64,000 nt of DNA from Liolophura sinensis (taxonomy: Eukaryota; Mollusca; Polyplacophora; Chitonida; Chitonidae). The notes beneath the pieces are model-generated. The model had not been told where the DNA came from and made no database searches. It was given only the letters and a program-made list of their open reading frames with translations. Position 1 is the stretch's first letter, and the number at the start of each line of letters is the position of its first letter. Positions 1-64,000 of this stretch are shown here, one piece after another. The stretch lies in contig NC_088304.1 of NCBI RefSeq assembly GCF_032854445.1, positions 13,157,704 through 13,221,703 on the forward strand, in the 5' to 3' direction. A program made the translations under genes and the position numbers.

Positions 1-192
1 AGTATATATAGATACAGGCTACATGCGGTTGGAACATACAGTACATGTAGATATAGGCTACATGCGGTTGAAACGTACAGTACATGTAGATACAGGCTAC
101 ATGCAGTTGAAACGTACAGTACATGTAGATATAGGCTACATACGGTTGAAACGTACAGTACATGTAGATACAGGCTACATGCGGTTGGAACG
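1..192. repeat. 39-bp minisatellite cut by the window edge
   Basis: About five copies of a 39-bp unit built around ggctacatgcggttg and acagtacatgtag. The period is a multiple of three, so one + frame stays open as a 13-residue repeat (MRLKRTVHVDTGY and variants). There is no other sign of coding, and the array runs off the left edge, so its full length is unknown. It lies in or upstream of gene 1. Confidence 0.85.
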
Positions 193-583
193 ATCATGTA
201 ATACTTGTACATTTACAACGTATATTGCAGTTTTGTGCAGTTCCGTGTCTGAAAGTTTTGTGCATTTCCAAGTCTGAAGGTTTTGCAGGTGCATGGGCAG
301 CACCAATTTTATTTTGTCTTTTATCGGTGAGCAGACTATAAAAAAATTTAAAAATGGAATAAAACTGAAAATACACCTTTTTGTTTTGTCCACTCCTGAT
401 ATTTTTTTATTTTCTTGGTTTTCAAGGCAGCCCAATCATGGATATATGCCTTCACCTGGAAAAATTAAGAGAATAGTCCACATTTTTCAGAAATTAGATG
501 ATTTTCAAGTTTTTATTTTTATATCCAACATTGGAAAAGGTTTATTCTGCCCATAAAACAAGAATTAAAACTGCTATGGTCAT
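193..583. other. non-coding, no feature seen
   Basis: AT-rich sequence between the left minisatellite and a SINE fragment. The short ORFs here show no recognisable domain. It is probably intron or 5' flank of gene 1. Confidence 0.6.
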
Positions 584-696
584 AGGTTTCCCTCGGGCTG
601 TGCCCAGTTTGCTCCCACCATAATGCTGGCCGCAGTCGTATAAGTGAAATATTATTGAGTACAGCGTAAAACATCAATCAAATAAATAAATAATAT
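584..696 (+). mobile_element. SINE-A 3' fragment
   Basis: The 3' half of the commonest SINE here: a gggctgtgcccag-like stretch, then caccataatgctggccgc, gtcgtataagtgaaatatt, and a gcgtaaaacatcaatcaaat end with an (AAAT)n tail. The tRNA-like head is missing (5' truncation). Confidence 0.85.
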
Positions 697-736
697 GGGG
701 CAATGGATGTTAAGGAGTTAATTTTTTTTTTTACAG

Positions 737-873
737 CAACATGTAAAGAGGATTCACAAGAAGGAGATGTCTTTCCTCTGCCATCTCTGTCCGTACAAAT
801 GTTTTGTGAAAAGTGAACTGCTACAGCATCTACACAAAGACCATCAGATTCCTCTACCGAGTAAATATGTGCG
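737..873 (+). CDS. gene 1 exon a (finger 1)
   Basis: Preceded by a T-tract and ttacag, followed by gcg|gtgagtaag. It reads QHVKRIHKKEMSFLCHLC and onward, with one finger: CHLC, twelve residues, then H-x4-H. It enters in phase 0 and ends with two bases of an Arg codon completed by the next exon. The GTGAGTA donor is also the first unit of a 19-bp tandem array. Confidence 0.9.
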
Positions 874-3800
874 GTGAGTAAGTGTGCAGTGATTATTAAA
901 GTGTGTTGTGAGTATAAAAGTGAGCAATGAGTATAAAATTGTGCAGTGAGTATTTTTAAGTGTGCTCTGAGTATAAAAGTGAGCAGTGAGTATAAAAGTG
1001 TGCAGTGAGGATTTAAGTGTGCTGTGAGTATCAAAGTGTGCAGTGAGTATTGAAGTGTGCAGTGGGTATTAAAGTGTGCTATGAGTAAGTGACAAGTAGC
1101 AATCCAAAGCTGGGGCCACTTCCAGAAAACGTTTTACAGTGTACATCCCATTTCCTGTAGCTTTGTTTGTAAATGACATTATGTGGCACATCAATGCTAA
1201 CTGCAAATGTTTTTGTTCAGAAACTGAAGGTTATCAGAGCAAATATTTGGTGATAATCGTGTTACGCTTTTACGTTATTTTATCCAACTCCAGTGTTAAT
1301 CCAAATTGCAATTTGTAACTTAGATTTAGCCAGAAATGAACGGTACAAATCCAGACAGTGTATGATTGACTCCGAATGACATGGGTTTGTTCCTCGCTCA
1401 TTTGTCTGGCTGTCAATGACATTACAAGATCTGTCATATTTCTGTAAGCATGGATAACAAGCACCACCAATGACGTGTTTTTTTGGGACAGATATTAGTA
1501 GTGCTGACAGCAGAATATTATATTTCTTTCCCAGCTTTTTGGAAAAGTAAAGATATGAGTATGTTGTCCATGACAGGTAGGTGGACTAACCATGTGAGAA
1601 AAAAGAATCTCAATTTTCTGCTACAATTACAACCAGATGTCCCAAATATTAGAAGAAACAGGGTAATAAGTTATTTTCGTATAATAATAATCTTATAAAA
1701 CTTCTACGGTCTTACAGAATAACTGGTGAACCTTGTCGACAACAATTCTTGTGAAAAATGAATTCATTGTGGTCCCAGAGGATCCCAGAGGAAAGAGAAA
1801 GTTGTAACTTCCTCGCTTGGCGTTCAGCATGAAGGGGATAGTGCAGTGATTGGTTGACCCATATAAGTATAATGGCTCAGGCAGGGCGCCTTACTTGCCT
1901 TTGGTAAGGCATCTCAGTGAAGCAGCACTAGATAAAAGAACGGTGGAAATCCGTCCAGCAACAAGGAGGCAGATTACATGCACTCCAAGGATTCCATCGT
2001 CGTCATATGACTGAAAAATTGTTAAGTACTACATTAAACCCCAAGTACTCACTCACTCACTCACTCCTTCCTGAGTGCATGTAGAACTGCCATAACACCA
2101 TTGTAGTACAAATTTTATCAGTGTCATGCTCATTTTTGTGTGTAAATTCCATGTTTTCTGGAACTGTTTAACTCACCCCTGCAGAATTCATTGTTATGGA
2201 TTACTTCCTTGTTTCAGATACAAGTGTGAGCTGTGTGACTTCATGACGTTTAGAAGGTTCCACTATCTGAATCACATGAATATGCATGAAGGTAAAAATA
2301 AAACATACAGTAAATGGCCTAACATTTCACCCCCAAAAAGTGTATTTTTAGAGGTAAATAAATGTCATGATATATTACGTATGGTGCTGAAACTTACATT
2401 TTCTAGTGGTATATCCTCATACCTGCAAATGAACCTCAAAACACCTTTGTAAGACGAATAAGCTCTCACAGGGAGGCAAAACGTGCAACTTTTTGGCATG
2501 ATTGGAAAATAGCCGTTCAGTGACACAAAAAGTTCAATCTCTCCAAAACCCAGCAGAGTGTCTCTCTTTGTAAGACAAATAAGCTCTCAGAGGGAGGCAG
2601 AATGTGCAACTTTTTGGCATGATTAGAAACTAGCTTTTAGTGGCACAAAAAGTTAAATCTCTCCAAAACCCAGCAGAGTGTCTGTCTTTATAAGACAAAT
2701 AAGCTCTCAGAGGGAGGCAAAATGTGCAACTTTTTGGCATGATTAGAAAATAGCCGTTCAATGGCACAAAAAGTTAAGTCTTTCCAAAACCCAGCAGAGT
2801 GTCTCTCTCCGTCCTGCCAAGCTTGTGCGGTTTATTGAGGTGTGGCGAATATTTGAACTACTGTCACTGATCGACTACCGGTAATCCCCTACTCCCCACA
2901 GAGTGCACAACTTAAGACAACAGCCCTCCCAAGGCATCATGGTATACATTTCCTGAAAATGCGTCTGAAATTATTGAGAAGGTGCAGTAGTTACGGGTGA
3001 AATTTTAGGTTGTTTACGAGTTTACTGTAATTCTTCATCCTCTTCGCATGTTTACAACGTGTTTATTCAAGCCTATTCTAAGGGCATTATTCTGTATGAT
3101 AAAATTATGCTTTTTCTTAAAGCCCCAAAATTGGCCAATCCAACTGAAGTGCATGTAGTCTCCAAAATCAGATTTTATGTGCATAAAGTGTGCTCCTTCG
3201 TATGCAAGGTGAGGTTTGAGGAAGGTTAAAGAATTAGGGAACAGTAATTTAGTAGGATACCTTACTATCAGGGTTATTAAATCACTCCAGTCTAAGCTTC
3301 CTTCCCTTGTCCCTGTACACAAGATTTTAGCAACACTGAGAACAAGTTTCAAATCTTCTTCAAGTTCTTATAGAATTAGGTGCATGTCACATACATTTTA
3401 CGCTTTGCTCAGATGTGAGTACGACGTTAAACCCCAAGCACTCTCACTCACTCACTCACTCACTCAGATGTGTGGACTTGTATGTGTAGCCTATATTTAT
3501 GTTTTACTTTGTTTGCTCGTCAAAAAACACATGTATGTTTGGATATGAACTGTACCCTGAGGTAACCAGTTGTAAGGGATGGATGTGATCTGTGGTAAGG
3601 GTAGCCAGTTGTATTTCTGCAGTATTATAGGTAACCAGATGTATGAAGGTAAACTCTACTACAGACAACCAGTTGTGTGGATATGAGTCAGATCTTTTAA
3701 TTTGAATAGTCATATTTGTTTTGGTCGTTGCAAATAACTGGATGTATAAGTGCGAACTGTGTCATGTTTGGTTTTGGTTGTTGTAGGTAACCGGATGTAT

Positions 3801-6541
3801 GAATGTGAACTGTGGCATGTTTGATTTGGTCATTGCAGGTAACCAGGGGTATGAATGTGAACTGTGTCATGTTTGATTTGGTCCTCGCAGGTACTGTATG
3901 AGTGCAAACTGTGTCATGTTTGATTTGGTTGTTGCAGGTAACCGGGTGTATGAGTGTGAACTGTGTCATGTTTGATTTGGTCATTGCAGGTAACCGGGTG
4001 TATGAATGTGAACTGTGTCATGTTTGATTTGGTCGTCAGGTAACCAGGTGTATGAATGTGAACTGTGTCATGTTTGATTTGGTCGTCAGGTAACCAGGTG
4101 TATGAATGTGAACTGTGTCATGTTTGATTTGGTTGTTGCAGGTAACCAGGTGTATGAATGTGAACTGTGTCATGTTTGATTTGGTCGTCAGGTAACCAGG
4201 TGTATGAATGTGAACTGTGTCATGTTTGATTTGGTCGTCAGGTAACCAGGTGTATGAATGTGAACTGTGTCATGTTTGATTTGGTCGTCAGGTAACCAGG
4301 TGTATGAATGTGAACTGTGTCATGTTTGATTTGGTTGTTGCAGGTAACCAGGTGTATGAATGTGAACTGTGTCATGTTTGATTTGGTCGTCAGGTAACCA
4401 GGTGTATGAATGTGAACTGTGTCATGTTTGATTTGGTCGTCAGGTAACCAGGTGTATGAATGTGAACTGTGTCATGTTTGATTTGGTCGTCAGGTAACCA
4501 GGTGTATGAATGTGAACTGTGTCATGTTTGATTTGGTTGTTGCAGGTAACCAGGTGTATGAATGTGAACTGTGTCATGTTTGATTTGGTTGTTGCAGGTA
4601 ACCGGGTGTATGAATGTGAACTGTGTCATGTTTGATTTGGTCATTGCAGGTAACCAGGTGTATGAATGTGAACTGTGTCATGTTTGATTTGGTTGTTGCA
4701 GGTAACCGGGTGTATGAGTGTGAACTGTGTCATGTTTGATTTGGTCGTTGCAGGTAACCAGGTGTATGAATGTGAACTGTGTCATGTTTGATTTGGTCGT
4801 TGCAGGTAACCGGATGTATGAATGTGAACTGTGTCACAAGAAGTACACCAGCAAGGTCGTTCTCAGATGCCACATGCAGTTTCACAAAGGTGAGAAAAGA
4901 CATATACTGTGAATAAGTTTTGTGCTATGTCTGGTGTCTCCAGCATGGCATTCTAGTGAGGCAGCAGTGAGCCCAGCCTGCTGTAAGGAAACGGTTTTGA
5001 TACGACTGTGTTGAAAATGACATCGAATGTCTGTCACACAAAACCAACAGTGAGATATAAACTGATGAAAGTACGTGCCATTAGTAGCGCTACAAACACA
5101 CTGGGATACAGACAACACTTGTAGGACCATTTAAAGCGATTATCTTTTATGCATTTCAGAGCCGCGTCACAAGTGTCCTTGGGAAGGCTGTAAGTACGCT
5201 GCGGTCCAGAAAAGACGGCTGAACCAACACATCCAGTTGATCCACACTCATAAGGTAATACACCTCGCTGTGAGACTTGATTGTGTCTGGTTGGTTTTAG
5301 ACGCTAGTGCTTCAGTCGCTAGGACAGACAAGGTGTTAGTGCAATCAGTCCCACAGAGTGTTCGAAACCGTCTCTTTATTGATGTCAGACCATCTGTTCT
5401 CAGCTCATTATGATGTCGCTTTAAAGATAGAACAAGAAACCATTTCCTTGTAATACTGTAGATGAGTAATGTAATTAAGTTCCTTAATATCTTTTTCTTT
5501 CTGTCATTTTTGTCTTTGCATCAGGATGTAAAACCATTTGAGTGTCACCTGTGCACATACAAGTCTGCATTAAATGGGAACTTGAAACTTCACTTACGTA
5601 ACGTTCATCACCTCAATCTTCCCAAACGCCAGATGGTGAAGTGGAAAGGGGAGACCACTGTGTCTGATAACGTGGAAGACGAGGTCAGCTCTTCAGTGGT
5701 TGCATATGATGAAAAGAATCCCACGCTGTTGTCCATTAACCGCTCTGATATTGTAAGGTTAGCCGTTGCCAGCTGTGAAGACATTAGCCCTGTGGCCACT
5801 CCAGATGTGGAGGAGAACACCACAGAAACAGTGGTTATTTACACCACGGACCCAATGCTTCCTGCACAAGTAACCGCAGCGCAAGTATTGCAGCAGCTTA
5901 GCAGCGGTAATCCCATCGGGCACGCCCCCTCCACGACAGTTACTGAGACGGTAACAATTGTATCGCAGGCAGGCACGATCAGTCATCTTTCAGAGGCATC
6001 CCAGGAACATGAACTCTCAGTGAAGAATGAAAGAGGGGAGATAATCCATAGGTCATATGGTCACATGGCAGGGGAGATAACAACAGGTGTAGCAGAGGAC
6101 ATGAGGAGTGATCTTAATGCAGAGATCCACATACCAGTGAGTAAAGAATTGTCTCAAGATACAAGACAAGACACACATGCGAGGCATTCAGACATGGCAT
6201 CTCGTGACCTTCAGAGTGATCTGACCCATCTCAGCCAAGATCTGAACTCACAAATTTATGTCACCAACAGAGAGGTCAACGATGGGATGATTAGAGAAAT
6301 GCAGATGGGGGAATTGTCCCCCAATAGAGATGGGTCAGGTGACGTGAGAGCGACTTCGACCTCTGACCTGGGTCGTGACTCCCAGCGTGACTCCGGACTG
6401 GTCATTCAGGAAATCATGAATGCTCAGTACCCGCCAGAAACTTTCCTTCCTGATTCAAGAAATCTAAACATCATGATACAGTCCATGGAAAATAGAGAAG
6501 GCTTTGTTTCTCAACCAAACACCTACTGGACACAGTACTAA
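737..6541 (+). CDS. gene 1: C2H2 zinc-finger protein, 5'-incomplete, five exons in the window
   Basis: Joined exons 737-873, 2218-2291, 4806-4889, 5160-5254 and 5525-6541 give 1407 nt, 468 codons plus TAA, with phases matching at every GT-AG junction. Five C2H2 fingers are visible. Finger 1 is C-x2-C-x12-H-x4-H. Fingers 2 and 3 are C-x2-C-x12-H-x3-H. Finger 4 is C-x4-C-x12-H-x4-H. Finger 5 is C-x2-C-x12-H-x4-H. The last roughly 300 residues are Ser/Thr/Asp/Glu-rich and look disordered. C2H2 proteins of this type usually bind DNA in the nucleus; that role is inferred from the family. No start codon is in the window, so more exons must lie upstream. I do not recognise the orthologue. Tandem arrays flank two of its splice sites and fill its 3' UTR. 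Confidence 0.9.
874..1100 (+). repeat. 19-bp array seeded on the splice donor of exon a
   Basis: About 12 imperfect units of 19-21 bp, consensus gtgagtataaaagtgtgca, start exactly at the exon donor. Most units keep GTGAGTA or a one-base variant, so the intron opens with a row of donor-like sequences. Nothing else is seen up to about 1765. Confidence 0.85.
1101..1764. other. intron of gene 1, no feature seen
   Basis: AT-rich intron sequence between the donor array and a SINE-B copy. No convincing exon or repeat was found. Confidence 0.6.
1765..2067 (+). mobile_element. SINE-B copy, 5'-truncated
   Basis: Matches the copies at 33690 (+), 28632 (-) and 51665 (-). Shared blocks are gttgtaacttcctcgcttgg, ttggttgacccatataagta, gaagcagcactagataaaag, cgtcgtcatatgactga and an end like taaaccccaagtactcactc. 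The tRNA-like head is absent. It lies in a gene 1 intron. Confidence 0.8.
2218..2291 (+). CDS. gene 1 exon b (finger 2)
   Basis: Acceptor ttgtttcag before 2218 and donor g|gtaaaaa after 2291. It completes the Arg codon from exon a and encodes YKCELCDFMTFRRFHYLNH followed by MNMHE, a full C-x2-C-x12-H-x3-H finger. It leaves one base (G) for the next exon, which starts with GT to make Gly. Confidence 0.9.
2446..2807. repeat. three tandem copies of a 120-121-bp unit
   Basis: Copies begin at 2446, 2567 and 2687 with tttgtaagac-like starts. They share gcaactttttggcatgatt and ctccaaaacccagcagagtg. The array lies within the intron between exons b and c of gene 1 and is non-coding. Confidence 0.85.
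2808..3410. other. intron of gene 1, no feature seen
   Basis: Unique-looking intronic sequence with no convincing exon. The ORFs here overlap on both strands and have no domain. Confidence 0.5.
3411..3467 (+). mobile_element. SINE-B 3' end fragment
   Basis: Sequence like gagtacgacgttaaacccca followed by a (ctca)n run, the 3' end of SINE-B. Only about 57 bp remain. Confidence 0.65.
3550..4805 (+). repeat. 50/52-bp array copied from the acceptor and start of exon c
   Basis: About 20 clear units between 3775 and 4805, with decayed ones back to about 3550. Each unit carries the acceptor-like end (gttgttgcag or gtcgtcag) followed by gtaaccaggtgtatgaatgt and gaactgtgtcatgtttga. The real exon c starts with the same bases but continues tgtcacaagaagtac. 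Read in the phase used by exon c, each unit gives GN(Q/R)VYECELCHV and then TGA. Units are 52 bp with TTGCAG and 50 bp with GTCGTCAG. In the centre they alternate one 52-bp unit with three 50-bp units, a 202-bp higher-order repeat. Units to the left are more diverged. Confidence 0.92.
4806..4889 (+). CDS. gene 1 exon c (finger 3)
   Basis: Acceptor gtcgttgcag before 4806 and donor g|gtgagaaa after 4889. With the base from exon b it reads GNRMYECELCHKKYTSKVV and onward to HMQFHK, a complete C-x2-C-x12-H-x3-H finger. Its first 30 or so bases are the source or the surviving end of the upstream array; only this last unit runs on into a complete finger. Confidence 0.9.
4925..5050 (+). mobile_element. 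possible SINE-C fragment
   Basis: The stretch from ctatgtctggtgtctccagc through aggcagcagtgagccc resembles the body of the SINE-C copies at 48925 and 60680. It is diverged and headless, so the call is tentative. Confidence 0.4.
5160..5254 (+). CDS. gene 1 exon d (finger 4)
   Basis: Acceptor tgcatttcag before 5160, donor aag|gtaata after 5254. It encodes EPRHKCPWEGCKYAAVQKRR and onward to QLIHTHK. This is a C-x4-C-x12-H-x4-H finger, with wider Cys spacing than the others. It ends in phase 0. Confidence 0.9.
5525..6541 (+). CDS. gene 1 last exon (finger 5 and C-terminal tail)
   Basis: Acceptor tttgcatcag before 5525; 338 codons then TAA at 6539-6541. It opens DVKPFECHLCTYKSALNG and finishes a C-x2-C-x12-H-x4-H finger within the first 30 residues. 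The rest is rich in Ser, Thr, Asp, Glu and Gln, with no further Cys-His pairs; it may be an activation or protein-binding region (inference). The ORF extends upstream to 5462, but those residues are intronic. Confidence 0.92.
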   Translation, partial: DVKPFECHLCTYKSALNGNLKLHLRNVHHLNLPKRQMVKWKGETTVSDNVEDEVSSSVVAYDEKNPTLLSINRSDIVRLAVASCEDISPVATPDVEENTTETVVIYTTDPMLPAQVTAAQVLQQLSSGNPIGHAPSTTVTETVTIVSQAGTISHLSEASQEHELSVKNERGEIIHRSYGHMAGEITTGVAEDMRSDLNAEIHIPVSKELSQDTRQDTHARHSDMASRDLQSDLTHLSQDLNSQIYVTNREVNDGMIREMQMGELSPNRDGSGDVRATSTSDLGRDSQRDSGLVIQEIMNAQYPPETFLPDSRNLNIMIQSMENREGFVSQPNTYWTQY

Positions 6542-6594
6542 TGGTGACCAAAGATCATGTACCAGGAATATGTCAGATGAACAAGCTTATTCAT

Positions 6595-7283
6595 GGTGCA
6601 GTTCTAACTAGGTTCTCCAAGAAGCCACCAGTAGTAAAAGTGCACTTCTAACTTGGTTCCCCAAGAAGCCACTAGCAGTAAAGGTGCACTTCTAACTTAG
6701 TTCTCCATGAAACCACCAGCACTAAAGATGCACTTCTAACTTGGTTCTCCAAGAAACCACCAGTATTAAAGGTGCACTTCTAACTTGGTTCTCCATGAAA
6801 CCACGAGCATTAAGGATGCACTTCTAACTTGGTTCTCCAAGAAACCACCAGTATTAAAGGTGCACTTCTAACTTGGTTCTCCAAGAAGCCACCAACAGTA
6901 AAGGTGCACTTCTAACTTGGTTGTCCAAGAAGCCACCAACAGTAAAGGTGCACATCTGACTTGGTTCTGCAAGAAACTACCTCTTCCAAGTGGGTTCTCA
7001 AAGAAGCCACCAGCAGTAAAGGTGCTCTTCTAACTGAGATCTCCAATAAGCCACCAGCAGTAAAGGTGCATATCTAACTTGGTTCTCAAAGAAACCACGA
7101 GCAGTTAAAGATGCACTTCTAACTGGGTACTCCAAGAAGCCACCAGCACTAAAAAAGTGCATGTTTAACAGGGTTCCCACCTGTACTAAAAAAAAAGTGC
7201 ATGTTTGACAGGGTTCCCTAAGAAGCCACCAGCAATAATGGTGCACTTCTGAGTTCTCCAAGAAGCCACGAGCAGTAATGGCC
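6595..7283 (+). repeat. 44-bp minisatellite in the 3' UTR of gene 1
   Basis: About 15 units of 44 bp (a few shortened) start 55 bp after the stop. Typical pieces are cttctaacttggttctccaa and gaagccaccagcagtaaagg. In the sense strand each good unit can form two small stems: CTTGG-ttct-CCAAG, and AGAAG..CACC-(9 nt)-GGTG..CTTCT. Some units break one stem without a compensating change. Confidence 0.88.
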
Positions 7284-7437
7284 AGTTTGATTATGGATGT
7301 GTATGTTCTGGTGTGATTTAAAGTTTGCCCTGTAAGTGATATTTAGCACTGAAGGCTGGAGGTAGACAAAAGTGATATGGTTTGTCGCCAAGGAAAGTGC
7401 CATGTGCCTGCACCATTATTATGACTTATGTTCATGG

Positions 7438-7768
7438 TAAAAGAGACTATACCAGAGATTTTTAGCAAAAGGTTGAATAGAGCAATCCAATCGGACATTA
7501 AATATTATTTTAGAATAGCCAAATAGTGATTACCTTTCACAAAATGTCATCCTCATATATGCATGTGTTACCATTCAAAAACAGTAATAAAGTGTTTATA
7601 ATTTGTGAAGTGGCTTGCATTCTTTGGAGTCATCAAACACTATATATTACAGGTACGAGTTTGATATTTACTGAAGGGCAATAATCTGAGCTGTTGGTAA
7701 ATAGAAAAAAATTGATTTGATTAGCGAATATGGATTTTTTGCCACAAATCTCTGGTATAGCCTCTTTA
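7438..7768. mobile_element. MITE-like element with about 30-bp inverted ends
   Basis: The left end taaaagagactataccagag is the inverse of the right end ctctggtatagcctctttaa, and similarity continues inward for about 30 bp. A related half copy lies at about 25070-25158. There is no transposase. The only good AATAAA downstream of gene 1 (7586-7591) is inside it. Confidence 0.65.
7586..7591 (+). terminator. candidate polyadenylation signal of gene 1
   Basis: AATAAA about 1.05 kb after the stop, followed by a T/G-rich stretch (gtgtttataatttgtg). ATTAAA variants also occur inside the 44-bp array, so earlier ends are possible. Confidence 0.45.
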
Positions 7769-8080
7769 AGAAACGTTTGCTGGCAGCTGTGTGGGACCAG
7801 TAAAAAATGAATCTTGTTCTAGCTCGTGTATACCAGTGACTCATTACTGCATTGTTACCATGGTGAAACAGAACTTACAGACCATTGTAGAAAAGGGCTA
7901 TTAAGCAGAATGCTTTTGTGAGGTAAGGGGAGGTAATTTGGTGTTATGGGAGTTAATTTGGTGTGCAGTATGCAGTAGTCTCGTACTACCTTGTGTGTTT
8001 CATGTTTTCTGACATGAAGTTAACAGCCTGGTAGTGATAACAGAAGTGAATTCGGATTAATGCAAGTCATGCCAAAGGAT

Positions 8081-8354
8081 TGATTGATTTTTCTTTTTTT
8101 TTGATTGGTGTTTTACGCCGTGCTCAAGAATATTTCACTTATACGACGGCGGCCAGCATTATGATGGGTGGAAACCAGGCAGAGCCCGGGGGAAACCCAC
8201 GACCATCCGCAGGTTGTTGCCAGACCTTCCCACGTACAGCCAGAGAGGAAGGCAGAATGAGCTGGTCTTGAACTCACACCGACCACATTGGTGAGAGGCT
8301 TCTGGGTCATTACCCTGCGCTAGCGCGCTAACCGACTGAGCCACGGAGGCCCCC
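8081..8354 (-). mobile_element. full-length SINE-A with target-site duplication
   Basis: On the minus strand it starts gggcctccgtggctcagtcg, with a tRNA box A (tggctcagtcggttag) and box B (gagttcaag), then the central body, then gcgtaaaacaccaatcaaaa. A 13-bp direct repeat, catgccaaaggat, flanks it at 8068-8080 and 8355-8367. This fixes the insertion limits and orientation. Confidence 0.93.
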
Positions 8355-8358
8355 CATG

Positions 8359-8475
8359 CCAAAGGATGTTATTCTCTTGTCATGACTCAAAGGATGTTAT
8401 TCTCTTGTCATGACTCAAAGGATGTTATTCTCTTGTCATGACTCAAAGGATGTTATTCTCTTGTCATGACTCAAT
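8359..8475. repeat. 28-bp minisatellite, four copies
   Basis: Four near-identical units containing aaaggatgttattctcttgt and catgactc. The first unit abuts the SINE-A at 8081, whose insertion site is at the array edge. Confidence 0.9.
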
Positions 8476-9489
8476 AGGAGAGTCACACAACCTCTCCAAA
8501 TTGGAGAATGGGTATAAAATTCTTTCCACAGAACTCCCTTTTCATTAATTCATTATAGTGTTATGAATGAATAGCGATGGTTTTAGTTATACATATGATA
8601 TAGATGTGGGTTTGTATGTATTAAAATTTTGAAAGGAAACTAGTTAGAGCTACATGTGTGTGAGGTGTTAATACTGTTATTGTTTGAGGGTAACTATTGT
8701 TACATGCATACATCTTGATATAAGGGGAATGGCAATTGCGTTAACAGTTTTTGTCGTGAGCTAAAGCCAGGAACAAAATGTGTTGTGGAAAAAAAAACAT
8801 TTTCAAACCCAGTTGTCAGATGGTCTGGAATATTGATTGTTTGCCATAATCATAGCCACGTAATGAAATCAGTGTCACCTGACTGCTTCAAAACCACTGT
8901 TTTTTTTGTCATGACTTTATCATGACGAAGTGCCCAGCTAATTTGTTCCAGGAATTTTTGCTGGTGAAAACTGAAAAAGTTGAATTTTTTAATGCTTACA
9001 GGCATACAAGTTCATTTTCAGGATTTTTTTGTATTGTTGTTACAGTCATGTTTACAATTTGATAGTTGTTCAGTTTAGCTATACCAATAAACTTAGTTAT
9101 TGTTTTTACAGGTTAGCATGTTAATTTATTGTGTCTCTAATGTTCACTTAATATACAGCCCTTAAGATGTTGACATGATAAGAAGAGGTCCGTGATCAAG
9201 CCAGATAATTATCTTGGTTCTGCAATACTGATATGCAAATTGGGGTAAGCGGCCACTGCTTAACACTGGTTAAGACTTACTTGGTAACGGGGTGTTATGT
9301 AAGCACTATGGACTTCCAGGCTGGGAGAATTTCCCTTTAGTGCAATGGTAAAAGTGATGTATTCACCATTACCAAATCCCAGAAATTGCCCATTCAAGTC
9401 CCTGGCTGGTAGCCCTGTCACGGTAAGCCCTATATTTTACTTGTTTGAATCAGTTGTATTTTGAGGCTTTTTCAGGCTGTGTTTCCTTC
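8476..9489. other. intergenic, no feature seen
   Basis: AT-rich sequence with no convincing gene or repeat. Confidence 0.5.
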
Positions 9490-9585
9490 GCCCATAAAGC
9501 TGATCTTCGTCTCAGACAGGTGTCAGGGGTCAAATATTCTGGAGTATGGCGTAAAAAACCCAAAACTAAATAAACAACTAATGTC
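9490..9585 (+). mobile_element. degenerate SINE-A 3' fragment
   Basis: Contains caaatattctggagtatggc and gtaaaaaacccaaaactaaa, diverged forms of the SINE-A end. An old copy. Confidence 0.5.
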
Positions 9586-9762
9586 TGTTTCTTTCATCTT
9601 CCTGAGAGATTCATTTGGATGCGAAAGCCCATTCCATGATGCGGTATTTATGAATGCTGTGTTTTGGATCAGAGTGGATCATCAATTTGTTGACACGTTA
9701 TTGATCAATACAAATCTATCGTGAGCCAAATGTAACAAAAACTTCAAACTTCTCTCACTGCT

Positions 9763-10030
9763 TGTGGGACCTTGGTGACAATAAGCGATTGACGACGCTC
9801 AAGTTACCCTTGGCTCACTACAGTGTTCCCTGAAGACGACTTTTCTTCCATCAATATGGTGTACATAACTGTAAGTCACATGGGAAAGTTCGTCAGTAAC
9901 TTGCCAAAGGTGGGTGGTTTATGCTGGACACTCCACTTTCCTCCACTTGTAAAACTGACCTCAAGGATGTACATGTGAGTAAAAACTTGAGGATGGAGTT
10001 GGGCAACAATCAAATAAGTAATAAATATAA
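9763..10030 (+). mobile_element. SINE-D-like dispersed repeat
   Basis: The block around agtaacttgccaaaggtggg, tccactttcctccacttgta and aaaactgacctc resembles a repeat body common in mollusc genomes. A related copy is at 28385-28560 (+) and another at 52075-52200 (-). The head is not clear. Confidence 0.55.
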
Positions 10031-10554
10031 CTCAACATAATATTAGAGTATGTGGCATTGAACCCTCCGAAAGCTGTAAAAAGTGAACGGTGAAATATTA
10101 TTTACAAATATGCGAAATAAAGACTGAAGGCAGTTTAATATTGTTTCTAGCCCGTCTGTACAGGCATAGCTTATGTCATACCTTGATTGTCAGCATCGGC
10201 GTCCAATAACAGGGAAAGCAATGTTAAACAAAATGTTAGGGGTGATGTCTTAAAAGTGCTCTAGGTATATGGAGATCCGCTTTTGCACACATGCAGAGAA
10301 CAATAACTCGATGTGGATAGTCAGTTAAAGGATTCAAGATGTTTACCATCAGCCAACGAGACTGTCGGTCATGCCACACTAAATCTTTTTCAGCCAGCTC
10401 ATAAATTTTCCTTCTTTGGTTGTACGCAAAAGGCCACCATCTTACGGTCAGAAAAGTTGATACTTGCCATCGATTAAATTAAATGAAGATGATGGAAAAC
10501 AATGGAATAAATTGCCGAACAACCTCAATGAAAGCCTTCTCCCAGCAATCTGGG

Positions 10555-10682
10555 GATTGTCGCGGTTTTAGCCTGGTCTCTGCCATGATTCCTGACACCA
10601 TGATGCTGCGTGGCTGCCTTTGTATGAAAGAAATATTCAGGAGTGCGGTGTAAAGCACCTGTCATATATATGAATTAAATCT
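10555..10682 (+). mobile_element. degenerate SINE-A 3' fragment
   Basis: Shows ccatgatgctgcgtggctgc, gaaagaaatattcaggagtg and cggtgtaaagcacc, aligned with the SINE-A 3' half but strongly diverged. Confidence 0.5.
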
Positions 10683-13290
10683 AGAGTACCTGCCGATACC
10701 TGGTACAAAAGGAACCACAAAGAATGGACATGTTCCTGCTTGAAACTGCCTTAATCTATAAACTTTTGCATTCTACCGACAGTTGCATATTTATTGTAAT
10801 ATTATTTTTCATTTTCACTTTTTTCTAACGTTTCTTTTACATACAAAGGCTATTCTTAGAATTCAAACATTGATAGAGCAAGTTCTACTTAAGGAATTTT
10901 ATTCCCGTTTTTTGAATTGTCAAGTCACATTAACGTGTTATAAACGTTTGATAAAAGCAATTCAAATCAAATAGCACAAAAGTTTAGGCTGTGCAAGACA
11001 GTGGTGTTGCCAATCAATATACTGGATTTTTGTTCAATATTTCATTTCAAGAAGTTCGACAAGGCTCTATGATGCCTATGTCAAAATAAATTAGAAAACG
11101 GTTTTCTAGAAATTTGTTTTCCAAACGGAATTAAAATAATTGTTGCATAGACACGATAGATGTATAAACGGCAGCTCTGACATCAAACTACCCCCAGTGG
11201 TACCGGTGTACGAACAACAGGTGAGTAAAAACTTGACCTGTCAGTACTACTTACATCGCTAATCATGATATCTAGCAACAGCGGTGCTAGAAAGAGGAGA
11301 TTGTGTCTACGGTGTAAGGTTACAACGAATTAGTACCTTGTCCAGTGATCACGGCTACCTCCAAGAGCTGGGAGCAGTCCAGCATCCCCAAACTCAACAC
11401 GGTGATCGCTTCTGCGCAAGAGCCCCCGTGTAAGAGAACGTCTCTGCTACTATAAGGAGCCATGTTACATATACACATTCACAAAGAGCAGTGGAAGTAG
11501 GCCCCCTATAACTATTATTGGGATTATACAATATAAGTAAACAGCAATGCAACCTTCAAAACGAATGTGTCATATTAACTCGAAATTTCGGCACTATTTT
11601 ACCGTCATCAGTCTTTCTGAGTTTTACTCTACTCGCGTATAATGTTAAACACAAGGTTTTATTTGTACTACAATTTATTGACCTTACTATTCAAATTGTG
11701 TACAAATTTGAGTCACTTTCAGTTTTCCATTTTTTTAATCTGTAGATATTTATAACATTTTTGGGCTTGTGGTGGATGAACTATCCATACAATGGGTTGC
11801 ATACCCAACCTATCACAACTGGGGTTATAGGCTAATTGGCCCAAGGAAGTGACACCAGTTAATCAATCAATCAACCAATCTATCAATCATTCAATCTAAT
11901 CAAACTCTGCGATCATCATCAAACCTAACTACGGACTGACTCCCCATATCCATTTTAATTCATTTCAGTGGGAGCTCTATGGGAGTTTGGTTTCGTATAA
12001 TACTCATCACTGTTCACAGTTTTCAGTATGGAGTCCAACAAGCGTAGAACATGTTGCAGAATCTAACTTTAAAGCTTACACTCTGTCTTGTGGCTTGTGA
12101 AGACAACTAGAGCAGTCATTCATCTTAAGTCATCGCCGATTTTCAAGTCCGCATTTTTTACCTGACATAATACCTGCATAATCGGTGTCTGATTCTTGGA
12201 TAAAAGACCAAATGAGATACCGTTTCCTACGCAATGGCGGGTCGGGTCCAAGCCGGACTGACGCTGTTCTCTTGCATTGCACGTGTACCACCTAACCAAT
12301 TTGTCAACATATCGCGATGGCAAAGGATCGGGAATGAACACTAGACTGCGTACAATTACCTTGGATCCTGATTAATTTAGTAGGAAACGCTTCTATCGCG
12401 ACTTTCAGCATTACACCTGCGTGGGAATGTCACAAGGACGCCCTACAGAGTCACAGTATATTATCTTAGAGAGCCTTTAGCGTGTTAACTGAAGGGAACT
12501 ATTTGTGGTCAAGGCGTTCGTTCGACCAAAGGCTCAGACAGGAAATCTTCAAAATTCTCCCAAATCCATTAATATCAATACTTCGGTGACAATAAGCTGT
12601 GCCTTACGTCTTTTAGATGATCGTACATGAACGTGAAGTTCATTAAACATCACTTGCCTTCCATTTATTTTGGACGAACTTAGATATTTCCGTGTGGGTA
12701 AAAACCTTTCGAAAAGTTTGTCAGTTACGTCCCGCGGTTTACATTAACTGTACTACTATAAGTGAAAAATTTTTGAGCTAGGGTAAACATGGTGGACAGT
12801 CAGAACCGATGTGTTCTCGTAGAGGTCAGGGTTCAGGGGTGTGTAACATCATTATTCCCATGAGGTACATTTAGATATTCTTTATGCCAGGCAAACATGT
12901 GTTTGCCCAGTGGAACATTCGTGAATACTTGTATCAAAAACCATCATGCGTGGAATCTCCGCAGGATTTTCTGGTATGTGTGGGCGATGAGCATAGACAT
13001 TGATAAAGCAAACAAAAACATGACAAAAAGTGTAGGATTTCCAAGAAAGGAACACAAAGAGAGTGATGTGCCCTGAGATACAATGCACACAACACAATGC
13101 GTATATCTGGTAGATTTTCCCGCGGCTGGCGGCTCGGGTCCAAGCTGGATTGGCCACGATTATCTTGTAATACATGAGTACTACATTGTTTGTTTACCCG
13201 CAAAACGTGAGCGCAAAGGAACTATTTCCTTATATAACGTCTATGCTAAATTGTCAACATTTAAAATGATATACATGTATGTTATCATTT
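10683..13290. other. intergenic; short simple repeat only
   Basis: No supported gene. An (aatc)n-like run at about 11858-11905 looks like the tail of an old SINE. Similar pieces with gggtccaagc at 12240 and 13136 suggest another unnamed dispersed repeat. ORFs up to 97 codons have no domain. Confidence 0.5.
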
Positions 13291-13551
13291 TATTTATTTG
13301 ATTGGTGTTTTACGCCGTACTCAAGAATATTTCACTAATACGACGGCGGCCAGCATTATGATGGGAGGAAACCGGGCACAGCCCGGAGGAAACCCTCGAC
13401 CATCCGCAGGTTGCTGCCAGACCTTCCCACTTGCAGCCGGAGAGGAAGCCAGCATGAGCTGGACTTGAACTCACAGCGACCGCATTGTTCAGAGGCTCCT
13501 GTTTCATTACGCTGCGCTAGTGCGCTAACCGACTAAGCTATCGAGGCCCCC
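13291..13551 (-). mobile_element. near full-length SINE-A
   Basis: On the minus strand it has the gggggcctcgatagcttagt head, box B-like gagttcaagtcc, the full body, and the gcgtaaaacaccaatcaaat end with an AAAT tail. No clean target duplication was found. Confidence 0.9.
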
Positions 13552-14587
13552 ATGATATATGTTAAATGCCACACAAATGTGAGCGCCACCATTTTTAAAT
13601 GTTACGCCACGTAGTGATTCTTCGCATTTTGTACCATAATGCTACATTAGAATATTTCAGTGCTAAGTGAGTAAAGACTTAATTGTTTTAGGCGAAGAAG
13701 GTTCACGATTACACGATTACGTTCTTGACTTGTCATATATGCCAACAATTTGAAACGGTAACCAAACTTATTTTTGTACATCACTGGTTAACTTCAGGAA
13801 CTTGACAGTTACATTAAGAGAAATATATTTCATACATATATATCTATATATGGACGATCTGGTCGAGGTTTAATAGAGCATATCTAGCACCCTTGATGAA
13901 AGCCACCTTCAAATCTTTGGAATCAAGCCAAGAAATTTCCACGCACTTCGCTCATGCATGTAAGTTTCTACTTGCCTGGCATTATTCTAAAGAAGAAATT
14001 TGCTCAAATCGTACAAACAGAAACATGGGTAAGATCTACAGTATAATGTAGCCTTAATTAAGCTCCAATCTTGACTTCACTCATACCTAAGTATTTAGGT
14101 TCTTTTCGCATACGATGGTTGTTACGTTTAGAGCATGCGCACGTTCGTAGCGGTTGCTCATAGTTGTTCCGGTCTGGAGTTAAGCATTTTATCACCTGAT
14201 ATACATTGTTTTTTATGTCTTGGTTTCACAAATGCCCGTAACTGTGGCGTGTTATCCATAGTTGGTTACTATAACGATGCAAGAAAACGTGCTAAGATAT
14301 CGTAGCGGTTGTCACTGGCAGTCATCTTTTACCGTAATTCAACAAAATATTAAACAGAATTTATCTCAAGATCATTTGTTAGGAACATCCAACACATGGC
14401 CAGATCGAAACAAATCTGTCCGGATGAGACAGATGGGTATGTTTAATTTCTTTTTTTCTTATTCTCGATGTATGTGGTTCGTCCGGGTTACGAAAAAGTA
14501 ATTTTGTAAAGTCGTTTGTAGAATTAATATTTTGCATGGCGATCATATTTCCTTTATGATACCGTCTTACTTAGTTTCCCCTTAATG
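13552..14587. other. intergenic, no feature seen
   Basis: No gene or clear repeat. A 79-codon ORF at 14262 has no recognisable domain. Confidence 0.5.
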
Positions 14588-14799
14588 TACTCTCCAAAAA
14601 CATAATCTCTTAAATTTAACAGAAAATCTGTTGTCTGAGTGATACCAGAATGCATTCTGTTATTGTAGCAGGTTATTCTGTTGAATATAACGCACATATT
14701 TTGTGATACATTACTTTGTTATAATAACAGAATACATTCTAGCATCACTTAGACAACAGAATTTCTGTTAAATTTAACAGATTAATTTTCTGAGTGTAA
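14588..14799. mobile_element. MITE-1 copy 1
   Basis: Long inverted ends: the left half (taaatttaacagaaaatctg, ttgtctgagtgataccagaa) is mirrored by the right half (acattctagcatcacttaga, caacagaatttctgtt). The outer ends are TA-CTCTC and GAGTG-TA. Copies 2 and 3 are at 22297 and 51020. It has no ORF; terminal TA suggests a Tc1/mariner-like source (inference). Confidence 0.82.
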
Positions 14800-14994
14800 C
14801 ACCATGCAAACTGTACCAGTCATGTCAACCCGGCCGCGGCAGGCAGTTGCTAAGGCCAAGAAACGTATATCTGTGGAGATGTGATGTCAAATATCATGTG
14901 CCATTTTTCATCTTAGTATTTTGGCCATTACTCACAGCCGTACAAAGCTTACTTCTGTAAAGTATCGTTCCCAGTGCATGGTACATATAGAAGC

Positions 14995-15720
14995 AGTATT
15001 CTGTAAAATATCGTGCTCAGTGCAACAACTGAAACCTTGTTCTCTGGAGTATTGTGTCCAATGTTACAGCTGGAACCTTGCTCTATGGAGTATCATGTTC
15101 AATGTTACAACTGAAACCTTGTTCTATGGAGTATCAGGTCCAATGTTACAACTGAAACATTGCTCTATGGAGTATCATGTTCAATGTTACAACTGAAACC
15201 TTGTTCTATGGAGTATTGTGTCCAATATTACAACTGAAACCTTGTTCTGTGGAGTATCATATCCAATGTTACAACTGAAACCTTGCTCTATGGAGTATTG
15301 TGTCCAATATTACAACTGAAAGCTTGTTCTGTGGAGTATCTTATCCATTGTTACAACTGAAACTTTGTTCTACTGCCAGCAACCTGCGGATGGTCGTGGG
15401 TTTCCCCCAGGCTCTGCCCGGTTTCCACCCACCATAATGCTGACCGCTGTTGTATAAGTGAAATATTCTTGAGAACGGCGTAAAACGCCAATCAAATAAA
15501 TAAATAAATAAATACAAGTACTTTGTTCTATGGAATATCATGTCCAATGCTACAATTCAAACATTGTATAATGCAGCACGCCTTACGCTATAGCTAAAGC
15601 ATTGTTCTGTAATGTAGCATAGCCAATGCTTCAAATGAAGATGTATTTTATAAAGTACCACCATGCCAAACGCTTCAACTGAAACTTTGTTCTATAATGT
15701 GTAATGCATCTGAAGTATCG
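14995..15720. repeat. 41-bp minisatellite interrupted by a SINE
   Basis: About nine units of 41 bp up to 15373, with agtatcatgttcaatgttac and aactgaaaccttgttctatg. More diverged units continue from 15519 to about 15720. The unit is not a multiple of three, so the 91-codon ORF across it is not a gene. Confidence 0.85.
15374..15518 (+). mobile_element. SINE-A 3' half inserted in the minisatellite
   Basis: Runs from tgccagcaacctgcggatgg to gcgtaaaacgccaatcaaat with an (AAAT)n tail. The 11-mer actttgttcta occurs on both sides (15362-15372, 15520-15530). It may be a target duplication, but it is also part of the array unit. Confidence 0.88.
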
Positions 15721-15859
15721 CTCTATCGCCCAGTGCAACAACACTCTCTAAAGTACAATTTGGTACCACATCACCCAAAAACTATATATACCTCAACCGA
15801 AAACTATACCATAAAGATAACCAATATTCAACTTTGCACGAGCTCTAACTATAGCACAA

Positions 15860-16122
15860 GGGGCCTAGGTAGCCCAGGGGGTCAGTACGCCAGTGCGGCG
15901 CAATGCTAGTAAACAGCCTCTCACCAATGCGGTCTCCGCGAGTTCAAGTCCAGTCATGTTGGCTTCCTCTTCGACCGTACGGGGAAAGTTTGTCAGCAAT
16001 CTGCGGATGGTCGTGGGTTTTTCCCGGGCTCTGCCCGGTTTCCTCCACTATAATGCTCGCCGCCATCGACTACGGTGTAAAATACCAATGAAATAAATAA
16101 ATGAATAAATAAATAAATGAAT
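15860..16122 (+). mobile_element. SINE-A with an internal deletion
   Basis: Head ggggcctaggtagcccaggg, box B gcgagttcaagtccag, body, and an end at ctacggtgtaaaataccaat with an AAAT/GAAT tail. The usual tataagtgaaatattcttga block is missing between the gccgccatcg and ctacggtg parts. Confidence 0.88.
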
Positions 16123-18690
16123 AAGCGACAAAAAAAGAGGAGTATTCAGACTTTGCATGGAAGTCTTTGATAACACACGGTGCGGGCAGGACAGTATGGA
16201 TCTGAACAAATACTAGTTAAGTCTGTCGTATAGAACATATGAATAGACCGTACTTACTTGATATACCTGATCCATTCTGCTATATCCGTTTGAAGTGTTT
16301 GACGAATAGGAATATAACAGACCGGGTAATACTCGTAAAATAGAACTTGTCAGCAGGAATGCCTATAGCGTGTGATGTACTGTGGCGGTGTATACAAGTA
16401 TATAGGCAGCCTTTTAGGTTAGGCTCTATGTATTGCAATGGATTGGTCTTGCTAAACATACAATATAGTACAAATAACGACTAAGATGTTGTACATCGCA
16501 CTGTCCAAGCTTTCTGAAACTTCTTATTCCATTTAAACTGATTCTGCATATATAACCAAGCATGATACACACTTTTATATCGGTATTTATTCCAGTGAAT
16601 TCTGATTCACTCAGTTATCATTGCAATGAGTTATAAAAGTGTTTTATTTTCGAAATTCAATAGCCGTATACGCAAATCTTCCCGATATAGTCTTAAATGT
16701 GCCTTGTAAATACACATGTATGTCTTCAGCTGTTCTATATTTATTTATGTATTTATTGATTTATTTGTTTATTCATTTATTTATTCAAGGATTAGTGTGG
16801 TCCCGAGATAAGACTTCTTGGGCCTTCTGTCATGGAAAGTATCAGTTAAAACCATAAAAGTCAAAAGTTCAACTTATAACTTCAAACTGGAACTAGTTCT
16901 AATTCTCTAACGGTCTCTAATAACTATATATGTACTCTTTAATGATGCACAGCTAGGTCATAGTTAACATGCACCACTTCGGCTAACGCATATCTATATC
17001 ATATGGTTTGAATTACTTACACATTTATATCATTAGCTCTTCAGGAATGGGGGAAAGAAGGGACTGGATAGGAAAATATTGAGTATACTTCACGAAGAGA
17101 ATTATGAATAACTACATGAGAGTACATTAGCGTCATTCCGCTTGGGTAAAACTTCAACAACCAACTTAAACAAGTTTGAACCCAATATAGATTCAGGATT
17201 AATGGAGAACATCGCCCGCCTAAAAGCTAGTCGGTCCAAGCGGTCTACCCTTTTGTTTTTTCTGTAATTGTTCATTGTTTCTGCGAATGCTAAAAAGCAT
17301 ACCCTATTTCTTCTACATTTTTGGAACACCGGATCTGCTTATTTTTGCTAATATATATGTAATTCTAGCAGGAATATTGAGTTTCTTTTCTCTCCCATGG
17401 TTAGACCATCCAATGGACAACATACTCATATCTTTACTTTTCCAAAAGGCTGGGAAAGAAATGTAATATTCTACTTTCTATATTACTAATATCTGTCCCA
17501 AATTTCAGAGGAGTTAGTGTATAATGGTAGTCCATAAACACTGTAACGTAACAATGAGAATTATGTGTGTTTAAACAGTTTGGGACTAGCTAATGTACGC
17601 GGGAAGTTCGGAACGATCAATTAAGGCCATTGTCTATCTAAAAAAACTTTTCAAAACTATATTTTAATGTTTAATTCATTTGAAGAATTTTACATTCCGT
17701 TGGGGTCATACGATCTTGACAAATAAAGGAACTGGATAGAGGGCCATGAATTTTATGCCTAAAAGTTGGCCGTTAAGATTAGGCCTATATGTATGGTAAA
17801 TCCGTGGATCTGCGCAATGAACACAATTTTTACCTGCGCAAAAGCCGTGCATATTTTTTCCATGCATACAGCACTGGTTCGCACCCGTCCGCTTACAAGT
17901 AGTTTCTTTCTCGACTGATCATCAAGACATGGCTTAAATACATATCAATGTGGCGTTAATCCAAATCAGTCATTCTCTTTATTGATACCCTTTTCATTTA
18001 TCTTTCAGTGAACTTAATGCTCCGTGAAATTTCAAGTTCTATTCCATTTTAATGTGCACTGTATAGGTCAAGATATCATTGGCCTTTATAGTATATATGC
18101 AACGATACGTGTGAAAAGTTTGGCGAGACGCGTAGTTCTTTATTTAGGCCGATATGCACGTACATATAGGTATGTAGTGATATACACGAGGATTTGTCCT
18201 TGTATGACTATGGTGTGTAGAAAAGTAGGCCTATGTATTCCGGTGCATCATGGTTCTAAGGTATTTGAGTAAGCCTGCATATATTCACAGAGTTATTAAG
18301 AACTGCGACATTACCTCTGTACCAGCTCATCAGGTTAGCATGCCAGAGTGTGGATACAGGGGAGGGCGAGAGTCGGGAAGTCGGGAGAGAACACAGCTCG
18401 TAATGTTCACGGCTTAAAATAGGTAGTCGCTGAAGAGGGCTAATGTAGTACATAGATCGTTAAGACTTCAAGTATAGGAGAGAGAGAGGGACAGAGAGGG
18501 AGGGAGAGGAACACTACGGAGTTATGGCTTAAAGGCAGATGTACTGGAGTTAACGTTAAGCAAGAATCCATCGAAAAGCTGCACAAGCTAATGCTGGTTC
18601 GCCTTGCGTCACCCGAAATTGGAAGAGCAGACGACACTTTAAGCGTTGGATTTCTCGCACGAGACGGGTCACGTGTGAGATTTAGTCGAA
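16123..18690. other. intergenic and upstream region of gene 2, no clear feature
   Basis: AT-rich sequence with an ATTT-rich run at 16738-16790. No gene is supported; the ORF at 17102 (-, 75 codons) and others lack domains. The last few hundred bases may hold the gene 2 promoter. Confidence 0.5.
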
Positions 18691-18869
18691 TCCAGGTAGC
18701 TTGGGATACTTTTTAGGGAGTGCATATATTACTTGGAGACGTCTTGTTTTGGAGTGTGCTAGTCCTCGTATATGTGGCGTTTCGTGCCTGAATTCAATTG
18801 AGACTTCCACTAAATAGTGCTGGATAAATGATTACAAGGATTCATCCGACACCAGCATTCTAGGAAACG
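18691..18869 (+). promoter_or_regulatory. probable 5' UTR and promoter-proximal region of gene 2
   Basis: Directly upstream of the gene 2 ATG. A TATA-like catatatt is at about 18722, followed by gagacgtcttg. An in-frame TAG lies three codons before the ATG, which supports that start if no further 5' exon is used. No transcription start can be fixed from sequence alone. Confidence 0.35.
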
Positions 18870-19018
18870 ATGATTGTGTCAGGTGCGAAGGATTACAGGG
18901 TAGCTTACAAAAGCTACCAGGACTGGCTCCTTCCCCAAAAAGCTGTACTCTCAGTGTTCTCCGTGGGAATTATATTTGTCATCGTTGGCTTTATTCTCCT
19001 TTTGGTTGGTACAGGCAG
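18870..19018 (+). CDS. gene 2 exon 1 (start and first membrane segment)
   Basis: ATG at 18870 with an in-frame stop nine bases upstream. It encodes MIVSGAKDYRVAYKSYQDWL, then a hydrophobic run SVGIIFVIVGFILLLVG. There is no cleavable signal peptide, so the first segment is probably a signal anchor. It ends in ag|gtaagt with two bases of a Ser codon. Confidence 0.85.
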
Positions 19019-22000
19019 GTAAGTAAAGTTCCATAATGACTGTGCATTGTAAGTTTTGCACAAACTACATATAATTTCGACTTCTTAATGTGGAAAGAGT
19101 GTATATATGTCAATAACACCTGTCCACCATGCAATTAAATCCCCCACTTTCCCTTTTCCTATATATCCTATCTCATCACCCCCACCTTTTTGGTGCGGCG
19201 ATAAAATTTCTTAAAGTACTTTCACAATGTTTGCAGTGATTCACATCTCTTTTATCGGGAATAACACTATCCTGGGTCCCGTCTTTCGTGGCGATCGCAA
19301 CATGTGCCTTGCGTAATATCCATGGCAACATATAATGAAAACATGCTTTACCATAGTAAAATCGCTAGATGCAGCGTTGTGGGAGTAGTGTTGCAGAACG
19401 GTCCCCAGGGGTTAGTCCATGGCAAGAGACAGTAAGGACATGGGTTAACATGGCAAATGCACACCTTTGACGGGACGTTACGAAGGCTTTGTAAAATCGA
19501 CCTTTGCTTCTAACGTCATAACCAGGCAAAATGAATTTACGTATCTACTAAAACAGACTTTTGAAGTTTGGTGAAAGTGTGTCCAAAATTCTACGTCCAC
19601 TTGACAGTGTCAGCATTTTGAAATACGGATATAACATACCTTCTCTTTTTCGTTGAGTTTAACTGCAAGTCATTTTAAATAAAATCGCTGTATTTAAAAG
19701 ACAATAAGCCCAGTACATTTTACAGACAGCTTCAAATACCCTGTACCGGGGTATACCAAAAGTCATGGCTTGCAATCTGCTCCATTCGGTTTTTCAATTA
19801 TGTAAACCAGCTCTAACATAAATTACCGCTGATTCAGCCAGATTAAACATATACATGTAGGTGTAGCCGATGGGAACATCTGCAAAAAGTGTTGGTTTAT
19901 TCTAAGTTCGCCTTGAGTGAATCCAGGAAACCGGTGTATGGGCTCTGGATGTAGTAAACGCAGCTGAACACTCTTGGGGCGTTGCTTGCGTTCTGCCGTG
20001 CGTCTGTATAGCCTCAGTACGTTAACACGCTTGTTGTGTGTTTTGCGTTACTCACTGCGGGATAGCTGTTGAGACCCAGTGTGTATAAATGGAATATGAA
20101 AAAACGCACCTTAATATATCATACAATTGATATGGGTCTAAATGGATCTTGTATACATATATCTTTAGATGATGAATCCTGGAGTTCAATCTCAGTTGCT
20201 ACCAATGCAACAATTTTAAATCCTAAAACCAGCTAGTTTGATTCTTGAAGTAATCGACCTTCGCTGATTTCGATAAATAGTATTAGCATCCTAAAATACT
20301 GATAAGTAATGTATGAATGTCTATGTAACATACTAAATAATTATGATGGTTATAATCAAAATAATCGACACAGCGGGTTATAAGGTATATATAAGGTTCA
20401 CCATAAGGTATACTTCCCCGGAAGGGCAGGTTTATGAGTGTGAGAAACTGTAGTGCCCAAGGTGAACCTCGGACATGAAAATCCTTTTGACTTGAAGCCA
20501 CAGCGAAACAACGAAAGTTGGGATCGAATCCGCTATTTTGTTGATCAAGGGCGTTATGGTCTCATCGAGCAATCGCTTTAACCGTCTATGCAAGCATTTG
20601 AAAGTGGTTTAATTAATAAACCGACAATATAAAAAAAAATTGACATCGAAAATGTCAAAAGATACGACTCGTGCGCATTCGAAGATGGACAGACAGCGTA
20701 TAAAATTACACCATGTTATAATATAGACTGTGATTTTATTTTTATGCAGAGTATGAAAAACATCTTTAATGAAAAATAATTGCATGTGGACCTTGTATAC
20801 GGAGAAAGCGGGTATACAATAAATCAGTATTTCATTTCAGACTGTACTCCAAAAAGAAAATCATTATGCTGTTCATTAGCTATGTGAACTTAAGAACTTA
20901 ATATAGATCAAGGACATAATGTTCAAAGTAATTTAGAAGTGATACCCTGGAGTCCGACATCCGCAATTTATAAAACATTAGTGGAAATTTATTCCGGTGT
21001 GCGTTTTTGAACGACCTCGCCTCAAGAGTATGGTGAAGATATTCAACTTGAATTGAATGTTTGCAAACGGTGTAGGCACCCTTATAACGCATGGACAAAA
21101 TGCGAATGTATACGAGTCTCTAACTTCAGCTGCAGTTATATGGCTAGAAGATTTCTTAAGCTGAACTGGAGAAGTTGTTTACTCACATGCGTGGCTACGG
21201 CCAGGATAAGTGGAGTGGAGGAAACGGGAAGGAACGCTACATTGAAGAAATGGTAACCGTTACTTACATATATGACTGTGGTCGGTGTAAGAAGCAGGGT
21301 GGGGTGAAACAGAAATGGGATGTAACGTGGGAGCATCTGTAACAGGACGGTCTCTCTCGTAAGAGTTAGATGATCGGATTGAAGATGCAGGGCCCAGTTG
21401 TTTAAAAGTGTATTAAAGTTAAACCAGTCTTAAAGCAGTCTTATTCTAATACAAAATAAATGGCGCTTTAGTCCAGGCTAAAGTTAATACCGAGCTTAAG
21501 TTCTAATAACCCTTTGAACAACTGCGCCCTGGCGTAGAAGTACGTGGTAAGTCCGCGAAAGCATCTGCCTGGATTATCTTCTTTCTGGCATTGATTTTCT
21601 CGGATTTGATCCGGTTTCCTTTGTGCAGAAATCTGATTACCATAATGCAAGAAATATAATCATGATATAAAAGCGAGCTAATGCAATATTCAACTAAATT
21701 TATATTAAAAATTTTGTGTGTTGTAATGTTTAACGTTGCATTCGATGTTTTTTCACTTTATTGTTCCGAAACTCCGTAACTGACAAGATGGGATAATTCG
21801 TTCGGCATAATTGTATTAAACACGGTTTATGGACAGAGCTCACGAGTGTGTGCAAGCACTTAACGGTATGTTAGAGAGCAGGGACTTGCTTATGTTGCTT
21901 TGGCACATACCCGCTATACACACAGTGGGCTGGCGGAAGTGGGTGTTAAAGAGACTGCTGCCCGAGGGTGGGGTGCTTTAGAGCGTCCATCCAGAGGTGG

Positions 22001-25000
22001 GTACTTAACCTTATCTATCTCGTTTACAGCTAGGCTACTCTAATGATGACATCCTGTGGCACATTCGGGAAAAAAAAACTCATCCTCGAATATTTGGCGG
22101 CGTCCTAGCTGGTCAAATCTGAGACCTGTGTACACCAGGAAGAGGGAGGGGGTCAAAAGGTGACTTTGGGCTGACTGACAAGCTGACTGACTCACTGACT
22201 AACTGGCTGACTAACTTGCAGTATTAATGATTGACTGACTAAGCCGCACAAAAAAGAAGCCGTATAAATGTACACATATTAGTGTTGTTTCTTGCTTACT
22301 CTCAAAAAAAACCCACACACAATCTGTTAAATTTAATAGAAAATCTGTTGTCTGAGTGATGCTAGAATGTATTCTGTTAGTGTACCAGCAGCAGATTATT
22401 CTGTTAAATACGGCACAAATATTCTGGTTATTCAACATAGGGATTCTATTAGACTAACAGGCTGTTGTTTTGAATATAACACAATTTTATGTTATAATAA
22501 CAGAATGCATTCTAACATCACTCAGACAACAGGCTTTCTGTTAAAGCTAACAGAATATTTTCTTGAGTGTAGAGTGCAGACTCCGAACCCTGCCTGTAAA
22601 GCAGACGTGCCAGGATTTGCAGTGTGTTCGGGTACTGTGCATCACTGCGGGTGTTCATGACACCTCTTATATGCAGAAGTTAAAATTAGGCAATTAAGAT
22701 CACGAGATGCTACCATAACAGTTATAGCATCTCCTCACAGGTCAGTTTCTGGCGGACCGTTGCCAAAACAACGCTGATTCCAAAGCCAATCAACGGTCTG
22801 TACATTCTTCAGCAGTTCCCATTCTGCTGTAACATGCGCCAGACGTATAACATCAATGGCTACTTGTGGTGATGGGATATACGTAACCATAGTAAATGGA
22901 CTTGACATAGCGGCATGAGGGCTTCGGTTAATTTTGCATAAAATCAGATTGATACAAACAGTAAAAAGTTGGTGCTGAATTGAAGAGAAAAAGCTGCTGA
23001 GAATTTCTTAAGCATTTCGTTATAACCTGAAACTGATGGTGTTTTAATGCCAGATATTATGTAATTTTATCTTTCTTTTGTGAAACATGGAGCTATACGA
23101 TATCGTCTGTAAGAAAGTAAATTGGTCTTAAAACAAATGTAGAACAAATGGAAATATCTGCTCTGGCCAACAAGTTCGTTAAGATTACTACTGTACACAG
23201 TTGCAAAATTGCATGACCTGCATGTTAACTAGGCCATAAGGTTACGTCATCGGCTTACGCCTACAGCGTCGTTATCACACCTGTTATCACACATTGCGGA
23301 TGTTTGTGGAATGAGCCGATAAGGAGCCAAACTGAACACCCCCTAAAATTCTACCACACAACTTTCTTTGCGTGATTCCTGAAAATAAGATTCGTTCACT
23401 CAAACTCAGATTTGGTAGACAGGCTTCTAAAGAGCTCGACTCCAGGAGACATATGAATGGAAAAGTTTAGTTCAATATATAAAGTACTGAAATCGTGAAT
23501 TTGGTAATTGAACAAGTAAAACTTGTTCATAAATACATGTTAAATACATGTTATCTATATATTAGTTAAATATAATGAGATTGCCTGTTCCGATTTTATC
23601 TGTATTGCGATTAATACTAGCAAAAGCCGAGGTAACACAAGTCTAGATATAACCATGTAAATCTTTGTTTTACAGTGCGGGTTACCTCTGGTGGTCTCCA
23701 CTGCTGGCTTTACGTGTCACACTGACTTCTTTGTTTTACAGCGCGGGTTACCTCTAATGGCCTCCACTGCTGGCATTACGTGTCACATTGACCTCGCATA
23801 TCTCCTTGAGCACGTGCCTTCCTGGGGTATTATCTAAATTAACACTGCCATATGGTACACTGTTCACTTGGTAGATGCACTATCGTATGTGGCCAGGTTC
23901 TATACTAATTACACAGATAGTTTCTATATAGCATATTGTAAACCGGACGTCTGCCATATTCGCGACATAGATTCTTTCATTTTAGAAGGAATTGGAATAT
24001 ATTACAAATAGTGCGATCGATCATTAGTTAGTTAGCTATTTATTTATCGGGAACCTTGACCGCTCAAAATGACTCGGGCGTAAGCGCTATAGTATAAATA
24101 TGTTATTCATTCTTGGCTTTGTGATGGCGTTTTGTGGGTAAACTAGTTACGTATTAGACAAATATTGTAAGAAGTATTGGTCAGTGCGCCGGTCACCCAT
24201 GCAAGTAAGCACTGGGCAGGGAAAGATACTCAATTGGTTCGATTTGTTCTTGACTCTGTGCCTAAGATCGATTTACGTGGATTCTAGTCTGTGTAATAGG
24301 ACGTTTCTGATTTTTGTTCCATGAATCGATATACGAACTCCAGATTTGATAGCGAACATTGTTTTCCAAGTTTCCAGTATTGGAAATTTGAATTTGGAAG
24401 GAATTTGTTTTGCACCTACACAGCTTATGAAGATGTACATTCGGGCCAACTATAGTGACGCATATAAAGGCGGACGGTCTAACTTACCCGTTTTTCTTTA
24501 TCTATTTACTGTGCGAACTGTATGGCCCATTTCATTGCTGGACGGAATATGTGAAGAAAACAGAGGCAATCGTTCCACACCGGAAGTAAATTCGCACCGA
24601 ATTGTAGGCCGGGCAAATTGTGAAGAACAAGTGCCACATGGCCCTTATTGTAAGCAAGTAATGTTTGGTTGAGGTCTAAAGGTCCTTAGGCTGGCTTGTA
24701 AAGGAATGACCGGGAGAGGTCCTCATATGGCCTGGGATGTCTAGGTTAATTTTAGCAGTTGTAAAGACCTTAGACAAACTCGGATGTTCTCTTTGAAGAA
24801 CAGTCATTTAAAGAGGCTTCTCTGGAGGGGTTTTTTTTGCGGGAGAGGGGCCGGGAGGGGCGGCAAATCTTCGATTAGCGCAAATTAAATCAATGTTTTA
24901 CTGATATTGTAGAATACTCCAAATAATGACCTTTGAAAAATGTCAGCATCGTCTGTGCACATGTTACTCTTAATATAGTTTCTAAAATTTCTAAAATTTA

Positions 25001-28000
25001 ATTTAAAGTGGGTCGCATTATTACTTTTTCAGATCATCAGAATCATTTTAGCACTGTATATATATGACTGGTTTGGTATTTCTGAAAGGGAATAACTCGA
25101 TTTGACTATCTGACATGGATTTTTTACTCTAAATCCCAGGCATAGCCTATTTAACAAGGTGACGGCGCCGGAATTTGGTAATGAAAAAAGCCTTTTACCG
25201 GATTTGTCTTAATTGTATCGTCCATACAATCCCTGACTAAACTTTGTAATGCTGATTGATTGTACGTGTAAATAAATGGCCTTTTGGGGTTCCGATGCTT
25301 ACCAGCGCAGTCACGCAGACGAAGCTGGGACTGTTTTTTGTTAGTAATCGTCTAAAAATGCTTAACACAAAATTACCTGATAACGGTATACATAAAAACT
25401 ATTCACTTCTGGTCTCTTTTATACGATGAAGGAGGTCTTGATCGAAAGCCCTGGTTCAGACAACTGGCTCTTGGCCAACAGCATGTCTCATCCGAATACG
25501 GCTTCTTTATATGGGTTCTGTTCTGGCCTTACGACATCTGTGTTTTTTTCACTGCCACTATAAACCAGATAGCTGTTTCGAGTGGTGCGTCAGCACGCAT
25601 GTGCGTAACGTGTCCTAGGTGGGATAAACAAAAGCACATGGTCATTTCTGCCTGTGGTACAATATTACAGTGTTTGCGAGAGCCCAGAATTCGAACTCCA
25701 ATCCAATTTCTTCAAATATATTCTCCTAAATTTTCGACTCGAAAGTGTCCTCGAATCCATGTAAAGTCTCAGATTTCACAACGAAAGAGATAAAATCCAC
25801 GGATTTTGCTGAAATGTGAATTACTGCCGAGGGTCATAATGCTTTAACGGGGTCACATGGATTTGTGTATTCCGCAGCCATATCATCTCGATCATGCGCA
25901 CTGGAAACAGTGCTGCTTCTAGGTACACAGGTAGCTGTTATGTCGAAGCAGTTTACGTCAGTCTGTCTGTCCGTTCGCCTGCCCATTTCATTGTAAATAT
26001 TCTATATTTTGAAAGCTTGTAGCCAGGTGTACCAAAGATATTCAAAATATACGCTTTTCATTTTCTGTGACCTTGGCCATATTTTTCAAGGTTAATGAAG
26101 TCTTATAAGTTGTGTTTTATGACAGGCTGTAAAAATGATTTCTTGAACTGTTTAAGCAACATTCATAAAAATTTTACCACAGGTTCATGCATCTAGGCAT
26201 ACAGAAAAAAACAATTGTATTTCATTGACCTTAACCTATTTTTTAAGGTCGATTGACCTGTGTTTGCTATTACCGTGTAAACTCACTATTTCTTGCTTGT
26301 GGAAATTACACGAGGAATAGCTTCACCAAGTCTCGCTCGCATTTCTGGACAGAGAGCAAAGCTCTCTATCGCCGCCATCTGCGGCACATGGATGCATCTA
26401 TCGTTTATAGGCAAGCCAGATGGCAAGAGTGGGAATGGAATTTTGAGCAAAGTTTATCGCAGTTTTCAGTGAAGGGGTGAACAGAAGCGGAATGGCGTAG
26501 CTATAGGTTACGGGCCGTCCGGCAAGGATGGCGGCCAGCTGTGGACCGGCTATATTACCTCGATCTACGCCTGTAGTTACGATCCGACAAACTGGCTGCT
26601 GTCCTCTGATGCCGAGAGTTCAAACCCAGGACACGGCAGCCAAATTTTGTTTCATTTATATGGTACAAGAATCTTGTCAGTGATTTATTTATTTATTTGA
26701 TAGGTGTTTTACGCCGTACAGGTTGCTGGAAGACTTTGTCAGGTGCGGCCGGGGAGAAAATCTGGTTATTGAATAATGGAGAATGTTAATATTTCATTGG
26801 CAAGTGTCTGAGAATAACGGTAAATGTGCACTATGCATGCAATGATTTTATCCCGGTCTAGCTTTGTTATAATAGGTGTTGATTGTTCAATACACTCGTT
26901 CTTAATTATTTAATTAGGCTGTCTTAATTATGACTAATAGACTTATCAATTGCTAGACAATTAATATTACTTCACTTGCACAAATTTAAATGCATTTTTT
27001 GCTTCCCATCATTTAGTTTGTTTTTGGGTAGACCATATCGCGTTTTCAATGTTTTTTTTTTTTAATTTTTTTAATTTTTCTACCTCAAGGTAAATATGTT
27101 TGTGAAGCCCTTTAACTATTGACAGATGTGACAACGGGAATTATAGAACAATTTAATGGCCATTAACAATTTATGATGGCGTTCTATGCAAAAATCATCA
27201 GTTTTGTACCATGCACCTCATCAGCCGCCCTTCAACTTAGTCGGCGCACAATCTTGAAGCTGGATAAAAGCTGGCTCCAAGGTGTAGGCCGATGTGTATA
27301 TATAGATACAACATGTAAAACAGACGCTTGTTTTATTCTCCAAAGCACAAAATAGAAACAGTCGGTAGTCTTTATCGAGCTGTTGCGAACATGGCAAATG
27401 CATCGAGGCTGCACGGGAGAGTCCCTCAGTACCTAATTTACCCAGTCCGCATTCCCCTTTTTTGTGATGCCTCAATGTTAACATACCGATTCTAAATTTA
27501 GGTGTACCTCTGCCTCGAGCTTGTGGTTTCGAGACCAGATACAACCACTTGCTGTCTGTAATGCACAGCACATGGCCATTTTGGCAAGTTTCCTTCAGCT
27601 ATAACCCGTATGATTTGCTAGAACATAAAAGTTGAGCATTCGTCATTCTGTCAACACACATCCCATCATATTACCCCATAATTATTTCCACGAAGGTCAT
27701 GGATATATTCACCCGTTTCGCACGTGCATCACTAGGCCTAATGCACCCTTCCACTTCTCATCAAATGAATGCATTCCACTTAAATTTACTGTTTCATTAC
27801 CGTCCTAAAATACAAATATTATTTGCAGTTCGACATTGTGGACGTGTATAATATCTTTGTACATTTAGAAAAAATTATGAAGAGCTTTCTTTCTTTCTCC
27901 TGGCAATGTACCAGATACATTTGCTATCTTCACAGTTGCTAAGCAACCCACCCAAGCCTATTGCTTCCTTGCTCCCGCCTTGCCAAATTTGATCAGTTGG

Positions 28001-31000
28001 TTTCGAGATCTTTTAATGGAATTTTCTGGTTTTCTATGAAATTCCAAACCTTTTGTATAGGTATGTCTGATAAAAGACACAGCTTACTTTGTGGGAAAAA
28101 AAAACCCTATGAGTTCTCCTAAAATGTGGCATTGTATTTATTTTACATATTTTCCACCGCTGTCTCATTTGAATAAAGCTGACGTGGTCAGTTGATTTTG
28201 ACTGCCAGGGTTAGATACGTCGATCTATCACACTTACAATATCTTACCCTATATTAGACACAGGAGGTCTAATAACTGGTTCACTTAATTTAACAAGAAT
28301 TCTTTCGCAGTCTTTCTTCCATTTTGACGCCACCTTGTTGATCTAGAAAACAGAATAAAACTTATGAAATGTCAGTGAGAAGTGGTGCCACTAAGCGGTC
28401 GACAACGCTCGAGTGGCAATTTCTACAGTCGCACTTTCACTGAAGATCTTACACTGACATGGTGTGTATATCACAGGGCAGCTCATCAGTAAACTTGCCA
28501 AAGGTCAGTGGTTTTCTTTTACGAATTGAACTGACCATCATCTATGTGAAATATTCATTAATACCTGCATGGCGTCAGAAAACAGTCAAACAGACACGCT
28601 AATAGGCTGGGATGAGACTGCTCACTGATTATAGAGTGAGTGAGTGCTTGGGGTTTAACGTCGTACTCAACAATTTTTCAGTCATATGACGACGAAGGAA
28701 TCATTAGGGTGCATGTACGTGTAATGTGCCTCCTTGTTGCAGGACGGATTTCCACCGCTCTTTTATTTAGTGCTGCTTACGGAAGGCAAGTAAGGCGCCC
28801 CGCCCAAGCCATTATACTGATACGGGTCAACCAGTCGTTGCACAATCCCCTTCACGCTGAACGCCAAGCGAGGAAGTTACAACTTCCTCTTTTAAAGTCT
28901 TAGGTGTGACTCGATCAAGGATTGATCCTGGATCTACCGGTCCCGAAGCGGACGCTCTACCAACTGTGCTATCCGGGCCAGTCTGATTATAGAAGACTGG
29001 TATGTAAATGCAGTTAGAAATGGAATGTTTGAGGGTTCAGCACTCTGCAATATGGAAACACACATTTGTCTGCAAAGATCATCCTGGTGTTAATGGTTAG
29101 CTTGGAAGCTGCCAAGAGGCTAACGATGCTCACTGTCTCAAAACGGGACGGTTGAATTGCCAACATTTATAAGTATTAAAATGATACAACATGTTAAATG
29201 TTATAAAATGTTGGCGCCAACATTCTGTCTAATGATTCTTAGCAAGTTACAGCATAATGTTAGTCTGAATATATATAATGCGGAACACGACATTTAAATG
29301 TGTTAAACTGACATATTACATACGTGTATATAAACAAAAAACACTTAAAAGTGCTAAAGTGACAACAAATAGTGTTATGTCAGAACATTTTGTAAGTGCT
29401 TTGTGAATTTTTTTTTTCTTTTTTTTGCTTCCGCTCCATCATGCACACACTGACAAAATGTTTGATTTAACATTATTAAACCCGTGCATAATATTTCAGT
29501 TTTAAGCTAACATGGTAACTTTGACATTGTAGCAATCCGCTACTTATACAACCAGTAAAACAAACATTTCACCAGGACAATCAAAGGCAACCAGCGATCA
29601 TATATATAGCCCGTACGTGGGAAGGCTTTGCAGCAACCTGTGTATGGTCGTGAGTTTCGCACGGGATTGACCAAGTTTCCTCCCACCATACTGCCGGCCG
29701 CCGTCGTATAAGTGAAATATTCTTGAGTACGGCGTAAAATACCAATCAGAACACAAATATAGTCAGTAAGAACTGACCGTGAAACCTTTAGTGCATATCC
29801 CGAAGCAAGTGCATAGAAAGGGACACCACAGTTAGCACGTCTTACTACGGTGAGTGTAAGTGTATTGTAAGAGGCCAGCATTCTCATCGCATTAAATTTT
29901 GACAGTTAACCGCGGTCAAGAACATACATAGTAGTAAAGCAAACTTCTCACAAGGTCAATACATTACCAAGTATACAGTTCATTTCTACGGCCTAGCTGT
30001 AGGAATTATCTTAACAAGAACTTGGATTTTGCCATACCAAACTACGGCCTCTATACACGCAAGCTATGTTGTCTAAACATACGGTAGCATTTTTTCTGCC
30101 ACGCTTCTCATGTTTGATATAAACATCTATGTTGACAAGGTGAAAACTCCATCTTCCTGTAGTTTGTCTGATATTTAATCCGTTAGCACAGGAGAGATTT
30201 AATTCAGAGAAAACATACACCGCTTTTAGGGTGTGGAGGAATGCGTGGTGAGAAGGTGTAAGGGCGGGAGGTGGTGTGCGGGGGGTTGTAACACGAGGAG
30301 AACGGTACGCGTGTGAAAATATTTACACACAGTACAGTGACGGCATTGGTTACATGGAGCTCTCTATGTATGTGCGTGCGTGTGTGCGTGCGTGCGTGCG
30401 TGCGTGTGTGTGTGTTACACTAGATACGACACCCCACCCGGTGTTATACTGACACCGGGCCAACCAATCCAGTTTCCTTGTCCTAGCCTCTCTTTGTTGA
30501 GCACCAAGCGAGACAGCAACAAGTACCATTTTTGAAGTCTTTTTGATCCTGGGTCTTCCGACTTCTGGGCTCTCTAAGTGAATATACTTACAGGACTGAT
30601 CTCCATCGTAGAAGTGAAATATTATTGAGTCTAGCGTTATGCAACAATCAAATAAATAAATAAATAATCTAAGTTAACATAAAATCTGATATATCGCATA
30701 CTGTTACCCGTAATGAATGTGTAAGTGACGTAACATCACAATTCTGTGTTTAATGGGAACTGTCATTGTTCTCTTCTGAAACATTTAGTGCATCACCACA
30801 TCTGATCAGCCAATTCATAGGTCTTGCATTTTAGACGAGTTAAAGAAACTAGAAAGAGTGGAAGACGCAGGAAACAACTACATCTGTCTTTTAAACCTTT
30901 ATTTCTCGCATATTTCTTTTCGGCGAAATTGAAAAACGAGTATTTATACACAAAATACACGATGACCTTCATTATTTATTTCATTTTATTTTTTGATTGT

Positions 31001-34000
31001 CGAGACGATTGCTGTAAGACATGCTGTATTCCTGCATAAAACGATTTATTTATTTATTTGCTTGGTGTTTTACGCCGTAATCAAGAATATTTACCTTATT
31101 CGACGTCGGAAACCCACGACCATCCGCAGGTTGCTGGCAGATCTTCCCACGCCGGAGAGTACACGTTATAAGACATATAAAACCTCTAACGAAGGTCCTA
31201 TTGTTCAGGTTGTTATAAGAGAACCTTCAGCGAACCTTCCACTTTCTCAGTCCGCAGGAATTCGGCCATTCCCAAGTGGATCACTGACATCCCTGTTACA
31301 GTATTTAGACAGGCAGAAGTAGAACCTCTCTCTAACACTAAGTAGTCAGTGTCAGTTCTCCACACTACGTTACTCTATCTGCTAATGTATAGTGTTTATG
31401 TTGGGTTCGCGAACCTATCTGGCCTGTACAGGCTATAACATGGCCCTGAGCTCCATGGTATGGAACTTGAGGCCCAACCATCGTAAACGTTACCCAATTT
31501 CATCTACGTTTGATATGTAAGAAATGCTCTTTGGAAATCACATGAAGGCTTTAAAATGGCACTTTCTATGTAAACATTAGCATTTCTGATAAAAAAAATG
31601 AATCAAATTTCACAAAGCGACTCTCTAAGGTGGCTGAATCAATCAGAACTGAACAAAAATGTGTCTCTTGAAACATGTTAATCTTTAGATACGGTAAAAT
31701 ACAGCATTAATAAGTGACCGCAGACCGATATCATCGTACATGCAAAGAAACAGACAGCTCAGAACTGAAGTATGTGTTAACAGATAGACGGCTAAAATCT
31801 ATATCTAAGAACTGCTTATAATTTTAGACCTCTTAGAAAGGAATTAAATGCATTAAAATGTATTATTCTTAGGTGAACTTTATGGACCATACTACCAGTG
31901 ACACCTACTCAAGAATATTTCACTTATACGACGAGAGCGACCGCATTGGTGAGAGGCTCTAGGGTCATTACGCTGCGCTGGCGCGCTAAGCAACTGAGCC
32001 ACGGAGACCCCCTTTACGACTCCCCCCTGCCACCATAGAAATTTAACCTTTGAATGCATCTACATCCTTTCAAAACAAGTCTAAAAGTGGCAATATTTTT
32101 ACGTACGCCTTTCAGTTAGCCGTCTGACGAACCTGACTTCATTTCCTTTAGCTTTCTGTCACTTTAAATACGCTGGATAAGGTCAGACGTTGGTATCGGC
32201 GCGATAACCTTTTACAATGACAACACCAAAAATCAAGCCTAATGCAATCTTTTGTCAACACCTTGATTCCAGTGTCTTGGAATGGCACCTGTTAGAAATC
32301 CAATTTTCCAGCGTACAATATACATATATCTCTTACCTTAGTGCCATATATACAATATTGAAAAGTAAGTTCACGTTCGAACATACAATTCAACGTTAAA
32401 TTTCCTCGTTGAAACAATCATTTCAAGCTATAGTAAATAAAGACAAAATCTGCAAATACTACGATGTCGCGTGTGTATTGTAAAATGTATGTGAAAAAAA
32501 TGAGAGGTACTGCAATGCTTTTTTAATACATTGTACTGTTGTACCAAATTTCAACAGGTAGAAATCTGTACCTGTGCCGTGTTTCAGTTAAAAATCCACA
32601 GAAAAGGCTTTAGGTAATAGCATGTACATGTAGATGGTTGACGCACGCGTCTTAACTGATAACCATGAACCACTTTTACAGGTTGGCTGCTTACTAGAAA
32701 CCTTTGATGATATATAGCTATGGGTTGATTTACTTGGCATTTACATACCAAATTCAGTCAGTTTCTAAGCATGGCAATGACCACACCGAAGGTTCTAATA
32801 TAGTATGGAAGCAATAAAAACATAACAATAATAAAAATTAAAGAAGTACTGCTGCTACTGGATTCGAACCCTAGATGGCTCTGGTTATCAATGCCCAAGA
32901 TTTCATTATCTGGACCAGCATATCTATAAAACAAGTAATGCTTCATCCTTGTCTTTTTGCCATATCGATGAGTCATCTGCCTGGAATAGGCACCCACATC
33001 CGTGTGACCTATCTCAATAATTGTAGGGGGAATGTCAGGGTGTTATTTGTTATTTTTGCCCCAGCCGCCTGTGGAATACCACTTGCTAATGGAAACAATA
33101 CAATGAGTGCGCACATACTGTTCTGATGAACTACAAACAACCTGTAAACACACGAGGGGATTCCCCTATAACAAAACCCGCGGGAAACCAACCCTATTGC
33201 AGTCATAGTTCTAAATGTTGTTTCCCGTTGTGCTTATATTATTAAGCATTTGTTAAGGACCTAAGTTTGGCTGCCGGACAGTGGGGACAGTCTTGATACA
33301 GATTACCTTCAGGAGCGCATTGTTTCTGCTTTTTAAACCGACTGCATTTGAATAAATTATATCATGAGTATTTGAATGATGGTATATTTGAGTGAATTGC
33401 GCTTTTCTCCACAATTTAGAGCCACCACATTTCAAACATGCAATTGCTGTTGAAATCGAGTTCATAGCATTTTGTTTACAAGAAAATCAAAATCTTTGGA
33501 TTATAACAGGACGCATGTTTTTAATTTTGGACCAAAAGTATTAGATCTGTTATGCAAACAGATAAAATTCTGATATAATTTTACTTAGTGCAGAAGAATA
33601 CCATCATAGAAATTTATAGTGTATATCATCAACCTATATACATGTAACTAATGCCTGCAAGAAAAAGCTCATCAAATCCGCATTACCTGCCCCGATGGCT
33701 CGGTAGAGCGTCCGCTTCGAGGGCGGAGGATCCAAGGTCAATTCTGGGTTGGGTCATACCTAAAACTTTCAAAGAGGAAGTTGCAACTTCCTCGCTTGGC
33801 GATCAGCATCCCTGGTCGACCCGTATCAGTATAATGGCTCGAGGGGGGGGGGCAGTTTACTTGTCTTCGGTAAGTCGTCTTCGTGAAGCAGCACTAGATA
33901 AAAGAATGGTGGGAATCCGTCCTGCAACATGCACTCTATGGAAGTCTTCGTCGTCATATGACTGACGTACAACGTTACACCCAAAGTACTTACTCACTTC

Positions 34001-35916
34001 AATCCCTGTTTCAGAATTCTTCTTATGTCACACTTCGGTACAGATTTACAATTGTATATCACCTCAATTTGGCGAACAAGATCCTGTACTGCAAAAGCGA
34101 TGAGATCACACGCAAACCCACTTTTTGTTAATGTATTTATTTATTTAATTGGTGTTTTAAGCCGTACTCAGGAATATTTCCCTTATACGACGGCGGCCAG
34201 CATTATGGTGGGAGGAAACCGGGCAGAGCCCGGGGGGAAACCCACGACCATCCGTAGGTTGCTGGCAGATCTTACCACTACAAAAATGTAAGATGTAAGA
34301 CAGTTCTTGTAATTTTGGTTAAAAATGTATAAACGACATAAGACTGTCAGATTGCTAACGTCCTGTTTGATATAAGCAAAATGATGTAAACAGCGACATT
34401 TTACGAAAACAAAATAAAATTAAAGCTATTACATTCCTTACAACAATACCAGTGGCAAAACATCAAGGCCCAATTGAATGTCAAATAAGAAAACACTATG
34501 AAAGTAATGCACTGAACAAATTTGCAATGATCGGAAAAATTAAGCTTTAGGAATATCTGTTTACCAACAGATGCTAACAGACATAACGACAGATAGCTTT
34601 ATTCAACTGCCGAAGTACATAGACAAAGGAAAATTCAACACATTCAACCAGAATGTACAAATTGTAACAGTATTTACAAAAACAGGCAACGTGGAGAAAA
34701 AACTTGACAAAAAACCCCCCCAAAATATTCAAGTGTTTGAACCCCACACTACCAGATATCATATAGAATGCGTCTAGTGCTGAAAACCACCACAGCGTCT
34801 TGGTCAAGTTAGGCTTTGGCGATCACTACACCTGGTTAAGTATGTACATTTCAGGTTGCTCGACATATGGTGTGCAATCATCCCACTCTGGTGTCCCACC
34901 TGGTTTGCCTGGGCTCAAATCAGTTTTGAGAGCTGGCGAGGACAGAGTGCATATAGCTGACAGAAAATGTTAGGGGACTATAAAGATATGAACTCTGGCC
35001 TTAAAAGCTTGAAGGAATAAGCGGTGTTGTGTGTTGTTTTCTTTTTAAAAAAATCCAGTCCAAAGCCATAGCGAACGGTTTCGTAGTTCCCGAGCTACAG
35101 GCGATTGAAATTAAGTGAGGTGAAAAAAGCCGTTGACCATATCTCAAAAAGTTACAAAGATAGGCAAAAGCATATTCGGAATCAGCGTTGCCAAATACAC
35201 AAGAATACATGAAAACATTACCAAACTTAAACACTTTTTATGACGGCATATAAAGTGGCGAGCTTCCAAAGTTTTCAGTGCATGTCAAAGATAACTATTT
35301 CTTAAAGACTGAAAACTGTAAGATTTTTATGAAATAATTGGTAGTACAAAGAAGCCAATTTATTTTAATAATAAGTTAAAATGTGTCCGTGTGAGATTTT
35401 TTTATCTTTTATTCTTAGTAACTTACGTTTCTTTAATGCAAAAAGTATTCTGTCAGTTTGTGGGTAAAAAGATGCGTGTTTTTCGATTTTCAACTTTTGT
35501 CGCAAATTATCACAAAACTACTGAAAATAGAAAAATAACAACAACAGATTCGTGATAAGCAGCAGAAATTTTACAAAGTTAAGTATTCATCATTTTAATT
35601 TCAAAAATTTTTAGTCACGTGACAAATATGCAAAGTAGCGATATTCCAGAGTATTTGACATATAGGCAAGAGCTCCGCAATTTATATTTGCTTTGTTATG
35701 TTTTATCGACGTATAAAATTTCAGGTCGATCGGTTCAGCCGTCCTTGAGAAGAGGTTTAAAGACTTTTTTAGATGTCAATATGGCGGCAAAAGCACGTCA
35801 CGCAGAAAGTTCAAAACAGTACAGAAAAGTTTCCCCACGCCTGTCCTCTGAGTCCTAGTATTGCGGACTGTGTAACGGTTATAGGTTTCATACAGTTACT
35901 AAAAACCGGTGAGCAA

Positions 35917-35954
<38 letters not shown>

Positions 35955-38900
35955 TGAATAATAATAATAATAATAATATGAATAATATGAATAATATGAA
36001 TAATAATCTGTACGAGAACAATAGGCGTTCCAAGCTTACAGCTTTTTAGCGTAATAAAAATCCGAACGATTTCAACAGGTGACCACTCGGCTACGGTGAG
36101 CCAAAATAGCAAGCTTGTTAAGCTGATGCACTTAACGTCATGGTATAATATATTAACTCAGTCACTTTGGAGAAAAGCATTTTGACGATCTCAATATTTG
36201 GACTAATTAAATCATCACTAGGAAATGGTGCACTTCTTCAGAGTTGGTTAGAGCTTATCCAAACACCCAGTTACTTTACGTGCCTCAGGCCGGTGGTCCG
36301 TATGTTATGGTACACGAGTCTAGCATAACACATTAGGAGCTCGGTTCCAGATTAGCTGACAAGGATCTTTAGAAAGCACAGGTGCTTTGCACATATGCCT
36401 ATCTGTTTGCGCAATCTGGTTATAAGGTCGCCTTCGTTGTAGCGATAAGGTTCGTCTCACGTTCCGGCGTTGCTTAAGGAAGGCTCATATTTAAATTGCA
36501 TCAAGATTCATCGCGAATTTCTCCAGATACAGCTGATGCCATTCATTGGAGGCCCCTCTTGGGATGACTCGCAAAGTTTGTCGAGAGTTCGAATACACGA
36601 CTTGCCAATTTCACGTTCTCCATGTTGCTTTAGCAAAGCGCATACTTACATGTAAATGGCATCAAAACTCCAATATTAATCCTTAAATTCTCCTCGGGCT
36701 CTCTTGGGATGACTTTTAAAGTTTGTCGAGAATTCGAATACATCTATACGTCGAAAGAGACATTCGTATATCACTCGTCAACCACATTGGACGTTCCGAG
36801 TCAAAAATTGCAAAGGTCAATTCCCAAGACGACCTTTAACACAAACCACGAAAGAACTAAGAAGGAATATAAAGTACGTTACTCGAAAATTGTCAATTCT
36901 TACTCGTCTCTTCCAAAAGTGAGAGATAATATCAATATATAGCGTTTAATTTGCGTCAAATGTAACTGAACCTTAATCTTATCCTAGAGGAACAAGAGCC
37001 GCGGTTACACTAGCGAAAATTTGCCACACTGAAAAAGACACTGAAAGGAAAGGCTTCCGTTCAATTCACCAATTTATGTCTGCTTTTGGTTACATGTCAG
37101 TCGGTAGATTTTGCACATTTCACATCGGGAATTGGCATGCATCAATGCAATACATGTACGAAAATTGTGGACTAAACCGAACCTTTCTAAACGTGTTCTT
37201 TCTCAAACTGGCTTAGTTTAGGTCACCCTTTTCCGCTAGTATATACACCCGAGCCGGCCCCGAGTCGGCCTCGAGCCACCAATATGTCCTAGTCTTACGG
37301 AGGATATCACTACTCCACAGTGGACAGGAACAACCACTTTCGGTGGAGCCTGCAACCTGACAACGGGCATGATTAACAAAGCCACTCCTCTACATTTATT
37401 TCTGACATTTGTAACTCATATAACGGTCCTTCCAATAACCCCCCAGCTACAGAAATATGCAGGCAGTGCGTCTACAGCTATAGCCACGGAGGATGAGTTC
37501 GTTCAAAGCTGGAATGCGAGCTGAATAGTTTAGCACACATACGGCATGTGCGCATGCGTGTAATGAGTGATGCTCTACTTCACGCTGTAAGCATTTACCC
37601 CTAGCTTACCAGTAGGTAATATGGTAGGCACGCGTTATCAAATGGAAAATCTACGTTGAATTATTGTGGAAAACTTTTTCCATGTACATAAAATCAATCG
37701 TGTTAAAGATTAGAAGTTTCCAGTGAAACTGGGGATGTTTAGTTTTTAGTTATAGGACCCATCCATTAATACCTGTGGTCTCACATACTTATCATGCTCT
37801 CTATTTAAAATACTATGCCGAAGAGACTCTATCGCGCCCCAATACTGTACACTACGATAACAATTCGTAAACCATTATTTGGTCTGTATTGCCGTGCAAA
37901 CACTGTCCAAAGCAAAGGAAATACGTTGTCTTGCAAACATTTACATTTGACGATACATCAAACCTGTCGTGCTGGACTTAATTGTTTAAATCATTGGCGC
38001 GTACAGTTTTTTGGGCTATTCACGCCACCCGAGTGGTCCGGGATCGGTTTCATGAAGCATGCTTAGTGTTAGGTAGCCCTTAGCTAGGTGCACTTCATAT
38101 CTCTACAACATAAGTTGACATGGCAGTTAAGAACATTCTTGGCTGAGTAAGCTTCATGAAACTGGCCCCTGGACCATTGAAAGGTGATCTGCAAAGGTTT
38201 TGATCTAAAATGAAAGATATTAAAGTAAATATACCTTTCTTAAACACTTCCCGCCTTAACTTATTTATTCCTAACCTGTGTAGTGCATTAATGAGTCCTT
38301 CGTATGCGATGACATTTGGTGGACAGACTGGTATTGTGCATGTAGTACGCATGCATGACCATAGAACAGAGGCCAGTTCAGCTTGAACGAGAGTCGCCCG
38401 TTGTGGAGGAAATAAAACACACTGTACTTATACACGGCTGCTGATATGTAAATGGACACTAACCCTCTGTGTACCAGCAGCAAGTGTGCAGGAAGAAAAG
38501 TTAACATATACTGTGATAACGGTGTAGAAATCCAGACAAATGGCTTTTTGGTAAGATAATCGCGCGAAAGAATGGAAATGGGCAGATCGGCTGCATGATA
38601 TGGAGTGATGGATGAAAGCGTTACACCCGTTTATCGATTTGTAACAATGAACTGCTCGCAAAGAATGCAAATAACCAAAGCGATCATATCCCCAACGTTT
38701 ACACGGTTCGTGAGTGCCCACTTACGTGTTTCTATCAAAATGTAACCGCAGATTATCTCGAGCCAGTAAGGTACAGAGAATAGTAAAAACGCTATGAGAA
38801 AAACAAAAGACTTTCCTACGTTGATACAAAAGGATCCACTGAAAAGTTAAAAATCAAATCAAAGATGTCCAAATTTAAATTCAAATTTAATATATTGCTA

Positions 38901-41900
38901 TTGATATCAGTGCCTATTTTTATTTTTTTCCACCTATTGTGCTTAAGCTATGATGCTAAGGGCAATTTAAGTAGCTACTGTTTAAGCATTTACATAAAAG
39001 TGAAACCTTAACTGAGATAACTGACAAGAGGCCGGGTCTCAGCCGTTCACTGAGCTAAACTGACAAGAGGCCGCGTTTCAGCGGTTCACTGAGATAAACT
39101 GACAAGAGGCCGACCCTCAACGGTTACGTGTGAACCATTTTCGCCGCTGCTCTGGTTTTACTGAGCACGCTGTTGTCTTTTATATCATCAAAGGCAAGTC
39201 TCCTTGCACACTTGGTACTAGATCGGATAAATCTGACATATAATGACGATAATGCCGATAATGCCGACGAACTGATAGTGCTGCCTCAATGGAACGGTAT
39301 TCCGAAGACACCTTGCGATGACGCCGAATCCAGTCACGGCGACTAGTACTTGGTACATGCATATTTCTCTTTGCTCAGCACCTAGGATAGGAAGTACCAA
39401 GACTGACCATTTCTTAATTCTTTGGCATGACCCAAATATGGAGTAAATCAACATTTACTTAACGAACACTGTTTTCTTTCTTCCAGTGTCTTATCACCTA
39501 TAGGCGCCGTGTTCCTTGGACTAGGGTTGTCTCTCCTTGCCATTTGTTTACTGCTTTGTCCTTCATGCATACTGTGTCAGGTACATCCGGATCAGAGCAC
39601 GCAGACTAAGGTAAGAACGAATCTAGACTGCGAAATAGACATGTGTGTACCAGTTGTCCACCAAAATGGACGTTCGGGGTCAATAATCGCAAGGCCAATT
39701 TCCAAAACAACACAAACCACTAAAGAACTAAGAAAGCATATGAAAGTATGAAATTGCCATCGATTCATAGTTTTCAGTGAGTGAGTGGGCGAATGAATTA
39801 AATCAGCATCCAAACCGTGTACCATGCTCGTATATAAGTTTACGTCAATCAAAACCTTGATTGCAAACTGTTAATTTACTCAACCTATATAATATCATAT
39901 TCAAACACAATGAACAGACAGCCATTAACTACAGGGGCGGGGGGGGGGGGGGGGGGCGGCTCCGTGGCTCAGTTGGTTAGGGCGCTAGCGCAGCGTAATG
40001 ACCAGGAAGCTTCTCATCAATGCGGTCGCTGTGAGTTAAAGTCCAGCTCATGCTGGCTTCCTCTCCGGCCGTACGTGGCCGCGCCAGCTACCTGCGGATC
40101 ATCGTGGGTTTCCCCTGGCTGTGCCCGGTTTTCCACCATAATGTTAGCCGTCGTCGTATAAGTGAAATATTCTCCCAGTACGGCGTAAAACACCAATCAA
40201 TCAAATAAATCTACCTACGGGTGAAGCGGAAGTAGACATAATTACAGGAGATCACAGATCAGAGATAAGAGATCCTGGACACTCGCCCCATATTTACTTA
40301 CCAGAAAGTAAGTGCAGTGACCTTTGACGTTGATTGAAATTGTCACAAAACACAAAGAATGTAGCAAATGCTTTCTGGTAAGTATGTGCACGCCATATTG
40401 CAGACAAGCCACGATCTAGAATTAGTAGCAAGAAGAACGCATGACAAAGCCTGTCTTCAGAGGGGTCAGCGGTTTAATAGTTGTAAACCCGCGCAATCAG
40501 GGTTAGTTAATATGAGATTACGCATCTGAACAATTTGCTCCAGATATACCACTCTTGGTACAGCGTGATGACTAAGACCAAGAGGATTAAGACCTTTACC
40601 ATATGCAACAATGTACAAATGTATATACCATTGATTTTTCATATACGTATTTAGCTGAGAAATGCACGTTAATCATATGGCAAGAGCGGGACTTTTTTCT
40701 TCAAATTTTCAATTTTCCTCGAATCGGTGGATTCCGTAGAAAATGGCAATGTTTAAAACAGATTTTCTTTCTTGCGAAAATTTTTAAAAATCTTAAAAAA
40801 AAACAACAGATTTCGACCCAGTTTGCATAGTTTTTCCATTTAAGGCATAAGTATGTTTGTAACATACGCGTTGAGATGGCATATGGTTTTACAGGTCTCC
40901 TACAGCGCTTGGCTTCACCGGGCCAAATCAAGCTCGGTAATCAGAGGTGTTACACGCAGATCAGCCCCAAAAGCTGGTACGTTAGCTAGGGAAATGATTA
41001 CTATGATCACCTGGGGTAGAGTTGTACTTATTTCTTACGCCATGCTACTAGGGGGCGTCTGTGTATCTACACGAACATTTAGAATAAAATTATGAGTAAA
41101 CTGGCGAGAGGCTGGATTTCTGCGTTATGAGCATTTGCCAACTATCACACTGTCGTCGCTGATCTGGGTTCACTCTGTATTCTAGATCTTATTGCAAGAC
41201 AGGCAGCTAAAGCACTCCGAACAGAAAAAAATGTTTTTGGGATTTTTTTTCTAACATAAACAAATTGTGGTTTCTTCACTTTAGGCTCTTTACGTCTTTA
41301 ATAATACCGGTATGGCATAAAACGTTTCTTCAATTTTAACTTTTTAAAATCAAAACAAAATGTTCCAAATATGGAGATTGAATCATTTTATAAAACAGTT
41401 GTCTTTGCTTACTATGACACTAAAAAGACCACCGGATTCTGAGTTGCCACCGTGTGGTTTAGACAAGAGTCATGTTTATCAAACATTACATTGAACTCAC
41501 TCTAGTCATGACTAAAGAAGGTTTCACTGATATGACGGTATGACGATGTCCAACAGATTGTGCTTGTACTTAACACAGATGTACGATCTGCTTATAATTT
41601 GTCAATATACAGCTAGTAGAAAGATAATTTCGTAACTTAATGACAACAGCCCCGGTCTCCGTGGCCGAAGTAGATAGCGTGCCAACGGGTGCAATGACCC
41701 AGGTGCCTCCCACTAATGCGGCTATCGTGAGTTCCAGCTCATGCTGGCTTCCTTTTCAACAACCTGCGGATGGTCATTGGGCTTCCCCGGGCTCTACCCA
41801 GTTTCCTCCCACCATAACGCTGGCCTCCGTCGTATAAGTGAAATGTCCTTGAGTTCGACGTAAAACACCAATCAAATAAATAAGTTACGACAGTCCTTTT

Positions 41901-43546
41901 ATAGGTCAGCCTGATATTAATGGATGTTTTGGTTAGGTCATGTAGAATTTAAGAATTCAGGGGCGATTCAGGTTGTTATTGCGTTTTAAGGATCTGGGAT
42001 GAAGATATTTTAGTCGTCAAAAGAATGGAAGAATGCAATAACTGGCCAGTTTGATATATAAAGACAAATATGTAACAATGAACCAGGACAAAAATATAGC
42101 TTAATAATGGAAATTTACATTAGATAACGAAAACGATTCCAGGGATTTCACAAAGATGTCGTACATATACGATAATCGCACATCTAGGACAATGGTCCGC
42201 TAATAGTGTGGTACAAAATATCGCACGACAAATGTACGATAAACAATGTTGTACGCCACTTGGTGAAACTGGGCCATGGCGTTTACGTAGCTTAAACTGT
42301 TTAAGAATAACATTGCTTGCTTTCGGCTGTAACACTGAGACCTCGTAACTATGTCTAATTGTAGGAAAGGGAGAGCCAAGTAAGGGAGGTAGCTTTTCCT
42401 GCGGAAGCCATCGTTACCTCGAAGCCACCACAGGGTGTACTAAAAACTGGACGCTCGCCCTCCACGGAGCCAAAGCGTGTCCGTCTGCAGGCAGAGAGGG
42501 ACACGGGTTTCTCTGGAGGGACCGGTTTCTCCGGAAGTGGGGGGCAAGCGACGCAGTCCCTGAGCTCCTCGCTGCTGACAGAAAAGTTTCCTCTGCGTTC
42601 TCCGGAGTGGAAGGAAGAGCAACAGAAAACCCAGGTGAAGACGGTGTCCTCTTCTTCTTCCGGTGGCTCCGATCTGACGACCACAGAAAATCATTACGAG
42701 ACCCTTCCCCTAAAAGTGGACCCCGACCCTGCCACCGCCCGACGGCCCGGGCAGGTATTCTCACGGTCCCAGGAGGCCGAGGTCTCCAGGCATGCCAGCT
42801 CCACGCAAGTCGTCTATCCTCAGCAAGCGACAGGGTTTGTTGTAACGACGTTCAAGCCTCCTCCACCGCCAGTGTATCCCCCGCAGTCCACAAACCTCAG
42901 TTCCTCCTCTTCCTCCTCCACTGCTTACAGGTCCGGATCCCCAGCTTTCCAGCGCGAATACGGTCCCTCTATCATTTCCTCTCCTTTTCCAATTGCCGGT
43001 GGTCAGTACCGCCAATCCTCGACTGAACGGCAATATCAGTCTGGCGGTCAGTTTGGACAAGCCTCTGAGCAGCAGCAGCATCAGACCGGTAGTCATTATC
43101 GTCAATCCTCAACCGAACAGCAGTATCATCCCGGTGTTCAATACAGCCAGTTCTCAACGAAGCAGTATCACCAGCCCGGAGGTCAGTCTAGTCAGTTCTC
43201 CACGCAGCACTATCAGACCTCGTCTCAATCTCGCTCTGGTGGCCAGTTACATCACTTCCACGAGCCATCTCCTTCGCGTTCCGCGGGATCCGTGCAGCAT
43301 TATCACGTGACCTCGGAAACCCGGCCAGTCAAAATCCAACAATATTACCACACCGTTCCTCAACCAATGACGGCAAACCAACGCCAGATGACGTCAGAAT
43401 ATCACTGGGCCGACATGGGTGCTAAGGTTCCTCCGCCGGGAAGTAGATCGGCTGGAGATGAGATGACCTTTGAGGACCATAGGTCATCCAAGATGAGTTT
43501 GTACGACAATCTAAATGGTTGGACAGAGGGAAGTGCAACTATGTAA
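18870..43546 (+). CDS. gene 2: two-pass membrane protein with long Gln/Ser/Tyr-rich tail
   Basis: Exons 18870-19018, 39487-39610 and 42365-43546 join in phase into 484 codons plus TAA. Residues 25-48 and about 54-80 are hydrophobic segments separated by only a few residues (GTG-S-VLSP), so both termini probably face the same side. The second segment ends in a Cys-rich stretch (LCPSCILC). Residues 92-484 are polar and probably disordered. They include five prolines followed by VYPP (256-264, containing a PPxY-type WW ligand), tyrosine motifs YETL (202-205) and YDNL (471-474), and imperfect QYxQxSTxxQY repeats (about 303-386). I do not recognise the family. WW-protein binding and sorting are inferences from the motifs. 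Confidence 0.85.
21389..21530. mobile_element. 142-bp MITE-like inverted repeat
   Basis: The left end agggcccagttgtttaaaag is mirrored by the right end ctttgaacaactgcgccct, with about 22 of 27 bp matching. It has no ORF. It is a single copy in this window. Confidence 0.7.
22297..22571. mobile_element. MITE-1 copy 2
   Basis: Same long inverted ends as copy 1: aatctgttaaatttaataga and tctgagtgatgctagaatgt on the left, with the mirror on the right ending in ttcttgagtgta. It is longer than copy 1 because of a central insertion or expansion. Confidence 0.82.
23663..23794. repeat. two tandem copies of a 66-bp unit
   Basis: Both copies start ctttgttttacag and continue gcgggttacctct, with cactgctggc and tacgtgtcaca. 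Each start looks like a splice acceptor, but no open reading frame with a matching donor follows. Confidence 0.8.
26683..26757 (-). mobile_element. SINE-A deletion derivative
   Basis: The minus-strand end gtacggcgtaaaacacctat with (AAAT)n is joined directly to a caacctg/tcttccagcaac part. The body between has been lost. Confidence 0.65.
28385..28565 (+). mobile_element. SINE-D-like dispersed repeat
   Basis: Shares gacaacgctcgag..., cactgaagatcttacactga, tggtgtgtatatcac and cagtaaacttgccaaaggtc with the copy at 9763. It ends near a gtgaaatattcattaatac stretch. Confidence 0.6.
28632..28981 (-). mobile_element. SINE-B, full length
   Basis: On the minus strand the tRNA-like head is gcccggatagcacagttggt followed by agagcgtccgcttcgggacc, then gatcctt-type box B, the body with aagaggaagttgtaacttcc, and the 3' end acgttaaaccccaagcactc. 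The head stem-loop resembles a tRNA anticodon arm. Confidence 0.88.
29608..29753 (+). mobile_element. SINE-A 3' half
   Basis: From cgtacgtgggaaggctttgc through gccgccgtcgtataagtgaa to gcgtaaaataccaatcagaa. The head is missing. Confidence 0.85.
30369..30415. repeat. (gtgc/gt)n microsatellite
   Basis: A run of tgcg and tg units about 47 bp long. Confidence 0.95.
30440..30590 (-). mobile_element. SINE-C head, antisense
   Basis: Contains tgttgagcaccaagcgagac, gtaccatttttgaagtcttt and gatcctgggtcttccgactt. On the minus strand this matches the SINE-C head and body at 51502. It joins a SINE-A tail at 30600. Confidence 0.65.
30600..30668 (+). mobile_element. SINE-A 3' end fragment
   Basis: Has atcgtagaagtgaaatatta, gcgttatgcaacaatcaaat and an (AAAT)n tail. 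Confidence 0.75.
31046..31156 (-). mobile_element. SINE-A, 5'-truncated with internal deletion
   Basis: The minus-strand end with (AAAT)n and gcgtaaaacaccaagcaaat is present. The ccagcattatg..gagcccg block is missing between cgacgtcg and gaaacccacgaccatccgca. Confidence 0.85.
31907..32013 (-). mobile_element. SINE-A with the middle deleted
   Basis: Its 3' portion (tcaagaatatttcacttata, cgacg) joins directly to the 5' portion (agcgaccgcattggtgagag to actgagccacggagaccccc). The head with box A is intact, while the body and box B are gone. Confidence 0.88.
33690..34001 (+). mobile_element. SINE-B, full length
   Basis: The head ccccgatggctcggtagagc has a good tRNA box A. It is followed by a perfect 5-bp stem with a 7-nt loop, TCCGC-ttcgagg-GCGGA, like an anticodon arm. 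A caattctggg box B-like segment follows, then the body with gttgcaacttcctcgcttgg. The 3' end is gtacaacgttacacccaaag. Confidence 0.9.
34131..34280 (-). mobile_element. SINE-A 3' half
   Basis: The (ATTT)n tail side and gtgttttaagccgtactcag through gacggcggccagcattatgg to atccgtaggttgctggcaga. The tRNA head is missing. Confidence 0.88.
35919..36006. repeat. (aat)n microsatellite
   Basis: Long AAT run with interspersed atg. It directly follows a stretch ending ctaaaaaccggtgagcaag, which may be the end of an unnamed mobile element. Confidence 0.92.
36452..36760. repeat. two diverged tandem copies of a roughly 154-bp unit
   Basis: Copies start near 36458 and 36612 with cacgttc..gttgct. They share ctcttgggatgac, aaagtttgtcgaga and ttcgaatacac/atc blocks. 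Confidence 0.65.
36768..36880. repeat. diverged copy of the sequence after gene 2 exon 2
   Basis: Pieces such as tggacgttccgagtcaaaaa, acacaaaccac and gaaagaactaagaag match 39656-39748 in order, with a 7-bp gap that changes the frame. Exon 2 itself is not duplicated here. Confidence 0.65.
36881..38033. other. intron 1 of gene 2, no feature seen
   Basis: No supported gene, exon or repeat. ORFs up to 83 codons have no domain. Confidence 0.5.
38034..38176. mobile_element. 143-bp MITE-like inverted repeat
   Basis: The left end tggtccgggatcggtttcat (then gaagcatgctta) mirrors the right end taagcttcatgaaactggcc then cctggacca. The arms are about 30 bp. It has no ORF. Confidence 0.75.
38177..39008. 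other. intron 1 of gene 2, no feature seen
   Basis: AT-rich; nothing supported. Confidence 0.5.
39009..39126. repeat. 41-bp minisatellite, about 2.8 copies
   Basis: Units share aactgacaagaggccg and ttcactgagataaactg. Short and GC-richer than its surroundings. Confidence 0.85.
39487..39610 (+). CDS. gene 2 exon 2 (second membrane segment)
   Basis: Acceptor ctttcttccag before 39487; donor aag|gtaaga after 39610. It completes Ser50 and encodes VLSPIGAVFLGLGLSLLAIC, then LLLCPSCILC and QVHPDQSTQTK. This is one hydrophobic helix with a Cys cluster at its cytosolic or luminal edge. If the donor is not used, the frame stays open for 46 more codons to a TGA at 39749-39751. Confidence 0.85.
39934..39956. 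repeat. poly-G run
   Basis: Twenty-one G in 23 bases, directly before a SINE-A head. Length is likely to vary and be assembly-sensitive. Confidence 0.9.
39957..40210 (+). mobile_element. near full-length SINE-A
   Basis: Head cggctccgtggctcagttgg with box A, box B-like gtgagttaaagtccag, body, and the end gcgtaaaacaccaatcaatc with a short AAAT tail. Confidence 0.9.
41650..41884 (+). mobile_element. SINE-A, diverged with deletion
   Basis: Head ccccggtctccgtggccgaa, box B-like gtgagttccag, then cttccttttcaacaacctgc (a small deletion of the gccgtacgtgggaag part), body and the end cgtaaaacaccaatcaaata. Confidence 0.87.
42135..42275. mobile_element. MITE-like inverted repeat
   Basis: Left ccagggatttcacaaagatg then tcgtaca; the right mirror is tgtacgccacttggtgaaac then tgggcc. 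The arms are imperfect, about 28 bp. It lies in intron 2, 90 bp before the last exon. Confidence 0.5.
42365..43546 (+). CDS. gene 2 last exon (disordered tail)
   Basis: 393 codons and TAA at 43544-43546. It starts in phase 0 after ctaattgtag, reading ERESQVREVAFPAEAIVTSK. The tail is rich in Ser, Gln, Tyr, His and Gly. Imperfect repeats of 18-20 residues around QYRQSSTERQY and QYHPGVQYSQFSTKQY resemble prion-like regions. GC content and codon use are clearly higher than in the flanking introns, which supports coding. ORFs on the opposite strand here are shadows. Confidence 0.88.
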   Translation, partial: ERESQVREVAFPAEAIVTSKPPQGVLKTGRSPSTEPKRVRLQAERDTGFSGGTGFSGSGGQATQSLSSSLLTEKFPLRSPEWKEEQQKTQVKTVSSSSSGGSDLTTTENHYETLPLKVDPDPATARRPGQVFSRSQEAEVSRHASSTQVVYPQQATGFVVTTFKPPPPPVYPPQSTNLSSSSSSSTAYRSGSPAFQREYGPSIISSPFPIAGGQYRQSSTERQYQSGGQFGQASEQQQHQTGSHYRQSSTEQQYHPGVQYSQFSTKQYHQPGGQSSQFSTQHYQTSSQSRSGGQLHHFHEPSPSRSAGSVQHYHVTSETRPVKIQQYYHTVPQPMTANQRQMTSEYHWADMGAKVPPPGSRSAGDEMTFEDHRSSKMSLYDNLNGWTEGSATM

Positions 43547-45350
43547 AATCTGTAGTCACCACAATGGATAGACCCACAGTACGTACGTTAATTGGACGAA
43601 ATGTAAATAAGCATAATCATGCAAGCAAATGACAACCAAAGCAACAGTACCTCAGCGCACCTATTTTATATGTTGGAGGACTAAAAGCTACAATGGAAGC
43701 CGAAGACAATGGAGGGGTTCAGTCCAATCCAAGGTGAGGCTATGTGGCAATACGGCGGGTCTCAGTTCAAGAGTGACGAAGAATTGTACAATGAAAGACG
43801 GCACAAGACATAGCTTTATCGAAAGAGGCGTTTTTTTTAATTGAAGGACAGGCCTTTAACGACTTTCTGTAATGCTCCCCTGCCCGAATGTGTTAACTTT
43901 CCGTCTGTAGCTCTGCCCATCATGGTATGAAAAAGGAGAGCTGCAGTGCTTTAACTATAACGACAACTATTTGTGATGACTGAGACTAACCTGCGATCTG
44001 GGAAAGAGGTATCCCTATGCTTGTGCTCTTTTAGGGGCCATCTTCATGACATTTTCCACACATTTTGGTGGTACCATGTAATAGGAAATTTCAGGCACAA
44101 AGCTTTATGTAGATTTTTTTTGATCGTAAGGTAAAAATTCATATGAGAAAAAAAATTTACCGAGGATGTAAGAGAAAAAGCAAAGATGGCAGCAAGAAAC
44201 GGAGCTTTCATTTTAAAGAATGGTCAAGCTATGTTTACGCATTGACCTCATCGACTCAAATTTGAAATTAAGAAGCACGTGACTCAACTCTTTATCCGAA
44301 CTACTTTTCAGCGAAACAATATGGCCATGAAAATGTTTTTCTGTCTCAACGACTCCAGGGTAGATCCCATCGTGTTATTAAGGACAGGATGTCCAATCAG
44401 TGCGAGATTGCACAAGGTGTTCGGCATATACACACTTTTCAGCAGTAAATAATACAACAAACGTGACCCAGTTGTTCACTGGAATGGCCACTATTTTCGT
44501 TAGTGTACAACGCGACGGTAGCAGCAACTATAAAAATGCTTGTTCTCCCTTTGTAACACAGTGCTATATTCGAGTGCGAATCACCTGTTATGCGTGAAAA
44601 ATCTTTACAAAAATTGAAAACTCATATCAGTCAGAGGCGAAACTGGAACCAGGCTATAATACAAACGACTCTTCATCGCAGCAAATGGTATTACAGTCTA
44701 AAAATACAAATTAGCATTGGTTCGGTGGATGTTTTTAAATTCCCTAAATGAAGACAGTCCTCTGGATTATTGTAGGCCCATGTCACAAAGCTGTCATTTT
44801 CTTGTCATCAGTGGCGTATGAACAGGCTCTTTGCATGTTTTGTCAGCACAATCCAGTGGCATTGCATGGTTCCTTCATACTACACGCAGGTCGTCTCCTT
44901 GTATCATCATGAATGTCCATCGTACTTGAACCGATTGAAAATTTCTGCTTAGACCATTTCTTTTATTTCATTAATTTCTAAGGTGTCCTGTTTGTTAAAC
45001 TCTGAATGATGTAAATCTTTTAACTTGTCTCCTTCGAACTGTACAAGGTGTGTATTACTTGTGTTTTGCTAAATTATATATATTAAAACTTATGTCTCTT
45101 TAACAGACCTAAAAACAAATGATCTGGGTCCGTAATGCATGCACACAGGTTTCTGTTGTTGTTGTAAATATCGTTGTACTAATTGTTCTGAATCCGAAAG
45201 TGTATAATTGTAATTAATGACTTCCTTTTTGCAATATTTCCCTGATGTATTTCCGGCGATGAAACGGATTATTTGTTCACATGATATTTGGATATTTAAT
45301 AAACACGTGATATTTGTTGAAACAAAATAAAAGACACAAAACTGAGGTCG
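43547..45350 (+). other. 3' UTR of gene 2 (probable)
   Basis: No coding signal. It runs to two AATAAA signals about 1.75 kb after the stop. The extent is inferred from those signals only. Confidence 0.5.
45298..45331 (+). terminator. candidate polyadenylation signals of gene 2
   Basis: Two AATAAA hexamers, 45298-45303 and 45326-45331, in AT-rich sequence; a T/G-rich stretch (gaggttttattgc) follows. Confidence 0.5.
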
Positions 45351-46181
45351 TAGAGGTTTTATTGCTTTATCGGACTTAAGTTTTGCCGGCTGGTCCAAGA
45401 ATAGTTTTCTCGTTTGTTGACATGCAGGTTTTTATTTCAATATAGTTTCTCATAAACAAGACACTGGATCAGGAACTTTTCCAACGTATAAAGTTGTTCG
45501 GGTGCAAGCTGAGCAGTCTGTTACTCATTCTTGCCTTTGCGGTGACGTTTTGTTAGGAAAACTGGTAGTGTGACACTCATATATTACCAGAGAACAATTT
45601 ATGGGTAATACAGCTTCGACGCGTGTCGTCTTTGTGCGGGAAAACGTCTCTCCTGTGACATAATGATGTCATTGTCTGTGTCTACAATGCACTGTAAGAT
45701 CAAAGCTGGCTTATGGTGGTGGGTGTGGGGGGATTAGTTTGTAATGGCGTTTCCCCATCCAAGTCGAATGAAGCACGCCAATAACGAAACGTTGAATAAA
45801 TTGTTTTCCATGGTAAACTGCCAATTGAGGCTGCTTTACATAAATGCCCAGTACTCAAGAGAACTAAGCCTTTACACGGATATCGTAAAGAACACCGATG
45901 GTATAAGGATACACGCGTGGACAGTAAAGAGGGGGAATGTTAACACATTGAGTCCACAGAAAATTGCTAGGCTTTGACCCTTGACAAATTACTCATGTTC
46001 AAGCAAACGATCGATAACATTTCAAGACATGCTTGGGTACACCGTTAAGTACACATTTTAAGTGTTAGGATCTGTAGCAGCGAGTGAGAAAATTGGCAAC
46101 AGCCTGAAAAACTTTATTGTGATTTCTCACCGGTTTTAAAACCGTGTCTTCTGACGGGTTCCTAACACCAACACGAGTTAA
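45351..46181. other. intergenic, no feature seen
   Basis: No supported gene. The 77-codon ORF at 45744 has no domain. Confidence 0.5.
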
Positions 46182-46490
46182 TTATGCGTAAAATACGCGC
46201 CTACAGCGAAAAAGAACTTGCGTAACAGTAACTTCTGCAAAACATTCCTCACAAAGACCCGTGTCATGGATACTGAATTTATGCAAATAGCTATTTGTTT
46301 TAATGTGACCAGACAAGAGTCTAAATACGTGTATTTCGTCACAGCGACAGTTGAGAGGGAGATTGTAGCTTACAGAGATTTGAGGGCTGTGAGAATAAAA
46401 GAATCTTCCTGTAACAGAGTTATCCCATTGATTTTGCCATACTGGTATAAATTTCGGTTGGACATAACCAATAGCTTCTTGTACAGACAA
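46182..46490 (-). pseudogene. LINE ORF2 C-terminal remnant
   Basis: The minus-strand ORF (102 codons) reads like the region after RNase H in Jockey/R1-type retrotransposon polymerases. It has WQNQWDNS, then FRLLSGHIKTNSYLHKF, then LCEECFAEVTVTQVLFRC. The order W..W, RLLSGH, Y-L-H, C-x2-C..F-x-C is typical. There is no reverse transcriptase core nearby, so this is a 5'-truncated, dead copy. The identification is from the remembered family pattern. Confidence 0.6.
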
Positions 46491-46567
46491 CGGGATGGTG
46501 TGGGATATATTGGGTAGATCAAGGGGCAGGTTTGTTGGTACAAGACACTGCTGTTATAGGTGATCAA

Positions 46568-48317
46568 ACTGACAAATGCTGCTCACTGTAGACGTGATTA
46601 AAGGAGAAGAAAACATAAACATTATGCCAAAATCAGATGAAAACGTGCGAAAATTTGTTCGCAAATATCGTCTTACAAAAAGCGTATATTTGAAAACATT
46701 TTTATATGTTGGGTATTTTGGAACTACCTCTTGGTATTTATCGTATTTGCATAACAATGTTCTAATAAAGATGTGGTGCATGTTTAATAAATTTATTTGA
46801 ATGTAAATTCGTTGTTTATATCCCAAAAATATACATTCAGTCTTAATTATAATAATATTTACAAATCAATTGAAAATAGAAATATGATCAAAATCCAGGT
46901 TGAACACATTTGCTAGCTAAAAAGACTAAATTATAGTGCAAATATATTTATTAAACACGCGTTACACCCTCAATTATAACAGCATTTACACAAAGATAAT
47001 ATATACCAACAGGTGGTCCCAAATACCCACTTTTCAGAAATTGTTTTCATGTGTCTTTTTCTTTTTAAAGAAAAATCTTTTAAAAAATAGTGAATGCCAC
47101 ATTTACGACCAGGTTTTCGCATCTCTTTCATCTGAACTATGTTTTCTCCACCTTTAACTTTAATAACAGGACGCGACGAGAAATCCTTTGAAATTGCAGT
47201 CTCGAGTCTGCTGTGGTTCTAAACGGACGAGAAAACCTGGTAACGCCATTAATGCGGGTTTATTACTGATGTTAAGTTGCCGATTCCGCAAAGGCGTTTG
47301 TGACTTAAATCAAGACTTAAAATACTATTTAAGAGCTTAATATTGTCATTGTACCCTAGAAATCAAAATTTTGACTTCAAAAGGTGAGGCAAAATTTCAA
47401 ACTTCCACTGACAGAAAATAAGCATTGTGACGAAGTGGCTTTGTGGAATTGCTCTCTCATCTATTTATTTATTTTGTTATTTATTTGATTGTTGGTTACC
47501 GCCATAAGTCTAATCAACACGTTTTCACTTAGGACGGTCAGGTATGATTGGCGGAAAACATGAATATCTAGCAATTAATGGAACACAATTGGAATCCAAC
47601 AAAACTTAGACTTCTTGGTCCACCGATTATTATCGTCAAGGCCTCGTGAACATCGAGGTCGCTCTATATTTAATATTTACGCTGTATAGACGTGGAAAAA
47701 TATGCGGATTTATGGATAAAATGTAACATGTAAGCCTAGTAAAGAGAAAAACACTGCACTACACCAGGTATGTGGGAAACTCTTATAACATAAAGCCGCA
47801 CCAAACAACAAACGAGCTTTATGGCCTGGTTGAGGAAGAACAGTGGATTGTAACTGTTACTGAAGTCAAAAAAAAAATATACGGCGAAAAAATCTCGGTA
47901 ACGTCTCCTTGTGATGTGACGTCGTAGATTTACAATAGGCAGAAAAAAAAGAGAAAAACCGATGGCGCAAATCAGTGTGTGCTGTCATGGGCGGGGTATG
48001 TACAAACTGATTTTCCTCGCAAATCCTCTGAAGCAATTATTCCTTTAAATAAAAGTCAAGAATAATGGATAATATTAATTACTGCATATAAAACCACCAG
48101 TGTTGAATAGTTAGCATCTGATTATTTCATGGGTAAGCTGGTGATGAACTCAGCCCATAATTTTCTAGTAAAGCTGACCATCACGCGCCATATAGTTATT
48201 CTAGCCAGACAGGCGGAATATTCCTGTGAGTGCCCCCGACCCCATTGTTCCAGGGGCTGATCTGTGTGCACTTTTTTGTACTTATTTTTATCGTTGGTTA
48301 CACGGCTTTTTAAGACT
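46568..48317. other. intergenic, no clear feature
   Basis: Very AT-rich. A possible SINE-A tail remnant (ttatttatttgattgttggt) lies at about 47460-47505. No gene is supported. Confidence 0.5.
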
Positions 48318-48535
48318 GATTGGTGCTTAACGCTTTATGGAGAAGTGCGGGTGTATTGGTAGAGGAAACCGGAATGACAGGTGTGAACTATATCCGACCT
48401 GACAAACCCGTCGTGAGATAAAGTGGCAGCAAAAACAGAGAGAGCTGGATTCGAACATGCGACCTCGCTGGCCATGGGGCTGCTTGTTGCAGCTGTTAAC
48501 TATCTCATCCTGATCCAGCTTTTAAGAAGTATTAG
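48318..48535 (-). mobile_element. tRNA-derived SINE-like repeat
   Basis: The left side gactgattggtgcttaacgc resembles a SINE 3' end. The right side has gagctggattcgaacatgcg, whose complement carries a good tRNA box B (gttcgaatcc). The element is therefore antisense. No second copy was found in the window. Confidence 0.5.
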
Positions 48536-48924
48536 TCCACTACTGCAATTATGCGTACCAAAGTCACTAAGTGATGGAACTCCTGTTGTAATGACGGATA
48601 GTTAAATTTATGAGCCAAAACTAGCATTTCAAGGGAGGTCACTCTAAAAGATACAAAAAATGACAATGCCTTTTGAGAGTGGCCTCCCCTGAGAAAAAGC
48701 ACCTACAGTTACTCCTAAACAGATGATCAACATGACAACGAATGACCGAAGTCCTCTTGTAACAAGTGCACGAGTACTATGTTACCTGTCTGCCCACAAA
48801 ATGAACAACATGTCACACAGCTTGGTGCAAACTGGTTTTGAACAGGAAACGTTTCCCACTTATAATGAGACGTACACCAAATACGTAGGCCTACTATATG
48901 CATGAATGAAGTCCTTCCAGACTG

Positions 48925-49280
48925 AACACGATGGCCTAATGGTTACAGCGTTCGCCTCGACGTTGAGAGATCAAATCCAGGCCAGGTCATACCAAATACT
49001 TTAATAATGGTACTTGCTTCTGTTTGGCTTGGATCTCAGCACTGAGAGATTAGAGCAAAGAAACAGGACTGGTTGACCCGGTGTATAATGTGAGTGTGTG
49101 GGGTGTCATGTCTGGTGTCTTCGGCATGATAATTCAGTGTCGGCAGCACTTTGGCAGCATGAACTTTCCCTGCTACAACAAGACACAGTATATGTACACG
49201 CACCTAATGACTCATCATCGTCATACCACGGAAAAAAATGTTAATTACGACGTGAAACTCCAAGCATACGTACCCGGTAA
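48925..49280 (+). mobile_element. SINE-C copy
   Basis: Head gatggcctaatggttacagc then gttcgcctcgacgttgagag, box B-like gatcaaatccag and ggtcataccaaatacttta. The body has gtctggtgtcttcggcatga and gcagcactttggcagcatga. The end resembles acgtgaaactccaagcatac. It matches 60680-60990. Confidence 0.8.
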
Positions 49281-50031
49281 ATCTAGCATATCCATTACAT
49301 GTCAGAATAATTTGATCTAACAAATGACAACGCATATGTATACAACGTCAGTTAGCCTAAATCCTGTTTAGGTCTCATTAATACCGTCATCATTTTACAT
49401 GAATCTGAAGACTGTGGACATTTGTTTCGACAGATGGAAAACAAACACCTGGGGCATCTAGTGCACATGTAGGCCTACACAGTGGGTGCTGGTATAGCAC
49501 GGGGAAAGGCCTGGGCTGAAGTTCCGCTACTATCCTGTGGCTCTCCTGATAGAAAAAGAAAACAAAACCTGCGGAGTCAAGTGCCACGGAAATATCCAAC
49601 ATTCTCTGAAATATACAATCTAAACACACTTTTCCAGTCCATCAGAACTGACACAGACACATGACTGCCACAGAACGCCGGATGTGATTAAAAGCCCTGT
49701 CCCGTGACGTTCTCGGGATGACATTATAAAATGTTTACTGAACGTGTAAAACCAAAGTGATCCTGGTACAATGTTACATCTCTATTCTAGCATCAGGTAT
49801 CATTCGAGATCACGCGCCTTTCTACGTGATCCTACGGTACCGAGAGAAGATGGGCGCCATCAGCGCAGTGATTTCCCCCAAAATTTGGGAATATTTTCAG
49901 ATTCCTTGAGTCCAAATTTCTACCAATGGTATAAAAATCAAGCACCTGCCTGTAACTGAATCAATCAAAAACGTCCAAAATAAAAATGAACACGTAATAG
50001 CTAATGAATATTAAGTTATTAAGTTATTCAA
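49281..50031. other. intergenic, no feature seen
   Basis: No supported gene. ORFs on both strands lack domains. Confidence 0.5.
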
Positions 50032-50032
50032 C

Positions 50033-50250
50033 ATGGCAGCACCCACGAAAGAAAAAGTCATTGCGTATGTCAAGGCAAGCGGTTGCGTTTCTGTGGAGTT
50101 GAAGGCAAAGCAGGCCACCGCTCTTCGTGCGGCATATAGGTAAAAAGATGTCATTGCAGTTTAATCGGCTAGGTCTGGTAAAAGTCCTATGTCTGAGGTC
50201 ATCCAGCATTGAGAACACAGTGAGGAACCTACGATAACTGTGCCCTCTGA
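50033..50250 (+). pseudogene. decayed N-terminal fragment of a RecQ-like helicase
   Basis: From ATG at 50033 it reads MAAPTKEKVIAYVKASGC, then VELKAKQATALRAAY, which resembles a helicase Q motif (L-K-x-x-Q-x-x-A-L). It is followed, out of frame, by ggtaaaaagatgtcattgca and ggtctggtaaaagtc, like GKDVIA and a Walker A GLGKS. At least two frameshifts separate these parts, so it is not functional as read. Multi-copy RecQ-like genes are known in marine invertebrates. The assignment is by motif order only. Confidence 0.45.
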
Positions 50251-50670
50251 ATTCTGTTATGAAAATCAAGTGGTATATGTGTAAATATATTTGAATTGCT
50301 ATGGTTCAACTAGAGCACGGACAGAGATGATGATAATAGCCACGAACGCCTGTAAATTGCACACTGCTCAACATGTCGGTGAGCTCGCCATCACGTGCAG
50401 TTATTTACAGAAGGCGAAAGTAGTCATCACAGAAGTGACGTAATGCACGAGCCTCGCTTTCGTCGTGGCCGTTGTAAAAAGCAAGTCGCCCAAGTATATT
50501 AGAGATGTAATCACAGCGGAGGCAGTAGGTACATTTCTATTTTAGAATGCAGGTATATTTGACAGTTTTAATTATACGCACGCACAAACACGAACTTCCG
50601 TTATGCCGTCAAAAGATTTGAACTAAATTGAACTGAATCAATATAAAAAAACACGCCTTCCATCTATACA

Positions 50671-50801
50671 GCCGTGCTGAGTGGTCAGGACGTGTTCTTC
50701 AGTACTCAACACGATCCAACATTTCCGATTCAACAACGTTGGATGGTGTTGAGTGTTGTTGAACGAAGTTGAAGAACACGTCCAGACCACTCAACACGGC
50801 T
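50671..50801. mobile_element. 131-bp fold-back element
   Basis: The arms agccgtgctgagtggtcagg then acgtgttcttca and tgaagaacacgtccagacca then ctcaacacggct match at 30 of 32 positions. An inner pair, actcaacacgatccaacatt and aacgttggatggtgttgagt, extends the pairing almost to the centre. It is a MITE or a long hairpin. Confidence 0.75.
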
Positions 50802-51019
50802 AAACTTGTTCACTGAACTTGAAGCTGACTCTTGTTGAATCAGCAAAAGTTGAGTGATGTTGGATAGTCTGGACGGGGCTTTAGTGTTGATAGATTCGAA
50901 TAGTCGGTCGTGGAGAGAGAATTGGTTTCGTACAACTAAAGTGTATAACTTATGTCCAACATAACTAACTGTAATAACGACACAACTACGCATAACTATC
51001 ATATAACTACTATGGTAGT

Positions 51020-51278
51020 TACACACAAAAAATTAATCTGTTAATATTAGCAGAAAGTCTGTTGTCTGAGTGATGCTAGAATCTATTCTGTTATTATAAC
51101 ACAGTATTGTGTCACATTCAACATAATATCCTGTTAGTCTGTATGAATGGTTGTGTTGAATTAACAGAATATATGTGTTATATTTAACAGAATAATCTGT
51201 TGCAATAACAGAATACATTCTAGCATCGCCTAGATAACAAACTGTCTGTTAAATTTAACAGATAATTTTTTGAGTGTA
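51020..51278. mobile_element. MITE-1 copy 3
   Basis: Ends TA-CACACAAAAAATTAATCTG and the mirror gataattttttgagtg-TA. It carries the same inner blocks as copies 1 and 2 (gttgtctgagtgatgctaga, acattctagcatcgcctaga). Confidence 0.82.
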
Positions 51279-51501
51279 GGCCTATATATACCATGTTAGT
51301 TATAGCTGTCATGCCGACGAAACTTTAATAACGAGTATGTACTCTCGGAGCTCGGGAGCTCCGCATTGTCTTTCAGTCATTATACTACACTATTACAAAA
51401 ATACAAAGCTGATCTTTTAAAACTTGCTCTGTTATGTTTTATCGGTGCCTAGGCCTATATACATTTGGTGTAGTGTTCTGTTTTCTTTTCTTATACCACT
51501 T

Positions 51502-51662
51502 CAGTGACCTAATGGTTAGAGCGTCCTCTTTGAGGTCGGAAGACCTGGGTCAAAACCTGGTTGGGTCATACGACAGGCTATAGAAATTGTATTATTGCTG
51601 CCTCACCTAATTGGTGCTAAGCACGAACAGATTTAGAGCGAGGAAACAGGGCCGATTGATGA
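51502..51662 (+). mobile_element. SINE-C head and body fragment
   Basis: Head cagtgacctaatggttagag then cgtcctctttgaggtcggaa, box B-like gtcaaaacctggttgggtca. It stops at gaaacagggccgattgat, where an antisense SINE-B begins. Confidence 0.75.
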
Positions 51663-51664
51663 AT

Positions 51665-51957
51665 GAGTGCTTAGGGTTTAGCGTCGTACTTAACGATTTT
51701 TCAGTCATATGAAGACGAAGGAGTTTTTAGAGTGCAAGTAATGTGCCCCCTTGTTGCAGGATGGATTCCACCGCTCTGTTTTCTAGTGCTCCTTCACTGA
51801 GATGAAAAAAAAATGCTGCCCCACACGAACCAGTATACTGATACGGGTCAATCAGTTGTTGTACTATCCCCAAATTGCTGAACGCCAAGAGAGGGAGCTA
51901 CAACTTCCTCTTTCAAGGTCTTAGGTGTGACCCGATCCAAGGTTGACCCTGGATCAC
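51665..51957 (-). mobile_element. SINE-B, head truncated
   Basis: The minus-strand 3' end (gtacgacgctaaaccctaag) lies at the left. The body contains aagaggaagttgtagctccc and gacccgtatcagtatactgg. The right side stops at gggtcaaccttgg before the tRNA head. Confidence 0.85.
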
Positions 51958-52074
51958 ATGAGGAAAAGTGTTCATTGTTTTGTGCATATATGTAGGGATT
52001 AAAATCTGTTTTAAGCTAAAACGCTTGGCATAATGCCAAACTCAATGACCCTAGGATAGTATAGCTATTCAACA

Positions 52075-52205
52075 ACGGACTGAAGACGTTTAAGGCCGTC
52101 ATGGCGACGGTCATTTTTATTGGTGGAATAAACCACCGACCTTTGGTAAGTACCAGTCCATCATGTTGGTGAGGGACAAGTGCTCTTCAACGAACGTTAT
52201 AGGCT
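52075..52205 (-). mobile_element. SINE-D-like fragment, antisense
   Basis: Contains ggtcatttttattggtggaa and taaaccaccgacctttggta, the inverse of the 9763 repeat body. Confidence 0.6.
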
Positions 52206-53024
52206 GTGTAAACAGCCACACGTGCGCTTGTTGTGACCAATAATATCATATCCAAGGCTGGATTTGCGTGTCCTAGCAATTGAAAGACAAGCATGCAACA
52301 TGAGTGGTTTGGACCATTATATTCAATACTCAGTAGTTTCCGAGCTGTCAATCAAGAGCACGCAATAAGCAGTATTGTTGCGAATAGGTCAACAGGATGT
52401 CCCACATATTGATTACAAATGCTAAATCTTTCTGTGACGTCATTACGCCACAAATGCTTTTCACCGGGAATGGAGTGAACAGTAAAACGTTATCACGAGA
52501 AGGGGTTGGTGGGGCATTGGATGTATTGGATCCTTCCATGAGGTATACCTTCCAGTTATAGGCATTAATAAAAAGGCTACAGGCTTTTGACGTATACTGA
52601 CCACCTTTGGCTGTTGGGTTTTGCTGCAAACCTTATGACTTAATTTATATATGGAATCAGCACCTGTTGTGCTCTTTTTCACAGTTCTATATATGCACTG
52701 GCAACCTCTCCATTTCTGCCTTGGGGGTTCGTGTATAATATAACAGGACCACTCAGCATACATGTATACTAGACTTTATGACAAGTTAATACATTTAACT
52801 GATTGATAAATGCAACATTATCATGCATGTTAACCATTAATGAGTGTTAACCATTAATGCATGTTCTCCATTAAAGCTTTGTTGGTTAATTGCTTTAAAT
52901 TTATTCACTTCCATCAGATATCACTTCCATCAAAATATCCATGCTCAGTGATTTCTGTACATGTATATGTACATTGTTCCATCCGCTGGTCCGCTATACA
53001 GTGAGTTCATTTTACAATGTGGTG
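52206..53024. other. intergenic, no feature seen
   Basis: No supported gene before the satellite; a few short direct repeats (taaccattaatg) at about 52830. Confidence 0.5.
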
Positions 53025-56000
53025 CCCAGGAGAGCACAAGGGAGACAGCACACATATAAAAAGAAGTACTGGAAAAAAATTCCAAGCCATCAAAAACTTG
53101 GTATCTTCCATCATACAAGATTATTCCATGAGAGTGAGAGTACAAGGGAGACAGCACACATACAAAAAGAAGTACTGGGAAAAAAGTTCCAAGCCATCAA
53201 AGACTGTATCTTCCATCATACAAGATCATTCCATGAGAGTGAGAGCACAAGGGAGACAGCACACATATAAAAAGAAGTACTGGAAAAAAATTCCAAGCCA
53301 TCAAAAACTTTGTATCTTCCATCATACAAGGTTATTCCATGAGAGTGAGGACACAAGGAAGACGGCACACATATAAAAAGAAGTACTGGAAAAAAGTTCC
53401 AAGCCATCAAAAACTTGGTATCTTCCATCATACAAGATCATTCCATGAGAGTGAGAGCACAAGGAAGACAGCACACATATAAAAAGAAGTACTGGAAAAA
53501 AGTTTCAAGCCATCAAAAACTTTGTATCTTCCATCATACAAGATCATTCCATGAGAGTGAGAGTACAAGGGAGACAGCACACATACAAAAAGAAGTACTG
53601 GGAAAAAAGTTCCAAGCCATCAAAAACTGTATCTTCCATCATACAAGATCATTCCATGAGAGTGAGAGCACAAGGGAGACAGCACACATATAAAAAGAAG
53701 TACTAGAAAAAAATTCCACGCCATCAAAAACTTTGTTTCTCCCATCATACAAGATTACTGCATGAAAGTGAGAGCACAAGGGAGACAGCACACATATAAA
53801 AAGAAGTACTGGAAAAAAGTTCCAAGCCATCAAAAACTTTGTATCTTCCATCATACAAGGTTATTCCATGAGAGTGAGAGTACAAGGAAGACAGCACACA
53901 TATAAAAAGAAGTACTGGAAAAAAGTTCCAAGCCATCAAAAACTTGGTATCTTCCATCATACAAGATCATTCCATGAGAGTGAGAATACAAGGGAGACAG
54001 TACACATACAAAAAGAAGTACTGGGAAAAAAGTTCCAAGCCATCAAAAACTGTATCTTCCATCATACAAGATCATTCCATGAGAGTGAGAGCACAAGGGA
54101 GACAGCACACATATAAAAAGAAGTACTGGGAAAAAAGTTCCAAGCCATCAAAAACTGTATCTTCCATCATACAAGATCATTCCATGAGAGTGAGAGCACA
54201 AGGAAGACAGCACACATATAAAAAGAAGTACTAGAAAAAAATTCCACGCCATCAAAAACTTTGTTTCTCCCATCATACAAGATTACTGCATGAAAGTGAG
54301 AGTACAAGGGAGACAGCACACATATAAAAAGAAGTACTGGAAAAAAATTCCAAGCCATCAAAAACTTTGTATCTTCCATCATACAAGGTTATTCCATGAG
54401 AGTGAGAGCACAAGGAAGACAGCACACATATAAAAAGAAGTACTGGAAAAAAGTTCCAAGCCATCAAAAACTTTGTATCTTCCATCATACAAGATCATTC
54501 CATGAGAGTGAGAGCACAAGGAAGACAGCACACATATAAAAAGAAGTACTGGAAAAAAGTTTCAAGCCATCAAAAACTTGGTATCTTCCATCATACAAGA
54601 TCATTCCATGAGAGTGAGAGTACAAGGGAGACAGCACACATACAAAAAGAAGTACTGGGAAAAAAGTTCCAAGCCATCAAAAACTGTATCTTCCATCATA
54701 CACGATCATTCCATGAGAGTGGGAGCACAAGGGAGACAGCACACATATAAAAAGAAGTACTGGGAAAAAAGTTCCAAGCCATCAAAAACTGTATCTTCCA
54801 TCATACAAGATCATTCCATGAGAGTGAGAGCACAAGGAAGACAGCACACATATAAAAAGAAGTACTAGAAAAAAATTCCACGCCATCAAAAACTTTGTTT
54901 CTCCCATCATACAAGATTACTGCATGAAAGTGAGAGCACAAGGGAGACAGCACACATATAAAAAGAAGTACTGGAAAAAAGTTCCAAGCCATCAAAAACT
55001 TTGTATCTTCCATCATACAAGATCATTCCATGAGAGTGAGAGCACAAGGAAGACAGCACACATATAAAAAGAAGTACTGGAAAAAAGTTCCAAGCCATCA
55101 AAAACTTTGTATCTTCCATCATACAAGATCATTCCATGAGAGTGAGAGTACAAGGGAGACAGCACACATACAAAAAGAAGTACTGGGAAAAAAGTTCCAA
55201 GCCATCAAAAACTGTACCTTCCATCATACAAGATCATTCCATGAGAGTGAGAGCACAAGGGAGACAGCACACATATAAAAAGAAGTACTAGAAAAAAATT
55301 CCAAGCCATCAAAAACTTTGTTTCTCCCATCATACAAGATTACTGCATGAAAGTGAGAGCACAAGGGAGACAGCACACATATAAAAAGAAGTACTGGAAA
55401 AAAATTCCAAGCCATCAAAAACTTTGTATCTTCCATCATACAAGGTTATTCCATGAGAGTGAGAGCACAAGGAAGACGGCACACATATAAAAAGAAGTAC
55501 TGGAAAAAAGTTCCAAGCCATCAAAAACTTTGTATCTTCCATCATACAAGATCATTCCATGAGAGTGAGAGCACAAGGAAGACAGCACACATATAAAAAG
55601 AAATACTGGAAAAAAGTTCCAAGCCATCAAAAACTTTGTATCTTCCATCATACAAGATCATTCCATGAGAGTGAGAGCACAAGGAAGACGGCACACATAT
55701 AAAAAGAAGTACTGGAAAAAAATTCCAAGCCATCAAAAACTTAGTATCTCCATCATACAAGATCATTCCATGAGAGTGAGAGTACAAGGGAGACAGCACA
55801 CATATAAAAAGAAGTACTGGAAAAAAATCTAAGCCATCAAAAACTTTGTATCTTCCATCATACAAGATCATTCCATGAGAGTGAGAGCACAAGGAAGACA
55901 GCACACATATAAAAAGAAGTACTGGAAAAAAGTTCCAAGCCATCAAAACATTGGTATCTTCCATCATACAAGATCATTCATGAGAGTGAGAGTACAAGGG

Positions 56001-56718
56001 AGACAGCACACATATAAAAAGAAGTACTGGAAAAAAGTTCCAAGCCATCAAAAACTTTGTATCTTCCATCATACAAGATTATTCCATGAGAGTGAGAGCA
56101 CAAGGGAGACAGCACACATACAAAAAGAAGTACTGGGAAAAAAGTTCCAAGCCATCAAAACTGTATCTTCCCTCATACAAGATCATTCCATGAGAGTGAG
56201 AGCACAAGGGACAGCACACATATAAAAGAAGTACTGGGGGGGGGGGGAATTCCAAGTCATCAAAAACTTTGTATCTTCCATCATACAAGGTTATTCCATG
56301 AGAGTGAGAGCACAAGGAAGACAGCACACATACAAAAAGAAGTACTGGAAAAATTCCAAGCCATCAAAAACTTTGTATCTTCCATCATACAAGATTATTC
56401 CATGAGAGTGAGAGTACAAGGAAGACAGCACACATATAAAAAGAAGTACTGGAAAAAAGTTCCAAGCCATCAAAAACTTGGTATCTTCCATCATACAAGA
56501 TCATTCCATGAGAGTGAGAGCACAAGGGAGACAGCACACATATAAAAGAAGTACTGGAAAAATTCCAAGCCATCAAAAACTGTATCTTCCATCATACAAG
56601 TTCATTCCATGAGAGTGAGAGCACAAGGAAGACAGCACACATATAAAAAGAAATACTGGAAAAAAGTTCCAAGCCACCAAAAACATTTTATCTGCCATCA
56701 TACAAGATTATTCCATTG
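53025..56718. repeat. 3.7-kb satellite, about 35 copies of a 106-bp unit
   Basis: Each unit has acagcacacatataaaaaga, agtactggaaaaaagttcca, agccatcaaaaactttgtat and cttccatcatacaagatcat. Units differ by single bases or by 1-2 bp. A variant unit with actagaaaaaaattcc, tttgtttctcccatc and actgcatgaaag recurs at about 53701, 54229, 54863 and 55287, which is 5, 6 and 4 units apart. The period is 1 mod 3, so any frame rotates from unit to unit and the many 70-100-codon ORFs on both strands are not genes. Indels and a poly-G run (56236-56247) appear toward the right end. Confidence 0.95.
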
Positions 56719-57047
56719 CCCATATTGCATCAGCAGGTTATTTTTTTAAATCAATTTAAAAAACGCATATGTGTAACTTATAATTTCCAAAATTATTCTA
56801 AGACATCTCCGTGTTTTGATGTCTGTATACTTCTCACAAACGATCAATCTCAGTGGGTTTGTCACACAGAATAAACAAATTTGCAACGTTCACAAACTGC
56901 ATGCATGTTGTGTAGGATAGCGCCACATATGCAGCTTTGTATAGCGTCGTATTGTCTTTTTGATTATATATATGTATATATAAAGGGCGTTCTTGCCATA
57001 CGCATCTTGTATATGGCCCAACCGTATATATTTGGCGTAAATACATA
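56719..57047. other. intergenic, no feature seen
   Basis: AT-rich flank of the satellite. Confidence 0.5.
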
Positions 57048-57103
57048 TTTTTATTTATTTATTTATTTATTTGATTGGTGTTTTACGCGGTACTCAAGAA
57101 TAT
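57048..57103 (-). mobile_element. SINE-A 3' end fragment
   Basis: An (ATTT)n run then gattggtgttttacgcggta and ctcaagaata; only the last 56 bp are present. Confidence 0.8.
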
Positions 57104-58533
57104 GCATATTTTTAAACGGACCCACCATGGCAATATGATATGTTTTGCGACAGAGGCCCGCCGCTATTCCTTTTAGTTACATGTAAGTGTTTTGTGAAAC
57201 ATGCCCGCTGTTATAGCCTATGCATGTTTATATACAGAGCAGTGAAGCCCCGCAATCCATAGACACACGTCGTTACACGTACATATTTTGTGTAGGTCTA
57301 TATTTGTAACGGGAGGTGATTTTACTCTAAACTCATTAACTTAATGGAACCGGTTCCGGGTGCTCAAAATATACAGCATATACAACGTTTGTTTAAAAAA
57401 AAATGTATTAATTGTTTTAATTAAACACTCGCCTATATATAATTCTACATGTATTAATGATAAAATCACTATAGCAACTATCTTTCCATTTCATTTGTTT
57501 TGATAAGGTATCATGCAAAACAAATTCTACTGTTAACTACACACATCGTTTATGGACTGATGGTATTGACATACATGTAGCCTGGCTCAGCTATTTCTTG
57601 ATTATCACAAATTGGTTTTGAAACGGACACATTTTGATGCAATCACTACATGTATACATGAAATCGGTCCCATCGACCTAATTACTGCGCAAGCGCACAG
57701 TTCCGCTGTGATTTATTTAGGGTACCGTTCACACAATTGCACCTTCGGACAACTGACCTAATTCGTTAAGCGAATTAATATCACAAGCAAGCCAAGCTCA
57801 TTAATTTCTATTCACGAAAATCAGGTCACGGGACTACTTTCTGGTCAGCAGTAATTTGTCGTGATTTATTTTCCATCCATATTAACGACAGCATAATGTA
57901 CCGTTGCAGCAATAAATGGCTGCTGACTGTACATTTTCCCCCTATAAAGCAGCTTCCATTAAGTGTTATCTACGTGTGTAGATTTAATGACCACATCGAA
58001 TATCGATTTCCCGGGGGTTGGCACGATTACAGAAGCCGTCCATAGGTTGTGCCCAACTATAAATAGCTTTAACCTCTCAGAGTATAGGTTCTTGAATGGT
58101 TTTGGCATAGTTTTCCGTCCTCTACATCGAGCTATAATGACTTGCCTTTGCACTCCTCTTGAACATATGGTTTGGCACCAGCTGAGAACATGGCTATAGG
58201 CAGCCAATCAGCGACCGGTCGAAATGAGGTCACCTCGATGTTGACCTAATTTTTGCTTTGACAGCCGCTCTCTATGGCTGCCCGTCAAAATAAAGACACG
58301 GACCTGTAACGCGGTCAAAGGGTCATTTACAAATTGCGTGTAAATACAAGCGTGAGCAGCTATGAAAGGCGGGTACATGCACCCAGCTAGGGTACTTTTT
58401 CTTGATTCCATGTCACAAGGAAAACCATTGAGGTATATATGGACACATGGGATAACGAAGTTCAAAGTTAATTTCTACTCACAAGTTTTACAGGCTATGA
58501 GCAATTTAACTACTGACCACATGCGCAGCTAAC
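57104..58533. other. intergenic, no feature seen
   Basis: No supported gene; overlapping ORFs at 57959-58207 on both strands have no domain. Confidence 0.5.
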
Positions 58534-58680
58534 ATAATACGATTTCGGGGACGAAATATATAAACAGACCGGGAAATAACTATACTGTTGGGGCTGTAAT
58601 GGATTAAAATGAATGATACGGCTTTGGTGACAAAATATATAAACATACCGCGGAATAACTATACGGATTAAAATTAATGT
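58534..58680. repeat. two tandem copies of a 70-78-bp unit
   Basis: Both share gacgaaatatataaaca/gacaaaatatataaaca, ggaataactata and ggattaaaatgaatg. The second copy lacks a short middle part. Confidence 0.75.
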
Positions 58681-58818
58681 TTTGGTTATTTTCTCAACTA
58701 TAGGTTAAAGGTTAGATTTGGATTTTCATTTCTTTGTTTTTCTTTATTTGCTTTTTTAAAAATACTAGACACGTGGCTTTCTTCTCCTCAATGCAAAATG
58801 GAAGCACCTTTAAGACGT

Positions 58819-58851
58819 AAGATGACGTCATACATAATATGACGTCATCTT
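58819..58851. promoter_or_regulatory. perfect palindrome with two CRE octamers
   Basis: Arms aagatgacgtcata and tatgacgtcatctt, 14 bp each, around cataa. Each arm holds the full cAMP-response octamer TGACGTCA (58823-58830 and 58840-58847). No gene start is nearby. Confidence 0.55.
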
Positions 58852-59089
58852 CTGTAACACGCATGCACGTTAAAGTACTCATAAGGTCCCGAATTACATG
58901 GGCACAATTCATTAAACGGTATAAACCATGCAAAACGCTTTGATAAAATTTTGATATCAAAGTACTGTGTTGACCGACATAATTCTTCTGCTTGTACTTG
59001 AAAATCTAATCTTGATCTAGTTTATATAGTGGTCTCTCACAAATAAAGCTAGGAATGGTAGAGATCGAGTCACATATAAAAGCCATACA

Positions 59090-59415
59090 CCTATAACATT
59101 AACTGAAGAACATTGTTTGGTGGCTCAAATTTTACACTGCACACTATATGTACACATACAATAATTAACATTGAAAGACGGTCATTTTTTCACTAAGCAA
59201 TAAAAATCATTGGATGACCGCTCAGTGTTTGTCTGCAACACAAAAATAATACAATACAGAACAGTGAATGACGGCTCATTTTTGTCGGCACACTAAACAA
59301 AAACAATAAAGAACATTGATCGACGGCTCATTTTTGTCTCCACACTATACATAAACAATTAAGAATAGTGAATGATGGCTCAAATTTTGTTCTCCACACT
59401 ATACACAAACAATGG
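59090..59415. repeat. about five diverged tandem units of 55-65 bp
   Basis: Repeated blocks gaacattg/gaatagtgaatga, ggctcatttttgtc and cacactatacataaacaa. Strong drift between units. Confidence 0.75.
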
Positions 59416-59704
59416 AGTACTCTGTACGCATGGATGCAAGGTTTTTGTTTCGTTTTTTTAACTATAAAATCTCACAAACTATCATTGGCAGAGCGAGTTC
59501 AGTATGATTTTCATTTGATTTTCAAACCAGATTCCCTTATCCTAATTAAATCTGCAAATCAGGTTGGGGCTGACACATGTATAACGAGCTGTGTTCACTA
59601 GGTCGAATCTGCATAAATTAAGTGATTTCCCGGATATGTGCTTTAATATATAAATAATGATGTATTATTTTAGAAATCCTAGGCCTATATCCGTCTCCGT
59701 TGAA

Positions 59705-59865
59705 CACTCACACGTGCATGAAAGGGTGCATGTCACAGGTGCATGACTACGTATCACACGTACAAGACTGCATTGATTTCACGCATAACGCACCATGTGC
59801 ACGTGCACGCATACGTTGGAAAACGTGTTTAGATTTGTCTAACACGTGCACGTGACAGCTATATA
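59705..59865. promoter_or_regulatory. cluster of ACGTG / CACGTG motifs
   Basis: Contains cacacgtgc, cacacgtac, catgtgcacgtgcacgc and aacacgtgcacgtgaca in 160 bp. ACGTG is the core of E-box and hypoxia-response sites. No gene start is seen close by, so a regulatory role is only possible. Confidence 0.3.
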
Positions 59866-60495
59866 GTCTTAACGAAATACTCTTATATTCTTTCCTGGGA
59901 CTAAAACATCGACAAAATTACTCAAAGCTATTTCTCTTTGACGACGTCGATTTCAATGCAACCAGGCCACTTCATTGGCTAATCAATGACTGATTTGCAT
60001 ATTTGCTTACAACTAATGATGGGGAGACGAAGGGAGACGAAGTTTCCATGTAGGGTATATAACATAATTCAGGCTGCATATACTTTGGTAGATATTCATA
60101 GTCTCGTGCAACCGGGTTCGTCGCAAGAAGCAGGCGGTGATAAATAACACGGAGCTAAAGTTTAAAGTACTGCAGGGTATTGAAACTATCACGTCTGGAG
60201 GCTAGATACGTCTTGATTACTTTTCCAGAAAGAATTTCTCACCTTAATGCTAAATTCATCTTTTATGCTTAAATCTTCTTTAGCACCTATCTCACCTGGG
60301 TTAAATTCGCTTTGTTTTCACCGCCAGTACTCTAGTCACGTGACCAAAGAGTGTACTGATCATTTGCTCAGAGCAGCTATCACATCATAACAAAACTATG
60401 AATATGTGGGTCCTTTGACCAATTAGATGGCGTTTTAAGGTCCAGAAAATCCCAACAATATGTACCTGTATATACAAAGAAAAGCACGTGTCAAA
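59866..60495. other. intergenic, no feature seen
   Basis: No supported gene or repeat. Confidence 0.5.
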
Positions 60496-60535
60496 TAAAT
60501 TTATTTCTTTGACTGGTGTTTTACTTCGTACTCAG
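60496..60535 (-). mobile_element. SINE-A 3' end remnant
   Basis: The sequence aaatttatttctttgactgg then tgttttacttcgtactcag, a diverged SINE-A end. Confidence 0.55.
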
Positions 60536-60679
60536 TTAAGAGTCAAATAAATATACCGAGTTTAATAACTCTGGAACTGTTGCTTCGTTTCAAAAGCTGT
60601 TGTTATATCTAATACTATTGTCAGCAGTGTAAAATAAATGGTTTTCAGCGGTGTGCTTATATATCCAAAACTGGACATC

Positions 60680-60995
60680 TTCGGTGGCATGATGCAAAAC
60701 GCCGGTTTGATCCGGTTCTAACCAAACACTTTAAAATGGTACTCGTTACTGCCTCTCTTGGTGTTCAGATCTGAGAAGTTAGAGCAAGGAAACATGCAGG
60801 ATTGGTTGGCAAAGGAATTGTGCTGTGTGCCATGCCCGGTGTCTTCGGCATGATACTTCTGTGGCAGCAGCACTTTGGCGGCGAAGACTCGGCCAACGAG
60901 AAGACAATATATATGTACACGTACCTAATGGCTCCTCGTCGTTTACTGAGTTTATTGTTAAAGTAAGTCGTAAAACCCCGAGCATATACATATAT
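60680..60995 (+). mobile_element. SINE-C copy
   Basis: A head remnant (ggtggcatgatgcaaaacgc, tttgatccggttctaaccaa), then gttagagcaaggaaacatgc, the body ccggtgtcttcggcatgata and gcagcagcactttggcggcg. The end is taagtcgtaaaaccccgagc. It matches 48925-49280. Confidence 0.8.
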
Positions 60996-62150
60996 CCACA
61001 AATGCACATGCTGGATGAGAGTATATATGGAGTGTATTTCATATGGCACGCAATATAGGCTATCTAATTCATTGCACACCATGCATGCGACTCTCCATAT
61101 ATTCCACAAATCGCCCCATAGAATCGATCTTATGTTACCTTCGGCTAGCATATACGCTTTTCAGAATAAGGGTTTGTAAAGTTCAACCACTGTACATCGA
61201 CCCCAAAGCAGCTGTTCTGCGGGTTACGGTGTATACTTTTACGCAACTACCGGTATGGGGTATATAAAATGACATGCATAAACAGCTCAAGCATACATAC
61301 ATACATACAATCTGAGGCCTTTTGTCAATTCTGCCAAGGCTATACAGCACGGACCAAATCAGCATGCACGGCTAGCTTTATTCACGCATATATTGACATA
61401 GTATATACCCTTATGGTTTGCTTAACAGGCCATATAACATATAAGTGCTGTATGCGATTTTCTGCCTTTGAACCCATAAGCCACCCAGGTCACCAGTCGG
61501 GGAGATGCATTGTTAGCTTGGATCTGCATGCATATAAATGAATAAATGGCTTTAAAAAATTGAGTGCACACACAATAAATATATAACGATAAAAATCGTC
61601 AGACTTCTTTGCTATAGTACAAGTCATAAAATATTTGAACTACGTGTATGAGATGAGCTTTACACAGACCACAATATACTTGAAGGTGTTTTCAAGGTAC
61701 AGCTTCATTTGTTAAAGTAATTTAAATTACATGCATATATGCAAGAAACATTGTATGCTCATTAAATTAGCATACATCTCCATGCATACATCGAGATCAT
61801 AGCAGACACTAGCAGGCACAGTAGCCCTTTGTGTACGTGTTCTAAGGTAAAACTAGTGCTATTTACACAGTCTTTTACAGGAAGATATTCCAGAATAATT
61901 ATTAAAGATTACATCTTTGCGGTGAGCCTATGTAACACATGACACAGTTTTCTGCGCCTAAGAAAACATGGTATTGGGTTTTCAATATATACAACAAAGT
62001 CTCTCTATCAGTGGTTTGCAGGTTTCGTTATCTGTCCCATTACCACAGCTCAGACACCACGAGTCCAGCTGTTTAGCTTTTGCAACCGCAGAAAATCTAG
62101 GGCACATTTCTTCTATTTGTGTTTCCCGAGCTGCGATATAAACAGAAAGT
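60996..62150. other. intergenic, no feature seen
   Basis: AT-rich with short cata runs at about 61293. No supported gene. Confidence 0.5.
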
Positions 62151-62345
62151 CACATGGCCAGGTTGCTGAGCTGTGGAGCTCAAGCTCACGTGACCAACTA
62201 CGTCACCGAATTTCCGCCAAGCAGGAAGACAGATAAACACAGACGGTCGTGTGGGATTCAGCGAAGCAAACAGCGAGCGTTCCAGTCGCAATATTTCAGT
62301 CTCTGCACACTTCTGCTCTCCTGGAGGGTTGCAACTCTGATCAAG
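62151..62345 (+). promoter_or_regulatory. possible promoter and first non-coding exon of a third gene
   Basis: GC-richer than its surroundings. It has TCACGTGA at 62186-62193 and a tacgtca half CRE just after, then about 150 bp ending ctctgatcaag|gtgagtc, a strong donor at 62345. No clear start codon is needed if it is a 5' UTR exon. The downstream exons would lie beyond or late in the window, and none is recognised. Confidence 0.3.
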
Positions 62346-64000
62346 GTGAGTCTATGTTCCATTTGTGCTACTGTCAGGTGTCTGTCGACATTTTACGTTG
62401 TCTTTCTTGGGTGTCTGCGACACTTTTTTCGCGCGGACCTCGGACACCAACTGTTCAATTTTTGCAGTCGTTTACCCTCTCAGACGATGATGACATCATG
62501 CTTGCTTCTTTTCCCGCAATTTTTCTCTCAGCGCTGTTTTCATCTGGGATTCTGCACCCTCCCCCCATCCCCGACTGTCTTTTGGCAGCTCCTTGTCTCG
62601 GCAGATTGCCACAGTTTCAGGATATAAAGTCGTTCGTCTTGAGCATGTGTCTTCTAGATGACACTATTGTTGTGTAGTCATCGCAGCTGATTTCTCGTTT
62701 CTAGGTCAGCCTTCTTTCTCTTTGACAGCAGCTGTCAGCTTCAGGGTCCACAAAGAGAAACACATCTTTCACGTGACCTCTAAAAACGACTTCTACATCG
62801 AAGGACATAAGGCTTGAAGGCTCCTTTTGTTTTTCTGCGTACCCATATTATGCGAGCAAAAACTCCTAACCATAGTGCACCCCTGGCTTCCACAACCACA
62901 ACATGTGCTCGCCACTCATGCATTTCAAACAAAGAACTTCAGCTTCAAAGATATCAAACGGTTCAGCATACTCAGGCAGTGTCACCATGCTGAGTCAGTT
63001 TTCTGTTTTGGGGAAAACAAAGGAAATTGTAAACACACGGCTGATGATGTCATGACGGTTTAACTGTGTAACAGTAGAAGCACTAGACAGTACATGTAAT
63101 GTTTTCACCCCCCCCCCCCAACTTCCCCACCAAGGTGCTCACCAGAGAGAATGCCATCTCTTACTGTCTACTGCTGTAACTTTGTTAGCTACTATGCGTT
63201 CATTAAAGTTTTGTTCAGAAAAAAATGTTATCATAGGACTTGATGAAATTTAAATTTTTAGCAGAATAAATACCTTAATAGCAGGCCAGTTGAAGTTGAA
63301 ATAATGGAGTTGGTAGTTTAATAATTGAAAATGTTCACAGCCATTTCAGTTTTGCCATTACATTATTTGGAAGTTTCCCATGGGCTGTTCACAATTGACT
63401 TGTCCCATTAAATAATATTGTTAAAGGTTTAATTTGAAGATGTACAAGAGACATACTGCAGTTAGCCTTAACGGTTAATATTTTAGTTTGTATGGGTATG
63501 ATTATTTTATCCAGTTAAGAAGTCGCACATTCCCCCCCCCCCCCACCGTCAACACCTAAAGGGACATAACTCTTGGTTGTTTTCCAGTTTAGTTGTCCAG
63601 TTTCACAAGATGTCAGAAAAAATAGGATGTTTCAAAATTCAGATAATTATATAGACATACAGAATGTCCTGGTGTGGATGCTGTTAATTTTGTCTGTTCT
63701 TGGAATAGGATGGCTAATCTTGTTAATGTTTTTTTTTTTCATCGCAAGTTTTTTGAAATTGTATCTCCCTTATGCTCTCCCCCAGTATTGTTCTTGTGGG
63801 CCTTTGTGTATCCTCCCCCCCATAGCGAAAAATATGACATCTATCGAAAACAGGTGTAATTGTAATTGTGCTGTGTCATATGCTGTGCACATTTTTATAG
63901 TGTAGACTTTTCAAAGTAAGTAAAGTATTGTTCACATTTAATAGTTTACATGTACACTTAAATGCATGTGTATTCAGTACATGTGGCCACATCTGTTTAG
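62346..64000. other. no supported gene; possibly an intron
   Basis: Poly-C runs at about 63108-63119 and 63533-63544. A 110-codon ORF at 63573 is hydrophobic but T-rich and unconvincing. A second TCACGTGA is at 62769-62776. Confidence 0.45.

Follow-up and report, generated by a model that had tools for sequence, protein, structure and literature searches.

A probable mirage-type minisatellite at the acceptor of a zinc-finger exon in the chiton Liolophura sinensis, and boundary-spanning arrays at exons of other genes

Why does a zinc-finger exon in the chiton Liolophura sinensis lie behind 20 near-copies of its own splice acceptor, and what does such an array mean for the gene that carries it? 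An original prediction, made from the sequence of this locus, described the array and offered two readings of it, either a poison-exon or splice-dampening array or a minisatellite that had started at the edge of the exon. We analyzed the 64,000-nucleotide stretch of contig NC_088304.1 that contains the array (hereafter, the window), and exons of other genes were sampled elsewhere in the genome.

The host, gene 1, lies on the forward strand. Exon a (737-873), preceded by ttttacag, followed by gtgagt and open in the joined frame, exon b (2218-2291), exon c (4806-4889) and exon d (5160-5254, in the same joined frame) each encode a C2H2 finger, and the coding part of exon e (5525-6541) encodes the last finger and the C-terminal tail. 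Joined together, exons a through e form a single open frame of 468 residues, the sole stop of which is the terminal TAA at 6539-6541. Exon b ends at 2291, as had been predicted, with the donor AAG|GTAAAA. The fingers matched C2H2 structures, with CTCF as the best match at the level of the family only, and their match to the Pfam C2H2 model was weak and below the cut-off. A BTB-domain frame (E 8.9e-21) ends approximately 1.4 kb upstream of the first base of the window on the same strand, and a C2H2-finger frame lies on that strand approximately 0.6 kb upstream; gene 1 is therefore probably a BTB-zinc-finger gene, with a putative chain of exons in between. Exon c is 84 nt long and starts with GTAACC. 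Each of its two junctions falls after codon position 1, so skipping of exon c would remove one finger and leave the frame intact.

The array occupies 3787-4805 on the forward strand, within an intron of 2.5 kb, and directly adjoins exon c. Cutting at AGGTA gave 20 consecutive units (11 of 52 bp, 8 of 50 bp, and 1 of 47 bp), all of which start with GTA and end with AG, and the units were also aligned to one another. TRF reported an array at 3709-4836 with a period of 52, 22.1 copies, 93% matches and a score of 1827, as well as a higher-order period of about 202 bp made of the 50/52-bp units. An array of 22 copies cannot be the product of chance, and only the array at 53030-56716 outscored it in the window. 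Each unit consists of 19-21 nt of the end of the intron between exons b and c followed by 26-31 nt nearly identical to the start of exon c, and thereby spans the authentic intron-exon boundary. Local alignments at 3560, 3629, 3715 and 3765 identified further units, decayed and the oldest of the array, at 3560-3786 on the same strand, so that concerted evolution inside the array is accompanied by decay at its edge. The description of the array in the original prediction was upheld. Two other tandem repeats were detected by TRF in or next to gene 1, one with 3 copies of a 120-bp unit in the same intron (2445-2808) and one with a 44-bp unit that begins about 50 bp past the stop codon of the gene (6595-7153).

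The decoy acceptors end at 3786, 3838, 3890, 3937, 3989, 4039, 4089, 4141, 4191, 4241, 4291, 4343, 4393, 4443, 4493, 4545, 4597, 4649, 4701 and 4753. The authentic acceptor AG follows at 4804-4805 (forward strand), and exon c then carries the open frame on with a complete finger. Over the upstream 19-21 nt, decoy and authentic acceptors are nearly identical. The pyrimidine content of the exon c acceptor is 0.60, the lowest of the five acceptors of gene 1 in the window (0.65-0.75 for the others).

When exon b was joined to each decoy, an early stop resulted in all 20 cases, as is expected of a poison exon. Nineteen of the products read EGNxxYECEL[C/W]HV before the stop, and the product of the decoy at 3890 reads EGTV and then stops. 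The claims that each unit holds the codons of exon c up to the second Cys and that any decoy would yield the same truncated protein are thus nearly, but not exactly, correct, since the product of decoy 3786 is without that Cys and decoy 3890 stops sooner. One interpretation of these products is that use of the decoys would generate truncated transcripts that are degraded, with the number of units setting the output of the gene. Both the position of the stops, right past the half finger in 19 products and sooner in the remaining one, and the close likeness of decoy and authentic acceptors agree with this interpretation, which is weighed below against the arrays found at other genes.

Because exon c itself starts with GT, every unit junction reads AG|GTA and is an acceptor and a donor motif in one. 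All 21 junctions, the first at 3786/3787 and the last at 4805/4806, contain AGGT, and most of them read CAG|GTAACC; the original prediction had mentioned neither these junctions nor the donor-side array at exon a described below. By sequence reading, splicing of exon b to a unit would create a new junction, AAG|GTAACC, that again resembles a donor, so that a second splice could erase the use of a decoy. Donor strength was calculated as simple pairing with the 5' end of U1, which is a crude measure. Pairing was -11.0 kcal/mol for the donor of exon a, -6.8 for exon b, -9.6 for exon c and -6.6 for exon d. The unit junction in place had a value of -8.0 kcal/mol and the donor regenerated after a decoy splice a value of -6.5, such that the donor of exon c pairs better with U1 than both the array junctions and the regenerated donors.

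These junctions raise the possibility of a ladder for recursive splicing, in which each AG|GT junction would act as a zero-length exon: exon b would splice to a unit, the donor would reform, and the intron would be removed stepwise, with the same step at exon c skipping that exon in frame, minus one finger. The layout from GTA to AG in 20 of 20 units is what such a ladder would need, U1 pairing of the regenerated donor (-6.5) differs little from that of the donors of exons b and d, the in-place junctions are stronger still, and skipping of exon c preserves the frame. Two-way AGGT sites have also been published as dual-specific splice sites, including tandem repeats in human UBC and VCX3A which, in the accessible portion of that report, resemble the present array in having AGGT in each unit and units bounded by possible 5' and 3' splice sites; in UBC the units belong to the coding sequence, stay in frame and have lengths divisible by 3, whereas the exon c units are intronic, 47-52 bp long and contain a stop (PMC10809524). 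Recursive-splice YAG|GT exons with early stops have been reviewed, and from what that review offers in its available part, they likewise place GT directly after an acceptor and yield an early stop if retained, but they are single, reportedly conserved sites in long introns (PMC5126111). The locus studied here instead has a homogenized array in a 2.5-kb intron.

Other observations make the ladder unlikely. Among the four acceptor-side arrays that we identified, only that of exon c has AG|GT junctions (1 of 4), the others having AG|AG, AG|AT and AG|GA; the AG|GT junctions thus seem to be a by-product of the GT with which exon c starts. The donor-side arrays L060 and L072, from the sampled kinases described below, also have AG|GT, as do many donors. 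Furthermore, the bases at +5 and +6 of the unit junctions (CC) are poor for a donor, and the decoy dinucleotides showed no significant extra conservation. An intron of only 50-52 nt would be very short, which counts against the removal of single units, although steps of several units would escape this limit.

The origin of the array can be read from its units. They encode, in frame, the first half of a C2H2 finger, the remainder of which is present in exon c only. In addition, exon c and three of the four 5'-most recognizable units (3631, 3733, and 3787) share GATG, whereas the outermost unit (3560) carries GTTG and most interior units carry GGTG. The half finger in frame and the exon-like GATG at the 5' edge indicate that the array was copied from the exon and was then homogenized inside, and they support the start of a minisatellite at the exon edge and the direction of copying that the original prediction had put forward. 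A DNA search of the 609-Mb assembly returned 21 matches to the unit, all of which were in the window's own stretch, with only the best candidates scored. We considered and rejected an origin from a transposon or introner, as the unit is the sequence of exon c itself and was matched only here among these best candidates. Near-identical 50/52-bp units are difficult to assemble, and the array could have been inflated, or its true number of units could differ. An assembly artifact is nevertheless very improbable as an explanation of the array, because unit variants and the decayed units at the edge follow an orderly progression, comparable arrays were found at independent loci, and the copies of the boundary would exist even if their count were wrong.

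A second boundary array in gene 1 lies on the donor side of exon a (868-1092, forward strand), and was detected by TRF (880-1087), by unit alignment and by the edge test, which flagged it from 862 or 868. This array starts at the splice junction and comprises 10 further units of about 19 bp around GTGAGTA, with the GT kept in 8 of 10 units. In most units GTGAGTA is preceded by TGTGCA or TGTGCT, and the exon ends in TGTGCG. The exonic overlap is short (about 6-12 nt) and the identity lower (0.79), so that an origin from the exon is less certain than for the array at exon c.

Exons of two other gene families were sampled for boundary-spanning arrays. For the kinases, 40 partial exons were hand-picked among the shorter of 138 matches before their sequences were read; for the kinesins, 29 stop-free exons were taken in list order from 132 matches, with two overlapping ones omitted and several coming from one gene. 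Boundary-spanning arrays were present at 6 of these 69 exons (138 match edges), 3 at acceptors and 3 at donors. Five were in kinases (5/40; L040 and L042 at acceptors, and L052, L060 and L072 at donors) and one was in a kinesin (1/29; L081, at an acceptor). L072, with little over 2 copies, was missed by the BLAST edge test, found by TRF, and counted after reading. Arrays at six other loci (the kinases L057, L067, L070 and L076 and the kinesins L078 and L086) fell short of an exon edge or were without one and were rejected on reading; L078 and L086 had initially been picked up by the BLAST edge test. No arrays were found at 30 further kinase loci (L007-L036), a result that says little because the match edges there are mostly inside long frames and are mostly not exon edges. 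The clearest acceptor-side arrays were those of L042 (857-1432 in match orientation, 6 aligned copies) and L081 (1-625 in match orientation, 9 aligned copies). In L060 (1571-1914 in match orientation), 5 decoys in tandem, each reading AAAG|GTAAGC, lie after the authentic donor of the kinase exon, AAAG|GTATGC.

The recurrence of boundary arrays in this genome is thus firm. Whether they are enriched at exon edges is uncertain. When the observed arrays were placed at random around the match edges, which served as proxies for exon edges, the kinases had 5 observed against 0.71 expected (P = 0.0005), and the kinesins had 1 against 1.13 (P = 0.71). Both samples together gave 6 against 1.84 (P = 0.007), and arrays of at least 3 copies gave 5 against 1.39 (P = 0.009). 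When plain array density served as the background for 138 edges, the window predicted 1.62, L007-L036 predicted 0.67, the two samples predicted 1.35 and 2.04, and the window, L005 and L007-L036 pooled predicted 1.12; the 10-kb L005 alone gave 2.9 (P = 0.07). The enrichment is not firm, since the kinesin follow-up did not repeat the excess. If it is real, as the kinases would suggest, plain random seeding would be an incomplete account of where such arrays begin.

Constraint on the decoy sites was assessed by pooling 8 arrays, the 2 in gene 1 and the 6 sampled. Of 70 aligned units, 62 retained the splice dinucleotide. Matches to the authentic copy did not differ significantly between splice-dinucleotide columns (131/140) and other columns (2741/3023; Fisher P = 0.30), but units of the same array do not count as independent observations, which makes this pooled comparison weak evidence for neutrality. 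Gene 1 alone offers too few independent changes to judge selection on AG or GT. Across the 8 arrays, the decoy dinucleotides are visibly neither purged nor preferentially kept.

These results bear on the special poison or dampening role that the original prediction had proposed. Similar arrays at 6 of 69 exons of other genes, 3 of them on the donor side, and decoy sites without significant extra conservation both argue against such a role, as does the report, within the available text of the sources, that equivalent arrays in amphioxus are splice-neutral (PMC3087553, PMC3902484). We therefore regard a regulatory role of this kind as improbable, although a weak poison effect is conceivable.

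The interpretation we favor, and consider likely, is that the array is a mirage minisatellite, one copied from the edge of an exon, neutral, and largely ignored by splicing. It may have begun with tandem duplication of a segment of about 52 bp that reached from the last part of intron b through roughly the first 31 nt of exon c. The array would then have expanded and homogenized through ordinary tandem-repeat turnover, leaving decayed units at its far edge, and would have remained intronic. The spliceosome would mostly pick the copy that is joined to the complete exon, despite near-matching decoy acceptors, and exon definition could account for this choice, in that an entire exon body with a good donor behind it is found only at the authentic copy. 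Occasional use of a decoy would lead to degradation, given the early stop, or would be erased by a second splice at the recreated AG|GT donor. In each boundary array, we took as authentic the site attached to the complete exon; this geometry fits exon definition, yet it also follows from the way in which such arrays form. In L060 the decoy donors form the stronger pairing with U1 (-9.5 versus -5.7 kcal/mol for the authentic donor), so local strength alone cannot explain why the authentic site is chosen, if indeed it is; L060 thereby offers a natural test of how the donor closest to the exon is selected. A broader proposal, which we offer tentatively and hold to be doubtful as a whole, is that a mutational process favors duplication of splice junctions, that a few percent of boundaries bear decoy ladders which splicing ignores, and that the ladder at exon c is self-erasing through recursive splicing.

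The mirage interpretation places the exon c array among known structures. The mirages of amphioxus (Adh3, TnC, the globins BflGb6 and BflGb9, and PGBD5) are minisatellites that span exon boundaries, and the exon c array is of the same kind. In the available portions of the sources, the globin and Adh3 mirages are suggested not to disturb regular splicing, including by RT-PCR for globin (PMC3087553), and the Adh and TnC mirages are said to give no aberrant mRNAs, with PGBD5 being similar (PMC3902484). The mollusc array is larger, with 20 units compared to 6 and 3 in two haplotypes of BflGb6, as given in the accessible text on that gene, and it differs from the amphioxus mirages in having AG|GT at every junction. 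Tandem repeats have been described at human exon-intron boundaries, and, as far as the available part of that study shows, these are alike in that duplicated boundary DNA yields candidate splice sites (PMC2812944). In mollusks, intron 3 of an abalone TSSK1-like gene contains a 27-bp minisatellite that differs in length between individuals; it is likewise an intronic minisatellite, and a span across the exon edge is not described in the accessible part of the paper (PMC6905558). Neither this paper nor a second molluscan minisatellite paper describes an exon-edge array in the portions available. Among the matches listed in literature searches, from which subscription journals were largely outside coverage, no mirage was reported for a mollusk, and no title on duplicated or decoy splice sites concerned tandem genomic arrays. 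The exon c array is apparently, then, a known kind of structure in a new host lineage. Introns are also reportedly gained through tandem duplication of AGGT segments, a process that shares with this array the production of candidate splice sites from duplicated boundary DNA and differs from it in that the exon c array is without a demonstrated new intron or exon.

Several other features of the window and genome were recorded. TRF found 2 copies of a 66-bp unit at 23662-23792 that starts TCTTTGTTTTACAG and looks like a duplicated splice acceptor, and the large array at 53030-56716 has about 35 copies of a 106-bp unit and a higher-order period of 423 bp. No Pfam match at E 0.01 was obtained for ten long frames in other parts of the window or for the frame of 393 codons, open from stop to stop, at 42365-43543. 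The segment at 8100-8355 appears to resemble a SINE of marine invertebrates, and a similar piece seems to be present in frames of L005 near 8740-9030. The molluscan hemocyanin domain PF14830 had 8 matches inside about 11.4 kb of the genome, and one hemocyanin unit matched hemocyanin structures, including KLH1, which, like the others matched, is presumably molluscan. These matches point to a mollusk as host and not to amphioxus, which had been considered because mirages are a feature of that group; the GFP family (PF01353) gave no match here or in control genomes and is uninformative on this point.

If several percent of mollusk exon edges carry boundary arrays, these arrays would be a recurrent phenomenon in animals. 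Arrays this common would contribute to the growth of introns and might also give rise to new ones. They would also constitute a large set of natural experiments in splice-site competition within single introns, in which the competitors are 20 near-identical acceptors, as at exon c, or, in the case of L060, donors of greater strength than the authentic one. The choice of the spliceosome among equal sites would then become testable from ordinary RNA-seq.
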